Below are positions 1-64,000 of a stretch of DNA of 64,000 bases, one piece after another (the first letter of the stretch is position 1; every line of letters begins with the position of its first letter). The notes beneath the pieces were generated by a model, which had not been told where the DNA came from, did no database searches, and saw only the letters and a program-made list of their open reading frames with translations. Origin of the DNA: Krasilnikoviella flava (GTDB lineage: Bacteria; Actinomycetota; Actinomycetes; Actinomycetales; Cellulomonadaceae); assembly GCF_900167525.1 (NCBI RefSeq), contig NZ_FUZQ01000003.1, forward strand, positions 310,001 to 374,000, written 5' to 3'. The translations under genes and the position numbers were made by a program.

Positions 1-265
1 CTGGGACTACCCCATGATGGCGATGACCGCGACGCGCCTCGGTGAACCCGGGTGGGCGGTCGACGCGCTCATGGACACGACGGGCAAGAACGTCGTGCTC
101 CCGAACGGGCACAACCACCAGACGGAGTCCCTGCCCCTGTACCTGCCGGGCAACGGTGGCCTGCTCTCCGCCGTCGCGCTGATGGCGCGCACCCACCTCG
201 ACGGCGGGGCGGGGTTCCCGTCCGACTGGGACGTCCAGCTGGAGGGGTTCCCCGCCACGGTCTGA
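1..265 (+). CDS. C-terminal fragment of a probable six-hairpin glycosidase
   Basis: The frame is open from the left window edge to TGA at 263-265, so only about the last 87 residues are seen and the N-terminus lies outside. The visible part has a helical pattern with conserved-looking segments (LPNGHNHQ, then LPLYLPGNGG followed by LLSAVALMA) that resemble the end of an (alpha/alpha)6-barrel glycoside hydrolase; this is recalled family resemblance, not a search result. No catalytic residue can be assigned from this tail. It is convergent with the pectate lyase gene and shares a long terminator hairpin with it, which fits a plant-cell-wall degradation neighbourhood. Another enzyme with an alpha/alpha barrel, such as an epimerase or lyase, is possible. 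Confidence 0.45.
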   Translation, partial: WDYPMMAMTATRLGEPGWAVDALMDTTGKNVVLPNGHNHQTESLPLYLPGNGGLLSAVALMARTHLDGGAGFPSDWDVQLEGFPATV

Positions 266-291
266 CCGCCGCGCGGTCAGACCGTGGCGGG
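251..291. terminator. Perfect bidirectional terminator hairpin
   Basis: Bases 251-269 pair perfectly with 273-291, giving a 19-bp stem with a 3-base loop. The left arm includes the last codons and stop of the upstream gene, and the right arm ends just before the stop of the convergent pectate lyase gene. No T-run follows, as is common in high-GC actinobacteria. One hairpin can serve both transcripts. Confidence 0.8.
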
Positions 292-296
292 TCACC

Positions 297-3200
297 TCAC
301 GGCGCCCCCGGCAGCGTGCGGACCCGCACCGGCGCGGATGGCTCCGACGTGCCGGCCGCGTTCACGGCCACCACCCGGTACGTGTACGCGGTGCCGGGCT
401 CGGCGGTCCGGTCGTAGGTCGTGTGGACCTTCGCGACGCCGACCTCCTGGGGCTCGCCGCCCGCCTCGGACCGCAGGACGCGGTACTCCGACGCGCCCCC
501 GCCCGACGTCCAGATCAGCCCCGTGAACGTGGCGCCCTGGAGCCCCACGCGCAGGTCGGTGGGCGCCGCGGGCACGGGCAGCTCAACGGTGACGGGCTCG
601 CTCCGCTCCGACTCGCCGAGCTCGTTGACCGCGGTGACGGCGTAGTCGTAGGACGCCACCGAGGAGCCGATCGTGTCGTCGGTGTACCGCGGGTCGGTGG
701 TGGTGCCGACGCGGGCGAACGCCCCCTCGCCGTCCCGGCGGTACACCTGGTAGGACTCCGCCCCGGGCACGGGCTCCCAGCCCAGCGTGAACGCGGCGGC
801 CGACACCTCCGTGGCCTGCACCTGCTCCGGCGCCCTGGCCGGGTCCAACGGGCCCCCCGTCGCGGCGGCGACCTCGGAGGAGGGCTCCGACTCGCCGCCC
901 GGCGAGACCGTCGTGACGGCGTAGCGGTATGTCGACGACGGCTCCGCGGTGTCGTCGGTGAACCCCGGCTCGGCCACGTGACCGAGCAGCTCGAGGTCCC
1001 CGCCCTCGGCCGGCGCCCGGTAGACCCCGTACGCGGTCGCGCCGTCCACGCCCGACCACCCGAGGTCGACCGAGTAGCTCCGCTCGGCGGTGACGTCGAG
1101 GTCTCCGGGCGCGGGCGCCGTCGTCGACCCCGAGGTGACCAGCGCACGCGCGTCGGCGGACGCCGCGGAGGCCCCGCCCGGCCCGACCGCGGTCACCTGG
1201 TACCGGTACGGGACCCCGGCCTCGACGTCGGCGTCGCGGAACGTCGTGTCCGTGGTGGTGGCGACGATCCGCATCTCGCGCTCGGACGACGACGCACGAG
1301 CCACCAGGTAGGCGGTCGCGCCGGCGGACCCCGCCCAGGAGACCGCCACGTCCGTGTCGCCGGTGGCCCCCGCGGGTTCCGCACGGACCTCGCCCGGCGC
1401 GTCGGCCACGGGCTCGCTGTCGCCCGGCACCGGGTCCACGGCGACGAAGTAGTTGAGGACCGTGCCGCCCGCGTTGGCGCCGGTCACCACGTGCGACCCG
1501 GCGGGGAGCCGCGCCTTGAAGAGGTTCCACGACCCGCCGTGGTCGTCGGCGACCGTGCGGTCCGTCGCCTCGTAGCCCTCGGTCAGCCAGGCCGGACGCG
1601 GCGAGATGCGCGAGTCGTGCGCGACCCAGACCTCCGCGTCCACGGGGAGGTAGAAGGAGAGCAGGTCGTCGTTCGTGGCGCCGCGCGACTCGACGGCCGA
1701 CCGCACCCACTCGAGCCCCTGGATCTCGGCGGGCACCGACGTGAACCGGTAGGCCTTGCTGCCGGTCATCCGGTCTCCGGCGACGTAGTCCCCGACCTGC
1801 AGGTTCTGCTCGATCGACCACAGCGCGGCGTTGGCGGCGCCGTTGCTGCTCGAGTCGGTGACGACGGCGCTGCGGATCGCGTCGCCGTCCAGCGGCGCGG
1901 CCGGGGCGGCCTCCGGGACCTCCGGCGCCGGGGGCTCGAACGGCTCGCCCGACCACGACACCGGCTCCATCGGGTAGCCCTTCGGGAAGCCCGGCGCCGC
2001 GAGCTCGTTGAGGTACTCCTCGAGGTTGGTGTACCGGTCGCCGTCGTCGTCGCCGTTGCGGTCCGCCGGGTCGGCCGGGTCGAGGCCACGCGCCCGCTCC
2101 CAGTCGTCGGCCATGCCGTCCCGGTCGACGTCGGTCGCCGGGGTGCCCTCGTCGAGCTCCGGGTAGCCCCCGACGTCCGACTCGTGCCCGATGATCGCGC
2201 CGGTCTGGTGCCGCACCTCGTCGACGACCCGCGCGTCCACGGCGTCGCGCGCGACCGAGGCGCCGGCGTGGTCGAGCGTCAGGCCGAGCGCCCGGCGGGG
2301 GTTCTGCGTGTGCACCGGTGGGTACTCGAACCGTTCTGGCACCCGGACCGCCGGGCGGGCGGCCTCGATCATCCCCGAGCCGGTGTTCCTGCCGTTCAGC
2401 ACCCCGTCCCGGTTGCTGTCGATCCGGTTGTCGTCGAGGAAGACCTGGTAGTTCTCGTTGCCCCGCACGACCGCCTCGGTGGGGTTCGCGGAGTTCACTC
2501 CGGCGACGAAGTAGTTGCCCACCACGTTGCCGTACCCCTTGGTGCCGGACTCGCCGCCGGCCACGTAGGGGAAGTCGCCCCAGTTGTAGACGACGTTGTT
2601 CACGAAGTCCATGACGCCCTTGGTCTTCGGGTTCCGGTCGTTGTTGTGGGCGTAGAGGTTGTGGTGCATCGAGATCGTGTTCATCTCGACCAGGCCGCCC
2701 ATGGAGTGGGTCAGCCTGCCCTCCGACATGATCGACCACTGCACCGTGATGTTCTTCGACCTCGGGTCGTCGTAGTCCTTGCTCTTGATCGAGAGGACCT
2801 CGTCACCCGCCCAGGAGAACGACGAGTGGTCGATGATGACGTTCTGGGTGTCCTCGAGGTACATCGCGTCGTCGGTGGACCCCGAGCCCAGCCGGAACCG
2901 CATGTGGCGGATGACGATGTCGCTGCTGTCGACGAACCGGACCGTGTTGCCCTGGATCGTCACGCCGTCGCCCGGCGCGGTCTGGCCGGCGATCGTGATC
3001 CCCTTCTTGCCGCGCACGACGATCTGCGGGACGGTCACGTCGCCGGCGATCTCGAAGACGATCGTGCGGGGCACGTCGCCCGCCGTGGTGAGCGCGTCGT
3101 GGAAGGTGCCCGGGCCCGTCAGCTCCTTGCTCGTGACGTGGTACACCTCGCCGCCGCGTCCGCCGGTGGCCGCGTACCCGAATCCTTCCGCCCCGGGGAA

Positions 3201-3323
3201 CGCCGGGAGTGCGTCGTAGCCCGCCGACGCCGGGGCCGCGGGGACCGCGACGGCCGTCAGAGCCGCCGCCAACCCGGCGAGCCATGCCACTCCTGATCGC
3301 GCTGCAGACCGTCGTGCCCTCAT
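297..3323 (-). CDS. Secreted pectate lyase with four fibronectin type III domains
   Basis: Encodes about 1008 residues. The first 33 or so form a Sec signal peptide (basic start, hydrophobic core, Ala-Ser-Ala cleavage site). Residues about 35-360 are a right-handed beta-helix of pectate-lyase type (FPGAEGFG entry motif, repeated IVIRHMRF and VIIDHSSFSW rungs, then SMHHNLYAHNNDRNPK with the family's basic residue). An Asp-rich calcium-binding-like segment follows (DVDRDGMADDWE and DRNGDDDGD), then a module I cannot name, then four FN3 domains from about residue 630 to the end. It probably cleaves polygalacturonan outside the cell by beta-elimination, with FN3 domains as spacers or adhesion modules. 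The ATG at 3321-3323 is preferred over a TTG at 3348-3350 because GAGAGG sits about 8 bases upstream of it. Exact substrate is not proven. Confidence 0.85.
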   Translation of the reverse strand: MRARRSAARSGVAWLAGLAAALTAVAVPAAPASAGYDALPAFPGAEGFGYAATGGRGGEVYHVTSKELTGPGTFHDALTTAGDVPRTIVFEIAGDVTVPQIVVRGKKGITIAGQTAPGDGVTIQGNTVRFVDSSDIVIRHMRFRLGSGSTDDAMYLEDTQNVIIDHSSFSWAGDEVLSIKSKDYDDPRSKNITVQWSIMSEGRLTHSMGGLVEMNTISMHHNLYAHNNDRNPKTKGVMDFVNNVVYNWGDFPYVAGGESGTKGYGNVVGNYFVAGVNSANPTEAVVRGNENYQVFLDDNRIDSNRDGVLNGRNTGSGMIEAARPAVRVPERFEYPPVHTQNPRRALGLTLDHAGASVARDAVDARVVDEVRHQTGAIIGHESDVGGYPELDEGTPATDVDRDGMADDWERARGLDPADPADRNGDDDGDRYTNLEEYLNELAAPGFPKGYPMEPVSWSGEPFEPPAPEVPEAAPAAPLDGDAIRSAVVTDSSSNGAANAALWSIEQNLQVGDYVAGDRMTGSKAYRFTSVPAEIQGLEWVRSAVESRGATNDDLLSFYLPVDAEVWVAHDSRISPRPAWLTEGYEATDRTVADDHGGSWNLFKARLPAGSHVVTGANAGGTVLNYFVAVDPVPGDSEPVADAPGEVRAEPAGATGDTDVAVSWAGSAGATAYLVARASSSEREMRIVATTTDTTFRDADVEAGVPYRYQVTAVGPGGASAASADARALVTSGSTTAPAPGDLDVTAERSYSVDLGWSGVDGATAYGVYRAPAEGGDLELLGHVAEPGFTDDTAEPSSTYRYAVTTVSPGGESEPSSEVAAATGGPLDPARAPEQVQATEVSAAAFTLGWEPVPGAESYQVYRRDGEGAFARVGTTTDPRYTDDTIGSSVASYDYAVTAVNELGESERSEPVTVELPVPAAPTDLRVGLQGATFTGLIWTSGGGASEYRVLRSEAGGEPQEVGVAKVHTTYDRTAEPGTAYTYRVVAVNAAGTSEPSAPVRVRTLPGAP

Positions 3324-3349
3324 CGTCCGTACCTCTCTGTACGTGCGCA

Positions 3350-3371
3350 ATATTATGGGAATGCGGTTTCC
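3350..3371 (-). promoter_or_regulatory. Probable pectate lyase promoter with LacI-like operator
   Basis: Read on the minus strand, an AT-rich TAATAT (3350-3355) resembles a -10 box about 27 bases before the chosen start. Immediately upstream is GGAAACCGCATTCC (3358-3371), an imperfect palindrome with a central CG, the usual architecture of LacI-family operators. It lies in the -35/-10 spacer, where binding would repress. The LacI gene at 3494-4492 is the obvious candidate regulator. The pairing is imperfect (four of six base pairs per half-site). Confidence 0.4.
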
Positions 3372-3493
3372 TGAACGTAGCGCCCGGGGCCAGGCGCGTC
3401 AACAGGAACGGTGGGTTCGGGCGGCGCGGCACGGTGCCGGGCCTCGGCACGGCGGCCTCGGACCGCGGGCGGCCAGCGGGGGAACGACGCGCG

Positions 3494-4492
3494 TCAGAGG
3501 CCGGGCGTCGTCGACCCGCGCGGCACGAGCTCGCACGGCATCGCGACGACCCCCGGCTCGAGGCCGCGGCCCGTGACCGCGTCATGGAGCCGCCGCGCCG
3601 CCGCGCGCCCCATCGCCTCCAGCTTCATGTCGACGCTCGTGATGCTCGGGTCGGAGTTCCAGACCAGCGGGCCGAAGTTCTCGTACCCGACGACCGCGAC
3701 GTCCTCCGGCACGCGCACGGACGCACGCCGCAGCTGGTCGATGACGCCGAGCGCGATGGCGTCGGAGTCGCACACCACGGCGTCGACGTCGTGGCTCTCG
3801 AGGATGCGGTGCATGGCCGAACGGCCCCACAGTGCGGTCCGCGGGCCGTCGGCGAGCTCGGCGACGAGCCGGATCCCCAGCGCCTCCGCCCCCTGGGCGA
3901 CCCCGGTCTTGCGGTCGGCGGCCACCCGGTACTGCGGCCGGCCGCTGATGTGCGCGACGCGGGTCCGCCCGAGCGCGGCGAGGTGCTCGATCTGGAGGCG
4001 CCCGCCCTGCGCGTCGTCCACGACCAACGACGTGTCCTGCGGGTTCCGGGACCGGCTGTGCACGTAGACGACCGGGACGGCGAGGTCCTCGCCCACCGGT
4101 TCACGCTCCTCGGTGCGCCCGCCCACGACGATCAGTCCGTCGACCCGGCGGTCCAGCAGGGCGTTGAGCTGGTGGCGCTCGCGCAGGCCGTCGCCGCGCG
4201 CGTTGCAGAGGTGCACGAAGGACGAGTACGAGCTCAGCCCGTCCTCGAGGCCGTCGAGGACGGGCAGCGAGAACCGGGACTCCAGGTCGGCAGCGAGCAC
4301 GCCCACGGACGTGACCGGCTGCCGGCCCGGTCCGCTGCTGGCGACGAACCCCAGCTCGCGTGCGCTGTCGAGGATCCTCCGGCGGGTGGCGGCGCTGATC
4401 CGACCCCGCCCGTTGATGGCCTTCGACGCGGTCGACATCGACACGCCCGCGGCCTCGGCCACGTCCGCCAGCCTCGCACGGTGTCTGCGCAC
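3494..4492 (-). CDS. LacI-family transcriptional regulator
   Basis: 332 residues, normal family length. The N-terminal helix-turn-helix is clear (LADVAEAAGVSMSTASKAIN, from residue 8), followed by the hinge helix and a periplasmic-binding-protein-like sugar sensor (about 60-330). GTG start at 4490-4492 with AAGGGAG about 8 bases upstream. It lies directly upstream of, and in the same direction as, the pectate lyase gene, with a LacI-type palindrome in between. This suggests pectin-derived sugar control of the lyase, which is inference. The effector cannot be read from the sequence. Confidence 0.9.
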   Translation of the reverse strand: MRRHRARLADVAEAAGVSMSTASKAINGRGRISAATRRRILDSARELGFVASSGPGRQPVTSVGVLAADLESRFSLPVLDGLEDGLSSYSSFVHLCNARGDGLRERHQLNALLDRRVDGLIVVGGRTEEREPVGEDLAVPVVYVHSRSRNPQDTSLVVDDAQGGRLQIEHLAALGRTRVAHISGRPQYRVAADRKTGVAQGAEALGIRLVAELADGPRTALWGRSAMHRILESHDVDAVVCDSDAIALGVIDQLRRASVRVPEDVAVVGYENFGPLVWNSDPSITSVDMKLEAMGRAAARRLHDAVTGRGLEPGVVAMPCELVPRGSTTPGL

Positions 4493-4669
4493 GCCAGCGC
4501 TCCCTTTCGTCCACGCGCCACGAAGATGCGAGCTCTCGCCTCGCTGTGGACCTGACCGTACTGCACACGGCCAGGCCCAGCGCCCCGGCCGAGGACGCCG
4601 CGACCGGGAACACCAGCGACCGCTTGCGCGTTATGTCACAAGATTCACCCGCACCCATGAGGAGCACTC

Positions 4670-5089
4670 TTGCGACGCATCCCCCGAAAGGTCGAGGTCG
4701 AGCACGAGCCGGGGAAGTTCACCCGCTACCTCCGGCACGACAACGGCGAAGGCTTCGTCTCGCCGCACGCCACCGTCCACCCCGATGCCACCATCCGGCC
4801 CGGCGCCTACGTCGAGGCCGGCGCCCGCGTGGGCGCCCACGCCAAGGTGGGCCGGTTCAGCTGGGTCGACGTCGACGCCGTCGTCGGGCGCGGCGCCCGC
4901 GTGGACGAGAACGTGCACGTCGGCATGCGCGGCGTCGTCGGCGACGACGCCCGCGTCGGCTCCGGCAGCCGACTCGGCACCGACAGCCGCGTCCCCGCGG
5001 GCGTGGTCGTCCCGCCCGACGCGATCGTCCCCGACGGCGAGACCGCCCACGGCACGCGCCGCCGCGGGGACTTCGGCACCGCGGCCTGA
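4670..5089 (+). CDS. Small left-handed beta-helix (hexapeptide repeat) protein
   Basis: 139 residues. From about residue 30 it is a run of hexapeptide-repeat coils (for example VHPDATIRPGAYVEAGARVG, continuing to about 125), the fold of acyl- and nucleotidyl-transferase LbH domains. It has no added catalytic domain and no obvious transferase histidine, so the substrate and even enzymatic activity are unknown. The start is TTG at 4670, supported by GAGGAG at 4659-4664 with a 5-base spacing. It is divergent from the LacI gene across a 177-base gap and precedes the AI-2E-type gene, but a 95-base gap makes an operon uncertain. Confidence 0.7.
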   Translation: MRRIPRKVEVEHEPGKFTRYLRHDNGEGFVSPHATVHPDATIRPGAYVEAGARVGAHAKVGRFSWVDVDAVVGRGARVDENVHVGMRGVVGDDARVGSGSRLGTDSRVPAGVVVPPDAIVPDGETAHGTRRRGDFGTAA

Positions 5090-5184
5090 CGCCACCCCCG
5101 CCCCACCTGGGCGGACGCCGTTCCCGCGCCGCGCGCTCGGGGGCCGGGCGCGGGATGATGCACGGGACCGACCCGAGGAGTGCC

Positions 5185-6264
5185 GTGCCGGACCACGTTC
5201 CCGAGACCGCCGAGACCGCAGAGACCGCACGACACCCGGGTGACGGCGTGCTACGGCTGGGCCGGATCGGGTGGGCCGTCGTCGGCATCGCCGCCGCCGC
5301 CGTCGTCGTCTACGCCGCGGTGTCCGCGATCAGCGGCCTCGCCGTCCCCCTGGTGGTCGCGGCCGTCCTGGGGGTGCTGCTCCACCCCCTGGTGGACCGC
5401 CTCGAGAGGCTCGGGCTGCGCCGCGGCCTCGGCTCCCTCGCCGTCCTGGTCGCGCTCATCGGCGTCCTCGGCCTCGCCGTCTGGGTGACGGCCGACGGCG
5501 TCGTCGACCAGTCGGCCGAGATCACCGACCGGCTGGGCAGCGGGCTCGACGCGCTCCAGCAGCAGCTCGCCGGCACGACCCTCGACCTGTCCGGGGTCGA
5601 CCTGAGCGAGACCACGAGCTCCCTCGCGGGCGGCGTCGCCACCCTGTTCGGGAGTGTGTTCTCCAGCGCGGCGGCGTTCGTCGTCGGCACGTTCGTCGCC
5701 GTCTTCTTCCTCTTCTACGTGATGGCCGACTGGCCCCGCATCGAGGAGTTCGCGAGGCACCACGCGTCCGTCCGGGGCACGCCCGGGCGCGTCGTCGTCG
5801 ACGAGGCCACGACCACGCTGCGCCGCTACTTCGGCGCGCTCACGTCGTCGAGCCTCGTCACGGCGGTGCTCATCGGGATCGCCGCGATCCTGCTCGACGT
5901 GCCGCTCGCGTTCTCGATCGCTCTCGTCACGTTCGTGACCTCGTACATCCCCTACCTCGGGGCGATCTTCTCCGGCGCCTTCGCCGTGCTCATCGCGCTC
6001 GGCTCGCAGGGCCCCACCGCGGCCCTGGTCCTGCTCGGCGTGATCCTCGTGGTGCAGAACGTGGTGCAGACGCTGATGCTCACCAAGCTGTCGTCCGACC
6101 AGCTCCGGCTGCACCCGATCGTCAACCTCGGGTCGACGATCGTCGGCGCTCTGCTCGCCGGCCTGCTCGGCGCGATGCTGTCGGCGCCCGTCACCGTCAT
6201 GGTCCGCGACGTCCTCGGTCACGCGCGCAGGGCGGACGTGGCCGAGGACGTCACGCAGGGCTGA
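5185..6264 (+). CDS. AI-2E family (PerM-like) membrane transporter
   Basis: About 359 residues with paired N-terminal transmembrane helices, a soluble amphipathic segment (about 100-160), then a cluster of helices containing the loop FVTSYIPYLGAIFSG typical of the AI-2E/PerM family. Members are trimeric or pentameric exporters of small solutes; some are Na+/H+ antiporters, so the name does not prove autoinducer transport. The start is uncertain: GTG at 5185 has GAGGAG at 5175-5180, while ATGs at 5155 and 5158 are in frame with no clear ribosome site. It ends 7 bases from the convergent small membrane gene. Confidence 0.85.
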   Translation: MPDHVPETAETAETARHPGDGVLRLGRIGWAVVGIAAAAVVVYAAVSAISGLAVPLVVAAVLGVLLHPLVDRLERLGLRRGLGSLAVLVALIGVLGLAVWVTADGVVDQSAEITDRLGSGLDALQQQLAGTTLDLSGVDLSETTSSLAGGVATLFGSVFSSAAAFVVGTFVAVFFLFYVMADWPRIEEFARHHASVRGTPGRVVVDEATTTLRRYFGALTSSSLVTAVLIGIAAILLDVPLAFSIALVTFVTSYIPYLGAIFSGAFAVLIALGSQGPTAALVLLGVILVVQNVVQTLMLTKLSSDQLRLHPIVNLGSTIVGALLAGLLGAMLSAPVTVMVRDVLGHARRADVAEDVTQG

Positions 6265-6271
6265 CCCCCGG

Positions 6272-6547
6272 TCAGGGCGTCGTCTGCTTGCGGCCGCCCA
6301 TCCCGGCGACGATGGACACGCCGATGGCGGCGAGGACGATCTGGAAGAGCAGCTCGATCCAGTCGATGCCGCCCGTGTCGCTCACATCGAAGAGGCTCGC
6401 GACCCAGGTGCCGAGCAGCGCCGCGATGATCCCGACGATGATCGTCACGATGATGGAGATGTTCTGCCTGCCTCGGACCACCAGGCGTCCGAGGGCCCCG
6501 ATGATCGCGCCGATGATGATCGCGGTGATGATGCCAGTTGCGGTCAC
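6272..6547 (-). CDS. GlsB/YeaQ/YmgE-family small membrane protein
   Basis: 91 residues, three hydrophobic helices with glycine-rich packing (IIIGAIIGALGRLVVRGRQN, then IIVGIIAALLGTW, then a C-terminal helix ending in GGRKQ). This matches the transglycosylase-associated/GlsB stress-response family in length and topology. GTG start at 6545-6547 follows GGAGGGAG. Family members are induced by general or cell-envelope stress, and the molecular role is unknown. Convergent with the AI-2E-type gene. Confidence 0.85.
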   Translation of the reverse strand: MTATGIITAIIIGAIIGALGRLVVRGRQNISIIVTIIVGIIAALLGTWVASLFDVSDTGGIDWIELLFQIVLAAIGVSIVAGMGGRKQTTP

Positions 6548-6630
6548 GGTACTGCTCCCTCCTCGACGACGGCGCACGGTCGCGCTTACCTCGAACCTAC
6601 GGCGGACTCCCGCTGCACGCGCCCGGAATG

Positions 6631-6670
6631 CCGACGGCGCCGGCCCTGTGACCAGGGTCGGCGCCGTCGG
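6631..6670 (-). terminator. Strong terminator of the giant surface-protein gene
   Basis: Bases 6631-6648 pair with 6653-6670, giving an 18-bp stem with a single G-U pair and a 4-base loop. It begins 8 bases beyond the stop of the 8.8-kb gene. The strength fits the need to end a very long transcript before the small GlsB-type gene. Confidence 0.8.
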
Positions 6671-6678
6671 TGCGTCCG

Positions 6679-9600
6679 TCAGTGCTGGTGCCGGCGACGC
6701 ACCCCCACGAGGATGATCCCGCCGGCGACCAGCAGGACGGCGAGGCCGACCCACAAGGCGATGTCCGCGCCCGTCGTGGGCAACCAGCCGCCCCCGCCGG
6801 TGTCACCGTCGTCGCCCGGATCGATCGGCGGCGGGACGGCGTCGAACGTGTTCGTCACCGTGACCGACGCCGCCTCCGCCGCGACGGTGACCGCGCCCGG
6901 GTCGCCGTCCCCCACGCTCGAGACCGTGGACGACGCCGCGCCCCCGTCGTCCGTCTCCGTCACGACGCACTCCGCGCCGATCGGCAGCCCGGCGTACGTG
7001 ACGGTGTCGCCCGCCGCGATCTCGCGCGCCGCGCCACCCGGGATCTCGATGTCCTCGCCCTGGAACGTGCAGGCGAGGGTCACCTCGAACGGCCCGACGT
7101 CATAGGCGTCGCCCTCGAAGTCGACCACCTTGTCCACGGCGAGCGACCCGACGTCGAACGTGTTGGTCACCGTGACCACCGCCGGATCGGCGTCCGCGCC
7201 CGGCACGACGACCTGGCCCGGCTCGCCGTCCTCGACGGCCGTCGACACGGTCGACGACGTCGCTCCCGCGGCGTCCGTCTCCGTCACGACGCACTCGGCG
7301 CCGATCGGAAGACCGTCGTAGGCGGCCGGCTCGTCCGGCGTCACCGTGCGGGTGGCCCCGCCGATGTCGCCCGAGTCCATGTCGATCGGCGTGCCCTCGA
7401 ACGTGCACGCCGCGCTGACCTCGTACGGGCCGGCGGCGAAGGATGCGCCGTCACCGTCCACGGCCTTCTCGACGGTGAACTCACCGACGTCGTAGGTGTT
7501 GGTCACCGCGGCCTCGTTCGGGGCCGTGATCGTCGCCTCCCCGTCGATGGTCACGGGGTTCGGGTCGATGGTCGTCGACGTCGCGCCGCCGACCTCCGTC
7601 TCCGTGATGGTGCACTCGTCATCGTGCTGGAGCCCGAAGTAGAGCGCGGGCACGCCCGGACCGAACCGTCGTTCCGGCCCGCCGGGGATCGTGCCCACCG
7701 GGGCGCCCTGGTTGTCCGTGCACTCCAGGGTGACCGAGTACGGCAGCTCCTGGTAGGCGGCGCCCACCTGGTCCACGTAGTCGTTCACCTGGTCGAGCAG
7801 GGCGGCGATCTCTTCCGGGTCGGTGGGCAGCGGGTCCGGGAGCTCCGGGAGCCCGGGCAGGTCCGGCATCGCCGGCGCGAACGCCGCGCCGTCGCCGTCC
7901 ACCGTCTTGCGCACCACCAGCGGCGCGGTGAGGAACGTGTTCTCCGCCGTGACCGTCACCGACGTCGGGTCGCCCCCGTCGTTGGGCGGGACGACGACGC
8001 CGTCCACCGTGGTGCCGTCGACCGCGTCGCCGCCGTCCACGGACATCGTGGTCGACGAGGCGCCGAAGTCGTTCGTCTCGATGACGGAGCACTCCGCACC
8101 GACCGGCAGCCCGTCGTAGACCGCGGGCTCGCCAGGCGTGAACGTCCGGACGCCGCCGCCCGGGATCTCGATCGGGTCGCCCTGGTACGTGCACTCCAGG
8201 GTGACCTCGAACGGACCCGGACCATAGAGGGCACCCAGACCGGCGAGCTCCTTGTCCACCTCGATCGTGCCGACGTCGAACCGGTTGGTCACGGTGACTG
8301 CGACCGGGTCGCCGTCCGCTGCAGGGACGATGACCGTCTCCGGGTCGATGGTGACGTCGGCGGCTCCGTAGTCCGCTGTCTCCGTGACGGTGCACTCTGC
8401 GCCGACAGGCAGGCCCGAGTAGGTCACCGTGCCGCCCGGCTCGACGGTGCGGGTCGCGCCGCCGATGGTGCCGGAGCCCATGTCGATCTCTGCACCCTCG
8501 AAGGTGCACGCGGCCTCGACGGTGAACGGACCGACGCCGAAGTCCGCGCCGTCGCCGACGACGTCCTTCGTCACCGTGAACTGACCGAGGTCGTAGGTGT
8601 TGGTGACGTCCACCGCGATGCTCGTCTCGGTGCCGTCCTCACCCCCGACCACGACGTTCTCCGGCTCGATCGTCACCGACGTCGCCTGGTTCTGGTCGCT
8701 CTCCGTCACGGTGCACTCGGCGCCGATCGGCAGGTCTTCGTAGGTGACGGTGTCGCCGGCGTTGAGCGTCTGCGTCGCACCGGGTTCGGGGATCTCGACT
8801 TCCTGCCCGTTGAACGTGCAGGCCAGGGTGACCTCGTACGGCCCCTGCGCGTAGGCCGCGCCGTCGCCGTCCACCGCCTTGTCGACCGCGATCTCGCCGA
8901 CGTCGAAGGTATTGGTGGCGGTGACCTCGACCGGGTCGGTCGAGCCGTCCTCGCCGCCGACCGTGACGGTGCTCGGCGAGACGTCGCTCGACGTCGCGCC
9001 GCCGTCGTCGGTCTCCGTGATGTCACACTCCGCGCCGATCGGGATGCCGGCGAAGGTCACAGTCTCGCCCCCGACGAAGGTCTGTGACGCGGGGTCGATC
9101 GCGACCTCGTCGCCCTCGTACGTGCAGGCGATCTCGACAGTGAACGGACCGGCGCCGTACAGCTCGGCCCCCTCGCCCGTCACGACCTTGTCCACCGCGA
9201 CCGACCCGAGGTCGAACGTGTTGGTAGCCGTCACCTCGGCCGTCTCGTCAGCACCGACCGTCACCGGGTTCGGGGTGACGACGGTGTCCGTCGCCCCGCC
9301 GTCGTCCGTCTCGGTGATGTCGCAGACCGCCCCCGCGGGAAGGTCGTCGATCGTCAGCACCAGCGGGTCGTCGCCGCCGAGGCTCACGGAGTCGTCGTAG
9401 ACCGTCCGTGGTTCCAGCGGGCCGTCGCCGTCGTCGTCGTACGTGCACACGACGTCGAAGGTGAACGGGCCGTCGCCGAACTCGTCGGCACCGTCACCGT
9501 CCACGACCTTGGTGAGCTCGATCGAGCCGACGTCGTAGACGTTGCTCAGGGTGACGTCGTTCGTGGACTCCCCCAGGACGTCGGGCTCCAGGGTGAGGTC

Positions 9601-12600
9601 CGCCGACGGGCCGTCCGTGACGACGGGGTCCTGGCCTGCCTGCGCGACCGTGATGGACACCGACGACGCGTTGCCCGTGCCGGTCTCGGTCACGGTGCAC
9701 TCGGAGCCGACGGGCAGCCCGTCGAGGGTCACCGTCTCGCCGTCCTCGAGCGCGACCACCATCGGGTCGTCCGGCCCATAGCCCTCGGCGTAGACGTCCT
9801 CACCGAGGAACGTGCACTCCACCGTGGCCTCGAAGGGGCCGAACGGCACCGGCTCGCCGTCCTGGTCCACCGCGTCGGTCACGACCTCCTTCGAGATGTC
9901 GATGCTCGCCAGGTCGTACACGTTGACCGCCGTGAGCTCGGTGACGTCCGGCGATTCACCGATGGTGACGCTGCCGACGATCAGCTCGGTCTGCCCGGCG
10001 GCCGGGTCCTCCGTGACGGTGCATTCCGCGCCGTACGGAAGGTTCGGCACCGTCACGGGAGTTCCTGGCGTGACGGTGATGGGAATCGGGTCGAGCTCCG
10101 TCTCCACCCACGACCCGACGGCCGAGGTGCACTCGACCGTGAGGTCGAACGAGTCCGGGGCGTACTCGGCCCCCTCGCCCGTGACCACCTTGTTCACCTC
10201 GAGCGGGCCGGTCGCCGTGGCGACGCCCACCTTGACGCCCTCGGTGGGCAGCAGGTTGAACTCGCCCTGGTTCGAGACGACGACGCCGGACGCCGCGGCG
10301 GAGTTCCAGGCGATCGACCGGTCACCGGCCTCCGGAGCCACCGGCGGCGTGGTCGAGGTTGCCTCGAGCGCGATGAACTGCCCGGGCTGGAACAGGTCGT
10401 CCTCGGGGAACGTGATGACGTTCTTGATGGCCGTGATCGACTCGAGCACCTCGTCGCTGAGGTCGGGCGTGAGGGGCGCCCAGCCTCCGGCATCCGGGTC
10501 CGTGGAGCAGATCGGCTCGTTCTGGGGGTCCTGGATGTCGTCGCCGCAGTAGTCGTCGACCGTCGTGTAGAAATACTCGACCTCGCTGCCGGCGGGGGCG
10601 TTGACGACCCGCGGCAGCGGGTCGTCGGTGAAGATCGGCGTCCACTGCGACCCGCGCTGGGTCGTCGAGGTCGGCAGGGACCCGGTGTCCCCCGGCGTCG
10701 GGAACCGGTCGTACAGGACCACCTTGTTCATCGGCAGGTTGCCGACGTTGTCCACCCGGACACGCCACGTCTCGTCGTGCCCCGGCGCGATGACCGGGGT
10801 GCAGGGGTAGGCGTAGAAACCGGCGGCGTTCGTCTCGCACTCGGTGATCGGGCCGGTGTAGTCCGGGTCGATCATCACGTCGAGCTCGTCGTCGTCGGTC
10901 GCCTTGACGAACTTCTGCTGCTGCAGCACGGCGGTGCCGGTCGGGGTGACGTCGGCATCCGCCTCGCAGGCGCCGGTCTCCTCGTTCAGCCGCGGCGAGC
11001 ACTCGTCCCACGGCCGGTCACCGGTGACGCCCGCCGTGTTCTCCACCAGCGTCTGCGGCTCGATCGCGAACCGGAAGTTGACCTGCACCGTGATGGTGTA
11101 GCTCTGCCCCACCTCGAGCACCGACCCCTCGGGGAAGCTGAACCCGAGGCTCTCGATGTCGCCCGTCTGGTCGACCGTCACCTGGGCGGCGTCGGTCGGC
11201 AGGTCGGGCGTGCTGGTGTCGGGGTCGTCCACGCCGCCCAGCGCGTAGCTGAAGGGCTCGTCGGCGTCCTCGGCCAGCGTGAGCTGCGGGCCCTCGTCGT
11301 CCACCGGCATGGCGTCGGTCACCACCGGGTCGATGATGGGCCGGTCGCCGGTGTTGGTGAACGTGATGTTCATCGGGAACGTCGCGTCGGGGGCCTGGGT
11401 GCTGCCGCTGGGCGTGCCGGCGAAGTCCTTCTCGATCGTCACGCCGTTGGTGGCGTGCTGGTAGAGGATCGACGACTCGGCCTCGTCCGTGCCCGAGACG
11501 GGCACCAGGTCGCCGGACTCCGGGTCCACCACGAGGTCGGCGCCGGTCGTGCTGCCCTGCACGGAGTTGCTCGCGACGCCCGGGGCGGACTCGCCCGGGG
11601 CCACCGGGTTGCCCGCCAGGTCGTGCTGCACCTCGCCCCCGGAACGCATCTCGTCGCGGCGCAGGATCTGGATCGGCACCGACTGGGTCGGGGTGGCCGG
11701 GTTCTCCCAGATGGCGCCGTCCGCGCGGGTGAAGGTGAAGCGCAGGCCCTGGACGTCCGCCGGTTCCACACCGTCGGGGAGCGTGAAGGAGCTCGACGGG
11801 GTCCCCTCGACCCAGGCGCCGCCGGTCACCGTCACCGGGTCGGGCGAGTCCGGCTCGCCGACGAAGGTGCCACCGGTGAAGACATCCACCTGCACCTGGT
11901 CGATCGGGTTCACCAGGCCGGCGCTCGGGTCGAAGCCGACGAAGTCGTACTGGTTCCAGAACTGAGGGTCGTCGTCCGTCAGCACCATCTCGACGCTGCG
12001 CGACGGGCCGAGCGGCTGCCCCGTGAGCGTCATGACCACGGGGGTGTCACCGTCCGGGCCCACGCCGTTGTTCGGCTCGACGATCGTGTCGGGGTCGAAC
12101 GACTTGCCCACCTCGAGCGCGATCGCGGCGTCCTGCAGGACCATGTTCGCGTCGTCGAACGCCTGGCGGACGTCGCCGCCCGTGCCGCCCGGGTCGTCGA
12201 GCGTCGCGACGGCGCCGTTCGGCACCGGGCTGTAGTCCGCGACCGTGATCGGGGCGTCCGTGTACCGGTCGGTCTCGCGCAGCTGGAGGGTGAGGTCCAT
12301 CGTGCCGGCCGCGCCGGGCTCGACGAGGCCGTCGTAGGCGACCTCGACACCGACGACCTGGGCCAGCACGTCGGGGCCGAGGGCCTCGGCCTCCGCCTCG
12401 GTGAAGGTCGCGGTCTCGCCGGCTTCGTTCGTCAGCGTGACCGTCGTCGTCTCGGTGCCCGCGGGCGGGGAGAGCTCGATCGCCGTCAGGGTGAAGGCGT
12501 CGAACGGCGGGGTGCCGGGTGCCGTCTGCACGTCGTCGGAGTCCACGGCGCCCGGGTCCGCGAGCCGCAGCTCCTCGATCTTCGCGGCCGAGTTGTTGGT

Positions 12601-15492
12601 GCCCGTCACCGTCACCGTGGTCGACGGGTAGAACTCGTTCGGGGTGCCGGGCGGCGGCACCGAGAGCGGGCCGCCGGTCCACTCCTTGTCCACGGTGACG
12701 TTGAGCGGCACGTCGAGGATCTCGGCGGTGTCCGCGTCGGCGTCCGTGAACTCCTCGCCGTCGTACGTCGCCGTGCCCTCCGCGGTGTCGTTGACGACGC
12801 CCGCGGTGTCCGTGTTGTACATGGTCCCGGAGGTCGCGCCGAGCACCGCCTCGGTCGGGGCGCTGCGCTTGAAGTCGCGCACCTGGAACGTGAGGTCCAG
12901 GTGGCGGCCGTCGTCCTGCGTGGACCGCGCGACGCCGTCGCCCGCCGCCGGTGCGGTCGGGTCGGTCGGGTTCGCGGACCGCGACGGGGACTCGGTGTAC
13001 GTGAGCCGCACCGAGGTGGCCGACTCCTGTTCCTCCGCGGTCAGCGTGTAGCCGGGGAACGTGCCGTCACAGGCCTCCGGGCAGGGGTCCCCCGATGCCT
13101 CGACCCAGGCCCCGTCGACGAACAGCTCGACGCTCTCGACCTGGTCGTACGGGATCATCGGGTCGACCGACGCGTCGATCGGGTCCACGCTCACCAGGTT
13201 GAAGGCGTCGTAGAACGAGTCCGCGATCGCCGTGGTCTCGGGGTTCTCGATGTCCGAGATGACCATCGGGTCCACGCCCGAGAAGCCGCCGGTGGACCAG
13301 GTGATCTGCGCGGTCACCTGGTCGTCGGTGCGGGCCCGGACCGTCGCCGGGTCCCCGAGCATCGTCTTGTCGATGAAGTCGCCCGGCCCCTCGCCGTCCA
13401 CGGGGAACGGGTCGACCGTGTCGCAGCCCTCGACCGGTTCGGTCGGGTCGACGGTGTCGGCCGACGCCGCGGAGTAGCCGCAGTTCTCGATGGGGTCGTC
13501 GCGGTCGGTGGGCCCGGTGTAGTCGGCGGTGAAGTTCGGCTGGAACTCCGTGCCCGGCGGGAAGCCGTCGTCGGACGTGAAGACGAACTGGACGCCCTCG
13601 GCTCCCGCGGGCAGGTCGCAGTTCACCGTGGCGGGGCCGTCGGTCGGGCCGCAGCCGGGCGCCGGCTCCCAGGAGTCGCCGTCCCAGTAGTTCACCGTGA
13701 GGGTCGCGTTCGCGGGCACGTCCGTGCTCCGCACGCCGGTGGCCGCGAAGTTCTCCCAGAACTCGCCGGGGTTCGCCGGGTCGACCGGCTCCTGGACGAC
13801 GAAGGTGTTCGCCTCGGTCGTCGACCCGTCGGGTCCGAAGGGCAGGAGCTGGCTCGGCAGCTGCACCACGACGCTCTGCCCCGGCACGGCCGGGATCGTC
13901 GACGGCGTGACGATCTTCTCGATGTCGGTCGCGAGCCGGTCGACGAGCGTGACGAGCTCGGCGTCGGCGGTGGCCGGCTCGGCGCTCGGCACGTCCGCCT
14001 CGATCTCGTTGGGGTGCGAGACGTTGTCCGGGGTCTGGTCGGGATCGGTGTCCGCGGTGAAGGGGACGGTCGCCGCCCCGCCGTTGACGATGTTCCCGGT
14101 GTACTCGATGGTGAACCCGACCACCTCGCAGCCCACGGGAGGGTCAGGCAGCGTGTTCGCCGTCGTGGTGCTGTCGCTCGGCGTCGAGCCGTCGGCGCAG
14201 GTGAAGGTGACCGTGGCCTCGGTGGCGCCCGTGGGCCACACCACCCCGGCGCCCGCCCCGTCGGTGCCCCACCCGGTGAAGGTGATCGGGTCCTCGCCCT
14301 CGAACGGGCTGTCGGTCCCCGGCGCGGGCTCGATGATCGTCATCGTGTCCACGGGCGTGCCGGTGTTGGTGGCGCCCAGGGTGACGGTCGTCGGGTCGCC
14401 CGCGCTCACCTCGGCCGGGCTGAAGGTCTTGGACGCGGTGACGCTGGTGTTCGGCGGCGTGATGACGTAGGTGTCGCTGTCCGTCGTGGGCTCGGACTCT
14501 GCGTCGTCGAGCGTCACGTACGACGACGTGTCGTTGGTGACGGTGGTCGGGTCGTTGAGCTCGGTGACCGCCTCGCTCTGCTGCACGTCCACCGGGATCG
14601 TCGCGGTGGCCCCGGGCTGGATGTCGCCGCTGAACGTGTAGCGCACGCCCTGCACCGTGGTGGGGTCGACGGTGTCGTCCAGGGGCTCCCACGAGTCGCC
14701 GTCCCAGTACTCCTCCTCCACCGTGTCCGCGTTCGGCGGCAGCGTGATGTCGCCGGTGCCCGAGTACTCGAGGTAGGTGAAGGGGTTCGGGTCGGCGGTC
14801 GGGTCCACCGGGTCCTGCACGACAAGGGTGTCGACGGCGGCGTTGGAGGTGTTGGTGCCCTCGAGCGTCATCGTCGCCGGGGTGCCCGGCTCGGCGAGCG
14901 CGCCCTCCGGCTCGATCGTCTTGGCCGTGTCCGAGTCGAGCTCGAGCTCGACGACCGGGGTGATCTCCACGTCGTCCGAGACCGGCTCGGCGTTGTCGGC
15001 GTCGACCGTCGCCGTGTTGGGGATCGGGACGCCGTTCTGGCTGTACGGCAGGTCGGGGTCCACCTGGGCGGTGACGGTGACGAGCGCCTGCTGCCCGTTG
15101 GGCACCGAGGGGTTCGTGTACGTCACCGTGTTGCCGTCGGTCGTGACCTCGCCGCCGCCGCTGCTCACCGTGGCGCTGACGAGGATCAGCTCGTCGGGCA
15201 GCTCGTCGGTCATCACCGCGTTCACGCACGGGTCGAGGTTCGGGTCGGAGCAGGAGATCTGGATCGAGTAGGTCACGTTCTGCCCGGGCTCGTACGGCCC
15301 CGGCCCGCTGGTGACCTGCTTCTGGATCCCCCACTCCGCGGCGGACGCCGTCGTCGCCGGGATGACCGCCCCGGCGAGCGCGAGCGCGAATACGCCCAGC
15401 ACGGACGCGCCGCGACGCACCCGCCGTCGTGCTCGCTGCTGCAGCGCCTTGTGGCGCTGCCGTGCTCCCGAAGTCCTGCGACCGTTCACCAT
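6679..15492 (-). CDS. Giant LPXTG surface protein with DUF11-like and DUF5979 repeats
   Basis: About 2937 residues. ATG at 15490-15492 with GGAGGG 6 bases upstream; the frame stays open upstream but that part lacks coding character. Residues 1-55 form a long basic signal peptide ending near ATTASA. The next 1700 or so are repeated beta-sandwich modules of DUF11/isopeptide-adhesin type, rich in Asp, Thr and Pro and poor in Lys. The C-terminal third is ten tandem DUF5979-type repeats. The end has a Gly-rich linker, LPTTG (complement of 6769-6783), a hydrophobic helix and the tail RRRHQH, a complete sortase sorting signal. It should be covalently attached to the wall as a long fibre. Adhesion to polymers or cells is a reasonable guess but no ligand-binding domain is recognisable. 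No sortase gene is in the window. Confidence 0.88.
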   Translation of the reverse strand: MVNGRRTSGARQRHKALQQRARRRVRRGASVLGVFALALAGAVIPATTASAAEWGIQKQVTSGPGPYEPGQNVTYSIQISCSDPNLDPCVNAVMTDELPDELILVSATVSSGGGEVTTDGNTVTYTNPSVPNGQQALVTVTAQVDPDLPYSQNGVPIPNTATVDADNAEPVSDDVEITPVVELELDSDTAKTIEPEGALAEPGTPATMTLEGTNTSNAAVDTLVVQDPVDPTADPNPFTYLEYSGTGDITLPPNADTVEEEYWDGDSWEPLDDTVDPTTVQGVRYTFSGDIQPGATATIPVDVQQSEAVTELNDPTTVTNDTSSYVTLDDAESEPTTDSDTYVITPPNTSVTASKTFSPAEVSAGDPTTVTLGATNTGTPVDTMTIIEPAPGTDSPFEGEDPITFTGWGTDGAGAGVVWPTGATEATVTFTCADGSTPSDSTTTANTLPDPPVGCEVVGFTIEYTGNIVNGGAATVPFTADTDPDQTPDNVSHPNEIEADVPSAEPATADAELVTLVDRLATDIEKIVTPSTIPAVPGQSVVVQLPSQLLPFGPDGSTTEANTFVVQEPVDPANPGEFWENFAATGVRSTDVPANATLTVNYWDGDSWEPAPGCGPTDGPATVNCDLPAGAEGVQFVFTSDDGFPPGTEFQPNFTADYTGPTDRDDPIENCGYSAASADTVDPTEPVEGCDTVDPFPVDGEGPGDFIDKTMLGDPATVRARTDDQVTAQITWSTGGFSGVDPMVISDIENPETTAIADSFYDAFNLVSVDPIDASVDPMIPYDQVESVELFVDGAWVEASGDPCPEACDGTFPGYTLTAEEQESATSVRLTYTESPSRSANPTDPTAPAAGDGVARSTQDDGRHLDLTFQVRDFKRSAPTEAVLGATSGTMYNTDTAGVVNDTAEGTATYDGEEFTDADADTAEILDVPLNVTVDKEWTGGPLSVPPPGTPNEFYPSTTVTVTGTNNSAAKIEELRLADPGAVDSDDVQTAPGTPPFDAFTLTAIELSPPAGTETTTVTLTNEAGETATFTEAEAEALGPDVLAQVVGVEVAYDGLVEPGAAGTMDLTLQLRETDRYTDAPITVADYSPVPNGAVATLDDPGGTGGDVRQAFDDANMVLQDAAIALEVGKSFDPDTIVEPNNGVGPDGDTPVVMTLTGQPLGPSRSVEMVLTDDDPQFWNQYDFVGFDPSAGLVNPIDQVQVDVFTGGTFVGEPDSPDPVTVTGGAWVEGTPSSSFTLPDGVEPADVQGLRFTFTRADGAIWENPATPTQSVPIQILRRDEMRSGGEVQHDLAGNPVAPGESAPGVASNSVQGSTTGADLVVDPESGDLVPVSGTDEAESSILYQHATNGVTIEKDFAGTPSGSTQAPDATFPMNITFTNTGDRPIIDPVVTDAMPVDDEGPQLTLAEDADEPFSYALGGVDDPDTSTPDLPTDAAQVTVDQTGDIESLGFSFPEGSVLEVGQSYTITVQVNFRFAIEPQTLVENTAGVTGDRPWDECSPRLNEETGACEADADVTPTGTAVLQQQKFVKATDDDELDVMIDPDYTGPITECETNAAGFYAYPCTPVIAPGHDETWRVRVDNVGNLPMNKVVLYDRFPTPGDTGSLPTSTTQRGSQWTPIFTDDPLPRVVNAPAGSEVEYFYTTVDDYCGDDIQDPQNEPICSTDPDAGGWAPLTPDLSDEVLESITAIKNVITFPEDDLFQPGQFIALEATSTTPPVAPEAGDRSIAWNSAAASGVVVSNQGEFNLLPTEGVKVGVATATGPLEVNKVVTGEGAEYAPDSFDLTVECTSAVGSWVETELDPIPITVTPGTPVTVPNLPYGAECTVTEDPAAGQTELIVGSVTIGESPDVTELTAVNVYDLASIDISKEVVTDAVDQDGEPVPFGPFEATVECTFLGEDVYAEGYGPDDPMVVALEDGETVTLDGLPVGSECTVTETGTGNASSVSITVAQAGQDPVVTDGPSADLTLEPDVLGESTNDVTLSNVYDVGSIELTKVVDGDGADEFGDGPFTFDVVCTYDDDGDGPLEPRTVYDDSVSLGGDDPLVLTIDDLPAGAVCDITETDDGGATDTVVTPNPVTVGADETAEVTATNTFDLGSVAVDKVVTGEGAELYGAGPFTVEIACTYEGDEVAIDPASQTFVGGETVTFAGIPIGAECDITETDDGGATSSDVSPSTVTVGGEDGSTDPVEVTATNTFDVGEIAVDKAVDGDGAAYAQGPYEVTLACTFNGQEVEIPEPGATQTLNAGDTVTYEDLPIGAECTVTESDQNQATSVTIEPENVVVGGEDGTETSIAVDVTNTYDLGQFTVTKDVVGDGADFGVGPFTVEAACTFEGAEIDMGSGTIGGATRTVEPGGTVTYSGLPVGAECTVTETADYGAADVTIDPETVIVPAADGDPVAVTVTNRFDVGTIEVDKELAGLGALYGPGPFEVTLECTYQGDPIEIPGGGVRTFTPGEPAVYDGLPVGAECSVIETNDFGASSTTMSVDGGDAVDGTTVDGVVVPPNDGGDPTSVTVTAENTFLTAPLVVRKTVDGDGAAFAPAMPDLPGLPELPDPLPTDPEEIAALLDQVNDYVDQVGAAYQELPYSVTLECTDNQGAPVGTIPGGPERRFGPGVPALYFGLQHDDECTITETEVGGATSTTIDPNPVTIDGEATITAPNEAAVTNTYDVGEFTVEKAVDGDGASFAAGPYEVSAACTFEGTPIDMDSGDIGGATRTVTPDEPAAYDGLPIGAECVVTETDAAGATSSTVSTAVEDGEPGQVVVPGADADPAVVTVTNTFDVGSLAVDKVVDFEGDAYDVGPFEVTLACTFQGEDIEIPGGAAREIAAGDTVTYAGLPIGAECVVTETDDGGAASSTVSSVGDGDPGAVTVAAEAASVTVTNTFDAVPPPIDPGDDGDTGGGGWLPTTGADIALWVGLAVLLVAGGIILVGVRRRHQH
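6838..10206 (-). repeat. Ten tandem DUF5979 protein repeats
   Basis: Ten units of about 100-145 residues each begin with a strand like (V/T)xKxVxGxGA and end with V(T/S)NTYDV or VTNTFDV. Every unit contains one cysteine in the VxxxCT strand and one in the GAEC(T/V)VTE strand, suggesting one disulfide per unit. Units 6 and 9 are the most alike (both carry an IDMxSGxIGGATRTV stretch), and unit 8 has a 35-residue Pro/Leu/Asp insertion. Divergence between units shows that the array is not recent. Confidence 0.85.
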
Positions 15493-15691
15493 CAGTGCCC
15501 CTCCACACATCGGTGCAAACCGCCCGCGCGCGACGCTGTGCGCGGGCACCCTCTCCGAAGTTGCCAGACATAGACGGACTTGGCGCGTCGAAAGGGTGAT
15601 TTCTCGGGCGCCACCTCCCCCGCGCGAGCGGGCCCGGTGTCGGCGACCCTCGAGGAGAGGGTGCAGGTCAGGGCGCGACGAAGGAGCCGAC
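15493..15691. other. Divergent promoter region with 5'-UTR hairpin
   Basis: 199 bases between two divergent genes. An 8-bp inverted repeat (15522-15529 with 15540-15547, 10-base loop) falls in the leader of the giant surface-protein gene, 30-55 bases before its start. It could influence translation or mRNA stability. No convincing -35/-10 pair or riboswitch fold is visible. Confidence 0.35.
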
Positions 15692-16138
15692 ATGTCCCCA
15701 TCGACGAAGGGCCGGCCGACGGCGGCCTGGCACGGGTGCGCGCTGCTGGCCGCGACGGCGCTGCTGCTGGCGGGGTGCGGCGAGAGCAGCACCGACGCCA
15801 TGGGCGACCGGACCACGCAGACGTGCGCGGACCTCACCGCGTACACCGATGCCTTGCGGAACCTCGCGAGCACGATCGGTCCCGACGCCACCGTCGAGGA
15901 CGTGCAGGCCGCCCGCGACCAGGCCGAAGAGGCCCAGCAGGCGCTGGAGGAGAGCATCTCCGGCGTGACCGACGACCGCACGGACGACATCGCGCGCAGC
16001 TGGGACGCCCTGGCGACGGCGTTCTCCCAGGTCGACGACGACGCGACGCTCGCCGAGGCCGCCGACTCCCTCAAGGACGAGGCCGAGGGCGTCGTCGACG
16101 CGACGGCGTCCGTGCGGGAGGACCTCGACTGCGGCTGA
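15692..16138 (+). CDS. Small putative lipoprotein of unknown function
   Basis: 148 residues. A signal peptide ends in a lipobox with Cys29 (LLLAGC), so the mature protein should be lipid-anchored outside the membrane. The mature part is acidic and predicted almost wholly alpha-helical (long Ala/Glu/Asp heptad-like stretches), with two further cysteines, one near the lipobox (TCADL) and one at the penultimate position, that could pair. AAGGAG lies 5-6 bases before the ATG. It is divergent from the giant surface-protein gene. I do not recognise a family. Confidence 0.7.
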   Translation: MSPSTKGRPTAAWHGCALLAATALLLAGCGESSTDAMGDRTTQTCADLTAYTDALRNLASTIGPDATVEDVQAARDQAEEAQQALEESISGVTDDRTDDIARSWDALATAFSQVDDDATLAEAADSLKDEAEGVVDATASVREDLDCG

Positions 16139-16247
16139 GCCGCGACCGCCGCCCCGGGATGCGGCTCGATCGGCGCGTGCCGTCCGGGACGGTTCGCCCG
16201 TGTCTCGCCCGGTAGCGGCCTCCTTCGCGGTGCGGCACTGTGCTGGG

Positions 16248-17912
16248 GTGCCTCTGTCGAAGCCCACCCCGCGTGACGTCGTCTCCGGATTCGTGACCGG
16301 CCTGTTCTCCATCCCCGAGGGCATGGCGTACGCGACGGTGGGCGGGTTCTCCGCGCCGATGGGCCTGTGGTCCGGCGCCGTGCCGACGGTGATCGGCTCG
16401 ATCTTCTCCCGCACCGTCCTCATGGTCACGACGCTCACCAGCGCCATCGCGCTGTCGGCGAAGAGCGTGCTCACCGACGCCGGCCTGGATCCGTCGGACC
16501 TGGGCGCGGTCGCGGCGCTCACGGTGATGGTGGGCCTGTGGATGGCTCTGCTGGGCGTGCTGCGGCTCGGGTCGGTGATGTCGTTCGTCTCGACGGCGGT
16601 GATGACCGGCTTCACCGCCGGCATCGCGGTGCAGATCGTGGCCGGCGTGGTGAAGGACGCGACCGGGTACGTGCCGCAGTCGCACAACACGGTGGGCAAG
16701 CTCGTCGAGGCCGTGGCGCACGTCGGCGACTGGGACGGCCCGACCGTCGCCGTCGCCGTCGCGACCGTCGCCGCGTGGGCGGCGCTGAGCCTCGTGCCGC
16801 GGCTGCGCAAGACGGCGACGCTGCTGGCTCTCGTGGTGGTCACGGTGGTCGTCGCGCTGCTCGGCACCGACGTCGAGCTGGTCTCCGACATCGCCGCCAT
16901 CCCCCGTTCCCTGCCGCCGTTCACGCTGCCCGACGTCGGCGCGCTGCCGGACCTCGTGTCCGGCGGCTTCGCCATCGCGCTCATCGCGCTCGCGCAGGCG
17001 GCGGGCATCGGCGCCGCCGTGCCGAACCCGGACGGGTCGCGCACGAACGTCTCGAAGGACTTCACCGCACAGGGCCTCGCCAACATGGCGGGCGGCTTCT
17101 TCGGCGCGCTGCCGACCGGCGGGTCGCTGTCGCGCACGGGGGTCGCGACCAGCGGCGGCGCGCAGACCCGCTGGGCGGGCATCTTCTCCGGCGTCTGGCT
17201 GATCGTCATCGTGCTGGCCGTCGGTCCGCTGGCCGGCACCATCCCGATGGCCGTCATCGGCGGGTTGCTGCTCGTCATCGGCGGCGAGCTGATCGTGGGC
17301 CGGTGGGCCGACGTCGTGCTCGTGTTCCGCACGTCGTGGATGTCCGCGGTGGCGCTGGTCGTGACGTTCCTCGCCACCACCCAGCTGCCGCTGCAGCAGG
17401 CGATCTTCCTGGGTGCCGCCCTGTCGATCGTGCTGTTCGCGGTGCAGGCGGCGAAGCGCGGCCGGCTGGTCCGGCTCGTCCCCACGGGCGACGGGGACTT
17501 CGGCGTCGAGGACGCCCCCGCCGACCTGCCGAGCGGCCGCACCACCGTGCTGCACTACGTGGGCACCGGCTTCTTCGCCGAGGTGAACCGCCTCGAGGAG
17601 GAGTGGCCGCACACCGCGCACACCCGCGACGCCGCCCTCGTGATCTCGCTGCGCGGCTCGGCCGGCATCCCGTCGACCACGTTCCTCAAGTCCCTCGACC
17701 GCCTCCTGGACCGCTGGCACGAGCACGGCCTTGAGGTCGTGGTCTGCGGGGTCCCCGAGGAGCTGGCGCGCCGGTTCGCCACCGGCGGCGTCTCGACGCG
17801 GCTCCAGGACGCCGTCGTGCCGCAGACCGACGTGCTGCTCGGCTCCGTGCGCGAGGCGTACGACCTCGCGGAGCGTCGCCGCACCCGCCGGGCGCCGTCC
17901 GCCGGCGGCTGA
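16248..17912 (+). CDS. SulP-family anion transporter with STAS-like domain
   Basis: About 554 residues. The membrane part (to about 410) has the SulP pattern beginning VVSGFVTGLFSIPEGMAYA, with a later ALPTGGSLSRTGV segment typical of the substrate site. The C-terminal 130 residues form a STAS-like cytoplasmic domain, but the usual phospho-acceptor region (ISLRGSAGIPSTT) is diverged. Substrates in the family include sulfate, bicarbonate and dicarboxylates. Sulfate uptake is attractive because an alkyl sulfatase gene follows 44 bases downstream, but this is inference. Start is uncertain: GTGs at 16200, 16230 and 16248 are in frame and none has a strong ribosome site; 16248 best fits the family N-terminus. 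Confidence 0.85.
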   Translation: MPLSKPTPRDVVSGFVTGLFSIPEGMAYATVGGFSAPMGLWSGAVPTVIGSIFSRTVLMVTTLTSAIALSAKSVLTDAGLDPSDLGAVAALTVMVGLWMALLGVLRLGSVMSFVSTAVMTGFTAGIAVQIVAGVVKDATGYVPQSHNTVGKLVEAVAHVGDWDGPTVAVAVATVAAWAALSLVPRLRKTATLLALVVVTVVVALLGTDVELVSDIAAIPRSLPPFTLPDVGALPDLVSGGFAIALIALAQAAGIGAAVPNPDGSRTNVSKDFTAQGLANMAGGFFGALPTGGSLSRTGVATSGGAQTRWAGIFSGVWLIVIVLAVGPLAGTIPMAVIGGLLLVIGGELIVGRWADVVLVFRTSWMSAVALVVTFLATTQLPLQQAIFLGAALSIVLFAVQAAKRGRLVRLVPTGDGDFGVEDAPADLPSGRTTVLHYVGTGFFAEVNRLEEEWPHTAHTRDAALVISLRGSAGIPSTTFLKSLDRLLDRWHEHGLEVVVCGVPEELARRFATGGVSTRLQDAVVPQTDVLLGSVREAYDLAERRRTRRAPSAGG

Positions 17913-17956
17913 ACGCTCACCGTGCGGTCCCGCGCCACCGGTGCCAGCCTGGCGCC

Positions 17957-19846
17957 ATGCCTACAGCACCGAAGCCAGCCACGCCCTCGATCGCCGCCCA
18001 GCAGCAGGAGATCCTCAACGCCCTGCCGTTCTCCGACACTCAGGACTTCGAGGACGCGACGCGCGGCAAGATCGCGGCCCGTGTGCCGAACGCCATCACC
18101 GGCCCGAGCGGCGCCCTGTACTGGGACAACGACACCTACGACTTCCTGGACGGCGACGCCCCCGACACCGTCAACCCGAGCCTGTGGCGGCAGTCGAAGC
18201 TCGTCGCCGAGCAGGGACTGTTCGAGGTGGTCGAGGGCATCTACCAGGTGCGCGGCTTCGACCTGTCCAACGTGACCTTCATCGAGGGCACCACCGGCGT
18301 CATCGTCCTCGACCCTCTGATCGGCCAGGAGACCGCCGCGGCCGCGCTCGAGCTCTACCGCGAGCACCGCGGCGACCGCCCCGTCACCGGGATCATCTAC
18401 ACGCACTCGCACGTCGACCACTTCGGCGGCGTCAAGGGCGTCACCACCCAGGAGGACGTGGACGCCGGGCGCGTCCAGGTGCTCGCCCCCGAGGGGTTCA
18501 CCGAGCACGCCGTGTCGGAGAACGTCTACGCGGGCACCGCGATGGGCCGGCGTGCCGGCTACATGTACGGCGCGGCGCTGGCACGCGGACCCCAGGGCCA
18601 GGTCGGCGCGGGCCTCGGCCAGACCACCTCGACCGGCACCACCGTCACCCTGATCTCCCCGACCGTGCACATCACGACGACGGGCCAGGAGGAGACCGTC
18701 GACGGCGTGCGGATGGTCTTCCAGATGGCGCCGGGGACGGAAGCCCCGTCTGAGATGCTCATCTACTTCCCGGACCACCGGGCGCTGTGCGCCGCGGAGG
18801 ACGCCACCCACACCCTGCACAACCTCCTGACCCTGCGCGGCGCCCTCGTGCGCGACCCCCACGTGTGGTCGCAGTACCTCACCGAGACGATCGACCTCTT
18901 CGGCGGCGACCTGGACGTCGTCTTCGCCTCGCACCACTGGCCCACCTGGGGCCGCGAGCGCGCCGTCGAGTACCTGTCGCTGCAGCGCGACCTCTACGCG
19001 TACCTGCACGACCAGACCCTGCGACTGCTCAACAAGGGGCTCGTCGGCGCCGAGATCGCGGAGGAGATCATGCTGCCGCCGGCGCTGGAGGGCGCGTGGC
19101 ACGCCCGCGGCTACTACGGCTCGGTGAGCCACAACGTCAAGGCCATCTACCAGCGGTACATGGGCTGGTACGACGGCAACCCGGCGCACCTGTGGGAGCA
19201 CACCCCCGTCGAGCGGGCCAAGCGCTACGCGAAGCTCGCCGGCGGCGTCGACGCCCTGGTCGCGAACGCGCGCGAGGCGTTCGACGCCGGCGACTTCCGC
19301 TGGGCGGCCGAGGCCGCCAACCACGCCGTCTTCGCGGAGCCGGACCACGCCGGTGCGCGCGAGCTGCTCGCCGACACCTACGAGCAGCTCGGCTACGGGT
19401 CGGAGAACGGCACGTGGCGCAGCGTGTACCTCTCGGGCGCCACCGAGCTGCGCGACGGCTCCTTCGGCACCCCGACGGAGACCAACGCGCCCGACATCTT
19501 CGCCAACCTCTCCCCCGAGATGCTGTTCGACGCCATCGCCATCCAGGTGAACGGCCCGCGGGCGTGGGACGAGAGGCTGACGATCGACGTCGTGCTGACC
19601 GACGTCGACACCCGGTACCGGCTGCGGCTCGCCAACGGCGTCCTCACCTACAGCGCGGCGGCCCAGCAGGGCGACGCCGACGCGACGATCACCGGGACGC
19701 AGAAGGCCCTTCCCGCGCTCGCCGCCGGGTCGTCGGACGCGCTCGCCGCCTCGGGGCTCGAGGTGACCGGCGACGCGTCGGTCCTGGGCCGCCTGACCGC
19801 CGTCCTCGACCCGGGCGACCCGGACTTCGCCATCGTCACCCCCTGA
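17957..19846 (+). CDS. Alkyl sulfatase 1 (metallo-beta-lactamase fold)
   Basis: 629 residues, the usual length for SdsA1/BDS1-type alkyl sulfatases, which hydrolyse sulfate esters of alkyl chains to alcohol and sulfate. The zinc-binding motif THSHVDH is at about residues 149-155, with further ligands in the AAEDATHTLHN and ASHHWPTWG segments. A dimerisation domain (about 390-510) and a C-terminal SCP2-like domain follow. No signal peptide, so probably cytoplasmic. The final residues IVTP and stop overlap the convergent gene by 11 bases. A paralog lies at 33481-35391. The preceding SulP transporter suggests a sulfate-handling pair. Confidence 0.92.
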   Translation: MPTAPKPATPSIAAQQQEILNALPFSDTQDFEDATRGKIAARVPNAITGPSGALYWDNDTYDFLDGDAPDTVNPSLWRQSKLVAEQGLFEVVEGIYQVRGFDLSNVTFIEGTTGVIVLDPLIGQETAAAALELYREHRGDRPVTGIIYTHSHVDHFGGVKGVTTQEDVDAGRVQVLAPEGFTEHAVSENVYAGTAMGRRAGYMYGAALARGPQGQVGAGLGQTTSTGTTVTLISPTVHITTTGQEETVDGVRMVFQMAPGTEAPSEMLIYFPDHRALCAAEDATHTLHNLLTLRGALVRDPHVWSQYLTETIDLFGGDLDVVFASHHWPTWGRERAVEYLSLQRDLYAYLHDQTLRLLNKGLVGAEIAEEIMLPPALEGAWHARGYYGSVSHNVKAIYQRYMGWYDGNPAHLWEHTPVERAKRYAKLAGGVDALVANAREAFDAGDFRWAAEAANHAVFAEPDHAGARELLADTYEQLGYGSENGTWRSVYLSGATELRDGSFGTPTETNAPDIFANLSPEMLFDAIAIQVNGPRAWDERLTIDVVLTDVDTRYRLRLANGVLTYSAAAQQGDADATITGTQKALPALAAGSSDALAASGLEVTGDASVLGRLTAVLDPGDPDFAIVTP

Positions 19847-20498
19847 CGCCACCCTCCCCCGCCGGTCGAGCCTGTCGAGACGCCGTCCCGACAGGCTCGA
19901 CCAGCGTGGGGAGCAGCCGGTCGAGCCCGACGACGACGAGGCCCAGCACGTAGAACGCGCCGCCGTAGACCACCAGGTTGAGGCCGAGGCCGCCCCACCC
20001 GAGGGCGTCCAGGTCGACGAACCCGTACGGGTACTCGCTGCCCGGGCTGAGCTGCCCGCGCAGCAGCACGAAGCCGAAGTAGAGCACGGGGAACGCCATC
20101 CACACCGCGGCGTCGCGGACCCGCATCCGCCGGTGCTCGTCGAGCAGCAGGAAGTCGACGGCGACGGCGACGGGCACCACCTGGTGCTCGATCTGCCCGT
20201 CCGTCAGCCCGAGGAACACTGCGGGCGCGTCCGGGTCCTCCGGCGCGAGGACGAGCCACGCCACGAGCCCCGTGATCGACGCCGCCAGCGTCACGACGCC
20301 CTTGGCCCACACCGGCGGCTGGGCGCGGCGGAGCAGCGACGCGACGCCCGCCCACGCGAACACGGCCACGACGAGGAAGCCGGTGAGGTTGGTGAAGTAG
20401 ACCAGGCCCTCCACGTCGCCGTCGCGCCAGATGGCGCGGTTGCCGACGAGCGCGAGGACCACGAGGAAGAGCCGGAACAGGCCCACGACGACGCGCAT
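19836..20498 (-). CDS. Pr6Pr-family membrane protein
   Basis: 220 residues with six to seven predicted transmembrane helices. The segments YFTNLTGFLV near the N-terminus and FPYGFVDLDALGWGG near the C-terminus are typical of the Pr6Pr (FAR-17a/AIG1-like) family, whose function in bacteria is not established. Last gene of a probable three-gene minus-strand operon after two DUF202 genes (gaps of 15 and 23 bases). Its last about 25 residues are hydrophilic and partly encoded by the GTCGAG palindromic element, so this tail may be a recent extension. It overlaps the alkyl sulfatase stop. Confidence 0.75.
   Translation of the reverse strand: MRVVVGLFRLFLVVLALVGNRAIWRDGDVEGLVYFTNLTGFLVVAVFAWAGVASLLRRAQPPVWAKGVVTLAASITGLVAWLVLAPEDPDAPAVFLGLTDGQIEHQVVPVAVAVDFLLLDEHRRMRVRDAAVWMAFPVLYFGFVLLRGQLSPGSEYPYGFVDLDALGWGGLGLNLVVYGGAFYVLGLVVVGLDRLLPTLVEPVGTASRQARPAGEGGVRG
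19864..19902. repeat. GGTCGAGCCTGTCG palindromic element
   Basis: A 14-bp perfect inverted repeat (19864-19877 and 19889-19902) with an 11-base loop. The sequence resembles short palindromes often scattered at gene ends in actinobacteria. Here it lies just beyond the alkyl sulfatase stop and inside the 3' end of the Pr6Pr reading frame, so it could act as a terminator for the sulfatase while encoding amino acids on the other strand. Confidence 0.6.
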
Positions 20499-20521
20499 GG
20501 GCGTCAGTGAAGCAGACCCCG

Positions 20522-20872
20522 TCAGAACACGACGACCGCCACCAGCCCCCCGAGGCCGAGCAGGGCCGTGCCCGCGCACATCAGCACGATCCGCCGGCCG
20601 TGCCGGAGGCGCGGCTCCGCGGTGTCGAGGTGCCGGTGCGTGTGCCGGGCGTGCCGCTGGGCGAACCACCAGAGCGGAGGGGTGAGCACCAGCCCGACGG
20701 CGGCAGCCAGGAGGAACGACGTCGCGCCGTCCACGCCCGGCAGCGTCTGCCACGCCACCGCGCACGCCGCGGTGAACGACAGCAGCGTGCGGCGCCAGGC
20801 CAGAGCGGTGCGCTCGGCCTGGAGGCCCCGGTCGCGCTCGGGCCCGACGAGGGGTGGGGGACGGTCCGTCAT
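20522..20872 (-). CDS. DUF202 (YidH-like) membrane protein
   Basis: 116 residues. The conserved start GLQAERTALAWRRTLLSF is the DUF202 signature (Glu-Arg-Thr-x-Leu-Ala-Trp), followed by two or three transmembrane helices. It sits 15 bases downstream of a second DUF202 gene, and such tandem pairs are common. Function is unknown; eukaryotic relatives are in vacuolar transporter chaperone proteins. Confidence 0.82.
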   Translation of the reverse strand: MTDRPPPLVGPERDRGLQAERTALAWRRTLLSFTAACAVAWQTLPGVDGATSFLLAAAVGLVLTPPLWWFAQRHARHTHRHLDTAEPRLRHGRRIVLMCAGTALLGLGGLVAVVVF

Positions 20873-20887
20873 GTCAGCACGGCCGTC

Positions 20888-21250
20888 TCAGTGCAGCAGC
20901 AGGGCGAGCAGCACGAGGATGCCCACGACGGAGATGGTCACGACCAGCACGAACCCGGTGATCGCTCCCGGGAGCGGGCCGTGCTCGCGCATCGCCCGTT
21001 CCGAGCGGGCCCACTCGACCGCCGCCGCAACCGGCACGACGGCGCCGGCGACGAGCAGCACGATCGCGGACGCGAGGCGCAGGTGCGGCTCCATCGGCAG
21101 GTCGAGCGCCTCGAGCGCGGTCCCGCCGGCGATGAGCCCCAGCGCGGTACGGAGCCACGCGAGGATGGTGCGCTCGTTGGCCAGCGAGAACCGCGGGTCG
21201 GGCTCCGTGCCCCTCTCGTACACCCACCGGGGGAAGCGTTCGCGGCTCAC
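20888..21250 (-). CDS. DUF202 (YidH-like) membrane protein
   Basis: 120 residues. The motif FSLANERTILAWLRTALGLI followed by two more hydrophobic helices identifies the YidH branch of DUF202. GTG start at 21248-21250. First gene of the operon with the second DUF202 protein and the Pr6Pr protein; the three together look like a small membrane complex or stress operon, which is inference. Its promoter lies in the 76-base divergent gap shared with the PEP-mutase-like gene. Confidence 0.85.
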   Translation of the reverse strand: MSRERFPRWVYERGTEPDPRFSLANERTILAWLRTALGLIAGGTALEALDLPMEPHLRLASAIVLLVAGAVVPVAAAVEWARSERAMREHGPLPGAITGFVLVVTISVVGILVLLALLLH

Positions 21251-21326
21251 GAGGCCCGAGCCTAGCCAGCGCCGGCTCGTCGGGCACGGGCGGGGCGACG
21301 TCGGAGGGGGTCGTTAGCGTCGGCGC

Positions 21327-22133
21327 ATGGCCTCCCCCTCGTCCGACGCCCGCGCCGCGTTCCTCGCCCTGCACCGTCCCGGCGACCCGCTCCTGCTGCC
21401 GAACGCGTGGGACGCCGGGTCGGCGCGGATCCTCGCCGCCCTCGGCTTCGCCGCCCTCGCGACGACGAGCAGCGGGTTCGCCGCGACGCTCGGACGGCCC
21501 GACGGCGCGACCACCCGCGACGAGGCACTCGAGCACGCCGCCGCGCTCGCCGACGCCGTCGACGTCCCCGTGAGCGCGGACCTGGAGAACGGCTTCGCCG
21601 ACTCCCCCGCCGACGTCGCGGCCACCGTCGCCGAGGCCCGGACCACCGGGGTCGCCGGGTGCTCGATCGAGGACGCCACGGGCCGCGACGACGCACCGGT
21701 CTACGACCGGGGCCTCGCCGTCGAGCGCGTCGCCGCCGCGGCCGCGGCCGCCGGCGACCTGGTGCTGACGGCCCGCTGCGAGAACCACCTGTTCGGCCGC
21801 GACGACCTCGCCGACACCATCGCGCGGCTGCAGGCCTACCAGGAGGCGGGCGCCGACGTGCTGTACGCGCCGGGGCTGCGCGACGCCGCCGCCGTCGCGA
21901 CCGTCTGCCGCGAGGTGGACCGGCCCGTCAACGCGCTGCTCGTCGCGGGCGGGCCCACGCCCGCCGAGCTCGCCGACGCCGGGGTGGCGCGCATCTCCGT
22001 GGGCGGCACCCTCGCCTGGGTCGCCCTGTCCGCGCTGGTCGACGCCGCCCGCGAGCTCCAGGCCGGCGAGGTCGGCTTCCTCGGCCGCACCGGCCCCGCA
22101 CGCGAGGTCATGGCGCGCGCATTCCGGGGCTGA
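21327..22133 (+). CDS. Isocitrate lyase/PEP mutase superfamily protein
   Basis: 268 residues, a single TIM-barrel domain. Recognisable elements are LLPNAWDAGSARIL near residue 20, VSADLENGF (Mg-binding region) near 85, GCSIEDATG near 110, and VLTARCENHLFG near 150, where family enzymes carry their catalytic loop. Members cleave or form C-C or C-P bonds in 2-oxo- or phospho-carboxylates, for example methylisocitrate-lyase-like or carboxyphosphonoenolpyruvate-mutase-like enzymes. This shorter subgroup has no fixed substrate. No strong ribosome site precedes the ATG, so the mRNA may be leaderless. Its stop is 4 bases from the convergent SnoaL-like gene. Confidence 0.85.
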   Translation: MASPSSDARAAFLALHRPGDPLLLPNAWDAGSARILAALGFAALATTSSGFAATLGRPDGATTRDEALEHAAALADAVDVPVSADLENGFADSPADVAATVAEARTTGVAGCSIEDATGRDDAPVYDRGLAVERVAAAAAAAGDLVLTARCENHLFGRDDLADTIARLQAYQEAGADVLYAPGLRDAAAVATVCREVDRPVNALLVAGGPTPAELADAGVARISVGGTLAWVALSALVDAARELQAGEVGFLGRTGPAREVMARAFRG

Positions 22134-22137
22134 CGCC

Positions 22138-22533
22138 TCAGGAGGCCGCCGGGACCACGGCGGTGTGGAGGCAGCGCCACCCGGTGCCGTGCCGCACGAA
22201 CGTGTCCGCCGACCACTCCTCGTCGCGGAACGGCATCCCGCGCCACGCGCCGGCGGAGAGCCCGCGGGCCAGGGTGACCGCGACGTCGCCGTGCACACGC
22301 ACGGCCACGAGCTCGGACGACAGGGCCGTGTGCACCAGCTCCCCCGACGCCACGAGAGCGAGGAAGCCGGTGCGCTCCTGGACCTCGCCGTCCGTCCCGA
22401 CGATCGCCCAGCCCGGATCGAGGAACACGTCGATCGCCGCCGCATCGTTGGCCACGATCGCGGCGCCCCAGCGACGGAGCAGCTCGGCGAAGACCGCCGC
22501 GTCGCCGTTGCCGTGCTCGTCGGGCTCGCCCAT
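22138..22533 (-). CDS. SnoaL/DUF4440-like protein (NTF2 fold)
   Basis: 131 residues with the alpha+beta cone pattern of NTF2-like proteins (FAELLRRWGAAIVANDAAAI, then FLDPGWAIVG, ending WRCLHTAVVP). Comparable proteins are small-molecule cyclases, isomerases or stress proteins. No catalytic dyad can be assigned safely. ATG with GGAGG upstream. Confidence 0.75.
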   Translation of the reverse strand: MGEPDEHGNGDAAVFAELLRRWGAAIVANDAAAIDVFLDPGWAIVGTDGEVQERTGFLALVASGELVHTALSSELVAVRVHGDVAVTLARGLSAGAWRGMPFRDEEWSADTFVRHGTGWRCLHTAVVPAAS

Positions 22534-22588
22534 CCCGGACCTCCGTCCCGCCGGGCCGACCCTTCGATCATCGCCCCTGCGCGACGCC

Positions 22589-22615
22589 CTGAACAGCGGG
22601 CGCGAGCCCGTTCAG
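22589..22615 (-). terminator. Bulged hairpin at the end of the amidotransferase-like gene
   Basis: CTGAAC (22589-22594) and GGGC (22598-22601) pair with a downstream GCCCG/TTCAG arm ending at 22615, with a 3-base bulge. It overlaps the stop region of the gene ending at 22612. It is a plausible weak terminator but the stem is interrupted. Confidence 0.4.
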
Positions 22616-23268
22616 AGCGCGGCGGCGAACGCCCGCACGAGCGGATGGATCGGTCGCCCGGCCGACGCCCCGACCTGCGGCTGGAAGAGGCTCAGCACGA
22701 AGAACGGGTGCCCCGTCAGCTCGAGCACCTCCGCCCCCGCGTCCTCCGCGACGGCGCCCACGACGACGCCCGCAGCCTCCAGCGACGCGACGGCCTCAGG
22801 CGTCGGGGCGTACCGGCAGTAGTGCATCCCGACGAACGGCTCGCCCTCCCACGACGCGAACCGCGTGCCGGGCACCGGCGTCACCATCCGTTCCTCGCCG
22901 TACAGCGAGCACGCGAGCGCCGCCACGACGTTGTCGCCCGACGCGCCGTCCGACTCGGCGTGGCTCGCCGGCCGGCCGAGCAGGGCCCTCGTGAGCTCCA
23001 CGACGGCGTACTGCATACCGCCGCACGTGCCGAGGAAGGGGATACTGCCCTCGCGGACCGCGGTGACGGCACGCAGCACGGCGGCGTCGTCCGCGTACGG
23101 CGAGCCTGGGACGAGCCACACGCCGTCGTAGTCCTCGACCTCGAACGGGGCGTCGGTCGGCACCCACACGGCGTCGACGCCGAGCTCGTCCGCGAGCCGC
23201 GGCACGAGGGCGTCGAGCTCCCGGTGGCTGGCATGGTCGCGGCGGTCGCCGAGCAGCGCGAGGGTCAT
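22612..23268 (-). CDS. Class I glutamine-amidotransferase-like protein
   Basis: 218 residues. The nucleophile elbow FLGTCGGMQYA (Cys near residue 82) and the later GHPFFVLSLFQPQ segment match the CTP-synthase-like GATase1 fold. The His of the triad is present in that second motif but the usual following Glu is replaced (the segment reads L-F-Q), so glutaminase activity is doubtful. There is no synthetase domain. These stand-alone proteins are usually annotated as CTP synthase C-terminal-related, without a known role. Confidence 0.78.
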   Translation of the reverse strand: MTLALLGDRRDHASHRELDALVPRLADELGVDAVWVPTDAPFEVEDYDGVWLVPGSPYADDAAVLRAVTAVREGSIPFLGTCGGMQYAVVELTRALLGRPASHAESDGASGDNVVAALACSLYGEERMVTPVPGTRFASWEGEPFVGMHYCRYAPTPEAVASLEAAGVVVGAVAEDAGAEVLELTGHPFFVLSLFQPQVGASAGRPIHPLVRAFAAAL

Positions 23269-23302
23269 GCCGGCACCGTAGCGGGGAGCCGCCCGTGCCG
23301 GG

Positions 23303-24343
23303 TCACGGCACGAGGCGCTGGGAGATCGTCGATGCCGCCGGCGCGTGCTGCACGCGCGCGAGCGCGCCGTTCACCAGCGCGAGGTACGGCGGCACGTGCC
23401 CGCACTCCACGTCCGCGAGCAAGGGGATCCCGAGGTCGCCGAGCGCGTCGCGCACGGCGTCGTGCTGGGTGAAACCGTCCGAGTCCGGGGCGGGCGTGCG
23501 GCTCAGCAGCACCGCGTGCGCGGCGTCGAACCAGCCCGCGTGGCGCATCCCCCACAGGGCCCGACCGACCTCGAGCGCCTCCCACTCGAGGATGTCGAGG
23601 TAGACGACCAGGCCCTCCGGCGCGTGCTCCGAGGCGAACCGCCGCACGTCCCCGTAGGGCGTGCCCGCGAGGAGCGAGACCGTCTCCAGACAGCCGCCGA
23701 TCAGCCGGCCCCGGACGTCGAGGGGCGCCTCCGCGTCCCCGCCGTCGAGCCGCAGCCAGGAGCCCTCGGCGTCGAGCGTCCACGTCGACACCTCGGGCTC
23801 GTTCTCGTAGTCGTCCCAGCCGGACGAGCGGTAGCGGCGCGGCGAGCGCTGCACCAGCTCCTCGCCCTGCTGCGGGGCGGAGGCGACGTCCCACCAGCCC
23901 AGGAGGCCGTCCGGCACGTCGTACGGCGAGTCCATGAGGTTCTGGCCGTGCAGCGTCGCGACACCCGTGCGCAGCGTGAGCGGCAGCTGCAGGGTGGACA
24001 CGTCCGAGAAACCGACCAGCCACGTCGGGTCCGCGGCGAGCGCGTCCCAGTCGAGTCGTCCGAGCAGGTCCGTCGCCAGCTCCCCGCCCCACGGCGGCAC
24101 GACGGCGCGCACCGCCGGGTCCGTGAGCATCGCGGTCAGCTCGGCCGCGCGCACCTCCGCCGGGCCGGCGACGACCCCGTCGGCGAACGGGGTCTCCCCG
24201 ACCCGCACGTCGTAGCCCTTGGCCCGCACGACGTCGGCCGCGTGGTGCAGCCGCCGGTGGAGCGGGGGCGCGACCCCCGCCGACGGCGCGGTCACGCCGA
24301 TCGTGTCGCCGGGCCGGAGGGGGCGGGGGTAGCGGATCGTCAT
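23303..24343 (-). CDS. S66-family LD-carboxypeptidase-like protein
   Basis: 346 residues. N-terminal RPLRPGDTIGVTAPSAG, a nucleophile Ser in LVGFSDVSTL (near 110), a catalytic Glu region GGCLETVSLLAGT (near 235) and a His in ECGHVPP (near 310) give the Ser-Glu-His triad of S66 serine peptidases. Classical members remove the terminal D-Ala from murein tetrapeptides in the cytoplasm; the MccF branch cleaves microcin C-type conjugates instead. Length and absence of a signal peptide fit either, and the sequence alone does not separate them. ATG at 24341-24343. Confidence 0.87.
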   Translation of the reverse strand: MTIRYPRPLRPGDTIGVTAPSAGVAPPLHRRLHHAADVVRAKGYDVRVGETPFADGVVAGPAEVRAAELTAMLTDPAVRAVVPPWGGELATDLLGRLDWDALAADPTWLVGFSDVSTLQLPLTLRTGVATLHGQNLMDSPYDVPDGLLGWWDVASAPQQGEELVQRSPRRYRSSGWDDYENEPEVSTWTLDAEGSWLRLDGGDAEAPLDVRGRLIGGCLETVSLLAGTPYGDVRRFASEHAPEGLVVYLDILEWEALEVGRALWGMRHAGWFDAAHAVLLSRTPAPDSDGFTQHDAVRDALGDLGIPLLADVECGHVPPYLALVNGALARVQHAPAASTISQRLVP

Positions 24344-24435
24344 ATCCGGACCCTGCCCGAGCCGGGGTGCGCCCGGCAACGAGAATCTGCCCTCGGCACC
24401 GCTGTGCGGCGCACGGTCGCTCGCGGCGCTCGGCG

Positions 24436-25071
24436 TCAGAGCATCCCGCGCTCCCGGGCGGTGGCGGCCGCCTCGGTGCGGGACTGCGTGCCCAGCTTGG
24501 TGCTGATGTGCGCCAGGTGGGACTTCACGGTGGCGACGGAGACGAAGAGCTCGCGCGCGATGGCGTCGTTCGACCGGCCGGCGGCGACGAGGCGCAGCAC
24601 CTCGAGCTCGCGCGCGCTGAGGTTCTCGCCCGGGGACCGCATCCGGCCGAGCAGGCGGCGCTGCACGTCGGCGCCGAGGATGACCTCCCCGGCGGCGGCG
24701 GACCGGATCGCGCGGGCGAGCTCCTCGGTGGGCGCGTCCTTGAGCAGGTAGCCGGTGGCCCCGGCCTCGACGGCGGCGAGGATGTCGGCGTCGGTGCCGT
24801 AGGTGGTCACGACGAGCACCGGGGTCGCGTGCCGGTGCACGACCGTCCCCGTCGCCTCGGCACCCCCGAGCCGGGTGCTGCCGGGCCCCGCGTCGCCGAA
24901 CCGCAGGTCGAGCAGCACGACGTCGGCCCGGCCGCCGCCGTCGAGCCAGGCGAGCAGGTCCTCCGCGGTGCCGGTCTCGTGCACGACGCGCATGTCCGGC
25001 TGGCCGTCGACGACCGCCCGCAGCCCGGCGCGCACCACGGGGTGGTCGTCGGCGAGCACGACGTCGATCAC
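24436..25071 (-). CDS. NarL/LuxR-type response regulator
   Basis: 211 residues. Receiver domain with acidic pair in VVLADDH (residues 8-9), phospho-acceptor Asp55 in VVLLDLRFGD and Lys in YLLKDAP; then a LuxR helix-turn-helix (LSARELEVLRLVAAGRSNDA onward, with SVATVKSHLAHI recognition helix). GTG start at 25069-25071 overlaps the kinase stop by 4 bases, so translation is coupled. The receiver has a few extra residues after Asp55 (GDAGPGSTRLGG) compared with usual members. Probably controls the adjacent divergent ABC exporter. Confidence 0.93.
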   Translation of the reverse strand: MIDVVLADDHPVVRAGLRAVVDGQPDMRVVHETGTAEDLLAWLDGGGRADVVLLDLRFGDAGPGSTRLGGAEATGTVVHRHATPVLVVTTYGTDADILAAVEAGATGYLLKDAPTEELARAIRSAAAGEVILGADVQRRLLGRMRSPGENLSARELEVLRLVAAGRSNDAIARELFVSVATVKSHLAHISTKLGTQSRTEAAATARERGML

Positions 25072-26372
25072 GGGGCGTCCTCCGTCGTCGGGGCGGTCGG
25101 GTCGGGCGCGCCCACCGGCAGCGTGACCGCCAGGGCGGTGCCCCCGCCGGGCGAGGTCTCGAGCGCGACGGTGCCACCCAGCTCCTGCGCGCGCGACCGG
25201 ACGGCGGGCAGGCCGAAGCCCCGCCCGTCCGGCCGGCCCGACGCCCCTCCCGACGCTGCCGCCGGGTCGAACCCGCGGCCGTCGTCCACGACGTCCAGCG
25301 TGACGGTGTCCTGCTCGTAGGTGACCGTCAGCCGGGCCCGACGGGCGTCGGCGTGCTGGACGACGTTGGCCAGCGCCGACTGGGCGATGCGCAGCAGCGC
25401 CGTCTCGACGGGTACGGGCAGCGGCCGGACGTCGCCGGCCGTGTGCACGGACACGTCCAGGGGCTGCCGCCCGGCCACGCGACGCAGCGCGGCCACGAGG
25501 GTGGTGCGGTCGAGGTCGGGCGGCGTGAGGTCCTGCACGACACGGCGCGCCTCGGCGAGGCCGTCGCGCGCCGCGCCGCGCGCCTGGCCCACGAGGGCGC
25601 GGGCCCGCTCGTCGTCGGTGCCGACGGCGTCGTCGGCCGCCCGCAGGAGCAGCTCGATGGCGGACAGCGACTGGGCCAGGGTGTCGTGGATGTCCCGCGC
25701 GAGCCGGGCCCGCTCGTCGGTGACGGCCCGCTCCCGCTCGGCCTGGGCGAGATGCTGGCGCACCTGCGTGAGCTCGTCGACGGTCCGCTGCCGCGTCTGG
25801 GACTCGCGGACGAACGCCTCGATCCCCAGCACGACGCCGACGGCGACGGCCGCTCCGAGCACGGGGCCCAGCACGAACCCGGTCCACGGGTCGTCGGCGT
25901 CGACCTGGACCAGCAGCCCCTCGGCGACGGCGAGCGCCGTCGTCACGGCGACCGCGACGACCCCGCGGTGCGGCCCGAGCACGTGCATCTGCAGGAGCAT
26001 CAGCGGGAACGCGAGCCACAGGGCCGCGGGCGAGAGCCACAGCAGCACCACCCACGGGACCACGAGAGCCACGACCCACGCGGTGTCGGGCCACCAGGCC
26101 CCGCGCGGGGTGTCGACGGACCGGTCGTGCACCCGCACCGCCCGGCGCCCCGCGACGTGCACGGCGACGAGGACGGCCGCGACGGCGGCAGCCGCCCAGG
26201 TCCGCCCCGGCGGGGCCTGGACCACGGCGACCACGGCGAGCGTCCCGAGCAGGACGTCGAGCCCCAGGTTCAGGGCGCGCGTCGCCGAGGGCGGGGGGTG
26301 GCGGATCACCCCGTCCACGGTAGCCGCGGCGGGTGCCGCCGCATCGTCCGAAAGGTGGAAAGGGCGGGCCAC
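25068..26372 (-). CDS. NarL-family sensor histidine kinase
   Basis: 434 residues in the longest form. Several membrane helices (about 30-160) without a recognised ligand domain, then a HisKA_3 dimerisation domain with phospho-His in ARDIHDTLAQ, and an HATPase domain (N-box region ANVVQHADARRA, G-box VDDGRGFDP). This resembles kinases that sense envelope stress through the membrane. GTG start at 26370-26372 has no clear ribosome site; an in-frame GTG at 26309 would shorten it by 21 residues. Coupled to the response regulator by a 4-base overlap. Confidence 0.92.
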   Translation of the reverse strand: MARPFHLSDDAAAPAAATVDGVIRHPPPSATRALNLGLDVLLGTLAVVAVVQAPPGRTWAAAAVAAVLVAVHVAGRRAVRVHDRSVDTPRGAWWPDTAWVVALVVPWVVLLWLSPAALWLAFPLMLLQMHVLGPHRGVVAVAVTTALAVAEGLLVQVDADDPWTGFVLGPVLGAAVAVGVVLGIEAFVRESQTRQRTVDELTQVRQHLAQAERERAVTDERARLARDIHDTLAQSLSAIELLLRAADDAVGTDDERARALVGQARGAARDGLAEARRVVQDLTPPDLDRTTLVAALRRVAGRQPLDVSVHTAGDVRPLPVPVETALLRIAQSALANVVQHADARRARLTVTYEQDTVTLDVVDDGRGFDPAAASGGASGRPDGRGFGLPAVRSRAQELGGTVALETSPGGGTALAVTLPVGAPDPTAPTTEDAP

Positions 26373-26481
26373 CCTTCGGCGCCGCAGGATCCCCCCGGAT
26401 CCCGATGATCGCGGGCGCCCCGACGCGGAGGCTGGAACCAGCCCAGACAGCCCTTCCCCCTCGACCCGTGGAGGTCCTTCC

Positions 26482-27570
26482 GTGTTCGTCGCCCTGCGCG
26501 ACCTGCGTCATGCCCGCGGCCGCTTCGTCCTCATGTCCGTGGTGATCGTGCTGATCACCTTTCTCGTCACGTTCCTGGCGTCCCTCACCGCGGGCCTGGC
26601 CCGCGAGTCGACGTCGGCGGTGACGGACCTGCCGGCCGACCACCTCGCGTTCGCCATGCCCGCCGCCGGCGACGCCCCCGAGTTCACGGCGTCCCGGGTG
26701 ACTGCCGACCAGTGGGAGGGCTGGGCGCAGGTGCCGGGCGTCGAGTCCGCCGAGCCGCTGGGCCTGGCCACGACGCGCGCCGGGTCGGACAGCACGACGG
26801 CGTCGGTCACCGCGCTGGGCGTGGCCGACGGCTCCGGCCTCGTGCCGGGCGGGACCGACGTCGACCCGGGGACGGTGGTGCTCACCCCCGGCGCCGCGGA
26901 CGCGCTGGGTGCGCGGACCGGCGACACCGTCACCCTCGGCGGCACCGGGCTCACGGTCGCCGCGACCGTCGACGCCGACGAGTCCTTCTCGCACACCCCC
27001 GTCGTCTGGACCACGCTCGACGACTGGCAGGCCGTCGGCGCGCGAGGTGGTGGCGACGACGTCGCGACCGTCGTCGCGCTCACCACCTCGGACGCCGCGG
27101 ACGCGACGGCGCTGACCGACGCCGACGCCGCGCTCGGCACGACGACGGTCACGACGTCGGACGCCCGCTCCGCGGTGGCGTCGTTCGCCGGGGAGAACAC
27201 GTCGCTGACGACGATGCAGGCGTTCCTGCTCGTCATCTCCGCGCTGGTGGTGGGCGCGTTCTTCACCGTGTGGACGATCGGCCGCGCCGGCGACATCGCG
27301 GTGCTCAAGGCGCTGGGCGCCTCGACCCGCTACCTGCTGCGCGACGCGCTCGGGCAGGCCGCGGTGCTGCTGGTCGGCGGCGTCGCGGTGGGCACCGCCC
27401 TCACGGTCGCGGGCGCGGCGCTGCTGCCGGACGTCGTCCCCGTGGTCGTGACGACGTCGACGACGCTCGTGCCCGCCGCCGGGCTGGTGCTGCTCGGCCT
27501 CGTGGGGGCCGCCGTCTCGGTCGCCCGCATCACCCGCATCGACCCGCACGCCGCGCTCGCGGCGCGCTGA
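26482..27570 (+). CDS. FtsX/MacB-like ABC transporter permease
   Basis: 362 residues. One N-terminal transmembrane helix (residues 12-36), an extracellular MacB-PCD-like domain rich in Thr/Asp (about 40-235), then three helices of the FtsX domain containing the cytoplasmic loop AVLKALGASTRYLLRD. GTG start at 26482 with GGAGG at 26470-26474. Followed after 20 bases by its ATPase. Such pairs are mechanotransmitters or exporters of peptides and lipids. Confidence 0.9.
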   Translation: MFVALRDLRHARGRFVLMSVVIVLITFLVTFLASLTAGLARESTSAVTDLPADHLAFAMPAAGDAPEFTASRVTADQWEGWAQVPGVESAEPLGLATTRAGSDSTTASVTALGVADGSGLVPGGTDVDPGTVVLTPGAADALGARTGDTVTLGGTGLTVAATVDADESFSHTPVVWTTLDDWQAVGARGGGDDVATVVALTTSDAADATALTDADAALGTTTVTTSDARSAVASFAGENTSLTTMQAFLLVISALVVGAFFTVWTIGRAGDIAVLKALGASTRYLLRDALGQAAVLLVGGVAVGTALTVAGAALLPDVVPVVVTTSTTLVPAAGLVLLGLVGAAVSVARITRIDPHAALAAR

Positions 27571-27590
27571 CCCGCGCCCAGGAGGATCCG

Positions 27591-28289
27591 ATGGACCTGC
27601 ACCTCGACCACGTCACCCTCGTCTACCCGGACGGCGACGGCACCCTCACCGCCGTGGACGACGTCGACCTCACCGTCCCCGCGGGCACGACGACCGCCCT
27701 GCTCGGCCCGTCCGGGGCGGGCAAGTCGAGCCTGCTGGCCGTCGCCGCCGGGCTGACGAACCCGACGCGCGGCACCGTCAGGTTCGGCGAGGACGTCGTC
27801 TTCACGCCCACGACGACCGTCGCGGACGCGACCCGCGCCCGGCTCGACCGCATCGGCATGGTGTTCCAGTCGCCGCAGCTGCTGGGCTCCCTCACGGCGC
27901 TCGAGCAGCTGGAGCTGCACGCCCACCTGCGCGGCCGGCGGCCGGCGAGCGTGCGCGAGCGCGCCATGGAGCTGCTGGACGCCGTCGGCGTGGCCGACCA
28001 CGCGGGCAAGCGGCCCGCGCAGCTGTCCGGCGGGCAGCGTCAGCGCGTCGCGATCGCGCGCGCCCTGGTCGGCAGGCCGGAGGTGCTGCTGGTGGACGAG
28101 CCGACGTCGGCCCTCGACCACGAGCGCGGCACCCGGGTGGTGGAGCTCATCACCGGCCTGGCCCGCGAGACCGGCGCGGCCACCCTGCTGGTCTCGCACG
28201 ACGCGTCCACGCTGGCCACCGTCGACGCCACCGAGCGGATGCTCGACGCCCGTCTCGAGCGGGCCGACACGGTCGCCGGGCGCGCCTAG
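27591..28289 (+). CDS. LolD/MacB-type ABC transporter ATP-binding protein
   Basis: 232 residues. Walker A GPSGAGKSS (near 41), Q-loop VFQSPQLLGSL, signature LSGGQRQRVAIARAL, Walker B EVLLVDEPTSALD and switch His in LLVSHD are intact. AGGAGG at 27580-27585 gives the ATG start. It energises the upstream permease. Its TAG stop overlaps the stop of the convergent DUF2255 gene in a shared CTAG. Confidence 0.95.
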   Translation: MDLHLDHVTLVYPDGDGTLTAVDDVDLTVPAGTTTALLGPSGAGKSSLLAVAAGLTNPTRGTVRFGEDVVFTPTTTVADATRARLDRIGMVFQSPQLLGSLTALEQLELHAHLRGRRPASVRERAMELLDAVGVADHAGKRPAQLSGGQRQRVAIARALVGRPEVLLVDEPTSALDHERGTRVVELITGLARETGAATLLVSHDASTLATVDATERMLDARLERADTVAGRA

Positions 28290-28753
28290 CAGGTCGGGCA
28301 GGGCTGCTCGGCGGGCCGGCGGCGCAGGGCGCCGCGCGCGGAGTCGACGGCGGCCGCGACCTGCTCGGACCACGTCGCCCGCCGGAGCCGCACGCGGAAC
28401 GTGGTCGCGGCGGCGCGGTCGGAAGTGACGGTGGCGACCTTCTCCGCCGCGCAGCGGCCGTACTTCGCGAGGTACGCGTCGTCGAGCAGGGAGTGCAGCT
28501 CAGGCGCGACCTCGGCGAGCATCACCGGGCGGCGGGTGCCGTCGACCTGCAGGTGCGCCCGCCCGCCGCCCGCGCGCCCCACGGAGCCCGGCGCGGACCG
28601 CACGTACAGGTCGTGGCCCAGGCGCACCACCCAGCTGCGCTGCGGCCGGCCGGGTTCGCGCGCGGGGACGACCTGCACGGCCGTCGCGGCCCCGAGGTCG
28701 TCGAGGAAGTCGAGGTCGCGAAGGAACGAGGCGGCGCGCGTCAGCAGGGTCAC
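28286..28753 (-). CDS. DUF2255-family protein
   Basis: About 155 residues from the GTG at 28751-28753. The core WVVRLGHDLYVRSAPGS and the later DDAYLAKYGR are typical of the DUF2255 family (a small beta-barrel, possibly flavin-binding). A short tail ends in PCPTC. Start is uncertain: another GTG at 28778-28780 is in frame and the frame stays open to about 29002, but the upstream translation is Arg/Pro-rich and looks non-coding. Confidence 0.7.
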   Translation of the reverse strand: MTLLTRAASFLRDLDFLDDLGAATAVQVVPAREPGRPQRSWVVRLGHDLYVRSAPGSVGRAGGGRAHLQVDGTRRPVMLAEVAPELHSLLDDAYLAKYGRCAAEKVATVTSDRAAATTFRVRLRRATWSEQVAAAVDSARGALRRRPAEQPCPTC

Positions 28754-29072
28754 GACGGGTCGAACGGTGACCCGCGCCACTTCTATTCCGGCAGCCCTCG
28801 TCGAGAGATCGTCGGAGTGGGCACAGGTCGTGCAGTGCATCGGCACCACGGCGGACGAGCGCTGCCGGACCGAGACCCGGGTTCGGACGTCCCGGATGTC
28901 GCGCCCGAACGCTGGCGCGGGCACGCGAGGGCAGGAGCGCCGGCCCTTCGTCGCCGAAGGCCGCGGGCGGCAAGGTCGACGGATCGGGCGTGGCCCGCTC
29001 ACACCGAAAGACGGTCGGTGGGGTGAAGAAGGACGCGTCCTCGCGATCGATGGCGACGACGGTCACGAGGAG
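28754..29072. other. 319-base region without a supported gene
   Basis: Lies between the DUF2255 start and the stop of the CDF gene, both on the minus strand. An open frame continues upstream of DUF2255 but encodes low-complexity Arg/Pro sequence. A short AT-richer patch near 28780-28790 may hold the DUF2255 promoter. I see no RNA gene, strong hairpin or repeat. Confidence 0.4.
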
Positions 29073-30020
29073 TTACGGGACGAGCTCGACGTCGGCGGTC
29101 AGCTCGACGTTCGCCCAGACGTCGAAGGGCATCCTCCGTAGCCTGCCGACGGCGGACCGTCGGACCTCGTCCTCGGCGTCGACGTCCCAGTCGCCGTGCG
29201 GCACGACGAACACGACGTCGACGTACAACCGTCGGCCGAGCTTGGTGGCCCGCACCGTCGGCGCGGGGAGGCCGAACTCCTGCCGGACGTCGTCGACGAT
29301 GCCGTGGAGGTCCGTGAGGACCTCCGGTTCCGGTGTGCCCTCAAGCAGCTCGAACATCCCGTCCCGCACGAGGCGCGCCGGCATCGGCGACACGACGGCG
29401 ACGGCGACCAGGACGAGAACGGGGTCGACGTAGTCGGCCGCCGCGTCCAGGCCGGCACGCTCCATCACCAGCCCCGCGCCGCCGCCGACCGCGACCACGA
29501 GGCTGAGGACCGCACCGGCCCGCCAGCCGACCACCTCGGCGACAGTGAGGTCGGTGCCGACCCCGAGCCGGCCGAGCAACCACACGACCAGGCAGCACAG
29601 GAGCCCCGAGACCGCGCCGTAGGCCAGCAGCGCGACCTGGGTCGTGTCCGAACCGCCACCGATGAGGGTCTGCACGGCGCCGATGAGCGCGTACAGCAGG
29701 GTGGCGGCCAGCGCGGCACCCTGGACGACGACCGCCAACGGCACCGCCGCGGAGAGGCCGTACGGGAACTGACGGGTGGGCTCGGCGCTCGCCGCCCGCG
29801 ACGCGAGCAGCGAACCTGCCGACAGGGCGATGCTCGCCAGCGTGTAGACGCCGTCGAACACGATCACGTCCGCGCCGGCGAGCAGTCCCCAGATCAGCCC
29901 CATCGAGCCGAGGACGGCCGAGGCGCTCAAGGACCACAAGAGCACCCTGCGGTCGGTGTCCCGGTGGGAATCGGGTTCCGAGTGCTCTCCTGCCCCTGGT
30001 ATCACCGGTTCAGCTGTCAT
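29073..30020 (-). CDS. Cation diffusion facilitator (CDF) family transporter
   Basis: 315 residues. Six transmembrane helices, with FDGVYTLAS in helix 2 (Asp as metal ligand) and DYVDPVLVL in helix 5, then a cytoplasmic C-terminal domain (about 215-315). CDF proteins export divalent metals against H+. The usual HxxxD pairs are altered (FDGVY has Asp but no paired His, and DYVDP has two Asp), which suits Fe2+/Mn2+-type rather than zinc-type members; this is inference. Only 17 bases separate it from arcA upstream, so it may be cotranscribed. Confidence 0.83.
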   Translation of the reverse strand: MTAEPVIPGAGEHSEPDSHRDTDRRVLLWSLSASAVLGSMGLIWGLLAGADVIVFDGVYTLASIALSAGSLLASRAASAEPTRQFPYGLSAAVPLAVVVQGAALAATLLYALIGAVQTLIGGGSDTTQVALLAYGAVSGLLCCLVVWLLGRLGVGTDLTVAEVVGWRAGAVLSLVVAVGGGAGLVMERAGLDAAADYVDPVLVLVAVAVVSPMPARLVRDGMFELLEGTPEPEVLTDLHGIVDDVRQEFGLPAPTVRATKLGRRLYVDVVFVVPHGDWDVDAEDEVRRSAVGRLRRMPFDVWANVELTADVELVP

Positions 30021-30037
30021 CCCTGGGCCCGGCGTGC

Positions 30038-31300
30038 TCAGTCGAGGGGGTCGCGCGAGATCGGGCAGGTCATGCAGTGCCCGCCGCCGCGCCCGCGGCC
30101 GAGCTCGGCCCCGACGATGGTGATGACCTCCACGCCGGCGCGGCGCAGGGCCGCGTTGGTCAGGGTGTTGCGGTCGTAGGTGAAGACGACGCCGGGCTCG
30201 AGCGCGACGGCGTTGTTCCCGGAGTCCCACTGCTGCCGCTCGGAGGCGTACGCGTCGCCCGCCGTCTCGACGACCCGCAACTTCGGCAGCCCCAGCGACC
30301 GGGCGACGACGTCCACGAAGGGGGTGTCGCCCTCGTCGGTGACCTCCACGCCGGGCGCCGTGTCCGACGGCCGCAGGGTGAAGGCGTGGATGCCGTCCAC
30401 GATCGTCGGGTGCACCGTCACGAGGTCGCGGTCGGCGAACGTGAACACGGTGTCCAGGTGCATCGCCGCCCGCAGCCGCGGCATCCCCGCCACGACGACC
30501 TGCTCGACGTCGCCGCCGTCGAACAGCGCCTTCGCGAACTGCGTGATGCCCTGCCGCGACGTGCGCTCGCTCATCCCGACCAGCACGGTGCCGTTCCCGA
30601 CGGGCATGACGTCGCCGCCCTCGATCGTGGCCTGCGCCCAGTCCTGCTCCGGGTCGCCCCACCAGACCTTCGAGCCGACGTACTCCGGGTGGAAGGAGTA
30701 GATCGCCTTCATCAGCAGCGTCTCGTCCTTGCGGGCCGGCCAGTACAGCGGGTTGAGCGTGAGGCCGCCGTAGATCCAGCAGGTCGTGTCGCGCGTGTAC
30801 AGCGTGTTGGGCAGCGGCGGCAGCAGGTACTCGGGGGTGCCGGTGGACTCCCGCGCCAGGTTCACGTAGTCGCTGCGGAAGTCCTCCGGCAGGTCGTGCG
30901 TGGACAGCCCGCCGATGAGGTACCGCGACAGCTCGGTCTGCGTCAGTGACTCGAGGTACGCGCGCGTGCCCTCGACGAGCCCGAGGCCCACGTGGTTCGG
31001 CACCACCTTGCGGTCCAGCAGCCAGTCCCGGGCCTCGGGGATCGCCATCGTCTGCGCCAGCAGGTCGTGGAGCTCGACGACCTCCACGCCCCGGTTGGTC
31101 AGCTTGTTGACGAAGTCCAGGTGGTCGCGCTGCGCGGACTCCACCCACATGACGTCGTCGAACAGCAGCTCGTCGGAGTTCGTGGGCGTGAGCCGCTCGT
31201 GCGCGAGCCCGGGCGAGCACACCAGCACCTTGCGCAGCCGGCCGACCTCCGAGTGGACGCCGTGGGCGGGGGCGGACGGCGTTGACGAGGCGGTGGTCAT
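30038..31300 (-). CDS. arcA: Arginine deiminase
   Basis: 420 residues, the normal length. Converts L-arginine to citrulline and ammonia. Guanidino-binding GxxERT-type segment ([11 protein letters not shown]), HxD segment MHLDTVFTF, and the catalytic Cys409 in [15 protein letters not shown] are all present, so the enzyme should be active. The early motif [14 protein letters not shown] is also typical. Preceded by an antiporter gene of the same strand. Carbamoyl-transferase (arcB) and carbamate kinase (arcC) genes, needed for ATP yield, are not next to it. Confidence 0.95.
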
Positions 31301-31355
31301 GGAGGGTTCCCTTTCGGTGCAACGACGGAGAGGACGGGTCGGATCGGGATCCGCC

Positions 31356-32816
31356 TCAGATGGAGATCCACCCGGTGGCGAGCCCGGTCACGGCGACGAC
31401 GGCGATCGCGACCACGACGACGAACAGCGCCAGCTCGGCGGGGGCAAAGACTTTGCGCCCCTGCTCGCGCCGCGTCATGACGAACAGGATCGTCGCCGGG
31501 GCGTAGAAGAGGAACGAGACCAGCACGAGGCTCGCCCCGGCCGCGAAGACCAGGAAGGCCGTGTAGACGGTCGCGAGGACGGCGACCACCAGGTCGCCGC
31601 GCAGGGTCGACGGCGGCGCGCCGTCGTACGTCTCGCGGGTGGCGCGCAGCTTGACCGCATAGAGCGCGGCGAGCAGGAACGGGATGAGCGTCATGACGGC
31701 GGTCATGTCGAGCGCGAAGTCGAACGCGTCCTCGGAGAAGTAGGTGAGGATCAGCACCACCTGCGACAGCGACGTGCTCAGCAGCAGCGCGTTCACGGGC
31801 ACGTCGCGGTCCGTCTGCCGGGTGAGGAACCGCGGCATGTCGCGGTCCTTCGCGGCGACGAACAGCACCTCGGCCGCCATGAGCGTCCAGGCCAGGTACG
31901 CGCCGAGCACCGAGATGATGAGGCCGACGCCGACGAAGACGCTGCCCCACTCCCCCACGGCGGCCTCGAGCACCCCCGCCATCGACGGCTGGCGCAGCTC
32001 GGCGATCTCGGCCATCGGCATGATGCCGTAGGACACGATCGTCACCGACGCGAAGATGGCGAAGACGCTCAGGAAGCCGAGGATCGTGGCGCGGCCGACG
32101 TCCTCGCGGCGCTTCGCGTGCCGGGAGTAGACGCTCGCGCCCTCGACGCCGAGGAACACGAACACCGTCACCAGCATGGTGCCGCGCACCTGGTCGAACA
32201 GGCTCCCGGCGTAGTCGGCGCCGCCCCAGTTCTCCGCGAACGCGGTGGGGTCGAAGACGAACAGCGCCAGCAGGACGAAGACGATGATCGGGATGAGCTT
32301 GGCGACGGTGACGATCCGGTTGATCGCCGTCGCCTCCTTGATCCCGCGCCGCACGAGCAGGAAGAACAGCCACAGGCCGACGGTGGAGAGCGCGAGCGCG
32401 AGCACCGTGTCCCCCGCGCCCAGCGCGGGGATCCATTGCCCCAGCGTCGACATGATGAGCACCCAGTAGGTGACGTTGCCGACGCACGCGCTGGCCCAGT
32501 AGCCGGCCGCGGCGAAGAAGCCGGTGTACTCACCGAACCCGGCCTTCGCGTAGGCGTAGACGCCGGCGTCGAGGTCGGGCTTGCGCATCGCGAGCCGCTG
32601 GAAGACGAACGCCAGCATCAGCATGCCCGCGCCCGCCACCACCCAGGCGATGAGGGCGCCCATGACGCCCGTCTCCTGCGCGAACCGGCGCGGCAGCGAG
32701 AACACTCCTGCGCCGACCATCGAGCCGACCACCATCGCGGTGAGGGTCAGCAGGGAGACCTTGGTGGTGATGCTGGTCGTGCTGCCCGGCGCTGCCGTCG
32801 TGCCCTCGTTCGCCAT
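31356..32816 (-). CDS. arcD: Arginine/ornithine antiporter (APC superfamily)
   Basis: 486 residues with about 12 to 13 transmembrane helices. The opening [17 protein letters not shown] contains the APC substrate-binding GAGVF motif, and the whole matches basic-amino-acid antiporters of the ArcD/YdgI type. ATG at 32814-32816 with GGAGGG about 8 bases upstream. Lies 55 bases before arcA, so substrate is probably arginine in exchange for ornithine or citrulline. Agmatine/putrescine exchange is a less likely alternative. Confidence 0.9.
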
Positions 32817-32957
32817 CCGCGCGTCCCTCCTGGGATCCGGTGCCGCGACCGATCGTTGCACCGTCGTGGCAGGTCCGCGCGCCATGGCGGAGCTGGACCT
32901 GCCCGGCCGCGCCCCGTCCGTCGTCGGGCACGGGGTGCACGAGGTGCGGGTGGGCGC

Positions 32958-33347
32958 TCAGGCCCCCGCGTCGCCGGCCGTGGAGGCGCGCACGACCAGC
33001 GTCGGCTGAAGCACCACGGCCTTGTGCCGGCACGGGTACGTCGCGGGCGGCGAGGTTGTCGTCGAGCGTCCTCCGCCTCCCGGGTCGCGCCGCGCGCCAG
33101 ATCCACGAACAGGGAGTTGCCGAGGTCGGTGAGGACGAGGCCGATCGCGTCGCTCGAGCCGCCCGCCAGCGTGCGCGCCACCGAGCTGCGCAGGAAGCCG
33201 AGCTCGGTCATCCCCGCGCGGACCCGGGCCCGCGTGGCCTCCGGTGACCCGGTCGGGGTGGTTGAGGACGTGCGACACCGTGCCGAGCGAGACGCCCGCA
33301 CGGTCGGCGACCTGTGCCATCGACGGCCGCCCGTTGCCTCGCCCCAC
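32958..33347 (-). pseudogene. Decayed LacI-family regulator
   Basis: Starting from a GTG at 33345-33347, the frame gives a good LacI helix-turn-helix (MAQVADRAGVSLGTVSHVLN). Near 33238-33246 it shifts by one base into another frame that continues the protein (ATRARVRAGMTELGFLRSSV, then GLVLTDLGNSLFVDLARGA). It then loses most of the sensor domain. A short piece in a third frame (DDNLAARDVPVP) and a last piece back in the first frame (VVLQPTLVVRAST) match later parts of LacI proteins. Only about 130 codons remain of about 335. At least one frameshift and large internal deletions explain this, so no functional repressor is expected. Confidence 0.85.
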
Positions 33348-33480
33348 GCCCTGATCCCTCGCCGACCCCGTGACCTGCCGGTCCCACGGTAGACGGCGGT
33401 CCGTCCGGCTCGGGTTGCGGTCCGGTCGGCGCCGGGCGACCGTGCTGCCAGGCCGAACCTTCCTACTCCCCGGAGGAACG

Positions 33481-35391
33481 ATGTCGTACGCACCGAAGGA
33501 CCCGACCCCGGCGACGGCCGACGCGCTCGCCGCAGCCCGCACCCGGTACGCGCTGGACGACCGGGAGGACTACGAGACCGCCCGGCGGGGCAAGGTCGCC
33601 GACTTCCCCGGGGGGCAGGTACGGCTGGCGGACGGCACGGTCAGCTACGACGTCGGCCGGCTCGCGTTCCTCGACGGCGACGACCAGGAGGCGCCGGACT
33701 CGGTGGACCCCAGCCTGTGGCGCCAGTCCCAGCTGGTGCACGAGGCGGGCCTGTACCGGGTGGTCGACCGGATCCACCAGGTGCGCAACATCGACATCGG
33801 GAACGTCACCGTCGTCGAGGGCGACGGCGGGCTGATCGTCATCGACTGCTCGTCGTCCGTCGAGGCCGCCGCGGCGGCGCTGGCGCTGTACCGGCAGCAC
33901 GTGGCGGACAAGCCGGTGGCCGCCGTGATCTACACGCACACCCACATCGACCACTACGGCGGCGTGAGGGGCGTGGTCGACGAGGCCGACGTCGCGGCGG
34001 GCCGGGTGCCGATCATCGCGCCCGGCACGGTCGCGAGCTTCGACAAGCACGCGATCGGGGAGAACGTCATCGCCGGGAACGCGATGAGCCGCCGCGCGGG
34101 CTACGCGTTCGGCAGTCTCCTCGAGCGCGATCCGCGCCAGGCGGTGTCGTGCGGCATCGGGTCCGCGACGGCGGACGGCCCGACCGTTTCGTACATCTCT
34201 CCCACCGACCCGATCACGGAGACGGGGCAGCGCCGCGTCATCGAGGGGCTGACGTTCGAGTTCCTGTACGCCCCGGACACCGAGGCGCCCGAGGAGATGC
34301 ACATCTGGATCCCCGAGCTGAAGGCGCTCACCTGCGCGGAGAACGCGAACCACTCCCTGCACAACATCCAGACGCTGCGGGGCGCCCGCACGCGCGATGC
34401 CCGGAACTTCGCGCGGTACCTGGACGAGACGCTGGTGCGATGGGGCGACGAGGCGGAGGTGCACTACGGGCCGCACACCTGGCCGGTCTGGGGCAACGCG
34501 AAGATCGTGGAGTTCATCGAGTCCCAGCGCGACACGTACAAGTACCTGCACGACCAGGCGCTGCGCCTGGCCAACAAGGGGTACACGCCGCTGGAGGCGG
34601 CCGAGGTCGTGGACCTGCCGGAGGCCCTGGGCCGTCGATGGTTCAACCGCGGGTACCACGGCACGGTGCACCACGACGTGCGCGCCGTGTTCGCGAAGGA
34701 GCTGGGCCTGTGGGACGGCGACCCGGTGACCCTGCACCCGCACCCGCCGGTGGACACGGCGACCCGGTACGTGGCCGCCTTCGGCCGCGACGCGATCCTC
34801 GCGGAGGGCCGTCGCGCCGTCGACACCGGCGACTACCGGTGGGCGGCCCAGGTGCTGCACCACCTCGTCTTCGCGGACCCGGACGACGTCGAGGCGAGGG
34901 AGCTGCAGGCCGACGCCTACGAGCAGATGGGGTACCAGGCCGAGGGCCCGCAGTGGCGCGGCATCTTCCTCACGGCGGCCCGGGAGCTGCGCGAGGGCGT
35001 GCTCGAGGCCGCCTTCGCCACGGCCAGCCCGGACTCGGTGAGCCACATGCCCGTGGACATCCTCTTCGACTTCGTCGCGGTGCACGTGATCGGCGACCGG
35101 GCCGCCGACGTCGACCTGCGGTTCGACGTCGAGTTCACGGACCTCGGCGAGACCTGGTCGGCCCGGGTGCGCCACGGCGTGCTCAACGCCCGGCGGGGCG
35201 CGAGCCCGGACGCGCCGCTCACGCTGCGCGCCCCGCGGCCGCTGGCCGCGGCGGCCCTCCTGCAGCCGGCGGCCGCGGGGCGGCTCGCCGCGGCGGGGAA
35301 GGTCGCGCTCGACGGCGACGCCGCGGTGCTCGACGGGCTGGCCGCCGTCCTCGACGAGTTCGACCCGAACTTCCCGATCGTCACGCCCTGA
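33481..35391 (+). CDS. Alkyl sulfatase 2 (metallo-beta-lactamase fold)
   Basis: 636 residues, clearly paralogous to the gene at 17957-19846 over its full length. Zinc motif THTHIDH at about residues 151-157, second ligand segments in CAENANHSLHN and YGPHTWPVWG (the first copy has ASHHWPTWG here, so one His differs). C-terminal SCP2-like domain ends in FPIVTP. ATG with GGAGG 5 bases upstream. It is divergent from the decayed LacI gene, which may once have regulated it. The stop overlaps the convergent P-type ATPase gene by 11 bases, exactly as in copy 1. Confidence 0.92.
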   Translation: MSYAPKDPTPATADALAAARTRYALDDREDYETARRGKVADFPGGQVRLADGTVSYDVGRLAFLDGDDQEAPDSVDPSLWRQSQLVHEAGLYRVVDRIHQVRNIDIGNVTVVEGDGGLIVIDCSSSVEAAAAALALYRQHVADKPVAAVIYTHTHIDHYGGVRGVVDEADVAAGRVPIIAPGTVASFDKHAIGENVIAGNAMSRRAGYAFGSLLERDPRQAVSCGIGSATADGPTVSYISPTDPITETGQRRVIEGLTFEFLYAPDTEAPEEMHIWIPELKALTCAENANHSLHNIQTLRGARTRDARNFARYLDETLVRWGDEAEVHYGPHTWPVWGNAKIVEFIESQRDTYKYLHDQALRLANKGYTPLEAAEVVDLPEALGRRWFNRGYHGTVHHDVRAVFAKELGLWDGDPVTLHPHPPVDTATRYVAAFGRDAILAEGRRAVDTGDYRWAAQVLHHLVFADPDDVEARELQADAYEQMGYQAEGPQWRGIFLTAARELREGVLEAAFATASPDSVSHMPVDILFDFVAVHVIGDRAADVDLRFDVEFTDLGETWSARVRHGVLNARRGASPDAPLTLRAPRPLAAAALLQPAAAGRLAAAGKVALDGDAAVLDGLAAVLDEFDPNFPIVTP

Positions 35392-38122
35392 CCCGGCGCG
35401 ACCGGGCCCTGCCGACCGCCTTGACCACCTCGACGAGCAGGAAGACGACGAGCGCCAGGCCCGCCGTCTTGCCCCACTCCTCGAGGCCGATGGGGGCGGC
35501 GGCGAACCAGTCGTGCATGAACGGGGCGTACACGAACACGCACTGCAGGGCGAGCAGGGCGGCGGCGGAGACCCAGATGACGCGGTTGCCGCGCAGCACG
35601 TCCAAGGTGAGGCTCGAGCGGTCCAGGAACCGGCAGTTGAACAGGTAGGCGAGCTGGCCCAGGGCCAGCATCGTCACGGCCGTGGTCTGCGCCTCGGCGA
35701 GGGGCGCGCCCTGGGCCCGCTCGGCATAGAAGACGAACAGCGTGGCGCCGCCGATGAGCAGCGACACGACGAGGATGCGGCGCACGAACGCGGCGTCGAG
35801 GATCGACGCCTTCGGGTCGCGCGGAGGCCGGGACATGATGTCGGGCTCGGCCCTCTCGTACGCGAGCCCGAGGGACAGGGTCACGGCCGTGATCATGTTG
35901 ATCCACAGCACCTGCACCGGCGCGAGCGGCAGCACCAGGCCGAACAGCACGGCCACGAGGATGACCAGCGACTGCGCGCCGTTCGTCGGCAGCAGGAAGA
36001 GCACGGACTTGCGGATGTTGTCGTAGATCCGCCGCCCCTCCTCCACGGCGCGCTCGATGGTGGCGAAGTTGTCGTCGGCGAGCACCACCTCGGCGGCGTC
36101 CTTCGTCGCCTCCGTGCCCTTGATGCCCATCGCGACGCCGACGTCGGCCTGCGTGAGCGCGGGGGCGTCGTTGACGCCGTCCCCCGTCATCGCGACCACC
36201 TCGCCGTGCGCCTGCAGCGCGGAGACGATGCGGATCTTGTGCTCCGGGCTGGTGCGGGCGTACACCGACACGTCGCGCACGACGGCGCGCAGCTGCTCGG
36301 TGCTCATCGCCTCCAGCTCCGCGCCGGTGAGGACGGCGGGGGTCTCGCCGGGCTCGGGGGCGTCCACGATGCCCATCTCGCGGCCGATCGCCACGGCGGT
36401 GCCGGCGTGGTCGCCGGTGATCATCTTGACGCCGATGCCGGCGTCGCGGCACTGCGCGATGGCGTCGATCGCCTCCGGCCGCGGCGGGTCGACGATGCCG
36501 ACCAGGCCGCACAGCTCGAGGCCGGACGCGACGTCGTCGACGTCGAGGGCCGTCGTGCCCTCCTCGGCACGGCGGCGGGCCGCTGCCAGCACCCGCAGGC
36601 CGCGGCCGCCGATCTCGTCGATCTGCGCCTCCCAGAACGCGCGGTCCAGCGGTTCGGCCGAACCGTCCGCGGCGGTCTGCGTGTCGCACCGGTCCAGCAC
36701 GCGGTCGGGCGCCCCCTTGAGGTGCACGACCGGCCCGACGTCGGGCCCCCGGTCCAGGGTGGCCATGAACTTGTTCTCCGACTCGAACGGCACGAGGCCG
36801 ACCCGCGACCAGCCCGTGGTGTCGAACCCCGCCTTCATGCCGAGGCTGCGCAGCGCACCCTCCGTCGGCTCGCCGACCAGCCGCCAGTCGTCGCCCTCCC
36901 CGGGCACGACGCGCGCGTCGTTGCACAGCATCATCACGGCGACCACGGCGGCGAGGTCGCGGTCCCCGGCGAGGTCCGCGTGCCGGTGCTCCCCGGCGGC
37001 CCCGGGGAGCGTGAGCTCCCCGACCGGCGCGTACCCGGCGCCCTCGACGTCGAACGCGCGGCCGGCGGTGCGCACCCGGCGCGCGGTCATCTCGTTCTTG
37101 GTGAGCGTGCCCGTCTTGTCCGAGCAGATCGTCGTGACGGAGCCGAGCGTCTCGACGGCGGGCAGCTTGCGCGTGATCGCGCGACGGCGCGCCATCTGCT
37201 GCACGCCGAGCGCCAGCGTGATCGTCACGAGCGCGGGCAGGCCCTCCGGGACGGCGGCGACGGCGAAGCCGATGGACGCCGAGACCAGCTCCGGCACGGA
37301 GAAGTCGTGCACCACCCGGCCGATGACGACCATCACCACGGCCATGCCCAGGATGAGCACCGCGAGCAGCTTGCCGAACCGGTCGAGCTGCTTCGTCAGC
37401 GGCGTCTCCAGGCTCGCGACCTCGGAGATCATCGTCTGGATGCGGCCGATCTCGGTGCGCTCGCCGGTGGCCGTGACCACGCCGACGCCCTGGCCGGCGG
37501 CGACCAGGGTGCCGGAGAACAGCATGCTGGTGCGGTCGCCCACCCCGGCGTCGGGGTCCACGACGTCGACCCGCTTGCTCGCCGCGACCGACTCCCCCGT
37601 GAGCGCCGACTCCTCGACCCGCAGGTTGGTGGCCTGCAGCAGCCGCACGTCGGCGGGCACCCGGTCGCCGGAGCGCACGCGCACGACGTCGCCCGGCACG
37701 ACGTCGTCGGCGTCGACCTTGGCCCACGCGCCGTCGCGGCGGGCCTCGGCGTGCACGGACAGCATCTGGCGGATGCCGTCGAGCGCGCTCTCCGCCCGCC
37801 CCTCCTGGATGAAGCCGATCGCCGCGTTGACCACCGCGACCAGGAGGATCACCGTGAAGTCCACCCAGTCGCCCAGGATCGCCTTGAGCACCGCGGAGAC
37901 CAGCAGGATGTAGATGAGCACGTCGTCGAAGTGCACCAGGACCCGCTTCCACAGCGGGTCCTTCTCCGGCGGCGGCAGCCGGTTGGGCCCGACCTCCGCG
38001 AGCCGCGCCGCGGCGTCGGCAGCGCTCAGGCCGCCGTCGTCCGTCCGGAGCGCGGCGAGCACCTCGGCGGGCGGTCGTGACCAGGGGGCCGGGTCCGTGG
38101 CGACGTCCTGCGCAGATCCCAT
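35381..38122 (-). CDS. P2-type cation-transporting ATPase
   Basis: 913 residues. Actuator motif ALTGESV, M4 motif [11 protein letters not shown], phosphorylation site DKTGTLTKN (Asp about 335), nucleotide-binding [13 protein letters not shown], hinge [12 protein letters not shown], and six C-terminal helices. The PEGL motif places it with Ca2+/Na+-like P2 pumps. The M6 segment [15 protein letters not shown] does not clearly give the calcium ligand set, so the ion is uncertain (CtpF-like pumps of actinobacteria are the nearest I recall). No heavy-metal-binding domain. Separated by 47 bases from the flavoprotein gene upstream on the same strand. Confidence 0.9.
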
Positions 38123-38169
38123 GGCGCCATTCCACCCGCGATGGCCCGACGGCGCGCGGCGACCGACGA

Positions 38170-39876
38170 TCAGGCGTCCGCGCCGAACTCCTGCGCGCGC
38201 AGCCAGGCGAGGTGGGTGTGCACCAGCGGCAGCACGGACGCCCCCTCCCCGCTGGCGGACGCGACCCGCTTCATCGAGCCCGCGCGCACGTCGCCGACGG
38301 CGAAGACCCCGCGCAGCGTCGTCTCCAGGCTCGCGGGCGGGCGGCCGTCCACCCACCGCTCCTGCGGCACGTCGCGGCCGGTGAGGACGAAGCCGTGCTC
38401 GTCACGGGCGAGGCCGCCGGGCAGCCAGCCGCAGTCGGGCTCCGCCCCCAGCAGGCAGAACAGGCCGTCGGCGTGCGTCTTCGACCGCTCGCCCGTGTCG
38501 AGGTCCTGGGTGACCAGCCACTGCAGGGCGCCCTCTCCCCCGCCGTCGACCACCGACGTGCGCGGCCGCACCGCGATCGTCGGCGTCGCGGCGATCTCCC
38601 GCACCAGGTAGTCCGACATCGTCTCGGCGATGCTCCCGCGGCGCACGAGGATCGTCACCGACCCGGCGAACTTCGCCAGGTGCACGGCGGCCTGGCCCGC
38701 CGAGTTGCCGCCGCCCACCACGACCACGTCCCGGTCGGCCATCTCGCGCGCCATCGAGCTCGCGGCGCCGTAGTGCACCCCTGCGCCGACGAGGTCGTCG
38801 ACCCCCGGCACCCCGAGGCGGCGGTAGGAGACGCCGGTCGCGAGCACCACCGTGCGGGCGCACAGCTGGGCGCCGTCCACGTGCACGTGGTGGTGCTCCG
38901 GCTCGTGGGCGGGGCCGGGCTCGATCCGCGCCACCGGGCGGCCGGTGTAGAAACGGGCGCCGAACCGCCCCGCCTGCACGCGCGAGCGCTGCGCCAGCCG
39001 CATCCCCGAGATCCCGCGCGGGAAGCCGAGGTAGTTGCGGATCATCGAGCTCGAGCCGGCCTGGCCGCCGATCGCCTCCCGCTCCAGCACCACCGTCGAC
39101 AGCCCCTCCGACGCCGCGTACACCGCGGCCGCCAGCCCTGCCGGGCCCGCCCCGACCACCACGACGTCCGCGATCTCCCCGGGCGGGATGGAGTCGTACC
39201 CGCCGTACATCGCCTCCGCCACGGCGGACGGCGTCGCGCCGGTCAGCACGCGACCCGCGAACGTGCGCACCACCGGCAGGGCGGCGCCCGGGCCCGCCGC
39301 GTCGAGGATCGCGCGCGCCGCGGCGTCGTCCGGGGCAAGCACCCGGTTCGGGACGCCGAGCCGCTCCAGCAGGTCGCGGACGGCGGCCGCCACGCGGTCG
39401 CCGGGCTCCGCGACGACCTCGGTGGACGTCACCGTGGGGCGGGCCACCGACCAGCCCCACTCCGACAGCAGCTCGACCAGCGCCACGTGGAACTCCTCGT
39501 CGCGCGCGCCCCGCGGGATGCCGACGAACGTGTCCATGTCGCGGCGCAGCAGCGCCGCCCGCATCTCGTCCAGGGCGTCGGCGTACTCGTCGCCGGAGAT
39601 CAGCGCCACCCGCCGCGCGGTCGACACGACGGCCGGCACCTGGTGCAGGAGGTCGACGCCCGCCGAGTCCGGCAGGTGGCGCTCCGCGGCGATCATCGCC
39701 ACCGGCACCCGGTCGGCCACCAGGTCGCGCAGCCGGTCCAGCGCCTCGCCGGTGGTGCCCACCAGCACGATCCGGTAGTCCCGGTCGTAGCGGGCGCGGA
39801 ACTCCTGCTCCACCAGCGGCGCGTGCGCGTCGGCGACGAGCAGGATCACGGGACGGTCGGCAGGGCGCTCGGGCAT
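38170..39876 (-). CDS. Pseudo-receiver fused to thioredoxin-reductase-like flavoprotein
   Basis: 568 residues. Residues about 8-125 look like a response-regulator receiver, but the N-terminal acidic pair is reduced (VADAH) and the phospho-Asp position holds Glu65 (AAERHLPDSAG). A short alpha/beta segment (about 150-215) links to a thioredoxin-reductase fold: FAD motif GAGPAGLAAAVYAASEGL (near 240), NADPH motif GGGNSAGQAA (near 387) and C-terminal FAVGDVRAGSMKR. The redox CxxC expected after the GVPG loop is missing; the site reads GVHYGAASSMA. It should bind FAD and NAD(P)H but cannot reduce thioredoxin by the classical route. ATG at 39874-39876. The UBP zinc finger, an Hpt-like protein and a response regulator lie just upstream. 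Confidence 0.88.
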   Translation of the reverse strand: MPERPADRPVILLVADAHAPLVEQEFRARYDRDYRIVLVGTTGEALDRLRDLVADRVPVAMIAAERHLPDSAGVDLLHQVPAVVSTARRVALISGDEYADALDEMRAALLRRDMDTFVGIPRGARDEEFHVALVELLSEWGWSVARPTVTSTEVVAEPGDRVAAAVRDLLERLGVPNRVLAPDDAAARAILDAAGPGAALPVVRTFAGRVLTGATPSAVAEAMYGGYDSIPPGEIADVVVVGAGPAGLAAAVYAASEGLSTVVLEREAIGGQAGSSSMIRNYLGFPRGISGMRLAQRSRVQAGRFGARFYTGRPVARIEPGPAHEPEHHHVHVDGAQLCARTVVLATGVSYRRLGVPGVDDLVGAGVHYGAASSMAREMADRDVVVVGGGNSAGQAAVHLAKFAGSVTILVRRGSIAETMSDYLVREIAATPTIAVRPRTSVVDGGGEGALQWLVTQDLDTGERSKTHADGLFCLLGAEPDCGWLPGGLARDEHGFVLTGRDVPQERWVDGRPPASLETTLRGVFAVGDVRAGSMKRVASASGEGASVLPLVHTHLAWLRAQEFGADA

Positions 39877-40163
39877 GCGGTCAGGGTAGGGGGCGGCGCA
39901 ATCCTCAGCAGATCTTGAGCCAGTCCTGGGCCGACCCGGGGGTGGCCCCGAGGTTCGCGTCGCAGGATCGACTCGTTCGACCCCACGATCTCCTCCCGGA
40001 GCACCATGACCACCTCGACGTCCGGTCCCCTCGGGGCCCCCGCGCGCACCTCCCCCTGGGCGCACGGTCAGGCCTTGCGGTCGGCGAGACCGACGGTGCT
40101 CCGGGAGGAACTCCCCCGGCAGGCGTCCGGCGTCGTCCCCGGCCTGCCCGCAGGGCGCCCGTC

Positions 40164-40553
40164 ATGACGCCCCGCATGACGCCCGGCCTCACCCCCGGCA
40201 TGGCCGTCGCGTGGCAGTCGCTCGTCGACGACCTCGACGGCGACCGCGCGGCGGTCGCAGGCTTCGCGGGCTCCTGGGCGGGCCTCCTGCCGCACCGCAC
40301 CGGCATGCTCATCGAGGCGCTGGGGCACGCCGACGCCGACGCCGCGCGCGACGTGCTGCTGACCCTCACCTGCACCGCGGACATGCTCGGGGTGGACCGG
40401 CTCGCCGACGCCGCCTCGCGAGGCCTCGACGCCCTCGAGGACGAGGGGGTCGACGGCGCGCGGAAGCACGTCGAGCACATCGCGGACGAGGCCCGGACCG
40501 CCGCGATCCACGTGGCCGGCGCCCTCGCTCAGGAGAGCTGGTCGAACCGGTAG
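40164..40553 (+). CDS. Hpt-like helical protein lacking the phospho-histidine
   Basis: 129 residues, nearly all helical. Residues 35-95 have the spacing of a histidine phosphotransfer domain (helix, then LLTLTCTADMLGVDRLADAA where Hpt proteins read AHxLKGxxxxLGaxxL). The phospho-His aligns with Leu66 and the Lys-Gly pair with Thr-Cys, so phosphotransfer is not expected. Resemblance is structural pattern only and needs a profile search. The 3' end overlaps the response-regulator gene by 25 bases on the opposite strand. In-frame ATGs at 40164 and 40176 precede a Met-Thr-Pro-rich start. Confidence 0.55.
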   Translation: MTPRMTPGLTPGMAVAWQSLVDDLDGDRAAVAGFAGSWAGLLPHRTGMLIEALGHADADAARDVLLTLTCTADMLGVDRLADAASRGLDALEDEGVDGARKHVEHIADEARTAAIHVAGALAQESWSNR

Positions 40554-41290
40554 CCCACGCCCCGCACCGTGCTGATCCACCGCGGCGACGCCACGTCCTC
40601 GCCGAGCTTGCGGCGCAGGTTGGCCAGGTGCGCCTCCACGCTGCGCCGGTCCTGGTCGGTGATCGGTGTCCCGGTGTCGTACTCGTCCTCCCACAGCACG
40701 CGGACGAGGGCGTCCTTGGAGATCGCGCGCCCGGGCGCGGCGACGAGCGCGGCGAGCAGGTCGAACTCGCTGCGCGTGAGGTGCACCTCGACGCTGTCGA
40801 CGGCCACCGTCCGGGCCGCGACGTCCACGACGAGCCCGTCGGACACCGCGGGCACGGCCGCGGCGCCCACCGCGGGCACCTGCCGGCGCGGCCGCCGGAG
40901 CATCGCCTCGATCCGGGCCCGCAGCTCCCGGGGCCGGAACGGCTTCGTCTGGTAGTCGTCGGCGCCCGCGTCGAGACCCATGAGGGCGTCGATCTCGTCG
41001 GTGCGCGCGGTGAGCATCACGACGTACGTGTCGGACACCGCGCGGATCCGCCGGCACACCTCGAAGCCGTCGATGTCGGGCAGGCCCACGTCGAGCGTCG
41101 TGACCAGCGGGTCGAAGGTGCGCACGAGCTCGACACCCTCCCGCCCCGACGCCGCGGTGCGCGTGGCGAAGCCCGCCTGCGACAGCACCGCGTCGAGGAG
41201 GTCGCGGACGTCCGGATCGTCCTCCACGATCACGGCCGTGCGCTCGCGGGCGTCCTCGACGCCGTTCAGATGGTGGGGTCCGGCGAGCAT
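40529..41290 (-). CDS. OmpR/PhoB-type response regulator
   Basis: 253 residues. Receiver with acidic residues in IVEDDPD (23-25), phospho-acceptor Asp67 in TTLDVGLPDIDG, Thr94 and Lys116, all canonical; then a winged-helix DNA-binding domain (about 150-250, with SVEAHLANLRRKLG recognition helix and GVGYRF wing). No histidine kinase is encoded in the surrounding 10 kb, so it is an orphan here. ATG at 41288-41290; the first 15 residues may be extra. Its divergent neighbour is the UBP zinc-finger gene, 99 bases away. Confidence 0.92.
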   Translation of the reverse strand: MLAGPHHLNGVEDARERTAVIVEDDPDVRDLLDAVLSQAGFATRTAASGREGVELVRTFDPLVTTLDVGLPDIDGFEVCRRIRAVSDTYVVMLTARTDEIDALMGLDAGADDYQTKPFRPRELRARIEAMLRRPRRQVPAVGAAAVPAVSDGLVVDVAARTVAVDSVEVHLTRSEFDLLAALVAAPGRAISKDALVRVLWEDEYDTGTPITDQDRRSVEAHLANLRRKLGEDVASPRWISTVRGVGYRFDQLS

Positions 41291-41389
41291 GACGACACGC
41301 TAGCGGGACGTCGCCCCTGGCGCAGCGCACGCCGACCCTCCCTAGACTCGCCGACGGCGGTGAACGGACCCGCCGGAGAGGGCGTCACC

Positions 41390-41680
41390 ATGACGAGCAC
41401 GTGCACGCACCTGGACCAGATCGACCCCGTCGCACCCGAGACGCTCGGCGAGTGTCCCGAGTGCGTCACCGCCGGCGGCACGTGGGTGCACCTGCGCGCC
41501 TGCCTGGAGTGCGGGCACGTCGGGTGCTGCGACTCCTCCCCCGCCCGGCACGCGACAGCGCACTTCCACGCCACCGCGCACCCCGTGATGCGGTCGATCG
41601 AGCCCGGCGAGCACTGGGGCTACTGCTTCCCGGAGGACCTGCTCGTCCCCGGGCGGGACATGCCGGGATCCGTCGGCTGA
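41390..41680 (+). CDS. UBP-type zinc-finger protein
   Basis: 96 residues, a stand-alone zf-UBP domain. Zinc ligands are C5, H7, C22, C25, C38, C41, C46/C47, H54, H58, H60 and H64; the signature LRACLECGHVGCCDSSPARH is nearly invariant in the family, and EPGEHWGYC follows. In eukaryotes this fold binds the free Gly-Gly tail of ubiquitin. Bacteria such as this have no ubiquitin, although actinobacterial Pup also has a di-Gly near its C-terminus; a link is speculation. I recall zf-UBP genes near receiver/thioredoxin-reductase fusions in other actinobacteria, so the proximity here is probably meaningful. Confidence 0.9.
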   Translation: MTSTCTHLDQIDPVAPETLGECPECVTAGGTWVHLRACLECGHVGCCDSSPARHATAHFHATAHPVMRSIEPGEHWGYCFPEDLLVPGRDMPGSVG

Positions 41681-41699
41681 CGGGTGCTGCCGTCCCGGC

Positions 41700-42263
41700 T
41701 CAGCCCTGCGCGCCCCGACGGGCGATGCCGCGGTTCGTCGCGGCGATCGCCGTGCGCTCGTCCTCGGACAGCCCGCCGCGCCGCAGGATCCGGCCCAGCA
41801 CGTCGCTCTTGAGCAGGAGGTACTCGTCGATGTCGGCGGCCTCGACGCCCGCCCGTCGCTTGACCTCGCCGTACTCGTCGCGCAGGGCGTCGTCGGCCCG
41901 CAGCGCGTCCCGGACGGCGAGGTGGTTGCGCAGCGCGAGGCAGCCCTCGACGGCGACGTAGGTGTGGGTGGGCGCGAACCGCTCCGGCGCCTCGAAGGCG
42001 TACCGGCCCGCGATGCCGAGGTCGCCGCGCGGCTCGAAGCCGAGGCCGCCGAGGGCCGCCGACGCCGCCTCGACGTCGGGCCCGGCGACGACGACGTCGA
42101 CGTCGATCACCGGCTTGGCGGCCAGGCCCGGGACGGCCGTGCTGCCCACGTGCTCGATGCCGCGGTACGGCACCCGCGCCGCCTCGAGCGCCTGCGCGTA
42201 CGCGGCACGGAGCTGCTCGAAGCGTGCGGGCCAGCCCGGGTGGTACTCGACGACGGTGATCAC
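41700..42263 (-). CDS. GrpB-family (nucleotidyltransferase-fold) protein
   Basis: 187 residues. VEYHPGWPARFEQLR at the start and EHVGSTAVPGLAAKPVIDVDVVV are hallmarks of the GrpB/UPF0157 family, which has a minimal nucleotidyltransferase fold with GS and DxD motifs. Some related proteins are dephospho-CoA-kinase-associated. Function of the stand-alone form is unknown. GTG start at 42261-42263. Confidence 0.9.
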   Translation of the reverse strand: MITVVEYHPGWPARFEQLRAAYAQALEAARVPYRGIEHVGSTAVPGLAAKPVIDVDVVVAGPDVEAASAALGGLGFEPRGDLGIAGRYAFEAPERFAPTHTYVAVEGCLALRNHLAVRDALRADDALRDEYGEVKRRAGVEAADIDEYLLLKSDVLGRILRRGGLSEDERTAIAATNRGIARRGAQG

Positions 42264-42326
42264 GGCACCACGCTAGACGGGCGCCGCGGCCGAGGTCTCC
42301 GGCGGGACCCGGCGGTGGCACCGGGC

Positions 42327-43901
42327 CTAGGCGCCCGCGCCCGACGTCGTGCCGTCCGTGGCGGCGTCGTCGGAGTCCTCCTTCGAGGCGCCGCCGGCGG
42401 TGCCGAGCCCGCCCTGGCCCTGGCCGGCCTGAACCGCGTCCACGGCGAGCAGGTCGGAGACCGACTGCGACTCGCTCTTCAGCGTGTCCGCGTCCACCAG
42501 GTCGGACGCCTGGTCGGCGAGGGTCGCGGTGAGCGTGTCCAGGTAGTCCTGCGCGTCACCGGTGCCGTAGATCGACGCCGTGAGGTCCTCCACCGCGGAC
42601 TCGTAGGCGGCGTTGAAGTCGTCGTTCTCCAGGAAGCGCGTGACGAGCGGGTTCTCCTGGCCGCCGACGCCGCCGCCCCCGCCCGGGCCGCCGCCCTGCG
42701 CGCCGTCAGGTCGCGTCATGCCCTCCGGCAGCTCCATCCCCTCGGGTGCGCCCGAGGGGCGCGCACCACCCTGGAGGCCGGGGCCACCGCCCATCGTGCC
42801 GAACCCGCCGTACGAGAGGTTCTGGTCCCACGCCACCACCTCCATGAGGCCGGACTCGGGGTCGTCGTGCAGGTACGCGTTGTTGCCGGGGCCGTCGATG
42901 TCGTCGGAGTTCGCCACGAGGTCCTGCGCCGCGAGGTACCGGGCGAAGGAGTCGACGTCGAGGTGGTCGCCCAGCTTCGCGGCGAAGTCCGCGTCCGACG
43001 AGTTGTTGACGAACTCGAGGAACGCCTGCAGCGGCTCGTACGCCGCGTCGTCGTCCGTCGACCCCGCGCTGTCGTACTTCGCCTCGAACGACTCGGCGTA
43101 GGCCGCCGCGTCGTCCTTGACCGCCCAGTCGCCGTCGGCGTCCGCCTTGTACGTGATGCCGCCGTCCGGGTAGGCGTCCTCGTTCCACAGGTCGTCGTCC
43201 GGCAGGTCGATCACCAGGCGCAGCTGCTCGTCGCCGCCGTTCACGCTGAACCGCGTGTAGGTCGCCTGCTCGGCGGTGACGTCCGCCAGCTCCAGCACCT
43301 TGAGCGCCACCGCCTCGTTGAGCGACGACTCGGTGTTGTTGCCGCGCACCACGAAGTCAGCGCGCCCGTCGTGCTCCTGGCCGTCCACGTCCTTGTCCAG
43401 GCGGATCAGCCACGGCAGGCCCGCCGGGTCGTCGGCCGACGCGTTGCCGTCGCCCTCGTCCGCGCCCGGCTGCTGCTGGCCCTCGTCGTTCGCCGCGCCG
43501 TCATGGGCGGCGGCGTCGTCGTCCGCGCTGGCCTGCGGCGCGACCGCGTCGCCACCGAGTCCCCGCAGGCTGGAGTTGCCCTTGAGCCGCAGCCCGACGT
43601 CGTCGTACTCGTCGCCGTCGATGGTGACGCTGGCGCTGATCCAGTCCTTGTCCCCCGTGTCCGCGAAGGTGTCGAGCATCTCCTGGTAGTCGTCCTCGTC
43701 GTACTCGACGGAGACCGTGTGCACGGCGGAGGTGTCGAAGAAGTCGCCGGCGTCGTCCGCCGACGCGCTCGCGTCGCACGCGGCGAGGGTGCCGGCGAGC
43801 GCCACGGCACCGGCCCCCGCGACGAGGCGCCGCGACGACGAGGAGGGGTGGAGGCCGCCGGTGGCGCGGCGGCGGGGGACGGTCGGGCGGCTGCGCATCA
43901 T
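42327..43901 (-). CDS. CotH-like lipoprotein
   Basis: 524 residues. Long N-terminus, hydrophobic helix and lipobox with Cys42 (LAGTLAAC), so the protein should be membrane-anchored outside the cell. The CotH-type kinase-like domain starts near VSVEYDEDDYQEML and has VGLRLKGNSSLRG (the family's RGNSS-type element), LIRLDKDV and VAWDQNLSYGG as candidate ATP/metal-site segments. Two low-complexity insertions are unusual: an Asp/Ala/Gln-rich stretch inside the strand after LRGLGG and a Gly/Pro/Met-rich stretch near residue 395. Spore-coat CotH phosphorylates proteins; whether this one does is unknown, and the host is probably not a spore-former. Confidence 0.82.
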   Translation of the reverse strand: MMRSRPTVPRRRATGGLHPSSSSRRLVAGAGAVALAGTLAACDASASADDAGDFFDTSAVHTVSVEYDEDDYQEMLDTFADTGDKDWISASVTIDGDEYDDVGLRLKGNSSLRGLGGDAVAPQASADDDAAAHDGAANDEGQQQPGADEGDGNASADDPAGLPWLIRLDKDVDGQEHDGRADFVVRGNNTESSLNEAVALKVLELADVTAEQATYTRFSVNGGDEQLRLVIDLPDDDLWNEDAYPDGGITYKADADGDWAVKDDAAAYAESFEAKYDSAGSTDDDAAYEPLQAFLEFVNNSSDADFAAKLGDHLDVDSFARYLAAQDLVANSDDIDGPGNNAYLHDDPESGLMEVVAWDQNLSYGGFGTMGGGPGLQGGARPSGAPEGMELPEGMTRPDGAQGGGPGGGGGVGGQENPLVTRFLENDDFNAAYESAVEDLTASIYGTGDAQDYLDTLTATLADQASDLVDADTLKSESQSVSDLLAVDAVQAGQGQGGLGTAGGASKEDSDDAATDGTTSGAGA

Positions 43902-43990
43902 GCCGCACACGTCACCATCCCGGCCTGGGAGCACCCTTCGTGACCGATGGGAGTTCGATGGCGCGGGCACCACGACCGACTGAGACCCCC

Positions 43991-44023
43991 GCCCGGCGCC
44001 GCGCTCCCGCGGCGGCGCCGGGC
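43991..44023 (-). terminator. 12-bp terminator hairpin
   Basis: GCCCGGCGCCGC (43991-44002) pairs perfectly with 44012-44023 across a 9-base loop. It lies 15 bases beyond the stop of the DUF1330-like gene and upstream of the CotH-like gene, so it should separate the two transcripts. Confidence 0.75.
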
Positions 44024-44037
44024 CCCGTCAGACCCCG

Positions 44038-44349
44038 TCAGCCCACCGGGCGCACGCGCAGGATCTCGGTCCGGGAGATCGCGCGGTCGCGCACGTCGAG
44101 CCGCGCTTCGCGGTCGGGGTCGGCCATGAAGCCCGCGAGCGCCTCCTCGTCCGGCATCTCGATGAGCTGCACCTCGGTCGGTTGCACCGCGCCGTGCGCG
44201 GCGTCGTCGGTGTGGGCCACGTTGGTCACGCGCTGCAGCACCCGGCCGCCGTGCCGGGGCACCAGCGCCAGCACCTCGGTCTCGTAGTCCTCCAGGGTCT
44301 GGGCCTCGCCGTCGGCCGCCCACAGCAGCACGCACAGGGTGATCGCCAT
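44038..44349 (-). CDS. DUF1330-like dimeric alpha/beta barrel protein
   Basis: 103 residues. Pattern beta-helix-beta-beta-helix-beta (ITLCVLLWA, YETEVLALVPRHGGRVL, VQLIEMPDEEALAGFM, then RTEILRVRPV) fits the dimeric alpha+beta barrel group that includes DUF1330. It could be a small oxygenase-like or quinol-binding protein, but no active-site residue is clear. Flanked by terminator hairpins on both sides, so it is probably transcribed alone. Confidence 0.65.
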   Translation of the reverse strand: MAITLCVLLWAADGEAQTLEDYETEVLALVPRHGGRVLQRVTNVAHTDDAAHGAVQPTEVQLIEMPDEEALAGFMADPDREARLDVRDRAISRTEILRVRPVG

Positions 44350-44390
44350 CGTCCACCTTCTCTCGTCGTCGTCCGGCCGATCCTGTCAGC

Positions 44391-44409
44391 CCTGCGCGAC
44401 CCGCGCGGG
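44391..44409 (-). terminator. Short hairpin at the end of the rhamnoside operon
   Basis: CCTGCGCG (44391-44398) pairs with CGCGCGGG (44402-44409), 8 bp including one wobble with a 3-base loop, 12 bases beyond the last stop of the minus-strand operon. It fits a terminator in position. It also lies in the upstream region of the DUF1330-like gene. Confidence 0.5.
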
Positions 44410-44420
44410 AGACCCGCCGG

Positions 44421-45863
44421 TCAGACCACCCGGAAGGGGACGCCCAGCAGGTCCGCCGCGGCACGGTAGTCGTCCACCCGGTGGCCCACCGACAGCGACC
44501 AGTGGTGGCCGATACCGGTCGCGGACCAGGCGTCGACCCACTCCCCCGGGTCACGACCGAAGTCGACCCGGCTCGTCGTGTTCCCGATCTCCAGGAGCGG
44601 GCCGGCCACGACCTCACCCTGGGACGCGACGAGGGCCAGGGTCCCGTCCCGGTCCTGCCCCAACCCGAGCAGCGTGACCGGGCCGTGGCGGACGTCGAAC
44701 TCCACTGACACCCCCCACCCCCGCTTCCCGTGGTAGACGCCGAGCCCGCGCAGCAGGGGGTCGCGCGCCGAGACCCCGAGATGGGCCGGGCCGTCGTGGC
44801 CCATCTCGACCACGCCATCCTCGAAGTTCAGCGCCTGGATCTCGCAGAACGACCCCCCGGCGCCCGCGACGTCGGTGATCAGCTGGGCCACGGTCGTCCG
44901 CAGCTCGTACTCCCCGGACGCCGGGACGCCCCGGCCGGTGAGCAGCGAGGCGCCCAGGATCATCCCCGCGGCCAGCCGTTCGTGCTGCTCCCCGTCCAGC
45001 CCGCGGTGGTAGTACGCGAGCGTGTCGAGCTCGAAGTCCTCGACCAGGCGGTCCAGCCCGACGGACACGCGCGCCCCCCAGGCGAAGTCGTCGTCGTCCA
45101 CCGACCCGTCCAGCGTGAACACGTCGCGGGCCAGCGCCATGCGGTCCCGCGTCGCTGCGTCGGTGACCTCGGCCACCCGCACCCGCAGGTCGTCGATCTC
45201 GAGCACCTCGACGTGGGACCCAAAGGTGGTCGGCAGCAGCGTCAGGTCGGTCGACACGTCGAGCATGCCGGGGTACACGTGCCCGAGGAGCCCGTGGCGA
45301 GCGTGCCGCAGCGCCGCCCGGACGTGCGCGGCGGTGACCCACCGCTCGATGCGGCGCCAGGCCGACTCCTGCCGGAGCCAGCCGGAGACGGAGCGGAACG
45401 GGATGCCCGCCCGGCGGAAGACGTTTCCGATCTCCGGGACGGGGCACTGGCCGCAGTAGGCGAGCCATGCCCCGGTGTCGAAGGCGGCGTGGTCCATCTT
45501 CTCGCTGGGCTGCAGGTCGATCACCAGCACCGGGGCACCGGTCCGCTGGGCGATCGGCAGCACCATGGACGACGTCAGGTAGGTGGTCAGGAAGAGGACG
45601 ATGACGTCGCAGTCGGCCTGTCGCAGCCGTTCTGCGGCACGGGCCCCCTCCTGCGCATCGGAGACGAACCCCACGTCGGTGACCTCGGCGTCCATGCGGC
45701 CGAACCGGTCCGCGACGTAGCGGGCGGACTCCTGGAGCTGCGGGAGCAGCTCGGGGAACTGTGGCCAGTACGTGCCGAGGCCACCGGCGACGAGGCCGAT
45801 CCGGGCCTTGCGGCGTCGCACCCGCGTGAGCGGGTCGGGCACGGCGGTGAGGTCCTGGGTCAT
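44421..45863 (-). CDS. L-fucose/L-arabinose isomerase-like protein
   Basis: 480 residues. Start IGLVAGGLGTYWPQFPELLP and the segment DVIVLFLTTYLTSSMVLP belong to the FucI/AraA superfamily (COG2407-like). Candidate metal ligands are the Glu in DGVVEMGHDGPAHLG and the His in IGHHWSLSVGHR, placed as in arabinose isomerase. It probably interconverts an aldose and a ketose in the cytoplasm; being last in a rhamnosidase/transport operon, rhamnose or a sugar linked to it is a candidate substrate. GGAGGAG lies 8 bases upstream of the ATG. No classical rhamnose isomerase, kinase or aldolase is seen here. Confidence 0.82.
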   Translation of the reverse strand: MTQDLTAVPDPLTRVRRRKARIGLVAGGLGTYWPQFPELLPQLQESARYVADRFGRMDAEVTDVGFVSDAQEGARAAERLRQADCDVIVLFLTTYLTSSMVLPIAQRTGAPVLVIDLQPSEKMDHAAFDTGAWLAYCGQCPVPEIGNVFRRAGIPFRSVSGWLRQESAWRRIERWVTAAHVRAALRHARHGLLGHVYPGMLDVSTDLTLLPTTFGSHVEVLEIDDLRVRVAEVTDAATRDRMALARDVFTLDGSVDDDDFAWGARVSVGLDRLVEDFELDTLAYYHRGLDGEQHERLAAGMILGASLLTGRGVPASGEYELRTTVAQLITDVAGAGGSFCEIQALNFEDGVVEMGHDGPAHLGVSARDPLLRGLGVYHGKRGWGVSVEFDVRHGPVTLLGLGQDRDGTLALVASQGEVVAGPLLEIGNTTSRVDFGRDPGEWVDAWSATGIGHHWSLSVGHRVDDYRAAADLLGVPFRVV

Positions 45864-45916
45864 GCGTGTGACTCCTCCGTCTCGGAGCGGTGGCGGTGGG
45901 CGTCGGCCCACTCCTG

Positions 45917-46942
45917 TCAGGTCGCGGGGGCCGAGTCCCGGACGACGAGCGAGGGCTGGAACAACGTGGCGGAGTGCTGGTGCTCCCGCCCGCCGTCCAC
46001 CTGGTCCCCGATCTCGCGGACGAGCGTCTCGACGGCGGTACGGCCCATGAGGAGCTTCGGCTGCGACACGGTCGTCAGCGGCAGCGGCCCGTCCGTGGCG
46101 AGGGCGAGGTCGCCGTACCCGACCACCGCCGCGTCGTCGGGCACCCGCACGCCCGCGTCCGCGAGGCCGCGGATCACGCCCGTCGCGAGCTGGTCGTTGG
46201 TGCAGAAGACGCCGTCGACGCCGCCCGCCGCCGCGAGGGCGTTCCCGGCACGCCGCCCGGCGTCGATCGTCATCTCCTCGACCGTGAGCTCGGTCATCGT
46301 GTCAGGGTCCACGCCCGACCGTCGCAGCTCCTTCCGCGCACCGGCTCTCCGGTTGGCGCACTGCTCGATCGTGCGGGGCCCGTTGACGAGCGCGATCCGC
46401 GGCCCGCGGAGCGCGAGCAGGTGCCGCACGGCGAGGCGCCCGCCGAGGACGTCGTCGATGGCGACGGAGCACCCCTCGTCGCGCTCGGCGATGCGGTCCA
46501 CCAGCACCAGGTGGGTGCCGACGCGACGCAGCGTCGAGAGCCGCGACGACCCCGCCGACAGGGGGACGACAAGCGCGCCGGCGGCCCGCTGCTGGGCGAG
46601 CAGCTCGAACTGGCGTCGCTCGCGGGCCGGGTCGTCGTGGTTGACGCAGAGCGCGACGCTGTACCCCGCGTCGTCGGCGGCGGCGGTGACGCCCTCGGCG
46701 ATGGCGGCGTAGAACGGGTTGGTGATGTCGGGCACGACGAGGCCGACGAGCCGGCTCGTTCCCGTGCGCAGCGCGACCGCCGCCCCGCTGCGGACGTAGT
46801 CGAGCTCGTCCAGTGCGGCCACGACCCGCTCACGGGTCGCCGGCGCCACCAGCTCCGGACGGTTCAGCACGTTCGACACCGTGGCGGTCGACACGCCGGC
46901 GAGCCGCGCCACGGCGACCAGTCCGCTGGCCTTCTTCGTCAT
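45917..46942 (-). CDS. LacI-family regulator of the rhamnoside operon
   Basis: 341 residues with a full helix-turn-helix (LVAVARLAGVSTATVSNVLN), hinge and sensor (LVGLVVPDITNPFYAAIAEG onward). ATG with AGGAGG 7 bases upstream. It lies inside the operon between the GH106-like and isomerase-like genes. Two similar LacI-type operator sequences occur upstream of the operon (56234-56247) and of the GH78 gene (58985-58997), and this protein is the best candidate to bind both. Its C-terminal FQPSLVVRDS resembles the tail left in the LacI pseudogene at 32958. Confidence 0.92.
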   Translation of the reverse strand: MTKKASGLVAVARLAGVSTATVSNVLNRPELVAPATRERVVAALDELDYVRSGAAVALRTGTSRLVGLVVPDITNPFYAAIAEGVTAAADDAGYSVALCVNHDDPARERRQFELLAQQRAAGALVVPLSAGSSRLSTLRRVGTHLVLVDRIAERDEGCSVAIDDVLGGRLAVRHLLALRGPRIALVNGPRTIEQCANRRAGARKELRRSGVDPDTMTELTVEEMTIDAGRRAGNALAAAGGVDGVFCTNDQLATGVIRGLADAGVRVPDDAAVVGYGDLALATDGPLPLTTVSQPKLLMGRTAVETLVREIGDQVDGGREHQHSATLFQPSLVVRDSAPAT

Positions 46943-46966
46943 CTCATCGCCTCCTGAGGGCCGCCG

Positions 46967-49900
46967 TCACGGCACGGGGACATCGTCGCCCACCCGACGC
47001 AGGAGCCGGACCGGACCGCGCACGCCGGTCCGGAGCTGTGACGGCCGCAGGAAGTGCGTCGGACCGACCGAGTCGAGGCGGGGCCCAAGGGTGCCGTACA
47101 CCGTGACGGCGAGCTCGTGCTCACCGGCCCCGAGCTCGCCCAGGTCGACCGCGAACGGGCCGCAGAAGAGCTCCGCGACCATCTCGTCGTCGACCGCCAC
47201 CACGACGGCCCCGCGCACGCGTCCGAGGTCGAGACGCAGCCGCTCCCCCTCGCCCCCTCGGATCGACCGCGTCGAGCGGACTGCGCCGCTCCACGCCCCG
47301 AGCCCGGCGTCCGGCCAGTCCTCGAACGGCCCGGCGAACGGGCCCGTGCGCACCACGACCGGGCCGTCCCACGAGGCTCCCCCGACGTCGAACGCCCGCG
47401 GCGCCGTGCGCACGACGAGCGGGGTGGGACGTCCGAGCGGCGCGTCCAGCGCGAGCCGGCCGTCCTCGACGTCCACCTCGGCCCCGCCGAGCTCCGCGCT
47501 CACGGCCGGCACGGGCAGGTCCGCCTCGATCGTGCCCGCGGGCAGGAGCACCTCGAACTCCTGCGCGCGTGGCGTGGCAGACCGCGCGGCCGAGAACCGC
47601 ACCGTGGGTTCCCCGAGCTCCGGCTCGCCGGCGAGCCAGGCCGTGTCGGGCAACGGGTGCGGGCGCCGGACCGCGTGGGTGTGGGTCAGCCCCGCCCCGA
47701 GGCCCCGCACCACCCGCACGCCGGCGTCCCCCGCGCCGGTGGTCCACCCCGGACCGCTCACCACGGCCTGCCGAGAACCCGGGCCGCGCACGACGGCGTC
47801 GATCGACACCGCGTGGGCGAGGTCGGCCGTCTCCGCGACGACGCGGAGCTCGTGCTCCCCGGCCGCGAGGGCCCCGAGCCGGTGGGTGAAGAACATCGGC
47901 CGGTCGCCGGCGTCCGACTCGTAGTACTGGACCTTCTCCTGCCGGGCGACGGGCACCCCGTCGAGCTCGATCCGCAGGGCGGCGGTGGAGCCGGCCACCA
48001 CCGTGACGTCGGTGGCGTCGGCGGTGGTGCGGAACCCGGTGCGCAGGTCACCCTCCCCGCCGGCCACGTGCGCCGGCGCGACGAACTCGGGTCGGTCGAC
48101 GTGGCGGCCGGGCCGTTCGAGCATGAACCACGACCCCACGGTGTCCGGACGGGTCCCGTGCACCGAGGCGGGAAGCTCGCTGGGGCCCACGCGGTACTCC
48201 AGGACGGCGGTGCGGCCGGCGAACCGCACGGGAACGGTCGTCGCGTACCGGTCGTCGCCCGCACACGGCACGCCGTCGAACCAGACCTCGGTCGACGCCG
48301 GGGCCGCCACGGTGAGCAGGTACTCCCCGGGCTCGTCAACGCGCAGCACCGTGCGCACGGTGACGTGCTCGCCCTCGCCGGCCGCGGGCAGCACCAGGAA
48401 CTCCTCGGGCACGAACCCCTTCGGCTCGTACCGGTGCCCGTCGTCGGTGTCGAGGCCGCGGGACGCCGAGAACCGGTGCACCCGCCACGGCTCCCCGCCG
48501 TGCGGGCCCGCGAGGTCCGAGCCCTCGCGCACCCGTGCCGTCTCCCGCTCCCCCAGCGGCCCGGGCGGCGCCGTCGTCGGGCCGTGGACCAGCACCTGCT
48601 GGCCGAACGTCGCGCGCACCTCGGCCTGCTCGCCGTCGCCGTCCCGCCAGCGCATCCGCCAGACCTCCAGCGGGACGTCGTCCGGGCCCGCCGGCAGCGC
48701 CATGTCGCCCCAGGTGTTGTCCAGCGTGGGGACGAGCTCGTGGGTCCACCCGTCGTCGAGCGGCTCCTGGGTCACGGGAGAAGCGACGGCAGGGGCCGCC
48801 ACCTGGCGCGGGGACGGACGGTCGCCGGCGCGCCAGACGACGAAGACGGCGGGCGCACCGGCGAGGTCGACCTCGATGGTGCTCCCGGACGCCGTGGGGG
48901 TGACCCGCGCCGGCCGCCGCTCGCCGGTGGCAGGGTTCCACACCTCCGCCTCGCGCACCGGGCCGGCCACCTCCACCCGGGTGGTCGCCGCGTACCGGGA
49001 CGGGTCGACGTCGATCTCGTCCCAGTGCAGCGAGTCCGGGTCCTGGCGCAACGGGTACGCGGTGGCGTTGGGCTCGGCGGCCGGGACGAAAGCGACCACC
49101 AGGTCGCCGGAGCTGCGCGCGCGCAGCCCGTGCGGGGCCCACGCCGGAGTGCCCGCGGCCGCGGCCAGCCGCACCGCCTGCTCCGGCGTGTCCACGCGGA
49201 GCAGCTTCGGGTGCCCGGCCAGGGCCGCGAGCGCCGCCGCGGCGCGTGCTCCCGGGTCCCGGCCGGCCACCGCCTGCGGGACGGCCCCCACGACCACGAC
49301 CTGGCCGCCGTCGTCGAGCAGCGCGACGAGCTGCTCCGCGGTGCCGGGAAGGAGGTGCGTGGCCGACGGCAGCAGCACCGTACGGAACCCGACCTGGCCT
49401 GCCTGCAGACGTCCGCCGCCGGCCGTGGCACGACGCAGCGAGTCCTCGTCGACGACGTCGAAGTCGATGCCCGCCCGGTCGAGCAGGCTCGGGGCGTGGC
49501 GGAACCAGTTGTTGGTGCCGACGAGCGCCAGGTAGGCGGCGTGCGCACGGTCGGTCCGCTCGTGCGGGCCGCCCACGCTCCCGTCGCCGAAGTAGTCGAT
49601 CGGCTCGTCCGGCGCCAGCTCGGCGTGCCCGGTGGTCGAGGGGTAGAGCACGCCGACGTCCACGACGTGCTCACCCCAGGTGAGCAGCGCGGACGTCCGG
49701 GCGATGGCGCGCGCGAAGCTCGGGTACACGGCGTAGTAGGGCTGCCGGAAGTCGGTTCCGGGCGGCGCCCACTCGAACCAGCCGGCCCGCGTGTCGAAGT
49801 ACGTGGCGTGCGGGTTGTACAGGTCGGCCCCGCTGCGGAAGAACGGGAGCAGCCAGTCCCACGTGTCCTCGAGCGTGCCGCCCCAGCCGCTCGAGTGGAA

Positions 49901-50974
49901 CGACTCGATCCACACCCGCGGGTGCCCGTACAGGTCGGCCATCGAGGAGTGGACCCGGGCGTCGCCCTCGTGGTCGCTGCCGACGGCGTTGACCCACCGG
50001 TGCGTGGCGAAGTAGTCGCCGTACAGCTGCGAGCTCTGCGTCGGCCAGCCGGCGCGGGCCGGGTTGGTCTGGTCCGCGCCCATGAGCATGCCCCGCCGCT
50101 CGTGCCACTCGCCGAGCGGGCGGAAGAACGCCTCCTCGGCCAGCTGCGTGCGCACCAGGTGGTAGTCGGCGCGCAGCCCGTCGTCGGCGTCGCCGCCGCG
50201 CTCCCACAGGGACGGCAGGTGGTCGAGGAGGTCGTAGCCCCGGCGGCGCTCGAACTCGGCCGCGAACCGGGCGGACCAGGTAGGCATGGCCGGCAGCTCG
50301 TCCTGGAAGCTGCCCACGACGACCGAGCCCAGCCGCTCGCCGAGCCGGCGGTCGAACTCGCCGTGCACCGCGTCGAGCAGCAGCCCGCACGCCTGCGGGC
50401 CGAGGTAGTCGAACGCCGTGTCGCGCCAGCTCACGACCCGCACACGGGTGCCCGGCGCGGCGCCGACCCGCCCGTCGCGCACCTCGAGGCGCTCCCAGCC
50501 GGTGCCGGTGCGGGCGCCGTAGACGCCGAGGAGGTGGTCGCGCCCACCGAGCGGCACGACACCGTCCCCGCGCACCTCGGTGACCTCGGTGTGCAGGACC
50601 CGGCCCGCCGCGTCGGGGTGCGCGGCGACGATGGTGCCCTGCACGTTGGCCCCCGAGAACCCGATCTGGTCGTAGAACCAGAGCCGGACGCCGACCTCCT
50701 CGGCCACGTCGCAGGCGTAGGCGACGAGCTCCCACCACTCCTCGCTGAACCACGGTGGGTCGTCCGGCGGCGCCCCGTAGGTCGGGCCCTTCGGGGCGAG
50801 GTTCATGAGCACGACGTCGTGGATCGCCCCCTCGACGAAGCGCTCGAGCTGCCAGCGCACGCGCTCGCGGGTCACCCGGCCACCGCTCCACCACCACAGC
50901 GGCACCGGTCCGTGGTGCGTCGGCGGGTGGTCGAAGAGGTCGATCAGCTGCGGGTCCACCAGGGTTCCTTCCAT
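46967..50974 (-). CDS. GH106-like alpha-L-rhamnosidase
   Basis: 1335 residues, somewhat longer than usual. It opens with HGPVPLWWWSGGRVTRERVR (residues 21-40) and then VGVRLWFYDQIGFSGA, resembling the N-terminal TIM barrel of GH106 enzymes, which remove L-rhamnose from rhamnogalacturonans and similar glycans. Later beta-sandwich domains (about 700-1330) are typical accessory modules of that family. No signal peptide, so it should act inside the cell on imported oligosaccharides. I cannot assign catalytic glutamates with certainty. The start has GGAAG at moderate spacing. Gene order with a transporter and isomerase supports a glycan-degrading role. Confidence 0.72.
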   Translation of the reverse strand: MEGTLVDPQLIDLFDHPPTHHGPVPLWWWSGGRVTRERVRWQLERFVEGAIHDVVLMNLAPKGPTYGAPPDDPPWFSEEWWELVAYACDVAEEVGVRLWFYDQIGFSGANVQGTIVAAHPDAAGRVLHTEVTEVRGDGVVPLGGRDHLLGVYGARTGTGWERLEVRDGRVGAAPGTRVRVVSWRDTAFDYLGPQACGLLLDAVHGEFDRRLGERLGSVVVGSFQDELPAMPTWSARFAAEFERRRGYDLLDHLPSLWERGGDADDGLRADYHLVRTQLAEEAFFRPLGEWHERRGMLMGADQTNPARAGWPTQSSQLYGDYFATHRWVNAVGSDHEGDARVHSSMADLYGHPRVWIESFHSSGWGGTLEDTWDWLLPFFRSGADLYNPHATYFDTRAGWFEWAPPGTDFRQPYYAVYPSFARAIARTSALLTWGEHVVDVGVLYPSTTGHAELAPDEPIDYFGDGSVGGPHERTDRAHAAYLALVGTNNWFRHAPSLLDRAGIDFDVVDEDSLRRATAGGGRLQAGQVGFRTVLLPSATHLLPGTAEQLVALLDDGGQVVVVGAVPQAVAGRDPGARAAAALAALAGHPKLLRVDTPEQAVRLAAAAGTPAWAPHGLRARSSGDLVVAFVPAAEPNATAYPLRQDPDSLHWDEIDVDPSRYAATTRVEVAGPVREAEVWNPATGERRPARVTPTASGSTIEVDLAGAPAVFVVWRAGDRPSPRQVAAPAVASPVTQEPLDDGWTHELVPTLDNTWGDMALPAGPDDVPLEVWRMRWRDGDGEQAEVRATFGQQVLVHGPTTAPPGPLGERETARVREGSDLAGPHGGEPWRVHRFSASRGLDTDDGHRYEPKGFVPEEFLVLPAAGEGEHVTVRTVLRVDEPGEYLLTVAAPASTEVWFDGVPCAGDDRYATTVPVRFAGRTAVLEYRVGPSELPASVHGTRPDTVGSWFMLERPGRHVDRPEFVAPAHVAGGEGDLRTGFRTTADATDVTVVAGSTAALRIELDGVPVARQEKVQYYESDAGDRPMFFTHRLGALAAGEHELRVVAETADLAHAVSIDAVVRGPGSRQAVVSGPGWTTGAGDAGVRVVRGLGAGLTHTHAVRRPHPLPDTAWLAGEPELGEPTVRFSAARSATPRAQEFEVLLPAGTIEADLPVPAVSAELGGAEVDVEDGRLALDAPLGRPTPLVVRTAPRAFDVGGASWDGPVVVRTGPFAGPFEDWPDAGLGAWSGAVRSTRSIRGGEGERLRLDLGRVRGAVVVAVDDEMVAELFCGPFAVDLGELGAGEHELAVTVYGTLGPRLDSVGPTHFLRPSQLRTGVRGPVRLLRRVGDDVPVP

Positions 50975-51008
50975 GGGGCTTCCGTGGGTGCGGTCGAGCG
51001 GGTGGCGG

Positions 51009-51860
51009 TCAGGCGGCGGCCGAGCGGGCCTGCTCGCGCAGGAGCGTCGCCCGCTCCTCGCGGCGTCGTGCCTGCAGGACGGGGTCGGCGACCGGCGTCG
51101 CCATCTGGAGCCGCCGGCTGTACGGGTGCCGGGGGTCCCGGGCGATCTGCTCGGCAGTCCCCTCCTCGACCACCCGCCCTCCCAGGAGCACCGCGGTGCG
51201 GTCGCTCATCGCCCGCACGACTCCCAGGTCGTGACTGATGAACAGGTACGAGACGTCCGTGCGCGCCTGGATGTCCCGGAGCAGCCCGAGGACCCGGGTC
51301 TGGGTGCTCATGTCGAGGGCGCTGGTGGGTTCGTCGCAGATGATGAGCCGGGGACGCAGCGCCAGGGCGCGCGCGATCGCGATGCGCTGCCGCTGCCCCC
51401 CGGAGAACTCCCGCGCCCGCCGCCGTCCGGCGTCCGCGGGCAGGCCGACGGCGTCGAGCAGCTCGCGCACCCGTTCTCGCCGCGACGCGGGCGTCCCCTC
51501 TCGGATCGGCTCGGCGAGGATGTCCGCGATCGACATCGACGGGTTGAGCGAGGAGTACGGGTCCTGGAAGATCGCCTGCACTCCCCGCGCCCGGTCGCGG
51601 CGCTCCCGGCGACGCAGACCGCTGATCTGGGTGCCGTCGAGCAGGATGCGGCCGGACGTGACCGGCGCGAGCCCGAGGACCGCGCGCCCGATCGTCGTCT
51701 TGCCCGAACCGGACTCGCCGACCAGGCCGAGGGTCTCGCCCGGGGCGATCTCGAGGCTCACGTCGTCGATCACCCGCTTGGGCGCGCGCAGGCGCCCCGA
51801 CCGGTACTCGACGACGAGGTCCTCCACCCGCAGCAGCGGCCCGTGGTCCGTCGTGGTCAT
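51009..51860 (-). CDS. OppF/DppF-type ABC transporter ATP-binding protein
   Basis: 283 residues. Walker A GESGSGKTT (near 49), Q-loop IFQDPYSSLNP, signature FSGGQRQRIAIARAL, Walker B IICDEPTSALD, switch FISHD and the C-terminal HPYSRRL typical of the oligopeptide subfamily. ATG at 51858-51860 overlaps the stop of the upstream permease/ATPase fusion (TGATG), with a GTG three bases earlier as an alternative. It is the second ATPase of the transporter. Confidence 0.93.
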   Translation of the reverse strand: MTTTDHGPLLRVEDLVVEYRSGRLRAPKRVIDDVSLEIAPGETLGLVGESGSGKTTIGRAVLGLAPVTSGRILLDGTQISGLRRRERRDRARGVQAIFQDPYSSLNPSMSIADILAEPIREGTPASRRERVRELLDAVGLPADAGRRRAREFSGGQRQRIAIARALALRPRLIICDEPTSALDMSTQTRVLGLLRDIQARTDVSYLFISHDLGVVRAMSDRTAVLLGGRVVEEGTAEQIARDPRHPYSRRLQMATPVADPVLQARRREERATLLREQARSAAA

Positions 51861-53659
51861 CACGCCTCCTCGGGGTCGAGCGCGGACGACAGCAGCTCGC
51901 GCGTGTACGGGTGCTCGGGTGCGGCGAACAAGGCGCGGACCTCCTGGTGCTCGACGATCGTGCCGTGACGCATGACGCTCACGGTGTCGCAGATGTCGGC
52001 CACGACACCGAGGTCGTGGGTGACGAGGAGCATCCCCAGGCCGCGCTCGTCACGCAGCTCCCGCAGGAGGGCGAGGACGTCGGCCTGGACGGTGACGTCG
52101 AGCGCCGTCGTCGGCTCGTCGGCGACGATGAGCTCGGGGTCGCCCGCGATGGCGCCGGTGATGAGCACCCGCTGTGCCATGCCGCCCGAGATCTGGTGCG
52201 GGTACATCGCGAAGACCGCCTCGGGGTCGGCGATCCCGACCCGGCCCAGGAGCCCCAGCAGGTGCGTGCGCGCCTGGTCCTTCGACATCCGCTTCACCGC
52301 CCGCAGACCGAGGGTGAGCTGGCGCCCGATGGTGATCGTCGGGTCGAGGTTGCTCATCGGCTCCTGCGGCACGTACGCGATGCGGGTGCCGCGCGCCCGC
52401 CGCATCGCCCGGGGGTCGGCGAGCAGGTCGGCGCCGTCGAACAGCACCGCCCCGCCCAGCACCGTCGCGTCCTTGGGCAGCAGCCCCAGCATCGCGAACG
52501 CGGTCTGGGACTTGCCGGACCCGGACTCGCCGACGAGGCCGTGGATCTCGCCGCGGTGCACGCACAGGTCGACGCCGTCGACGACCGCACGCACGTCGCT
52601 CTCCCCGTCCGGGTAGCCGATAGCGAGCCCGCGGACCGTCACGAGCGCCTCCGCCTCGGGGGCGGTGGACGGCGAGGGACGGGCCGCGCGCGCCGCTCGT
52701 GCCTCTGCGACGCGGTCGGCCGTCGCTGCGCGGCGCCGGCCAGAGCCCTGCAAGGCGTCGCGCAGCGCGTTGCCCAGCAGCACGAACGCCAGCGTCGTGA
52801 GGCTCACGAGCACCGCCGGGGCGACGACACCCTGCGGGTTGAGGTAGATCGCGGAGAACGCCTGCTCGAGGACGCCGCCCCACGACGGGACGCTCGGGTT
52901 GCCCAGGCCGAGGAACTCCAGGCCCGCCTGGATGCCGATGCCGGCCGCCAGCACGTACCCGCTCTGGATGAGGATCGGCGCGCGGACCGCCGTCAGCACG
53001 TGCCGGAAGACGATGCGCAGGTCGGACAGGCCCGAGACCTTGGCGGCGTCGATGTAGAGCTCGCCGCGCACCTGGGCCACGACCGCGCGCACGAGCCGGT
53101 AGTTGGCGGGGGCGATGAGCACGCCGAAGACGGCCATCGCCGTCGGGATCGACGGCCCGATGACGGAGTAGAGCGCGATGAGGAGCACGATTCCCGGCAG
53201 GGCCATGATCGCGTCGGCGATCCAGCTCGCGACCACCTCCGTGCGGCCGCGGAAGTAGCCCGCGAGCAGCCCTCCCACCACCCCGACGACGGTCGAGACG
53301 ACGAGGACGATGACACACGCGACGAGCGTGCCTCGGGTGGCCCAGAGCAGGCGGGAGAGCACGTCCCTGCCGGAGGAGTCGCCGCCGAGCAGGAAGTCTC
53401 CGTCGCTGAACGGGGCGGCGTTCGCCTGGGAGAGGTCGACGAAGTTCGGGGAGTTCGGCGCGATCAGCGGGGCGAACACGCCCACGACGACCACGAGGGC
53501 CACGTACCCCATGGCGCCGAGGGCCAGCGGGTCGTGCAGGAGGCGCCGCAGTGCTGCGTCGCCGCCGCGCCCGTCGTCGCGCGGTCCCGGCGGCGTCCCG
53601 GCCTCGGGACGGGCGTCGCGCGCGTCGAGGCCGGCCTGGGTGGTCTGCACCGTGCTCAT
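51860..53659 (-). CDS. Fused OppC-type permease and OppD-type ATPase
   Basis: 599 residues. Residues about 45-310 form the DppC/OppC membrane domain (six helices, EAA-like loop DAAKVSGLSDLRIVFRHVL). After a charged linker (about 312-340) comes an ABC ATPase with Walker A GESGSGKSQ (near 378), VPQEPMSNLDP, signature ISGGMAQRVLI and Walker B LIVADEPTTALD. Such permease-ATPase fusions are a known variant in actinobacteria. The start overlaps the stop of the OppB-type gene (ATGA), so translation is coupled. Confidence 0.93.
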   Translation of the reverse strand: MSTVQTTQAGLDARDARPEAGTPPGPRDDGRGGDAALRRLLHDPLALGAMGYVALVVVVGVFAPLIAPNSPNFVDLSQANAAPFSDGDFLLGGDSSGRDVLSRLLWATRGTLVACVIVLVVSTVVGVVGGLLAGYFRGRTEVVASWIADAIMALPGIVLLIALYSVIGPSIPTAMAVFGVLIAPANYRLVRAVVAQVRGELYIDAAKVSGLSDLRIVFRHVLTAVRAPILIQSGYVLAAGIGIQAGLEFLGLGNPSVPSWGGVLEQAFSAIYLNPQGVVAPAVLVSLTTLAFVLLGNALRDALQGSGRRRAATADRVAEARAARAARPSPSTAPEAEALVTVRGLAIGYPDGESDVRAVVDGVDLCVHRGEIHGLVGESGSGKSQTAFAMLGLLPKDATVLGGAVLFDGADLLADPRAMRRARGTRIAYVPQEPMSNLDPTITIGRQLTLGLRAVKRMSKDQARTHLLGLLGRVGIADPEAVFAMYPHQISGGMAQRVLITGAIAGDPELIVADEPTTALDVTVQADVLALLRELRDERGLGMLLVTHDLGVVADICDTVSVMRHGTIVEHQEVRALFAAPEHPYTRELLSSALDPEEA

Positions 53660-54597
53660 GCGAGCCTCACCTTCGGGTTGATCCAGGCACCGACGACGTC
53701 CGCCACGAGGTTCACGACCACGACGACGAGGACGGTGAAGACGACGCACCCCATGACGACGGGGACGTCGGAGCGCATGGTGGTCTCGAGCGCGAGGTCG
53801 CCGACCCCGGGGAGCGCGAACACCTGCTCGATGAGGACGACGCCGCCGAGCATGCCGATCGTCTGGAGGCTGAGGATCGTCAGGCCGGGCGCGGCCGCGG
53901 CGCGCAGCACGTGCCGGGCGACGATGGGGAACTCGCCGATCCCGCGCGAGCGCAGGGTGCGCACGAAGTCCTGCTGGAGGACGTCGGAGATCGCGCCGCG
54001 GAACTGCTGCGCCGCGCCGCCCACGGAGCCGACGAGGATGGCGAGCACGGGGAGCACCAGCGACCGCGCCCACCCCCCGGGGTCAGTGGTGACGGGGACG
54101 TAGCCGGTGGCGGGCAGGGCGCCCCACCCGACGGCGACCGTCAGCACCAGGATGATCGCGACGATGAACCCGGGGACCGCCGCGCCCGCGACCGCGAGGA
54201 GCTGCAGACCGCGGTCGAGCCAGCCGCCGCGCACGGCGGCGAGCGTGCCGACCAGCACGCTGATCAGTGCCGTGAGCAGCACGACGATGACGGTCAGGGA
54301 GAGCGTGACGGGGAGCCTCGTGAGGAGCATCGCCGTCACGGGCTCGCCCGTGAAGTAGCTGTTGCCGAGGCTCCCGTGCAGGACGCCCTGGACCCAGTCC
54401 AGGTACTGCGTCACGACGGGCTGGTCCAGGCCGAGCTGGACGGCCTTGGCCTCGACGGCCTCCTGGGTCGCGCTCTCCCCCAGCGTGGCGCGCGCGATCG
54501 TGGCGCCGTCGCTGAAGATCAACAGGAACGTCGCGCAGGTGACGACGACGACGAGCAGGAGCGCCGAGGCGAGCCGGCGCAGCGTGAATCCGATCAT
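53656..54597 (-). CDS. OppB/DppB-type ABC transporter permease
   Basis: 313 residues with six transmembrane helices. LGLDQPVVTQYLDWVQGVLHG and the loop FVRTLRSRGI are characteristic of the DppB branch. ATG at 54595-54597 with AGGAGG 11 bases upstream; a GTG at 54609 lies inside that ribosome site and is less likely. Forms the channel with the fused permease domain downstream. Confidence 0.93.
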   Translation of the reverse strand: MIGFTLRRLASALLLVVVVTCATFLLIFSDGATIARATLGESATQEAVEAKAVQLGLDQPVVTQYLDWVQGVLHGSLGNSYFTGEPVTAMLLTRLPVTLSLTVIVVLLTALISVLVGTLAAVRGGWLDRGLQLLAVAGAAVPGFIVAIILVLTVAVGWGALPATGYVPVTTDPGGWARSLVLPVLAILVGSVGGAAQQFRGAISDVLQQDFVRTLRSRGIGEFPIVARHVLRAAAAPGLTILSLQTIGMLGGVVLIEQVFALPGVGDLALETTMRSDVPVVMGCVVFTVLVVVVVNLVADVVGAWINPKVRLA

Positions 54598-54634
54598 GAG
54601 ATGCCCCACCTCCTTGTGTGGCCTGTGCGGACGC

Positions 54635-56173
54635 TCACTTGAAGTCCCGCAGATAAGGGTTGAACTTGAACGGGTCGGTCATCTCCGGCACCATCTCGGC
54701 GTCGCGGACCGCGAAGAAGGTGTTCTCGGCGACCCACGGGGCGAACCACGCCTGGTCGACGACGTACTCGTTGATCTCGCGGTACACCTCGTCCGCCCGC
54801 TCGCCCCGCGCCACCTGGGCCTCGTCGAGCAGCTTCTGCAGCTTCGGGTCCTCCGTCTGCATGACGTTCCAGATGGAGCCGGGCTCGAGCGCCTCGACGA
54901 TGCTGAACAGCGACGAGGCGGAGGTGCTCATCCGGGCGTCCATGATGGGGAACCGGCCGCCGAGGATGTCGGTGATCGCGGTCGGCCCGGTGAGCGGGAC
55001 CTCCTTGACGTCGATGTTCAGCAGCCCGAGCTGCTGGGCCACCATCGGGGCGTAGATCGGGTTCTCGCCCTGCGTGGGCACCTCGACCTCGAAGCCGTCG
55101 GAGTAGCCGGCCTCCTTCATCAGCTTGCGGGCCGCCTCGACGTCGTAGGGGTAGCGCTCGTCCAGTGCGGGGTCGAACGCGGCCGAGGACGGGTTGAAGA
55201 TCTGCGTGGTCGGGGTGGCCTCGCCGCCCATGATGTGGTCGGCGACCCCCTGGCGGTCGAACACCATGTTGATCGCCCGTCGCACCCGGACGTCGCCGAG
55301 CGCGGGCACCGCCTCGCCGGCGCGGTCGTTGAGGTACAACCCCGTCCAGGTACCGGGTGCGGAGAGGACGTGCAGGCCGGAGCTCTCGGCCTCGCCCGCC
55401 TGGTCGTAGTTGATGGTGGCGCCGTCGATCTCACCCGACATCAGGGCGTTGAGCCGCGCCGTCGCCTCGGACATCGTGACGAACGTGATGACGTCGTAGG
55501 CGTAGGCGTCGGCGTTCCAGTAGTCGTCACGCTTCTCGAACCGGTAGACCGACCCGGACGTCGACCCGGCGACGTCGAGCACGTACGGGCCGGAGCTGAC
55601 GGGGTTCGAGGCGACCGCGCCGCTCTCGATCTGCTCCGGCTGGGCGATCGCCCCCGGCGCGAGGCACATGAAGGTCGGCAGCTGGCCCGTCGGCCGGGGG
55701 GCCTTGAGGACGACGGTGAGGTCGTCCGGCGTCTCGACGGTCACGTCGGCGACGCGGCCGGCGTCGCTGCCGCCGCCCACCTTCATGTGCTCGATGGTCG
55801 CCTTCGCCGCCGCCGCGTCCACCGGGGTGCCGTCCGAGAACGTCATGCCCTCGCGGAGCTTCATGGTGAGCGTCCTGGCGTCCTTGCTGAGCGTGTACGA
55901 CTCGGCCGCGTTGGGGACGACGGAGCCGTCCGCCTCGCAGTGCAGCAACGAGTCGAAGGTCGCCTGCCACCGCCACCGCTGGTCGCCGCCGCTCTGCTGG
56001 AGGGCGGGGTCGAACGACTGCGGCTCGCCCGAGACGCCGAGCGTCAGCGTCCGCTCACCGCCTGCGGGGTCGGCCGCCGGTCCTTCTGCCGCGCACCCGG
56101 ACAGCGCGACCGACGCCACCGTCCCGGCGATCACCGCCGCACCCACGCCACGAAGCGTTCTGTGCCACTTCAT
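54635..56173 (-). CDS. Family 5 solute-binding lipoprotein
   Basis: 512 residues. Signal peptide with lipobox Cys27 (VALSGC) and the SBP_bac_5 pattern (GEPQSFDPALQ, then REGMTFSDGTPVDAAAAKATIEH, VRRAINMVFDRQGVAD). This family binds peptides, but several members bind oligosaccharides, which is likely here because the operon encodes glycan hydrolases and no peptidase. ATG at 56171-56173 is preferred to a GTG at 56179, because GAGGGA is then 6 bases upstream. First gene of a seven-gene minus-strand operon, preceded by a LacI-type operator. Confidence 0.9.
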   Translation of the reverse strand: MKWHRTLRGVGAAVIAGTVASVALSGCAAEGPAADPAGGERTLTLGVSGEPQSFDPALQQSGGDQRWRWQATFDSLLHCEADGSVVPNAAESYTLSKDARTLTMKLREGMTFSDGTPVDAAAAKATIEHMKVGGGSDAGRVADVTVETPDDLTVVLKAPRPTGQLPTFMCLAPGAIAQPEQIESGAVASNPVSSGPYVLDVAGSTSGSVYRFEKRDDYWNADAYAYDVITFVTMSEATARLNALMSGEIDGATINYDQAGEAESSGLHVLSAPGTWTGLYLNDRAGEAVPALGDVRVRRAINMVFDRQGVADHIMGGEATPTTQIFNPSSAAFDPALDERYPYDVEAARKLMKEAGYSDGFEVEVPTQGENPIYAPMVAQQLGLLNIDVKEVPLTGPTAITDILGGRFPIMDARMSTSASSLFSIVEALEPGSIWNVMQTEDPKLQKLLDEAQVARGERADEVYREINEYVVDQAWFAPWVAENTFFAVRDAEMVPEMTDPFKFNPYLRDFK

Positions 56174-56233
56174 CGTCACTCCCTCTCGTCCTTGAGAAGC
56201 TGACCTGCCGGCGGGGAGCCGCTTCGCTCCCGA

Positions 56234-56247
56234 TTTAAACGTTACAA
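56234..56247 (-). promoter_or_regulatory. LacI-type operator of the rhamnoside operon
   Basis: TTTAAACGTTACAA, an AT-rich island in very GC-rich DNA, with the central CG and AACGTT core expected of LacI-family operators. It is 60-75 bases upstream of the first operon gene. It matches the site at 58985-58997 on the consensus TTKAAACGTWWCA. Confidence 0.65.
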
Positions 56248-56300
56248 GCGATGGGATCGATCGTGGCGTCGGGACCTGGTCGTGTCAAGAGTCCCGAGAC

Positions 56301-56332
56301 CTCGGGTGCGGGCCGCGTCGCCCGCACCCGAG
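56301..56332 (-). terminator. Terminator of the GH78 gene
   Basis: CTCGGGTGCGGGC (56301-56313) pairs perfectly with 56320-56332 over a 6-base loop, 4 bases beyond the GH78 stop. This separates the GH78 transcript from the transporter operon, which has its own operator. A smaller alternative stem (CCCGAG/CTCGGG) overlaps the left arm. Confidence 0.82.
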
Positions 56333-56336
56333 CACG

Positions 56337-58919
56337 TCACCGCGTGACGAGCGGGCTCCCGACCGGCACCCAGTCGCCCGCGACCCGATGCGCCCCCGGC
56401 CCGACCGTGCGTGCCGGCTCGTCGAGCGGGAGGTCGAGGTGGGCCGTCACGCCCGGCGGCACCTCGAGCTCGAGCTCGAACCGCTCGCCGGCCAGCCGCC
56501 ACGACACCTCGATCGGTCCGTACGGGCTGTCCAGCCGGGCCGACGCCCGGTCGAGCTGCCCCGTCACCAAGGGCCGCACCGTGACCTCCCGGTAGCCCGG
56601 AGCCGCGGGCGCGAGGCCCGCCACCGAGCGGTGCAGCCAGTCCGCGACCGCCCCGTAGGCGTAGTGGTTGAACGACGTCATCTCGCCGGGGTTCACCGAG
56701 CCGTCCGGCAGCATCGAGTCCCACCGCTCCCAGATCGTCGTGGCTCCCATGCTCACCGGGTAGAGCCACGACGGGTTGGTGCGGGTCAGCAGCATCGCGT
56801 GCGCCAGCTCCGGGTACCCGGCCTCGCACAGGGCGTCCAGGATCACCGGGGTGCCCAGGAACCCGGTGCTCACGTGGAAGTCGGCCTCGCGGACCAGCGC
56901 CGCCAGCCGGTCCCCCGCGCCGCGCCGCTGCGCGTCGGTGTCGAGCAGGCCCCAGACGATCGCCAGCGCGTAGACGGTCTGGCAGTCGCTGCGGACCGTC
57001 CCGTCCGCCCCGACGTACGCCTCGCGGAACGCCGACGCGACGTCCTCGGACAGCTGCCCGTACCGCCGGGCGTCGGCCTCGTGCCCCAGCACGCCGGCCG
57101 CGCGGGCCAGCAGGTGCGCGCTGCGCGCCAGGTAGGCCGTGGCGACGACGGCCGGGTCCGCCTTCGCCGCCGCCGCGTCGTGGGGCGGGGCGTCCGGGTC
57201 CAGCCAGTCGCCGAACTGGAAGCCCGTGTCCCACAGCAGCGAGTCGCCGGCCAGGGCGCGCTCCTTGTCCACCCAGGCCCGCATCGAGTCGTACTGCCGC
57301 TCCAGCACCCCGACGTCGCCGTAGCGCTCGTAGAGGGTCCACGGCACGTGCACGGCCGCGTCGGCCCACCCCGCCCCCGACGTCTGCCCCTGGTCCCCGG
57401 GCCGGGGTCCGCTGACGTTCTCGTGCACCACGTCCGGGACCACCATCGGCACGCCGCCGTCGGCGTGCTGGTCCGCGGCGAGGTCCTGCAGCCACGAGCC
57501 GAGGAACCCGCCCACGTCGAACAGGAAGCCGGCCGTGGGCGCGAAGACCTGGATGTCGCCGGTCCAGCCGAGGCGCTCGTCGCGCTGCGGGCAGTCGGTG
57601 GGCACGTCGACGAAGTTGCCGCGCATGCCCCAGACCACGTTCTCGTGCAGCCGGTTCACCTCCGGCTCGGAGCACTCGAACCAGCCGGTGCGTCGCAGGT
57701 CGGAGCTGACCACGACCGCATCGGCGTCCTCCGCGCGGACGGTCGCGCCCGTGACCTCCGCGTACCGGAACCCGTGGAAGGTGTAGCGGGGCTCGAGCAG
57801 CTCCGCCCCGCCGCCCGCAAGGAGGTAGGTGTCGGTCGCCTTCGCGTCGCGCAGCGGGCGCACGCCGAGCTCTCCGTCCTCGAGCACCTCCGCGTGCCGC
57901 ACCGTGACCCGGGCCCCGCGCTCGCCGGTCACGCGCAGGCGGACCCAGCCGACGACGTTCTGGCCGAAGTCGAGGATCTGGGCACCGCCGGGCGACGTGC
58001 TCACCTCGCGCGCCGGCAGGGTGGCGACCTCGCGCACGGGCGGGCCCGTCGGCGCGACGAGGCGACCGAGGTCAGCCTCCACCACGTCCACCGGGCCCTC
58101 CGCGACGGCGTCCGGCGCGAGCGGCAGGCGGAGGTCGGTCGTCTGGCCGTCGTACAGGTCGTCCGCGAGAACCCCTGTCGTACCGGCACGCCAGCTCTCG
58201 TCGGTGACCACCGTCTGCCGGCGGCCGTCCGCATAGGTCACCTCGAGCTGGGCGAGCAGCGCGAGTCGGTCGCCGTAGGAGTCTCGCTGCAGCGTCCACG
58301 TGAGCTGCCCGCGGTACCACCCGTTGCCGAGACCCACCGCGATCCGGTCCGCCCCGGGTGAGCGCAGGTGCTCGGTGACGTCGAACGTCCGATAGCGCAG
58401 CCGCGCGTCGTACGCGGTCCAGCCCGGGTCCAGCTGATGGTCGCCCACGCGGCGGCCACCGATCCACGCGTCGTAGATCCCGTGCGCCGTGACGTACAGG
58501 CGAGCGGCCACGACGTCACCATCGAGCTCGAGATCCCGCGCGAGCACGACGGCGCCGCCGTCGAGCCCGCCCACGTCCCGCGGGCTGACGAACCGCGCCT
58601 CGACGTCCTCCGGCGTCAGCAGTCCGGCCTCGATCACCAGCGGATCGCTCCACGCCGTCCACTCGCCGCCGGCCTCCGCCCGCACCTCGACCTCGACGCG
58701 CTCCCGCGAGCGCAGCTCCGGGAAGGGCCACGCCACGAGCACCTGCTGGGGTCCTGACCGCCGGGCCACCTCGGTGCGGCCGTCGGGAGCCCGCAACCGG
58801 ATCTCGGACGCGGTCTGCGAGCCGCTTCCCTCGCTGCGGACCCACGAGAGCCGAGGAGCGGCAGTACCGACCCCCAGGTCCGGAGCGCCGTACTCGGCCA
58901 CGAGCCGTTCGATGCGCAT
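56337..58919 (-). CDS. GH78 alpha-L-rhamnosidase
   Basis: 860 residues. N-terminal beta-sandwiches, including a rhamnosidase carbohydrate-binding region with LYVTAHGIYDAWIGGRRVGD and LGNGWYRGQL, then the (alpha/alpha)6 catalytic barrel. The conserved acidic motif VPTDCPQRDERLGWTGD is at about 440-456 (general acid Glu in DER), followed by WLYPVSMGATTIWERWDSM with the second Glu. No signal peptide, so the substrate must be imported. GAGGAGG before the ATG at 58917-58919. It hydrolyses terminal L-rhamnose from oligosaccharides or glycosides. Transcribed alone between an operator and a strong terminator. Confidence 0.94.
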   Translation of the reverse strand: MRIERLVAEYGAPDLGVGTAAPRLSWVRSEGSGSQTASEIRLRAPDGRTEVARRSGPQQVLVAWPFPELRSRERVEVEVRAEAGGEWTAWSDPLVIEAGLLTPEDVEARFVSPRDVGGLDGGAVVLARDLELDGDVVAARLYVTAHGIYDAWIGGRRVGDHQLDPGWTAYDARLRYRTFDVTEHLRSPGADRIAVGLGNGWYRGQLTWTLQRDSYGDRLALLAQLEVTYADGRRQTVVTDESWRAGTTGVLADDLYDGQTTDLRLPLAPDAVAEGPVDVVEADLGRLVAPTGPPVREVATLPAREVSTSPGGAQILDFGQNVVGWVRLRVTGERGARVTVRHAEVLEDGELGVRPLRDAKATDTYLLAGGGAELLEPRYTFHGFRYAEVTGATVRAEDADAVVVSSDLRRTGWFECSEPEVNRLHENVVWGMRGNFVDVPTDCPQRDERLGWTGDIQVFAPTAGFLFDVGGFLGSWLQDLAADQHADGGVPMVVPDVVHENVSGPRPGDQGQTSGAGWADAAVHVPWTLYERYGDVGVLERQYDSMRAWVDKERALAGDSLLWDTGFQFGDWLDPDAPPHDAAAAKADPAVVATAYLARSAHLLARAAGVLGHEADARRYGQLSEDVASAFREAYVGADGTVRSDCQTVYALAIVWGLLDTDAQRRGAGDRLAALVREADFHVSTGFLGTPVILDALCEAGYPELAHAMLLTRTNPSWLYPVSMGATTIWERWDSMLPDGSVNPGEMTSFNHYAYGAVADWLHRSVAGLAPAAPGYREVTVRPLVTGQLDRASARLDSPYGPIEVSWRLAGERFELELEVPPGVTAHLDLPLDEPARTVGPGAHRVAGDWVPVGSPLVTR

Positions 58920-58984
58920 CGTCGCGCCTCCTCGCGGGACGAACCCGCTGTCGGGGACATCTCGCGCCCGTCGTCGGACGCGGA

Positions 58985-58997
58985 TTGAAACGTATCA
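58985..58997 (-). promoter_or_regulatory. LacI-type operator in the GH78/regulator divergent region
   Basis: TTGAAACGTATCA; its inner 12 bases are palindromic except at one base pair (TGAWACGTWTCA). It lies 66-78 bases upstream of the GH78 start and about 120 bases upstream of the divergent GntR-type regulator, so it could control one or both. Confidence 0.65.
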
Positions 58998-59119
58998 GAG
59001 GCTCAACGAGGCGACCAGGGCTCTGCCCGGGGCGTGGTCGTGGCCCACAATGGGACGGAACGTGACCACCGGCCATATTCAATCGGCTGGATGTGTCTGT
59101 CCGGATCAGGGGAGCTGGC

Positions 59120-60238
59120 TTGAGCGAGGCGCTGTACGCCCAGGTGCACGAGACGCTGCGGGCACGCATCGTCGGCGGCGGGCTGGCCGTCGGCGACCGG
59201 CTGCCGACGCAGGCGGAGCTGGTCGAGGAGTTCTCGGTCAGTGCTATCACGATCAAGCGCGCGCTCGACATGCTGCGCGACGAGGGCTTCGTGACGCGGC
59301 GGCCGCGCATCGGCACGATCGTGGTCTCCACGACCCCCGCGGGCGGTGCGCCCTCGGCGCCGGCCGACCGACTGCCCCTGGTCGGGTACATCGTGCCGGG
59401 GTTCGACGACGCGTTCGGGTCGCACCTGCTCGGCGGGATCCTCGCGGCGTCCAGCGAGCGGGCGCACGTCGTGGTCGCGATGTCCCGGGGCAGCTCCGAG
59501 CTCGAAGAACGTCTCATCGAGGAGCAGCTGGACGGCGGCATCGACGGGCTGGTCCTGCTCCCCACGTCGTCGCAGTCCATCCCGCAGAGCGTCGCGACGC
59601 TCGTCGGCCGCGGGTTCCCCATCGTCATCGTCGACCGCACGCTCACGGGCGTGCCCGTCAGCACGGTGACCTCCGACAACGTCACCGGCGGGCAGCTGGC
59701 GGCGGAGTACCTGTTCGACCTCGGCCACACCCGGATCGCGCTGGTCCAGTCGCCCAACGCGGTGTCGACCCTCGACGAGCGCAGGCGCGGGGTCGTGGCC
59801 GCCCACGCCGCGCACCAGGTACGCCTCGAGGAGTCCCAGGTGTACTCCGGCGTCCGGTCCGTGGTGCCAGGCTCCGAGGTCACGCCCGAGGACGACGTCG
59901 ACGGCCTCGCCGCGTTCCTCGAGGCCCACCCCGACCTCACCGGCTGTGTGGTGACGGAGTACCACTCCGCGCGCCTCGTGCTGCAGGCCGCGCATCGGCT
60001 CGGCCGGACGGTGCCCGACGACCTCTCGGTCATCTGCTTCGACGCGCCGCCGGAGTACGTCGACGCCGCGGTCCCGCTCACCCACGTGGAGCAGGACCAG
60101 CACGCGATCGGGGCGCGCGCCTTCGAGCTGGTCGAGCGGCAGCTCGCCGAGCGGGGCGACGTCTCGCAGGACACCGTGCCCGTGCGGATCCTGGCGGGCG
60201 GGTCGACCGCCCCCGCGCCCCGCTCGGCGAGGTCGTAG
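59120..60238 (+). CDS. GntR-type DNA-binding domain fused to LacI-type sensor (AraR-like)
   Basis: 372 residues. Winged helix of GntR type at residues 5-70 (LYAQVHETLRARIVGG, then LVEEFSVSAITIKRALDMLR), followed from about 85 by a periplasmic-binding-protein-like effector domain (LPLVGYIVPGFDDAFGSHLL onward) as in B. subtilis AraR. Start: TTG at 59120 with AGGGGAG 6 bases upstream; a GTG at 59093 would add nine residues but lacks a good ribosome site. It is divergent from GH78 and convergent (4-base gap) with the GH76 operon. The effector is probably a sugar; arabinose or rhamnose are only guesses. Confidence 0.9.
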   Translation: MSEALYAQVHETLRARIVGGGLAVGDRLPTQAELVEEFSVSAITIKRALDMLRDEGFVTRRPRIGTIVVSTTPAGGAPSAPADRLPLVGYIVPGFDDAFGSHLLGGILAASSERAHVVVAMSRGSSELEERLIEEQLDGGIDGLVLLPTSSQSIPQSVATLVGRGFPIVIVDRTLTGVPVSTVTSDNVTGGQLAAEYLFDLGHTRIALVQSPNAVSTLDERRRGVVAAHAAHQVRLEESQVYSGVRSVVPGSEVTPEDDVDGLAAFLEAHPDLTGCVVTEYHSARLVLQAAHRLGRTVPDDLSVICFDAPPEYVDAAVPLTHVEQDQHAIGARAFELVERQLAERGDVSQDTVPVRILAGGSTAPAPRSARS

Positions 60239-60242
60239 CAGC

Positions 60243-61394
60243 TCATCCCTGGCGGGCACGCACCTCGAGCGCCATGACCGCGCTCAGCACGGTCGAGTAC
60301 CCGACCTGGGTGGGCGCCGGCCGCGCCCAGTCGTCGCCCGGCCGCAGCACGACGCCCGCGCGCCCCAGCCCCACGACCGCGGCGGGCGGCGCGCCGTCCG
60401 CCCGGGCGACGTCGTCGAGCGCCACCAGCCCGTGCTCCCACAGGGCGTCGGTGCTCGACCGCACGAGCGACTCCACCTCGGGGACGGCGCGCTCGTCCAG
60501 CAGCAGCGCCGCGTACCGGTACCAGACGCCCTTGAACAGGCCGACGTCGCCGCCCGCGGTGTCCGGCACGTCGTCGTCGACCAGCTCGCCCTCCCGGCGG
60601 AAGACGCCGCCGACGGCGAGCTCGCGCACCGACGTCAGGGCCGTGCGCTCGGCCTTGTCGAGCCAGCCGGCGTCCCCCGTAGACATGTACAGCTCGACAC
60701 ATGCCCCGATGTACAGGCCTTGGTTGTAGGTGAACCGCCAGTGGGTGTCCACGGCCGAGCCGCCCTCGCGCCCCAACCCGTCCTCGACGAACCCGTCCGG
60801 CCCCACCAGGTGCGCCTCGAGCCACGCCACCGTCGTCAGCGCGCGGTCGAGGTAGCGCTCGTCCCCGGTGCGGCGGGCCAGCCGCGCGCCCAGGATCGCC
60901 AGCGGCCCGTTGGCCGGGGTGTTCTTGTAGCCCGGCTGCTGCTTGCGCCACGACAGCGACGGCCCGTGGGTGTCGTTCCACCCGTGGTCCACGACGTGCT
61001 TCCACAGCGCGACGACGTCGGCCTCGACGGCATCGCGCTCCGCGTCGTCCGGGGTCGCCGCGGCCAGCCGCAGCAGCGCCAGGGCGTACCAGAGCATGTC
61101 GTCGAAGTAGTCGTTGAACAGGCTGCCGTCGTTGCGCTCGCGGATGTTCGCGGCCGTCGCCCGCGCGGCGTCCAGCCACGCCTCGTCGCCCGTGCGCAGG
61201 TGGGCGTCGAGCCGGCAGTCGACGACGTGCGCGAGCCACCAGTAGTTGAACGTGCCGTCGGCGACCTCGGGGTGGCCGTTGTGGAGCAGCTGCGGCGGCG
61301 CGGCGCCGTAGAGCAGGTCGACGCTGTGCTGCGCGACGTCGGCGCGGTCCGCCCAGGTCTGCACGCGCGCGGCGTCCGGTGTCGTGGTCGTCAT
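60243..61394 (-). CDS. GH76-like alpha-1,6-mannanase without signal peptide
   Basis: 383 residues. The motif FNDYFDDMLWYALALLRLA contains the paired Asp98-Asp99 expected at the GH76 catalytic site, and the repeated helical hairpins (RTGDEAWLDAA, RTGDERYLDRA, STGDAGWLDKA) give the (alpha/alpha)6 barrel. Known members cleave alpha-1,6-mannan backbones and are usually secreted. This one starts directly with a soluble domain and should be cytoplasmic. ATG overlaps the stop of the sugar-binding-protein gene by 4 bases, so it is translationally coupled to the transporter. It may therefore act on imported alpha-manno-oligosaccharides. Confidence 0.88.
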   Translation of the reverse strand: MTTTTPDAARVQTWADRADVAQHSVDLLYGAAPPQLLHNGHPEVADGTFNYWWLAHVVDCRLDAHLRTGDEAWLDAARATAANIRERNDGSLFNDYFDDMLWYALALLRLAAATPDDAERDAVEADVVALWKHVVDHGWNDTHGPSLSWRKQQPGYKNTPANGPLAILGARLARRTGDERYLDRALTTVAWLEAHLVGPDGFVEDGLGREGGSAVDTHWRFTYNQGLYIGACVELYMSTGDAGWLDKAERTALTSVRELAVGGVFRREGELVDDDVPDTAGGDVGLFKGVWYRYAALLLDERAVPEVESLVRSSTDALWEHGLVALDDVARADGAPPAAVVGLGRAGVVLRPGDDWARPAPTQVGYSTVLSAVMALEVRARQG

Positions 61395-62656
61395 CGGTTG
61401 GCCTCCAGGATGCGGTCGCCCTGCGTGCGGGCGGTGTCGAGCGCGTCGGGGGCCCGCAGGGCACCCGACATCACCTCTTGCAGTGCGGGGATGAGGGCGA
61501 GCCCCTCGACATCCGAGTACCCGGGGACGGGCGGGCGGACGGTGGCGACCTCGATGGTCTCGACCATGGGGGCGAAGCGGTCGTCGACCGTGTCCACCGC
61601 GCGTCGTGACGCCTCGACGTTCGCCGGGATGTTCTTGCTGATCTCGGCGAACGCGAGGCTGTTCTCCTGGTCCGCCGCCCACCACTTCATGAGCTCCCAC
61701 GCGCCCTCGGGGCACGGGGCCTCGGCGGGGACGACGAGCCCGAAGCCGCCCATGGACGCGCCGGTGTCGCCCCGCGGCCCGGCGACGGCCGGCACGACCC
61801 CGTACTCCAGGCCGTCGACGGCGTCCCAGGTGGGGAAGTTCCAGGGCCCGTCGTACTTGATCGACACCGCTCCCTGCGCGAACGCGTCGATGCCGTCGGA
61901 GAAGCCCAGCTCGTACACGCGCCGCTCGTGCAGCAGCTCGTCCCAGAAGTCGAGCACCTCGAGGCCCTGCGGGGAGTCGAACGCCGTGTAGCGCAGGGTC
62001 GGGTCGAGCAGCTCCCCGCCCGCCTGCTTGAGCCACATGCTGAACAGCCCGACGTCCTGGAGCTCGAACCCGGCCCGTTTGAGCTGCCCGCCCTCGCGGA
62101 CGGTCAGCGCCTCGGCGGCGTCGGCCAGCTCGGCCCACGTCGTCGGCGGGCGGATGCCGGCCTCGTCGAGGTGCGCCTTGTTGTAGAAGAGCGCGCGTGT
62201 GTCGACGAGGAGGGGCAGGCCGAAAGTCACGTCGCCGACGGTCATCTCTCGTACCGCCTCGGCGTAGAACGACCCCAGGTCCACGCCGTCGCGCGCCGCC
62301 CAGGAGTCGATCGCCTGCAGCGCCCCGCGGCGGCCGTACTTGGCCGTCTGCCAGCGGTCCCAGAGCACGAGGTCCGGCACGTTGCCCGACGCGATGCCGG
62401 TGAGCATCTTCTCCTCGAGCGCGCCCTGGGGCACGTAGTGGAACGCGTACTCGGCCTGCGCGGCGTTGAACGCGTCGAGCTGCGTCTTGATCTGCGCGGC
62501 CTGGTCGCCCGCCCAGCTGCCCCACATGGTAAGGCGGCGGGCACCCGTGTCGGTGTAGCGGGGCTGGTTCGGGGCCGCGCACGACGCGAGGACGGCGGCG
62601 CCGGCGCCCACGCCGAGCGCCCGCAGGATCGCGCGGCGGCTAACGGGCGTTGACAT
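61391..62656 (-). CDS. CUT1 sugar ABC transporter solute-binding lipoprotein
   Basis: 421 residues. Twin-arginine signal (SRRAILRALG) with lipobox Cys26 (VLASC), so export as a folded lipoprotein is possible. The rest is the MalE-like SBP_bac_1 fold (WGSWAGDQAAQIKTQLDAFN at the start, VSIKYDGPWNFPTW in the middle). It overlaps the upstream permease gene by 17 bases and the GH76 gene by 4. Ligand is presumably the sugar cleaved by GH76. Confidence 0.92.
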   Translation of the reverse strand: MSTPVSRRAILRALGVGAGAAVLASCAAPNQPRYTDTGARRLTMWGSWAGDQAAQIKTQLDAFNAAQAEYAFHYVPQGALEEKMLTGIASGNVPDLVLWDRWQTAKYGRRGALQAIDSWAARDGVDLGSFYAEAVREMTVGDVTFGLPLLVDTRALFYNKAHLDEAGIRPPTTWAELADAAEALTVREGGQLKRAGFELQDVGLFSMWLKQAGGELLDPTLRYTAFDSPQGLEVLDFWDELLHERRVYELGFSDGIDAFAQGAVSIKYDGPWNFPTWDAVDGLEYGVVPAVAGPRGDTGASMGGFGLVVPAEAPCPEGAWELMKWWAADQENSLAFAEISKNIPANVEASRRAVDTVDDRFAPMVETIEVATVRPPVPGYSDVEGLALIPALQEVMSGALRAPDALDTARTQGDRILEANR

Positions 62657-63602
62657 GGGAGACCCCCTCGATGATGTAGCGCTGGGCGAAGACGAACAGC
62701 AGCAGCACCGGCAGGCTGGTGATCACGGTCCCGGCCATGAGCGGGCCGTAGTCGGTCGCGTAGTCGGTGACGAACGACGCGAGGCCGACCTGCACGGTCC
62801 ACATCTCCTGGACGTTGAGGACGATCAGCGGCCACATGAAGGAGTTCCAGCCCGCCTGGAAGGTGAGGATCGCGAGCACGGCGGCCCCCGCCTTGGCGAG
62901 CGGCAGGTAGACCTGCGCGAAGATCCGGAACTCGGACGCGCCGTCGATCCGCGCCGCCTCGCCCAGCTCGTCCGGGATGGAGGAGAAGAACTGCCGCATG
63001 AAGAACACGGCGAACGCGCCGGCGGCCCCGGGCAGGATGATCGCCCACCAGGTGTTGAGCAGGCCGACGCCGCCCTGCCCGACGACGTTGTTGCCGCCGG
63101 CGAACGGGAAGGCGCGCAGCACCAGGAACGACGGCACCATCGTCACGATGCCGGGCACCATCAGCGACCCCAGGAGGGTCACGAAGAGCGCCCGCTTGCC
63201 ACGGAACTTCAGCTTGGCGAACGCGTACCCGGCGAGCGAGCCGAAGAACAGGTTCAGCACGACGCCGGCCACCGCGAGCAGCATCGAGTTCAGGAAGTAG
63301 CGGCCGAACGGCACCTCCGTGAGCACGCGCTGGTAGTTCTCGAGGGTGACGGTGCGCGGGATCAGCTCCAGCGCCCCGGAAAGGATGTCGCCGGCCGGCT
63401 TGAGCGACGTGACCAGCGTCCAGAACAACGGGAAGACGGTCAGGATCGCCACGACGACGACGGCGATCCACCAGGCGACGGCGCCCACGCGCTGGGCGGG
63501 GGTCTTGTGCTTGGTGTGCAGCTCGCCGGGCCGGGGGGACCGGCCGGCGAGGGCGCCGGTGGTGGCCGCGACGGACAGGCCGGGTGCGGTCTGCGCGCTC
63601 AT
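62640..63602 (-). CDS. CUT1 sugar ABC transporter permease (MalG type)
   Basis: 320 residues with six transmembrane helices. The EAA loop EAARIDGASEFRIFAQVYLP is the ATPase contact, and LTSLKPAGDI-type start with LENYQRVL is characteristic of MalG-like permeases. ATG at 63600-63602 overlaps the upstream permease stop (ATGA). No ATPase gene is seen; many actinobacterial CUT1 systems share the MsiK ATPase encoded elsewhere. Confidence 0.93.
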   Translation of the reverse strand: MSAQTAPGLSVAATTGALAGRSPRPGELHTKHKTPAQRVGAVAWWIAVVVVAILTVFPLFWTLVTSLKPAGDILSGALELIPRTVTLENYQRVLTEVPFGRYFLNSMLLAVAGVVLNLFFGSLAGYAFAKLKFRGKRALFVTLLGSLMVPGIVTMVPSFLVLRAFPFAGGNNVVGQGGVGLLNTWWAIILPGAAGAFAVFFMRQFFSSIPDELGEAARIDGASEFRIFAQVYLPLAKAGAAVLAILTFQAGWNSFMWPLIVLNVQEMWTVQVGLASFVTDYATDYGPLMAGTVITSLPVLLLFVFAQRYIIEGVSHVNAR

Positions 63603-64000
63603 GAGTTGTCCCTCCCCGTGACGCGGGCGTTGATGACGGCGAAGACCGCGATGATCGCGAAGAGGACGAACGAGATCGCCGACGCGTAGCCCATCTCGAG
63701 GTTCCCGAAGCCCTGCGTGTAGATGTAGTAGACGAGCGTGATCGTGGAGTTGCCCGGGCCGCCCTTGGTGAGCACGTAGGCCTGGTCGAACACCTGGAAG
63801 GCGCCGATGACCAGCAGCGTCGAGACGAGGAACGTGGTACGCGACAGGCTCGGCATGACGATGTAGCGCAGCTGCTGCCACCAGCCGGCGCCGTCGATGC
63901 GCGCGGCCTCGTAGAGCTGCGACGGAATCCCCTGCAGGCCGCCGAGATAGATCATCATGTTGGTGCCGAAGCCCGCCCAGACGCTCATGATGACGATGGC
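63599..64000 (-). CDS. CUT1 sugar ABC transporter permease (MalF type), partial
   Basis: The last 133 or so residues; the gene continues beyond the right window edge. The EAA loop YEAARIDGAGWWQQLRYIVMP and two following helices identify it as the MalF/UgpA-like partner of the downstream permease. Overlaps that gene by 4 bases. It is probably preceded by the operon promoter outside the window. Confidence 0.9.
   Translation of the reverse strand, partial: AIVIMSVWAGFGTNMMIYLGGLQGIPSQLYEAARIDGAGWWQQLRYIVMPSLSRTTFLVSTLLVIGAFQVFDQAYVLTKGGPGNSTITLVYYIYTQGFGNLEMGYASAISFVLFAIIAVFAVINARVTGRDNS

Follow-up and report, generated by a model that had tools for sequence, protein, structure and literature searches.

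A putative flavoprotein-UBP zinc finger module adjoins the predicted output end of a phosphorelay in Krasilnikoviella flava

Four neighbouring genes of Krasilnikoviella flava, here called A to D, encode signalling and redox proteins, three of which had been described as apparently inactive, and the question is whether they work together. They lie in a window of 64,000 nucleotides, the whole stretch of DNA that was analysed (Table 1). A sequence-only reading had taken them as one phosphorylation-independent sensing system, in which three inactive folds accompany one intact regulator. The domains of the proteins and their conservation, the way the genes associate, linkage to kinases and the presence of a relay elsewhere in the genome lead us to slightly favour another view, namely, that this stretch holds two functionally separate modules, A with D and B with C, with proposed roles in redox control of antiport and in a phosphorelay, respectively.

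Table 1. Features of the locus; positions are counted from the first letter of the window.
Feature	Positions	Strand	Length (aa)	Evidence
P-type cation-transporting ATPase (candidate member)	35381..38176	-		Pfam Cation_ATPase N and C, E1-E2_ATPase
A, pseudo-receiver + Trx-fold + TrxR-like flavoprotein	38170..39876	-	568	Pfam Pyr_redox_2
A, TrxR-like part	~38179-39174	-
A, Trx-fold domain	~39199-39429	-
A, receiver	~39442-39855	-
A, Glu65 codon	39682-39684	-
B, Hpt-fold protein carrying Leu in place of the phospho-His	40164..40553	+	129	Structure model, alignment
C, canonical OmpR/PhoB-type response regulator	40529..41290	-	253	PF00072, 93.3 bits; PF00486, 75.6 bits
D, stand-alone UBP zinc finger	41390..41680	+	96	PF02148, 50.3 bits (cut-off, 22.7)

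The proteins had been said to have lost active residues. The residues are indeed absent, but the missing CxxC of A and the change from His to Leu in B are family-wide and are not losses in this genome. Conserved homologues exist for each of the four proteins and all four genes are under purifying selection (dN/dS of about 0.11-0.38, NG86), which, together with the family-wide substitution patterns, rules out local decay into pseudogenes. The proposal of one system can point to the fact that the genes adjoin, that the substitutions are conserved, and that three Isoptericola species, among which A is 91-92% identical, have preserved the four-gene order. However, the neighbourhood did not hold up when more genomes were compared: A, B, C, and D are all adjacent in only 3 of the 16 sampled Isoptericola genomes, whereas B-C occurs with no A in 5 of them and A with no B-C in 4. 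B-C without A-D was also seen in other genera, and A-D is found elsewhere with no B-C. Because the two pairs are distributed differently and B-C goes with a complete phosphorelay that is still encoded in this genome, we reject one integrated four-gene system as extremely unlikely. A-D and B-C are separate modules that merely touch in three Isoptericola species, with B-C inserted between A and D.

This insertion between the divergent genes A and D might have had a regulatory consequence in these three species, namely, that C came to control the transcription of A and D. The gap between the divergent genes C and D measures 99 bp, that between A and B, likewise divergent, is shorter than 300 bp, and the arrangement has been retained despite 8-22% protein divergence, but it is limited to the three species, and we consider such capture unlikely. 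At their 3' ends, B and C converge with an overlap of 25 bp. The ATPase gene is located directly downstream of A and also adjoins A in some other Isoptericola (L032 and L036); it is a possible additional member.

The earlier description of B as an Hpt-like protein in which Leu replaces the phospho-His was borne out by its structure model and by the alignment. The model (pLDDT 89.6) has Hpt proteins as its best PDB matches in Foldseek, with TM-scores of up to 0.78 and none with an E-value below 0.001. Orthologues of B score 26.2 and 29.7 bits against Pfam Hpt (PF01627; cut-off, 24.6), whereas the copy in the window gives no match. The phospho-accepting His is absent from the family, as 16 of the 17 aligned homologues carry Leu and 1 carries Ser. 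C had been called a canonical OmpR-type regulator without a kinase. It is canonical, with an intact receiver followed by Trans_reg_C, but the kinase is absent only locally. Sister species carry the genes for the hybrid kinase, the receiver, a true His-bearing Hpt, B, and C side by side, and contig C7 of this genome (G000) has orthologues of the first three, namely, the hybrid kinase (75% identity), the receiver (74%) and an Hpt with the canonical His, so C is not kinase-less. An orthologue of C (61-82%) adjoins B at 16 of 17 B loci. Kinase and Hpt were present in all five genomes with B-C that were tested, and both were missing in the three A-bearing genomes without B-C that were tested. As judged from sequence comparison, B and C make up the relocated output end of a phosphorelay of the ordinary kind, whose kinase lies elsewhere. 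Presumably, the hybrid kinase on contig C7 passes phosphate via the receiver and the true Hpt to C, and B, an Hpt without the His that would carry phosphate, is probably a competitor or adaptor that binds C or the receivers of the relay. The case shows that when a regulator seems to have no kinase and adjoins an Hpt without His, it can be the relocated end of an otherwise intact phosphorelay.

The AlphaFold2 model of A (pLDDT 83.9) matches AhpF and TrxR in Foldseek. With its receiver-like, Trx-fold and TrxR-like domains and the motifs GGQAG.SS.I.NYLGFP and KRVAS.GEG, A belongs to a family of Rec-TrxR-like FAD oxidoreductases. It scores 186 bits against the thioredoxin-disulfide reductase model TIGR01292, below the cut-off of 343, and, in agreement with the earlier claim, the redox-active CxxC of the NADPH domain is found neither in A nor in any of the 153 family sequences. 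The GxGxxG and NAD(P) motifs are invariant in the alignments. A probably works as an NAD(P)H-FAD oxidoreductase with the low-Mr TrxR fold. It would hand electrons to a partner, not to a CxxC of its own, and the N-terminal domain would tune this activity. In the clade of A, the receiver active site has been lost, but purifying selection persists and there is a newly gained, conserved Cys482, which is present in 83 of its 88 members and in none of the 45 other receiver-type members; Arg413 is present in 86 of the 88.

The receiver-like domain of A does carry Glu instead of the phospho-Asp, as had been noted, but the loss was underestimated, since the acidic pair, the Thr and the Lys are gone as well. 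The DD/D/T/K quintet is lost and PF00072 gives no match in A, although the structure model predicts that the receiver fold is retained. Glu65 is found in all 20 close relatives and in 66 of 88 members of the wider clade, the remaining 22 having Asp, Gly, Gln, or Ser. Some response regulators accept Glu as a mimic of phospho-Asp, and in pseudo-receivers it is the residue that most often replaces the Asp (Bourret et al. 2025, PMC12632262). It could therefore be argued that Glu65, invariant in the 20 closest relatives, locks the receiver in its active state, but the loss of the partner Thr and Lys and the other residues found at this site weaken a phosphomimetic Glu as the main explanation and make it very unlikely. 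The conserved substitutions rather suggest that the domain is used without phosphotransfer, and as far as can be told from these alignments this is very probably how it works.

An adjacent histidine kinase is found at all 25 members with an intact receiver and at none of the 108 with a degenerate one, but receiver state and kinase linkage switch only once on the tree, so this correlation has no independent replicates, and we do not claim repeated co-loss of kinase and receiver residues. Other lineages related to A have an N-terminal cNMP-binding domain in place of the receiver. In related lineages, the N-terminal domain is thus either a cNMP-binding domain or a receiver that can be phosphorylated and has a cNMP-domain histidine kinase of its own, whereas for the kinase-free pseudo-receiver in the clade of A we propose that a ligand, a protein contact or the redox state itself now serves as input. 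Within one family, the sensory domain thus exists as a kinase-linked receiver, as a cNMP domain and as a kinase-free pseudo-receiver, a natural series in which to study how pseudo-receivers function.

D proved to be the stand-alone UBP zinc finger that had been proposed, with a profile match (Table 1) and a Cys/His zinc-ligand pattern visible across its homologues. Among 246 Actinomycetota genomes, UBP is present in 56, the A family in 51, and both in 41 (odds ratio, 49), and in 14 of these genomes UBP lies within 3 kb of the A family, compared to about 0.2 expected. In the source organism's own family, A and UBP are shared by 46 genomes, out of totals of 54 and 57 for the two, and A-UBP pairs also occur on plasmids of Rhizobium, Rhodococcus and Streptomyces. 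UBP fingers are also fused to Na_H_Exchanger domains (CPA-type cation/proton antiporters) or lie directly beside such antiporters, and in Isoptericola MAGs an antiporter is located between A and D. Furthermore, NhaA-DsbA is encoded within 5 kb of A at 13 of 138 loci, including all 7 loci in Kocuria, Agrococcus, Pseudoclavibacter and Dermabacter. Outside Isoptericola, most members of the clade of A have neither UBP nor an antiporter next door, so both links are partial; blast searches with three query types found no antiporter at most UBP loci away from A; and some of the adjacency may reflect vertical inheritance of gene order.

An alternative is that A is no more than a soluble NAD(P)H oxidoreductase whose pseudo-receiver serves structure or dimerisation, and that its UBP and antiporter neighbours are there by chance or are lineage specific. 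Most clade members stand alone or in vertical contexts such as truA/rplQ, and the receiver evolves more quickly, at a dN/dS of 0.25-0.36 compared to 0.11-0.20 for the catalytic TrxR part. On the other hand, A and UBP co-occur at the genome level (odds ratios of 44-49) and antiporter adjacency recurs in unrelated clades of A, and we regard this simpler explanation as rather unlikely. Returning to the A-D module, D is the usual genomic partner of A and would act as an adaptor. The fusion or proximity of UBP to CPA-type antiporters and the repeated location of A near NhaA-DsbA make redox control of cation/proton antiport the likeliest output, with NAD(P)H/FAD redox as the predicted input and the antiporter as the putative target. 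The thioredoxin domain of NhaA-DsbA may be outside the membrane, and in that case it would not be reduced directly by a cytosolic flavoprotein. We tentatively propose, as a possibility that we consider rather less likely than not, that bacterial UBP fingers and flavoproteins of the A family together constitute a previously undescribed module for the redox control of CPA-type and NhaA-DsbA antiporters in several phyla, with an interchangeable sensory domain and a role for UBP that does not involve ubiquitin.

Eukaryotic UBP zinc fingers are readers of the ubiquitin tail. Many bacteria carry UBP fingers, and their strong association with one flavoprotein family, together with the recurrent one with ion antiporters, provides a concrete, testable role, which, if true, would be one without ubiquitin. 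The A-D partnership is widespread and apparently undescribed: the open-licence literature gave no description of the fused protein, of bacterial UBP-oxidoreductase pairs or of UBP-antiporter fusions, which is weak evidence of novelty, and passages of a review on Deinococcus thiol reductases do not discuss the A family.

Several known systems resemble parts of this locus. Like AhpF and low-Mr thioredoxin reductase, A has the TrxR fold with FAD and NAD(P) motifs and, like AhpF, an N-terminal accessory Trx fold, but it has no CxxC in either the TrxR part or the Trx-like domain, and a receiver replaces one of the Trx domains of AhpF. The FAD-dependent oxidoreductase (Rec-TrxR) annotated by PGAP in Streptomyces fungicidicus (CNQ36_RS32175-32165) is also a three-domain flavoprotein without CxxC and with a UBP partner; there, however, the receiver is intact, the operon includes a cNMP-domain histidine kinase, and Thr takes the place of Cys482. 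In Rhodococcus pyridinivorans (OQN32_RS25680/25685), a cNMP-binding domain thioredoxin-disulfide reductase has the same core without CxxC and an adjacent UBP, but the N-terminal cNMP-binding domain replaces the receiver and the pair sits with chaperone genes. KefF, a small quinone reductase, belongs to a different family from A. In KefF-KefC, a flavoprotein activates a K+/H+ antiporter (PMC10224563). The likeness to A is in the proposed logic only, an NAD(P)H flavoprotein ancillary to a cation/proton antiporter; KefF-KefC has no UBP finger, and the proposed link to antiporters here comes from gene fusion and neighbourhood. AHP6 is a plant pseudo-phosphotransfer protein with an Hpt fold but without the phospho-His, found beside a working phosphorelay. 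B, a putative inhibitor, shares these properties and differs in being bacterial, in having Leu at the site and in being convergent with an OmpR-type regulator. Finally, A shares with bacterial pseudo-receivers a receiver fold without the phosphotransfer residues and with Glu, the residue most common at the Asp position, but its output is a flavoprotein, and the text on these pseudo-receivers is silent on thioredoxin (PMC12632262).

The four neighbouring genes are A (a flavoprotein whose pseudo-receiver has Glu65 at the phospho-Asp position), B (an Hpt-fold protein with Leu at the phospho-His position), C (an OmpR-type regulator) and D (a stand-alone UBP zinc finger). The genome measures 4.85 Mb, its named close relatives are Isoptericola species, and the window is part of its contig C6. 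The observation of the sequence-only reading, that receiver and Hpt folds have lost active residues beside an intact regulator, was confirmed. A matched as a pyridine nucleotide oxidoreductase, but its thioredoxin-reductase score of 186 bits is well below the cut-off of 343, and the Pfam search returned no match for its receiver domain. The AlphaFold2 model of A (pLDDT 83.9, 38 sequences) runs from a receiver-like alpha/beta domain through a thioredoxin-like fold to a fold resembling thioredoxin reductase (TrxR); with Foldseek, AhpF was best over almost the full length and thioredoxin reductases were best for the C-terminal part. The model of B (pLDDT 89.6) is an Hpt bundle, for which Hpt proteins rank first among the PDB matches (TM at most 0.78, none with an E-value below 0.001). 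Domain searches found C and D to be an ordinary OmpR-type regulator and an ordinary zf-UBP. Purifying selection acts on all four.

Positions of the genes in the window and of related features in retrieved loci (L) and on contig C7 of the same genome (G000)
Feature	Position	Strand	Description
A	38170-39876	-	flavoprotein
TrxR-like part of A	38179-39174		Arg413 and Cys482, near-invariant solely in the pseudo-receiver clade
B	40164-40553	+	Hpt-like
C	40529-41290	-	OmpR-type regulator
D	41390-41680	+	zf-UBP
GrpB-family gene	41700-42263
CotH-kinase-family gene	42327-43973
Likely upstream relay of C (L227)	G000:C7:540418-543637		hybrid PAS-HisKA-HATPase-Rec kinase, single-domain receiver, true Hpt
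UBP-Na_H_Exchanger fusions	L236:3282-5195, L248:3321-5195		two Actinomycetota
UBP-Na_H_Exchanger fusion	L081:2219-4255		Deinococcus ficus; TrkA_N domain between the two
NhaA-DsbA near A-family genes	L143-L149, L056, L032, L035, L111, L047, L048

The idea that the four genes form a single sensing system was not borne out. Among 16 sampled Isoptericola genomes, our own counted in, A was found in 7 and B in 8; all four genes occur together in only 3, B is present without A in 5, and A without B in 4. A and D of G072 and G116 are adjacent and divergently oriented, just 110 to 120 bp apart, and in our genome, G145 and G149 the B-C pair sits between them. The four genes are thus two modules, A + D and B + C. 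The GrpB- and CotH-kinase-family genes that follow D show no sign of membership in either.

All 153 A-family sequences lack a CxxC in the TrxR part, and none has one in the thioredoxin-like domain. Their N-terminal input is an intact receiver, a cNMP-binding domain (Rhodococcus; a Rhizobium copy aligns with this type) or a degenerate receiver. Members with intact receivers adjoin a kinase with a cNMP-like domain (Streptomyces, Nostoc, Deinococcus and others). Among 133 receiver-type proteins, a kinase adjoins all 25 with the intact DD/D/T/K set and none of the other 108, several of which are missing just the Thr or some of these residues. On the tree of the TrxR part, receiver state and kinase linkage switch once, so this association has no independent replicates.

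The clade of A (88 sequences, 100% support) includes Isoptericola, Promicromonospora, Myceligenerans, Nocardioides, Kocuria, Gordonia, Williamsia and others, and its phospho-Asp site holds Glu in 66, Asp in 13, Gly in 5, Gln in 3 and Ser in 1. Cys482, which by eye aligns with the Thr of PNT, a TrxR motif, was gained here (83/88; Thr or Ser in 45/45 other receiver-type members), as was Arg413 in the NAD(P)-binding region (86/88). Both residues speak for a chemistry that is kept but altered, and they may have a new redox or cofactor role. In Nocardioides and relatives (L152-L201) the A gene often has an inherited place on the chromosome, beside truA and the ribosomal rpoA-rplQ cluster.

UBP fingers and the A family go together. 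Across 246 Actinomycetota genomes, 56 have UBP, 51 the A family and 41 both (odds ratio 49, with p-values made too strong by kinship among the genomes), and the two lie within 3 kb in 14 genomes, against about 0.2 expected. In our own family they share 46 genomes, of 54 and 57. Three different architectures of A recur beside UBP, also on proteobacterial and actinobacterial plasmids; within A's clade the adjacency is frequent in Isoptericola only. On Rhodococcus pyridinivorans plasmid pA (L075), UBP and a cNMP-type flavoprotein follow a stress-chaperone operon (dnaK-grpE-J domain-cbpM-clpB-trxA).

Antiporters recur in this setting. Deinococcus ficus and two Actinomycetota encode Na_H_Exchanger proteins with a UBP finger fused at the C-terminus, and in two Isoptericola MAGs an antiporter of this family lies between A and D, directly adjoining D. 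Of 138 loci, 13 have an NhaA-DsbA fusion close to A; among them are all 7 from Kocuria, Agrococcus, Pseudoclavibacter and Dermabacter, while others come from Isoptericola or have other A types. In the first three genera the two genes are mostly tail to tail. The thioredoxin domain of the fusion may lie outside, which, if so, counts against direct reduction by A. A P-type cation ATPase gene is directly downstream of A in the window and in some Isoptericola.

For the second module, a C orthologue (61 to 82%) is convergent with B at 16 of 17 B loci examined. In five other Isoptericola, B and C share their locus with a hybrid histidine kinase, a receiver and an Hpt that bears the canonical His; orthologues of the sister-species kinase (75%), receiver (74%) and Hpt are on C7. 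Because kinase and Hpt are present in 5/5 tested genomes with B-C and absent from 3/3 without, and because of the C7 orthologues, C most likely represents the end of a phosphorelay, separated from the rest. The phospho-His position is Leu in 16 and Ser in 1 of 17 B homologues, so B is most likely an Hpt without His throughout its family; such pseudo-Hpts are rare, the His missing from 0.9% of Hpt domains (PMC12632262). The C7 relay would phosphorylate C, and B, without a phosphate-carrying His, would compete or tether. In other genera (L213, L215-L218, L220) the pair is flanked by genes for a GT2 glycosyltransferase and for an MMPL transporter, hinting at a cell-envelope role for the relay.

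In the first module, A would oxidise NAD(P)H via FAD and then pass electrons to an external acceptor, its pseudo-receiver would tune this oxidation through ligand or protein contact, and D would couple A to a membrane antiporter. Every part taken singly is of a known kind, and PGAP names already cover the A family (FAD-dependent oxidoreductase) and the UBP proteins; for the A-UBP pair and its antiporter link, we found no description in open-licence papers. A precedent for the logic alone, and not a relative, is the NAD(P)H quinone reductase KefF, which activates the K+/H+ antiporter KefC (PMC10224563).
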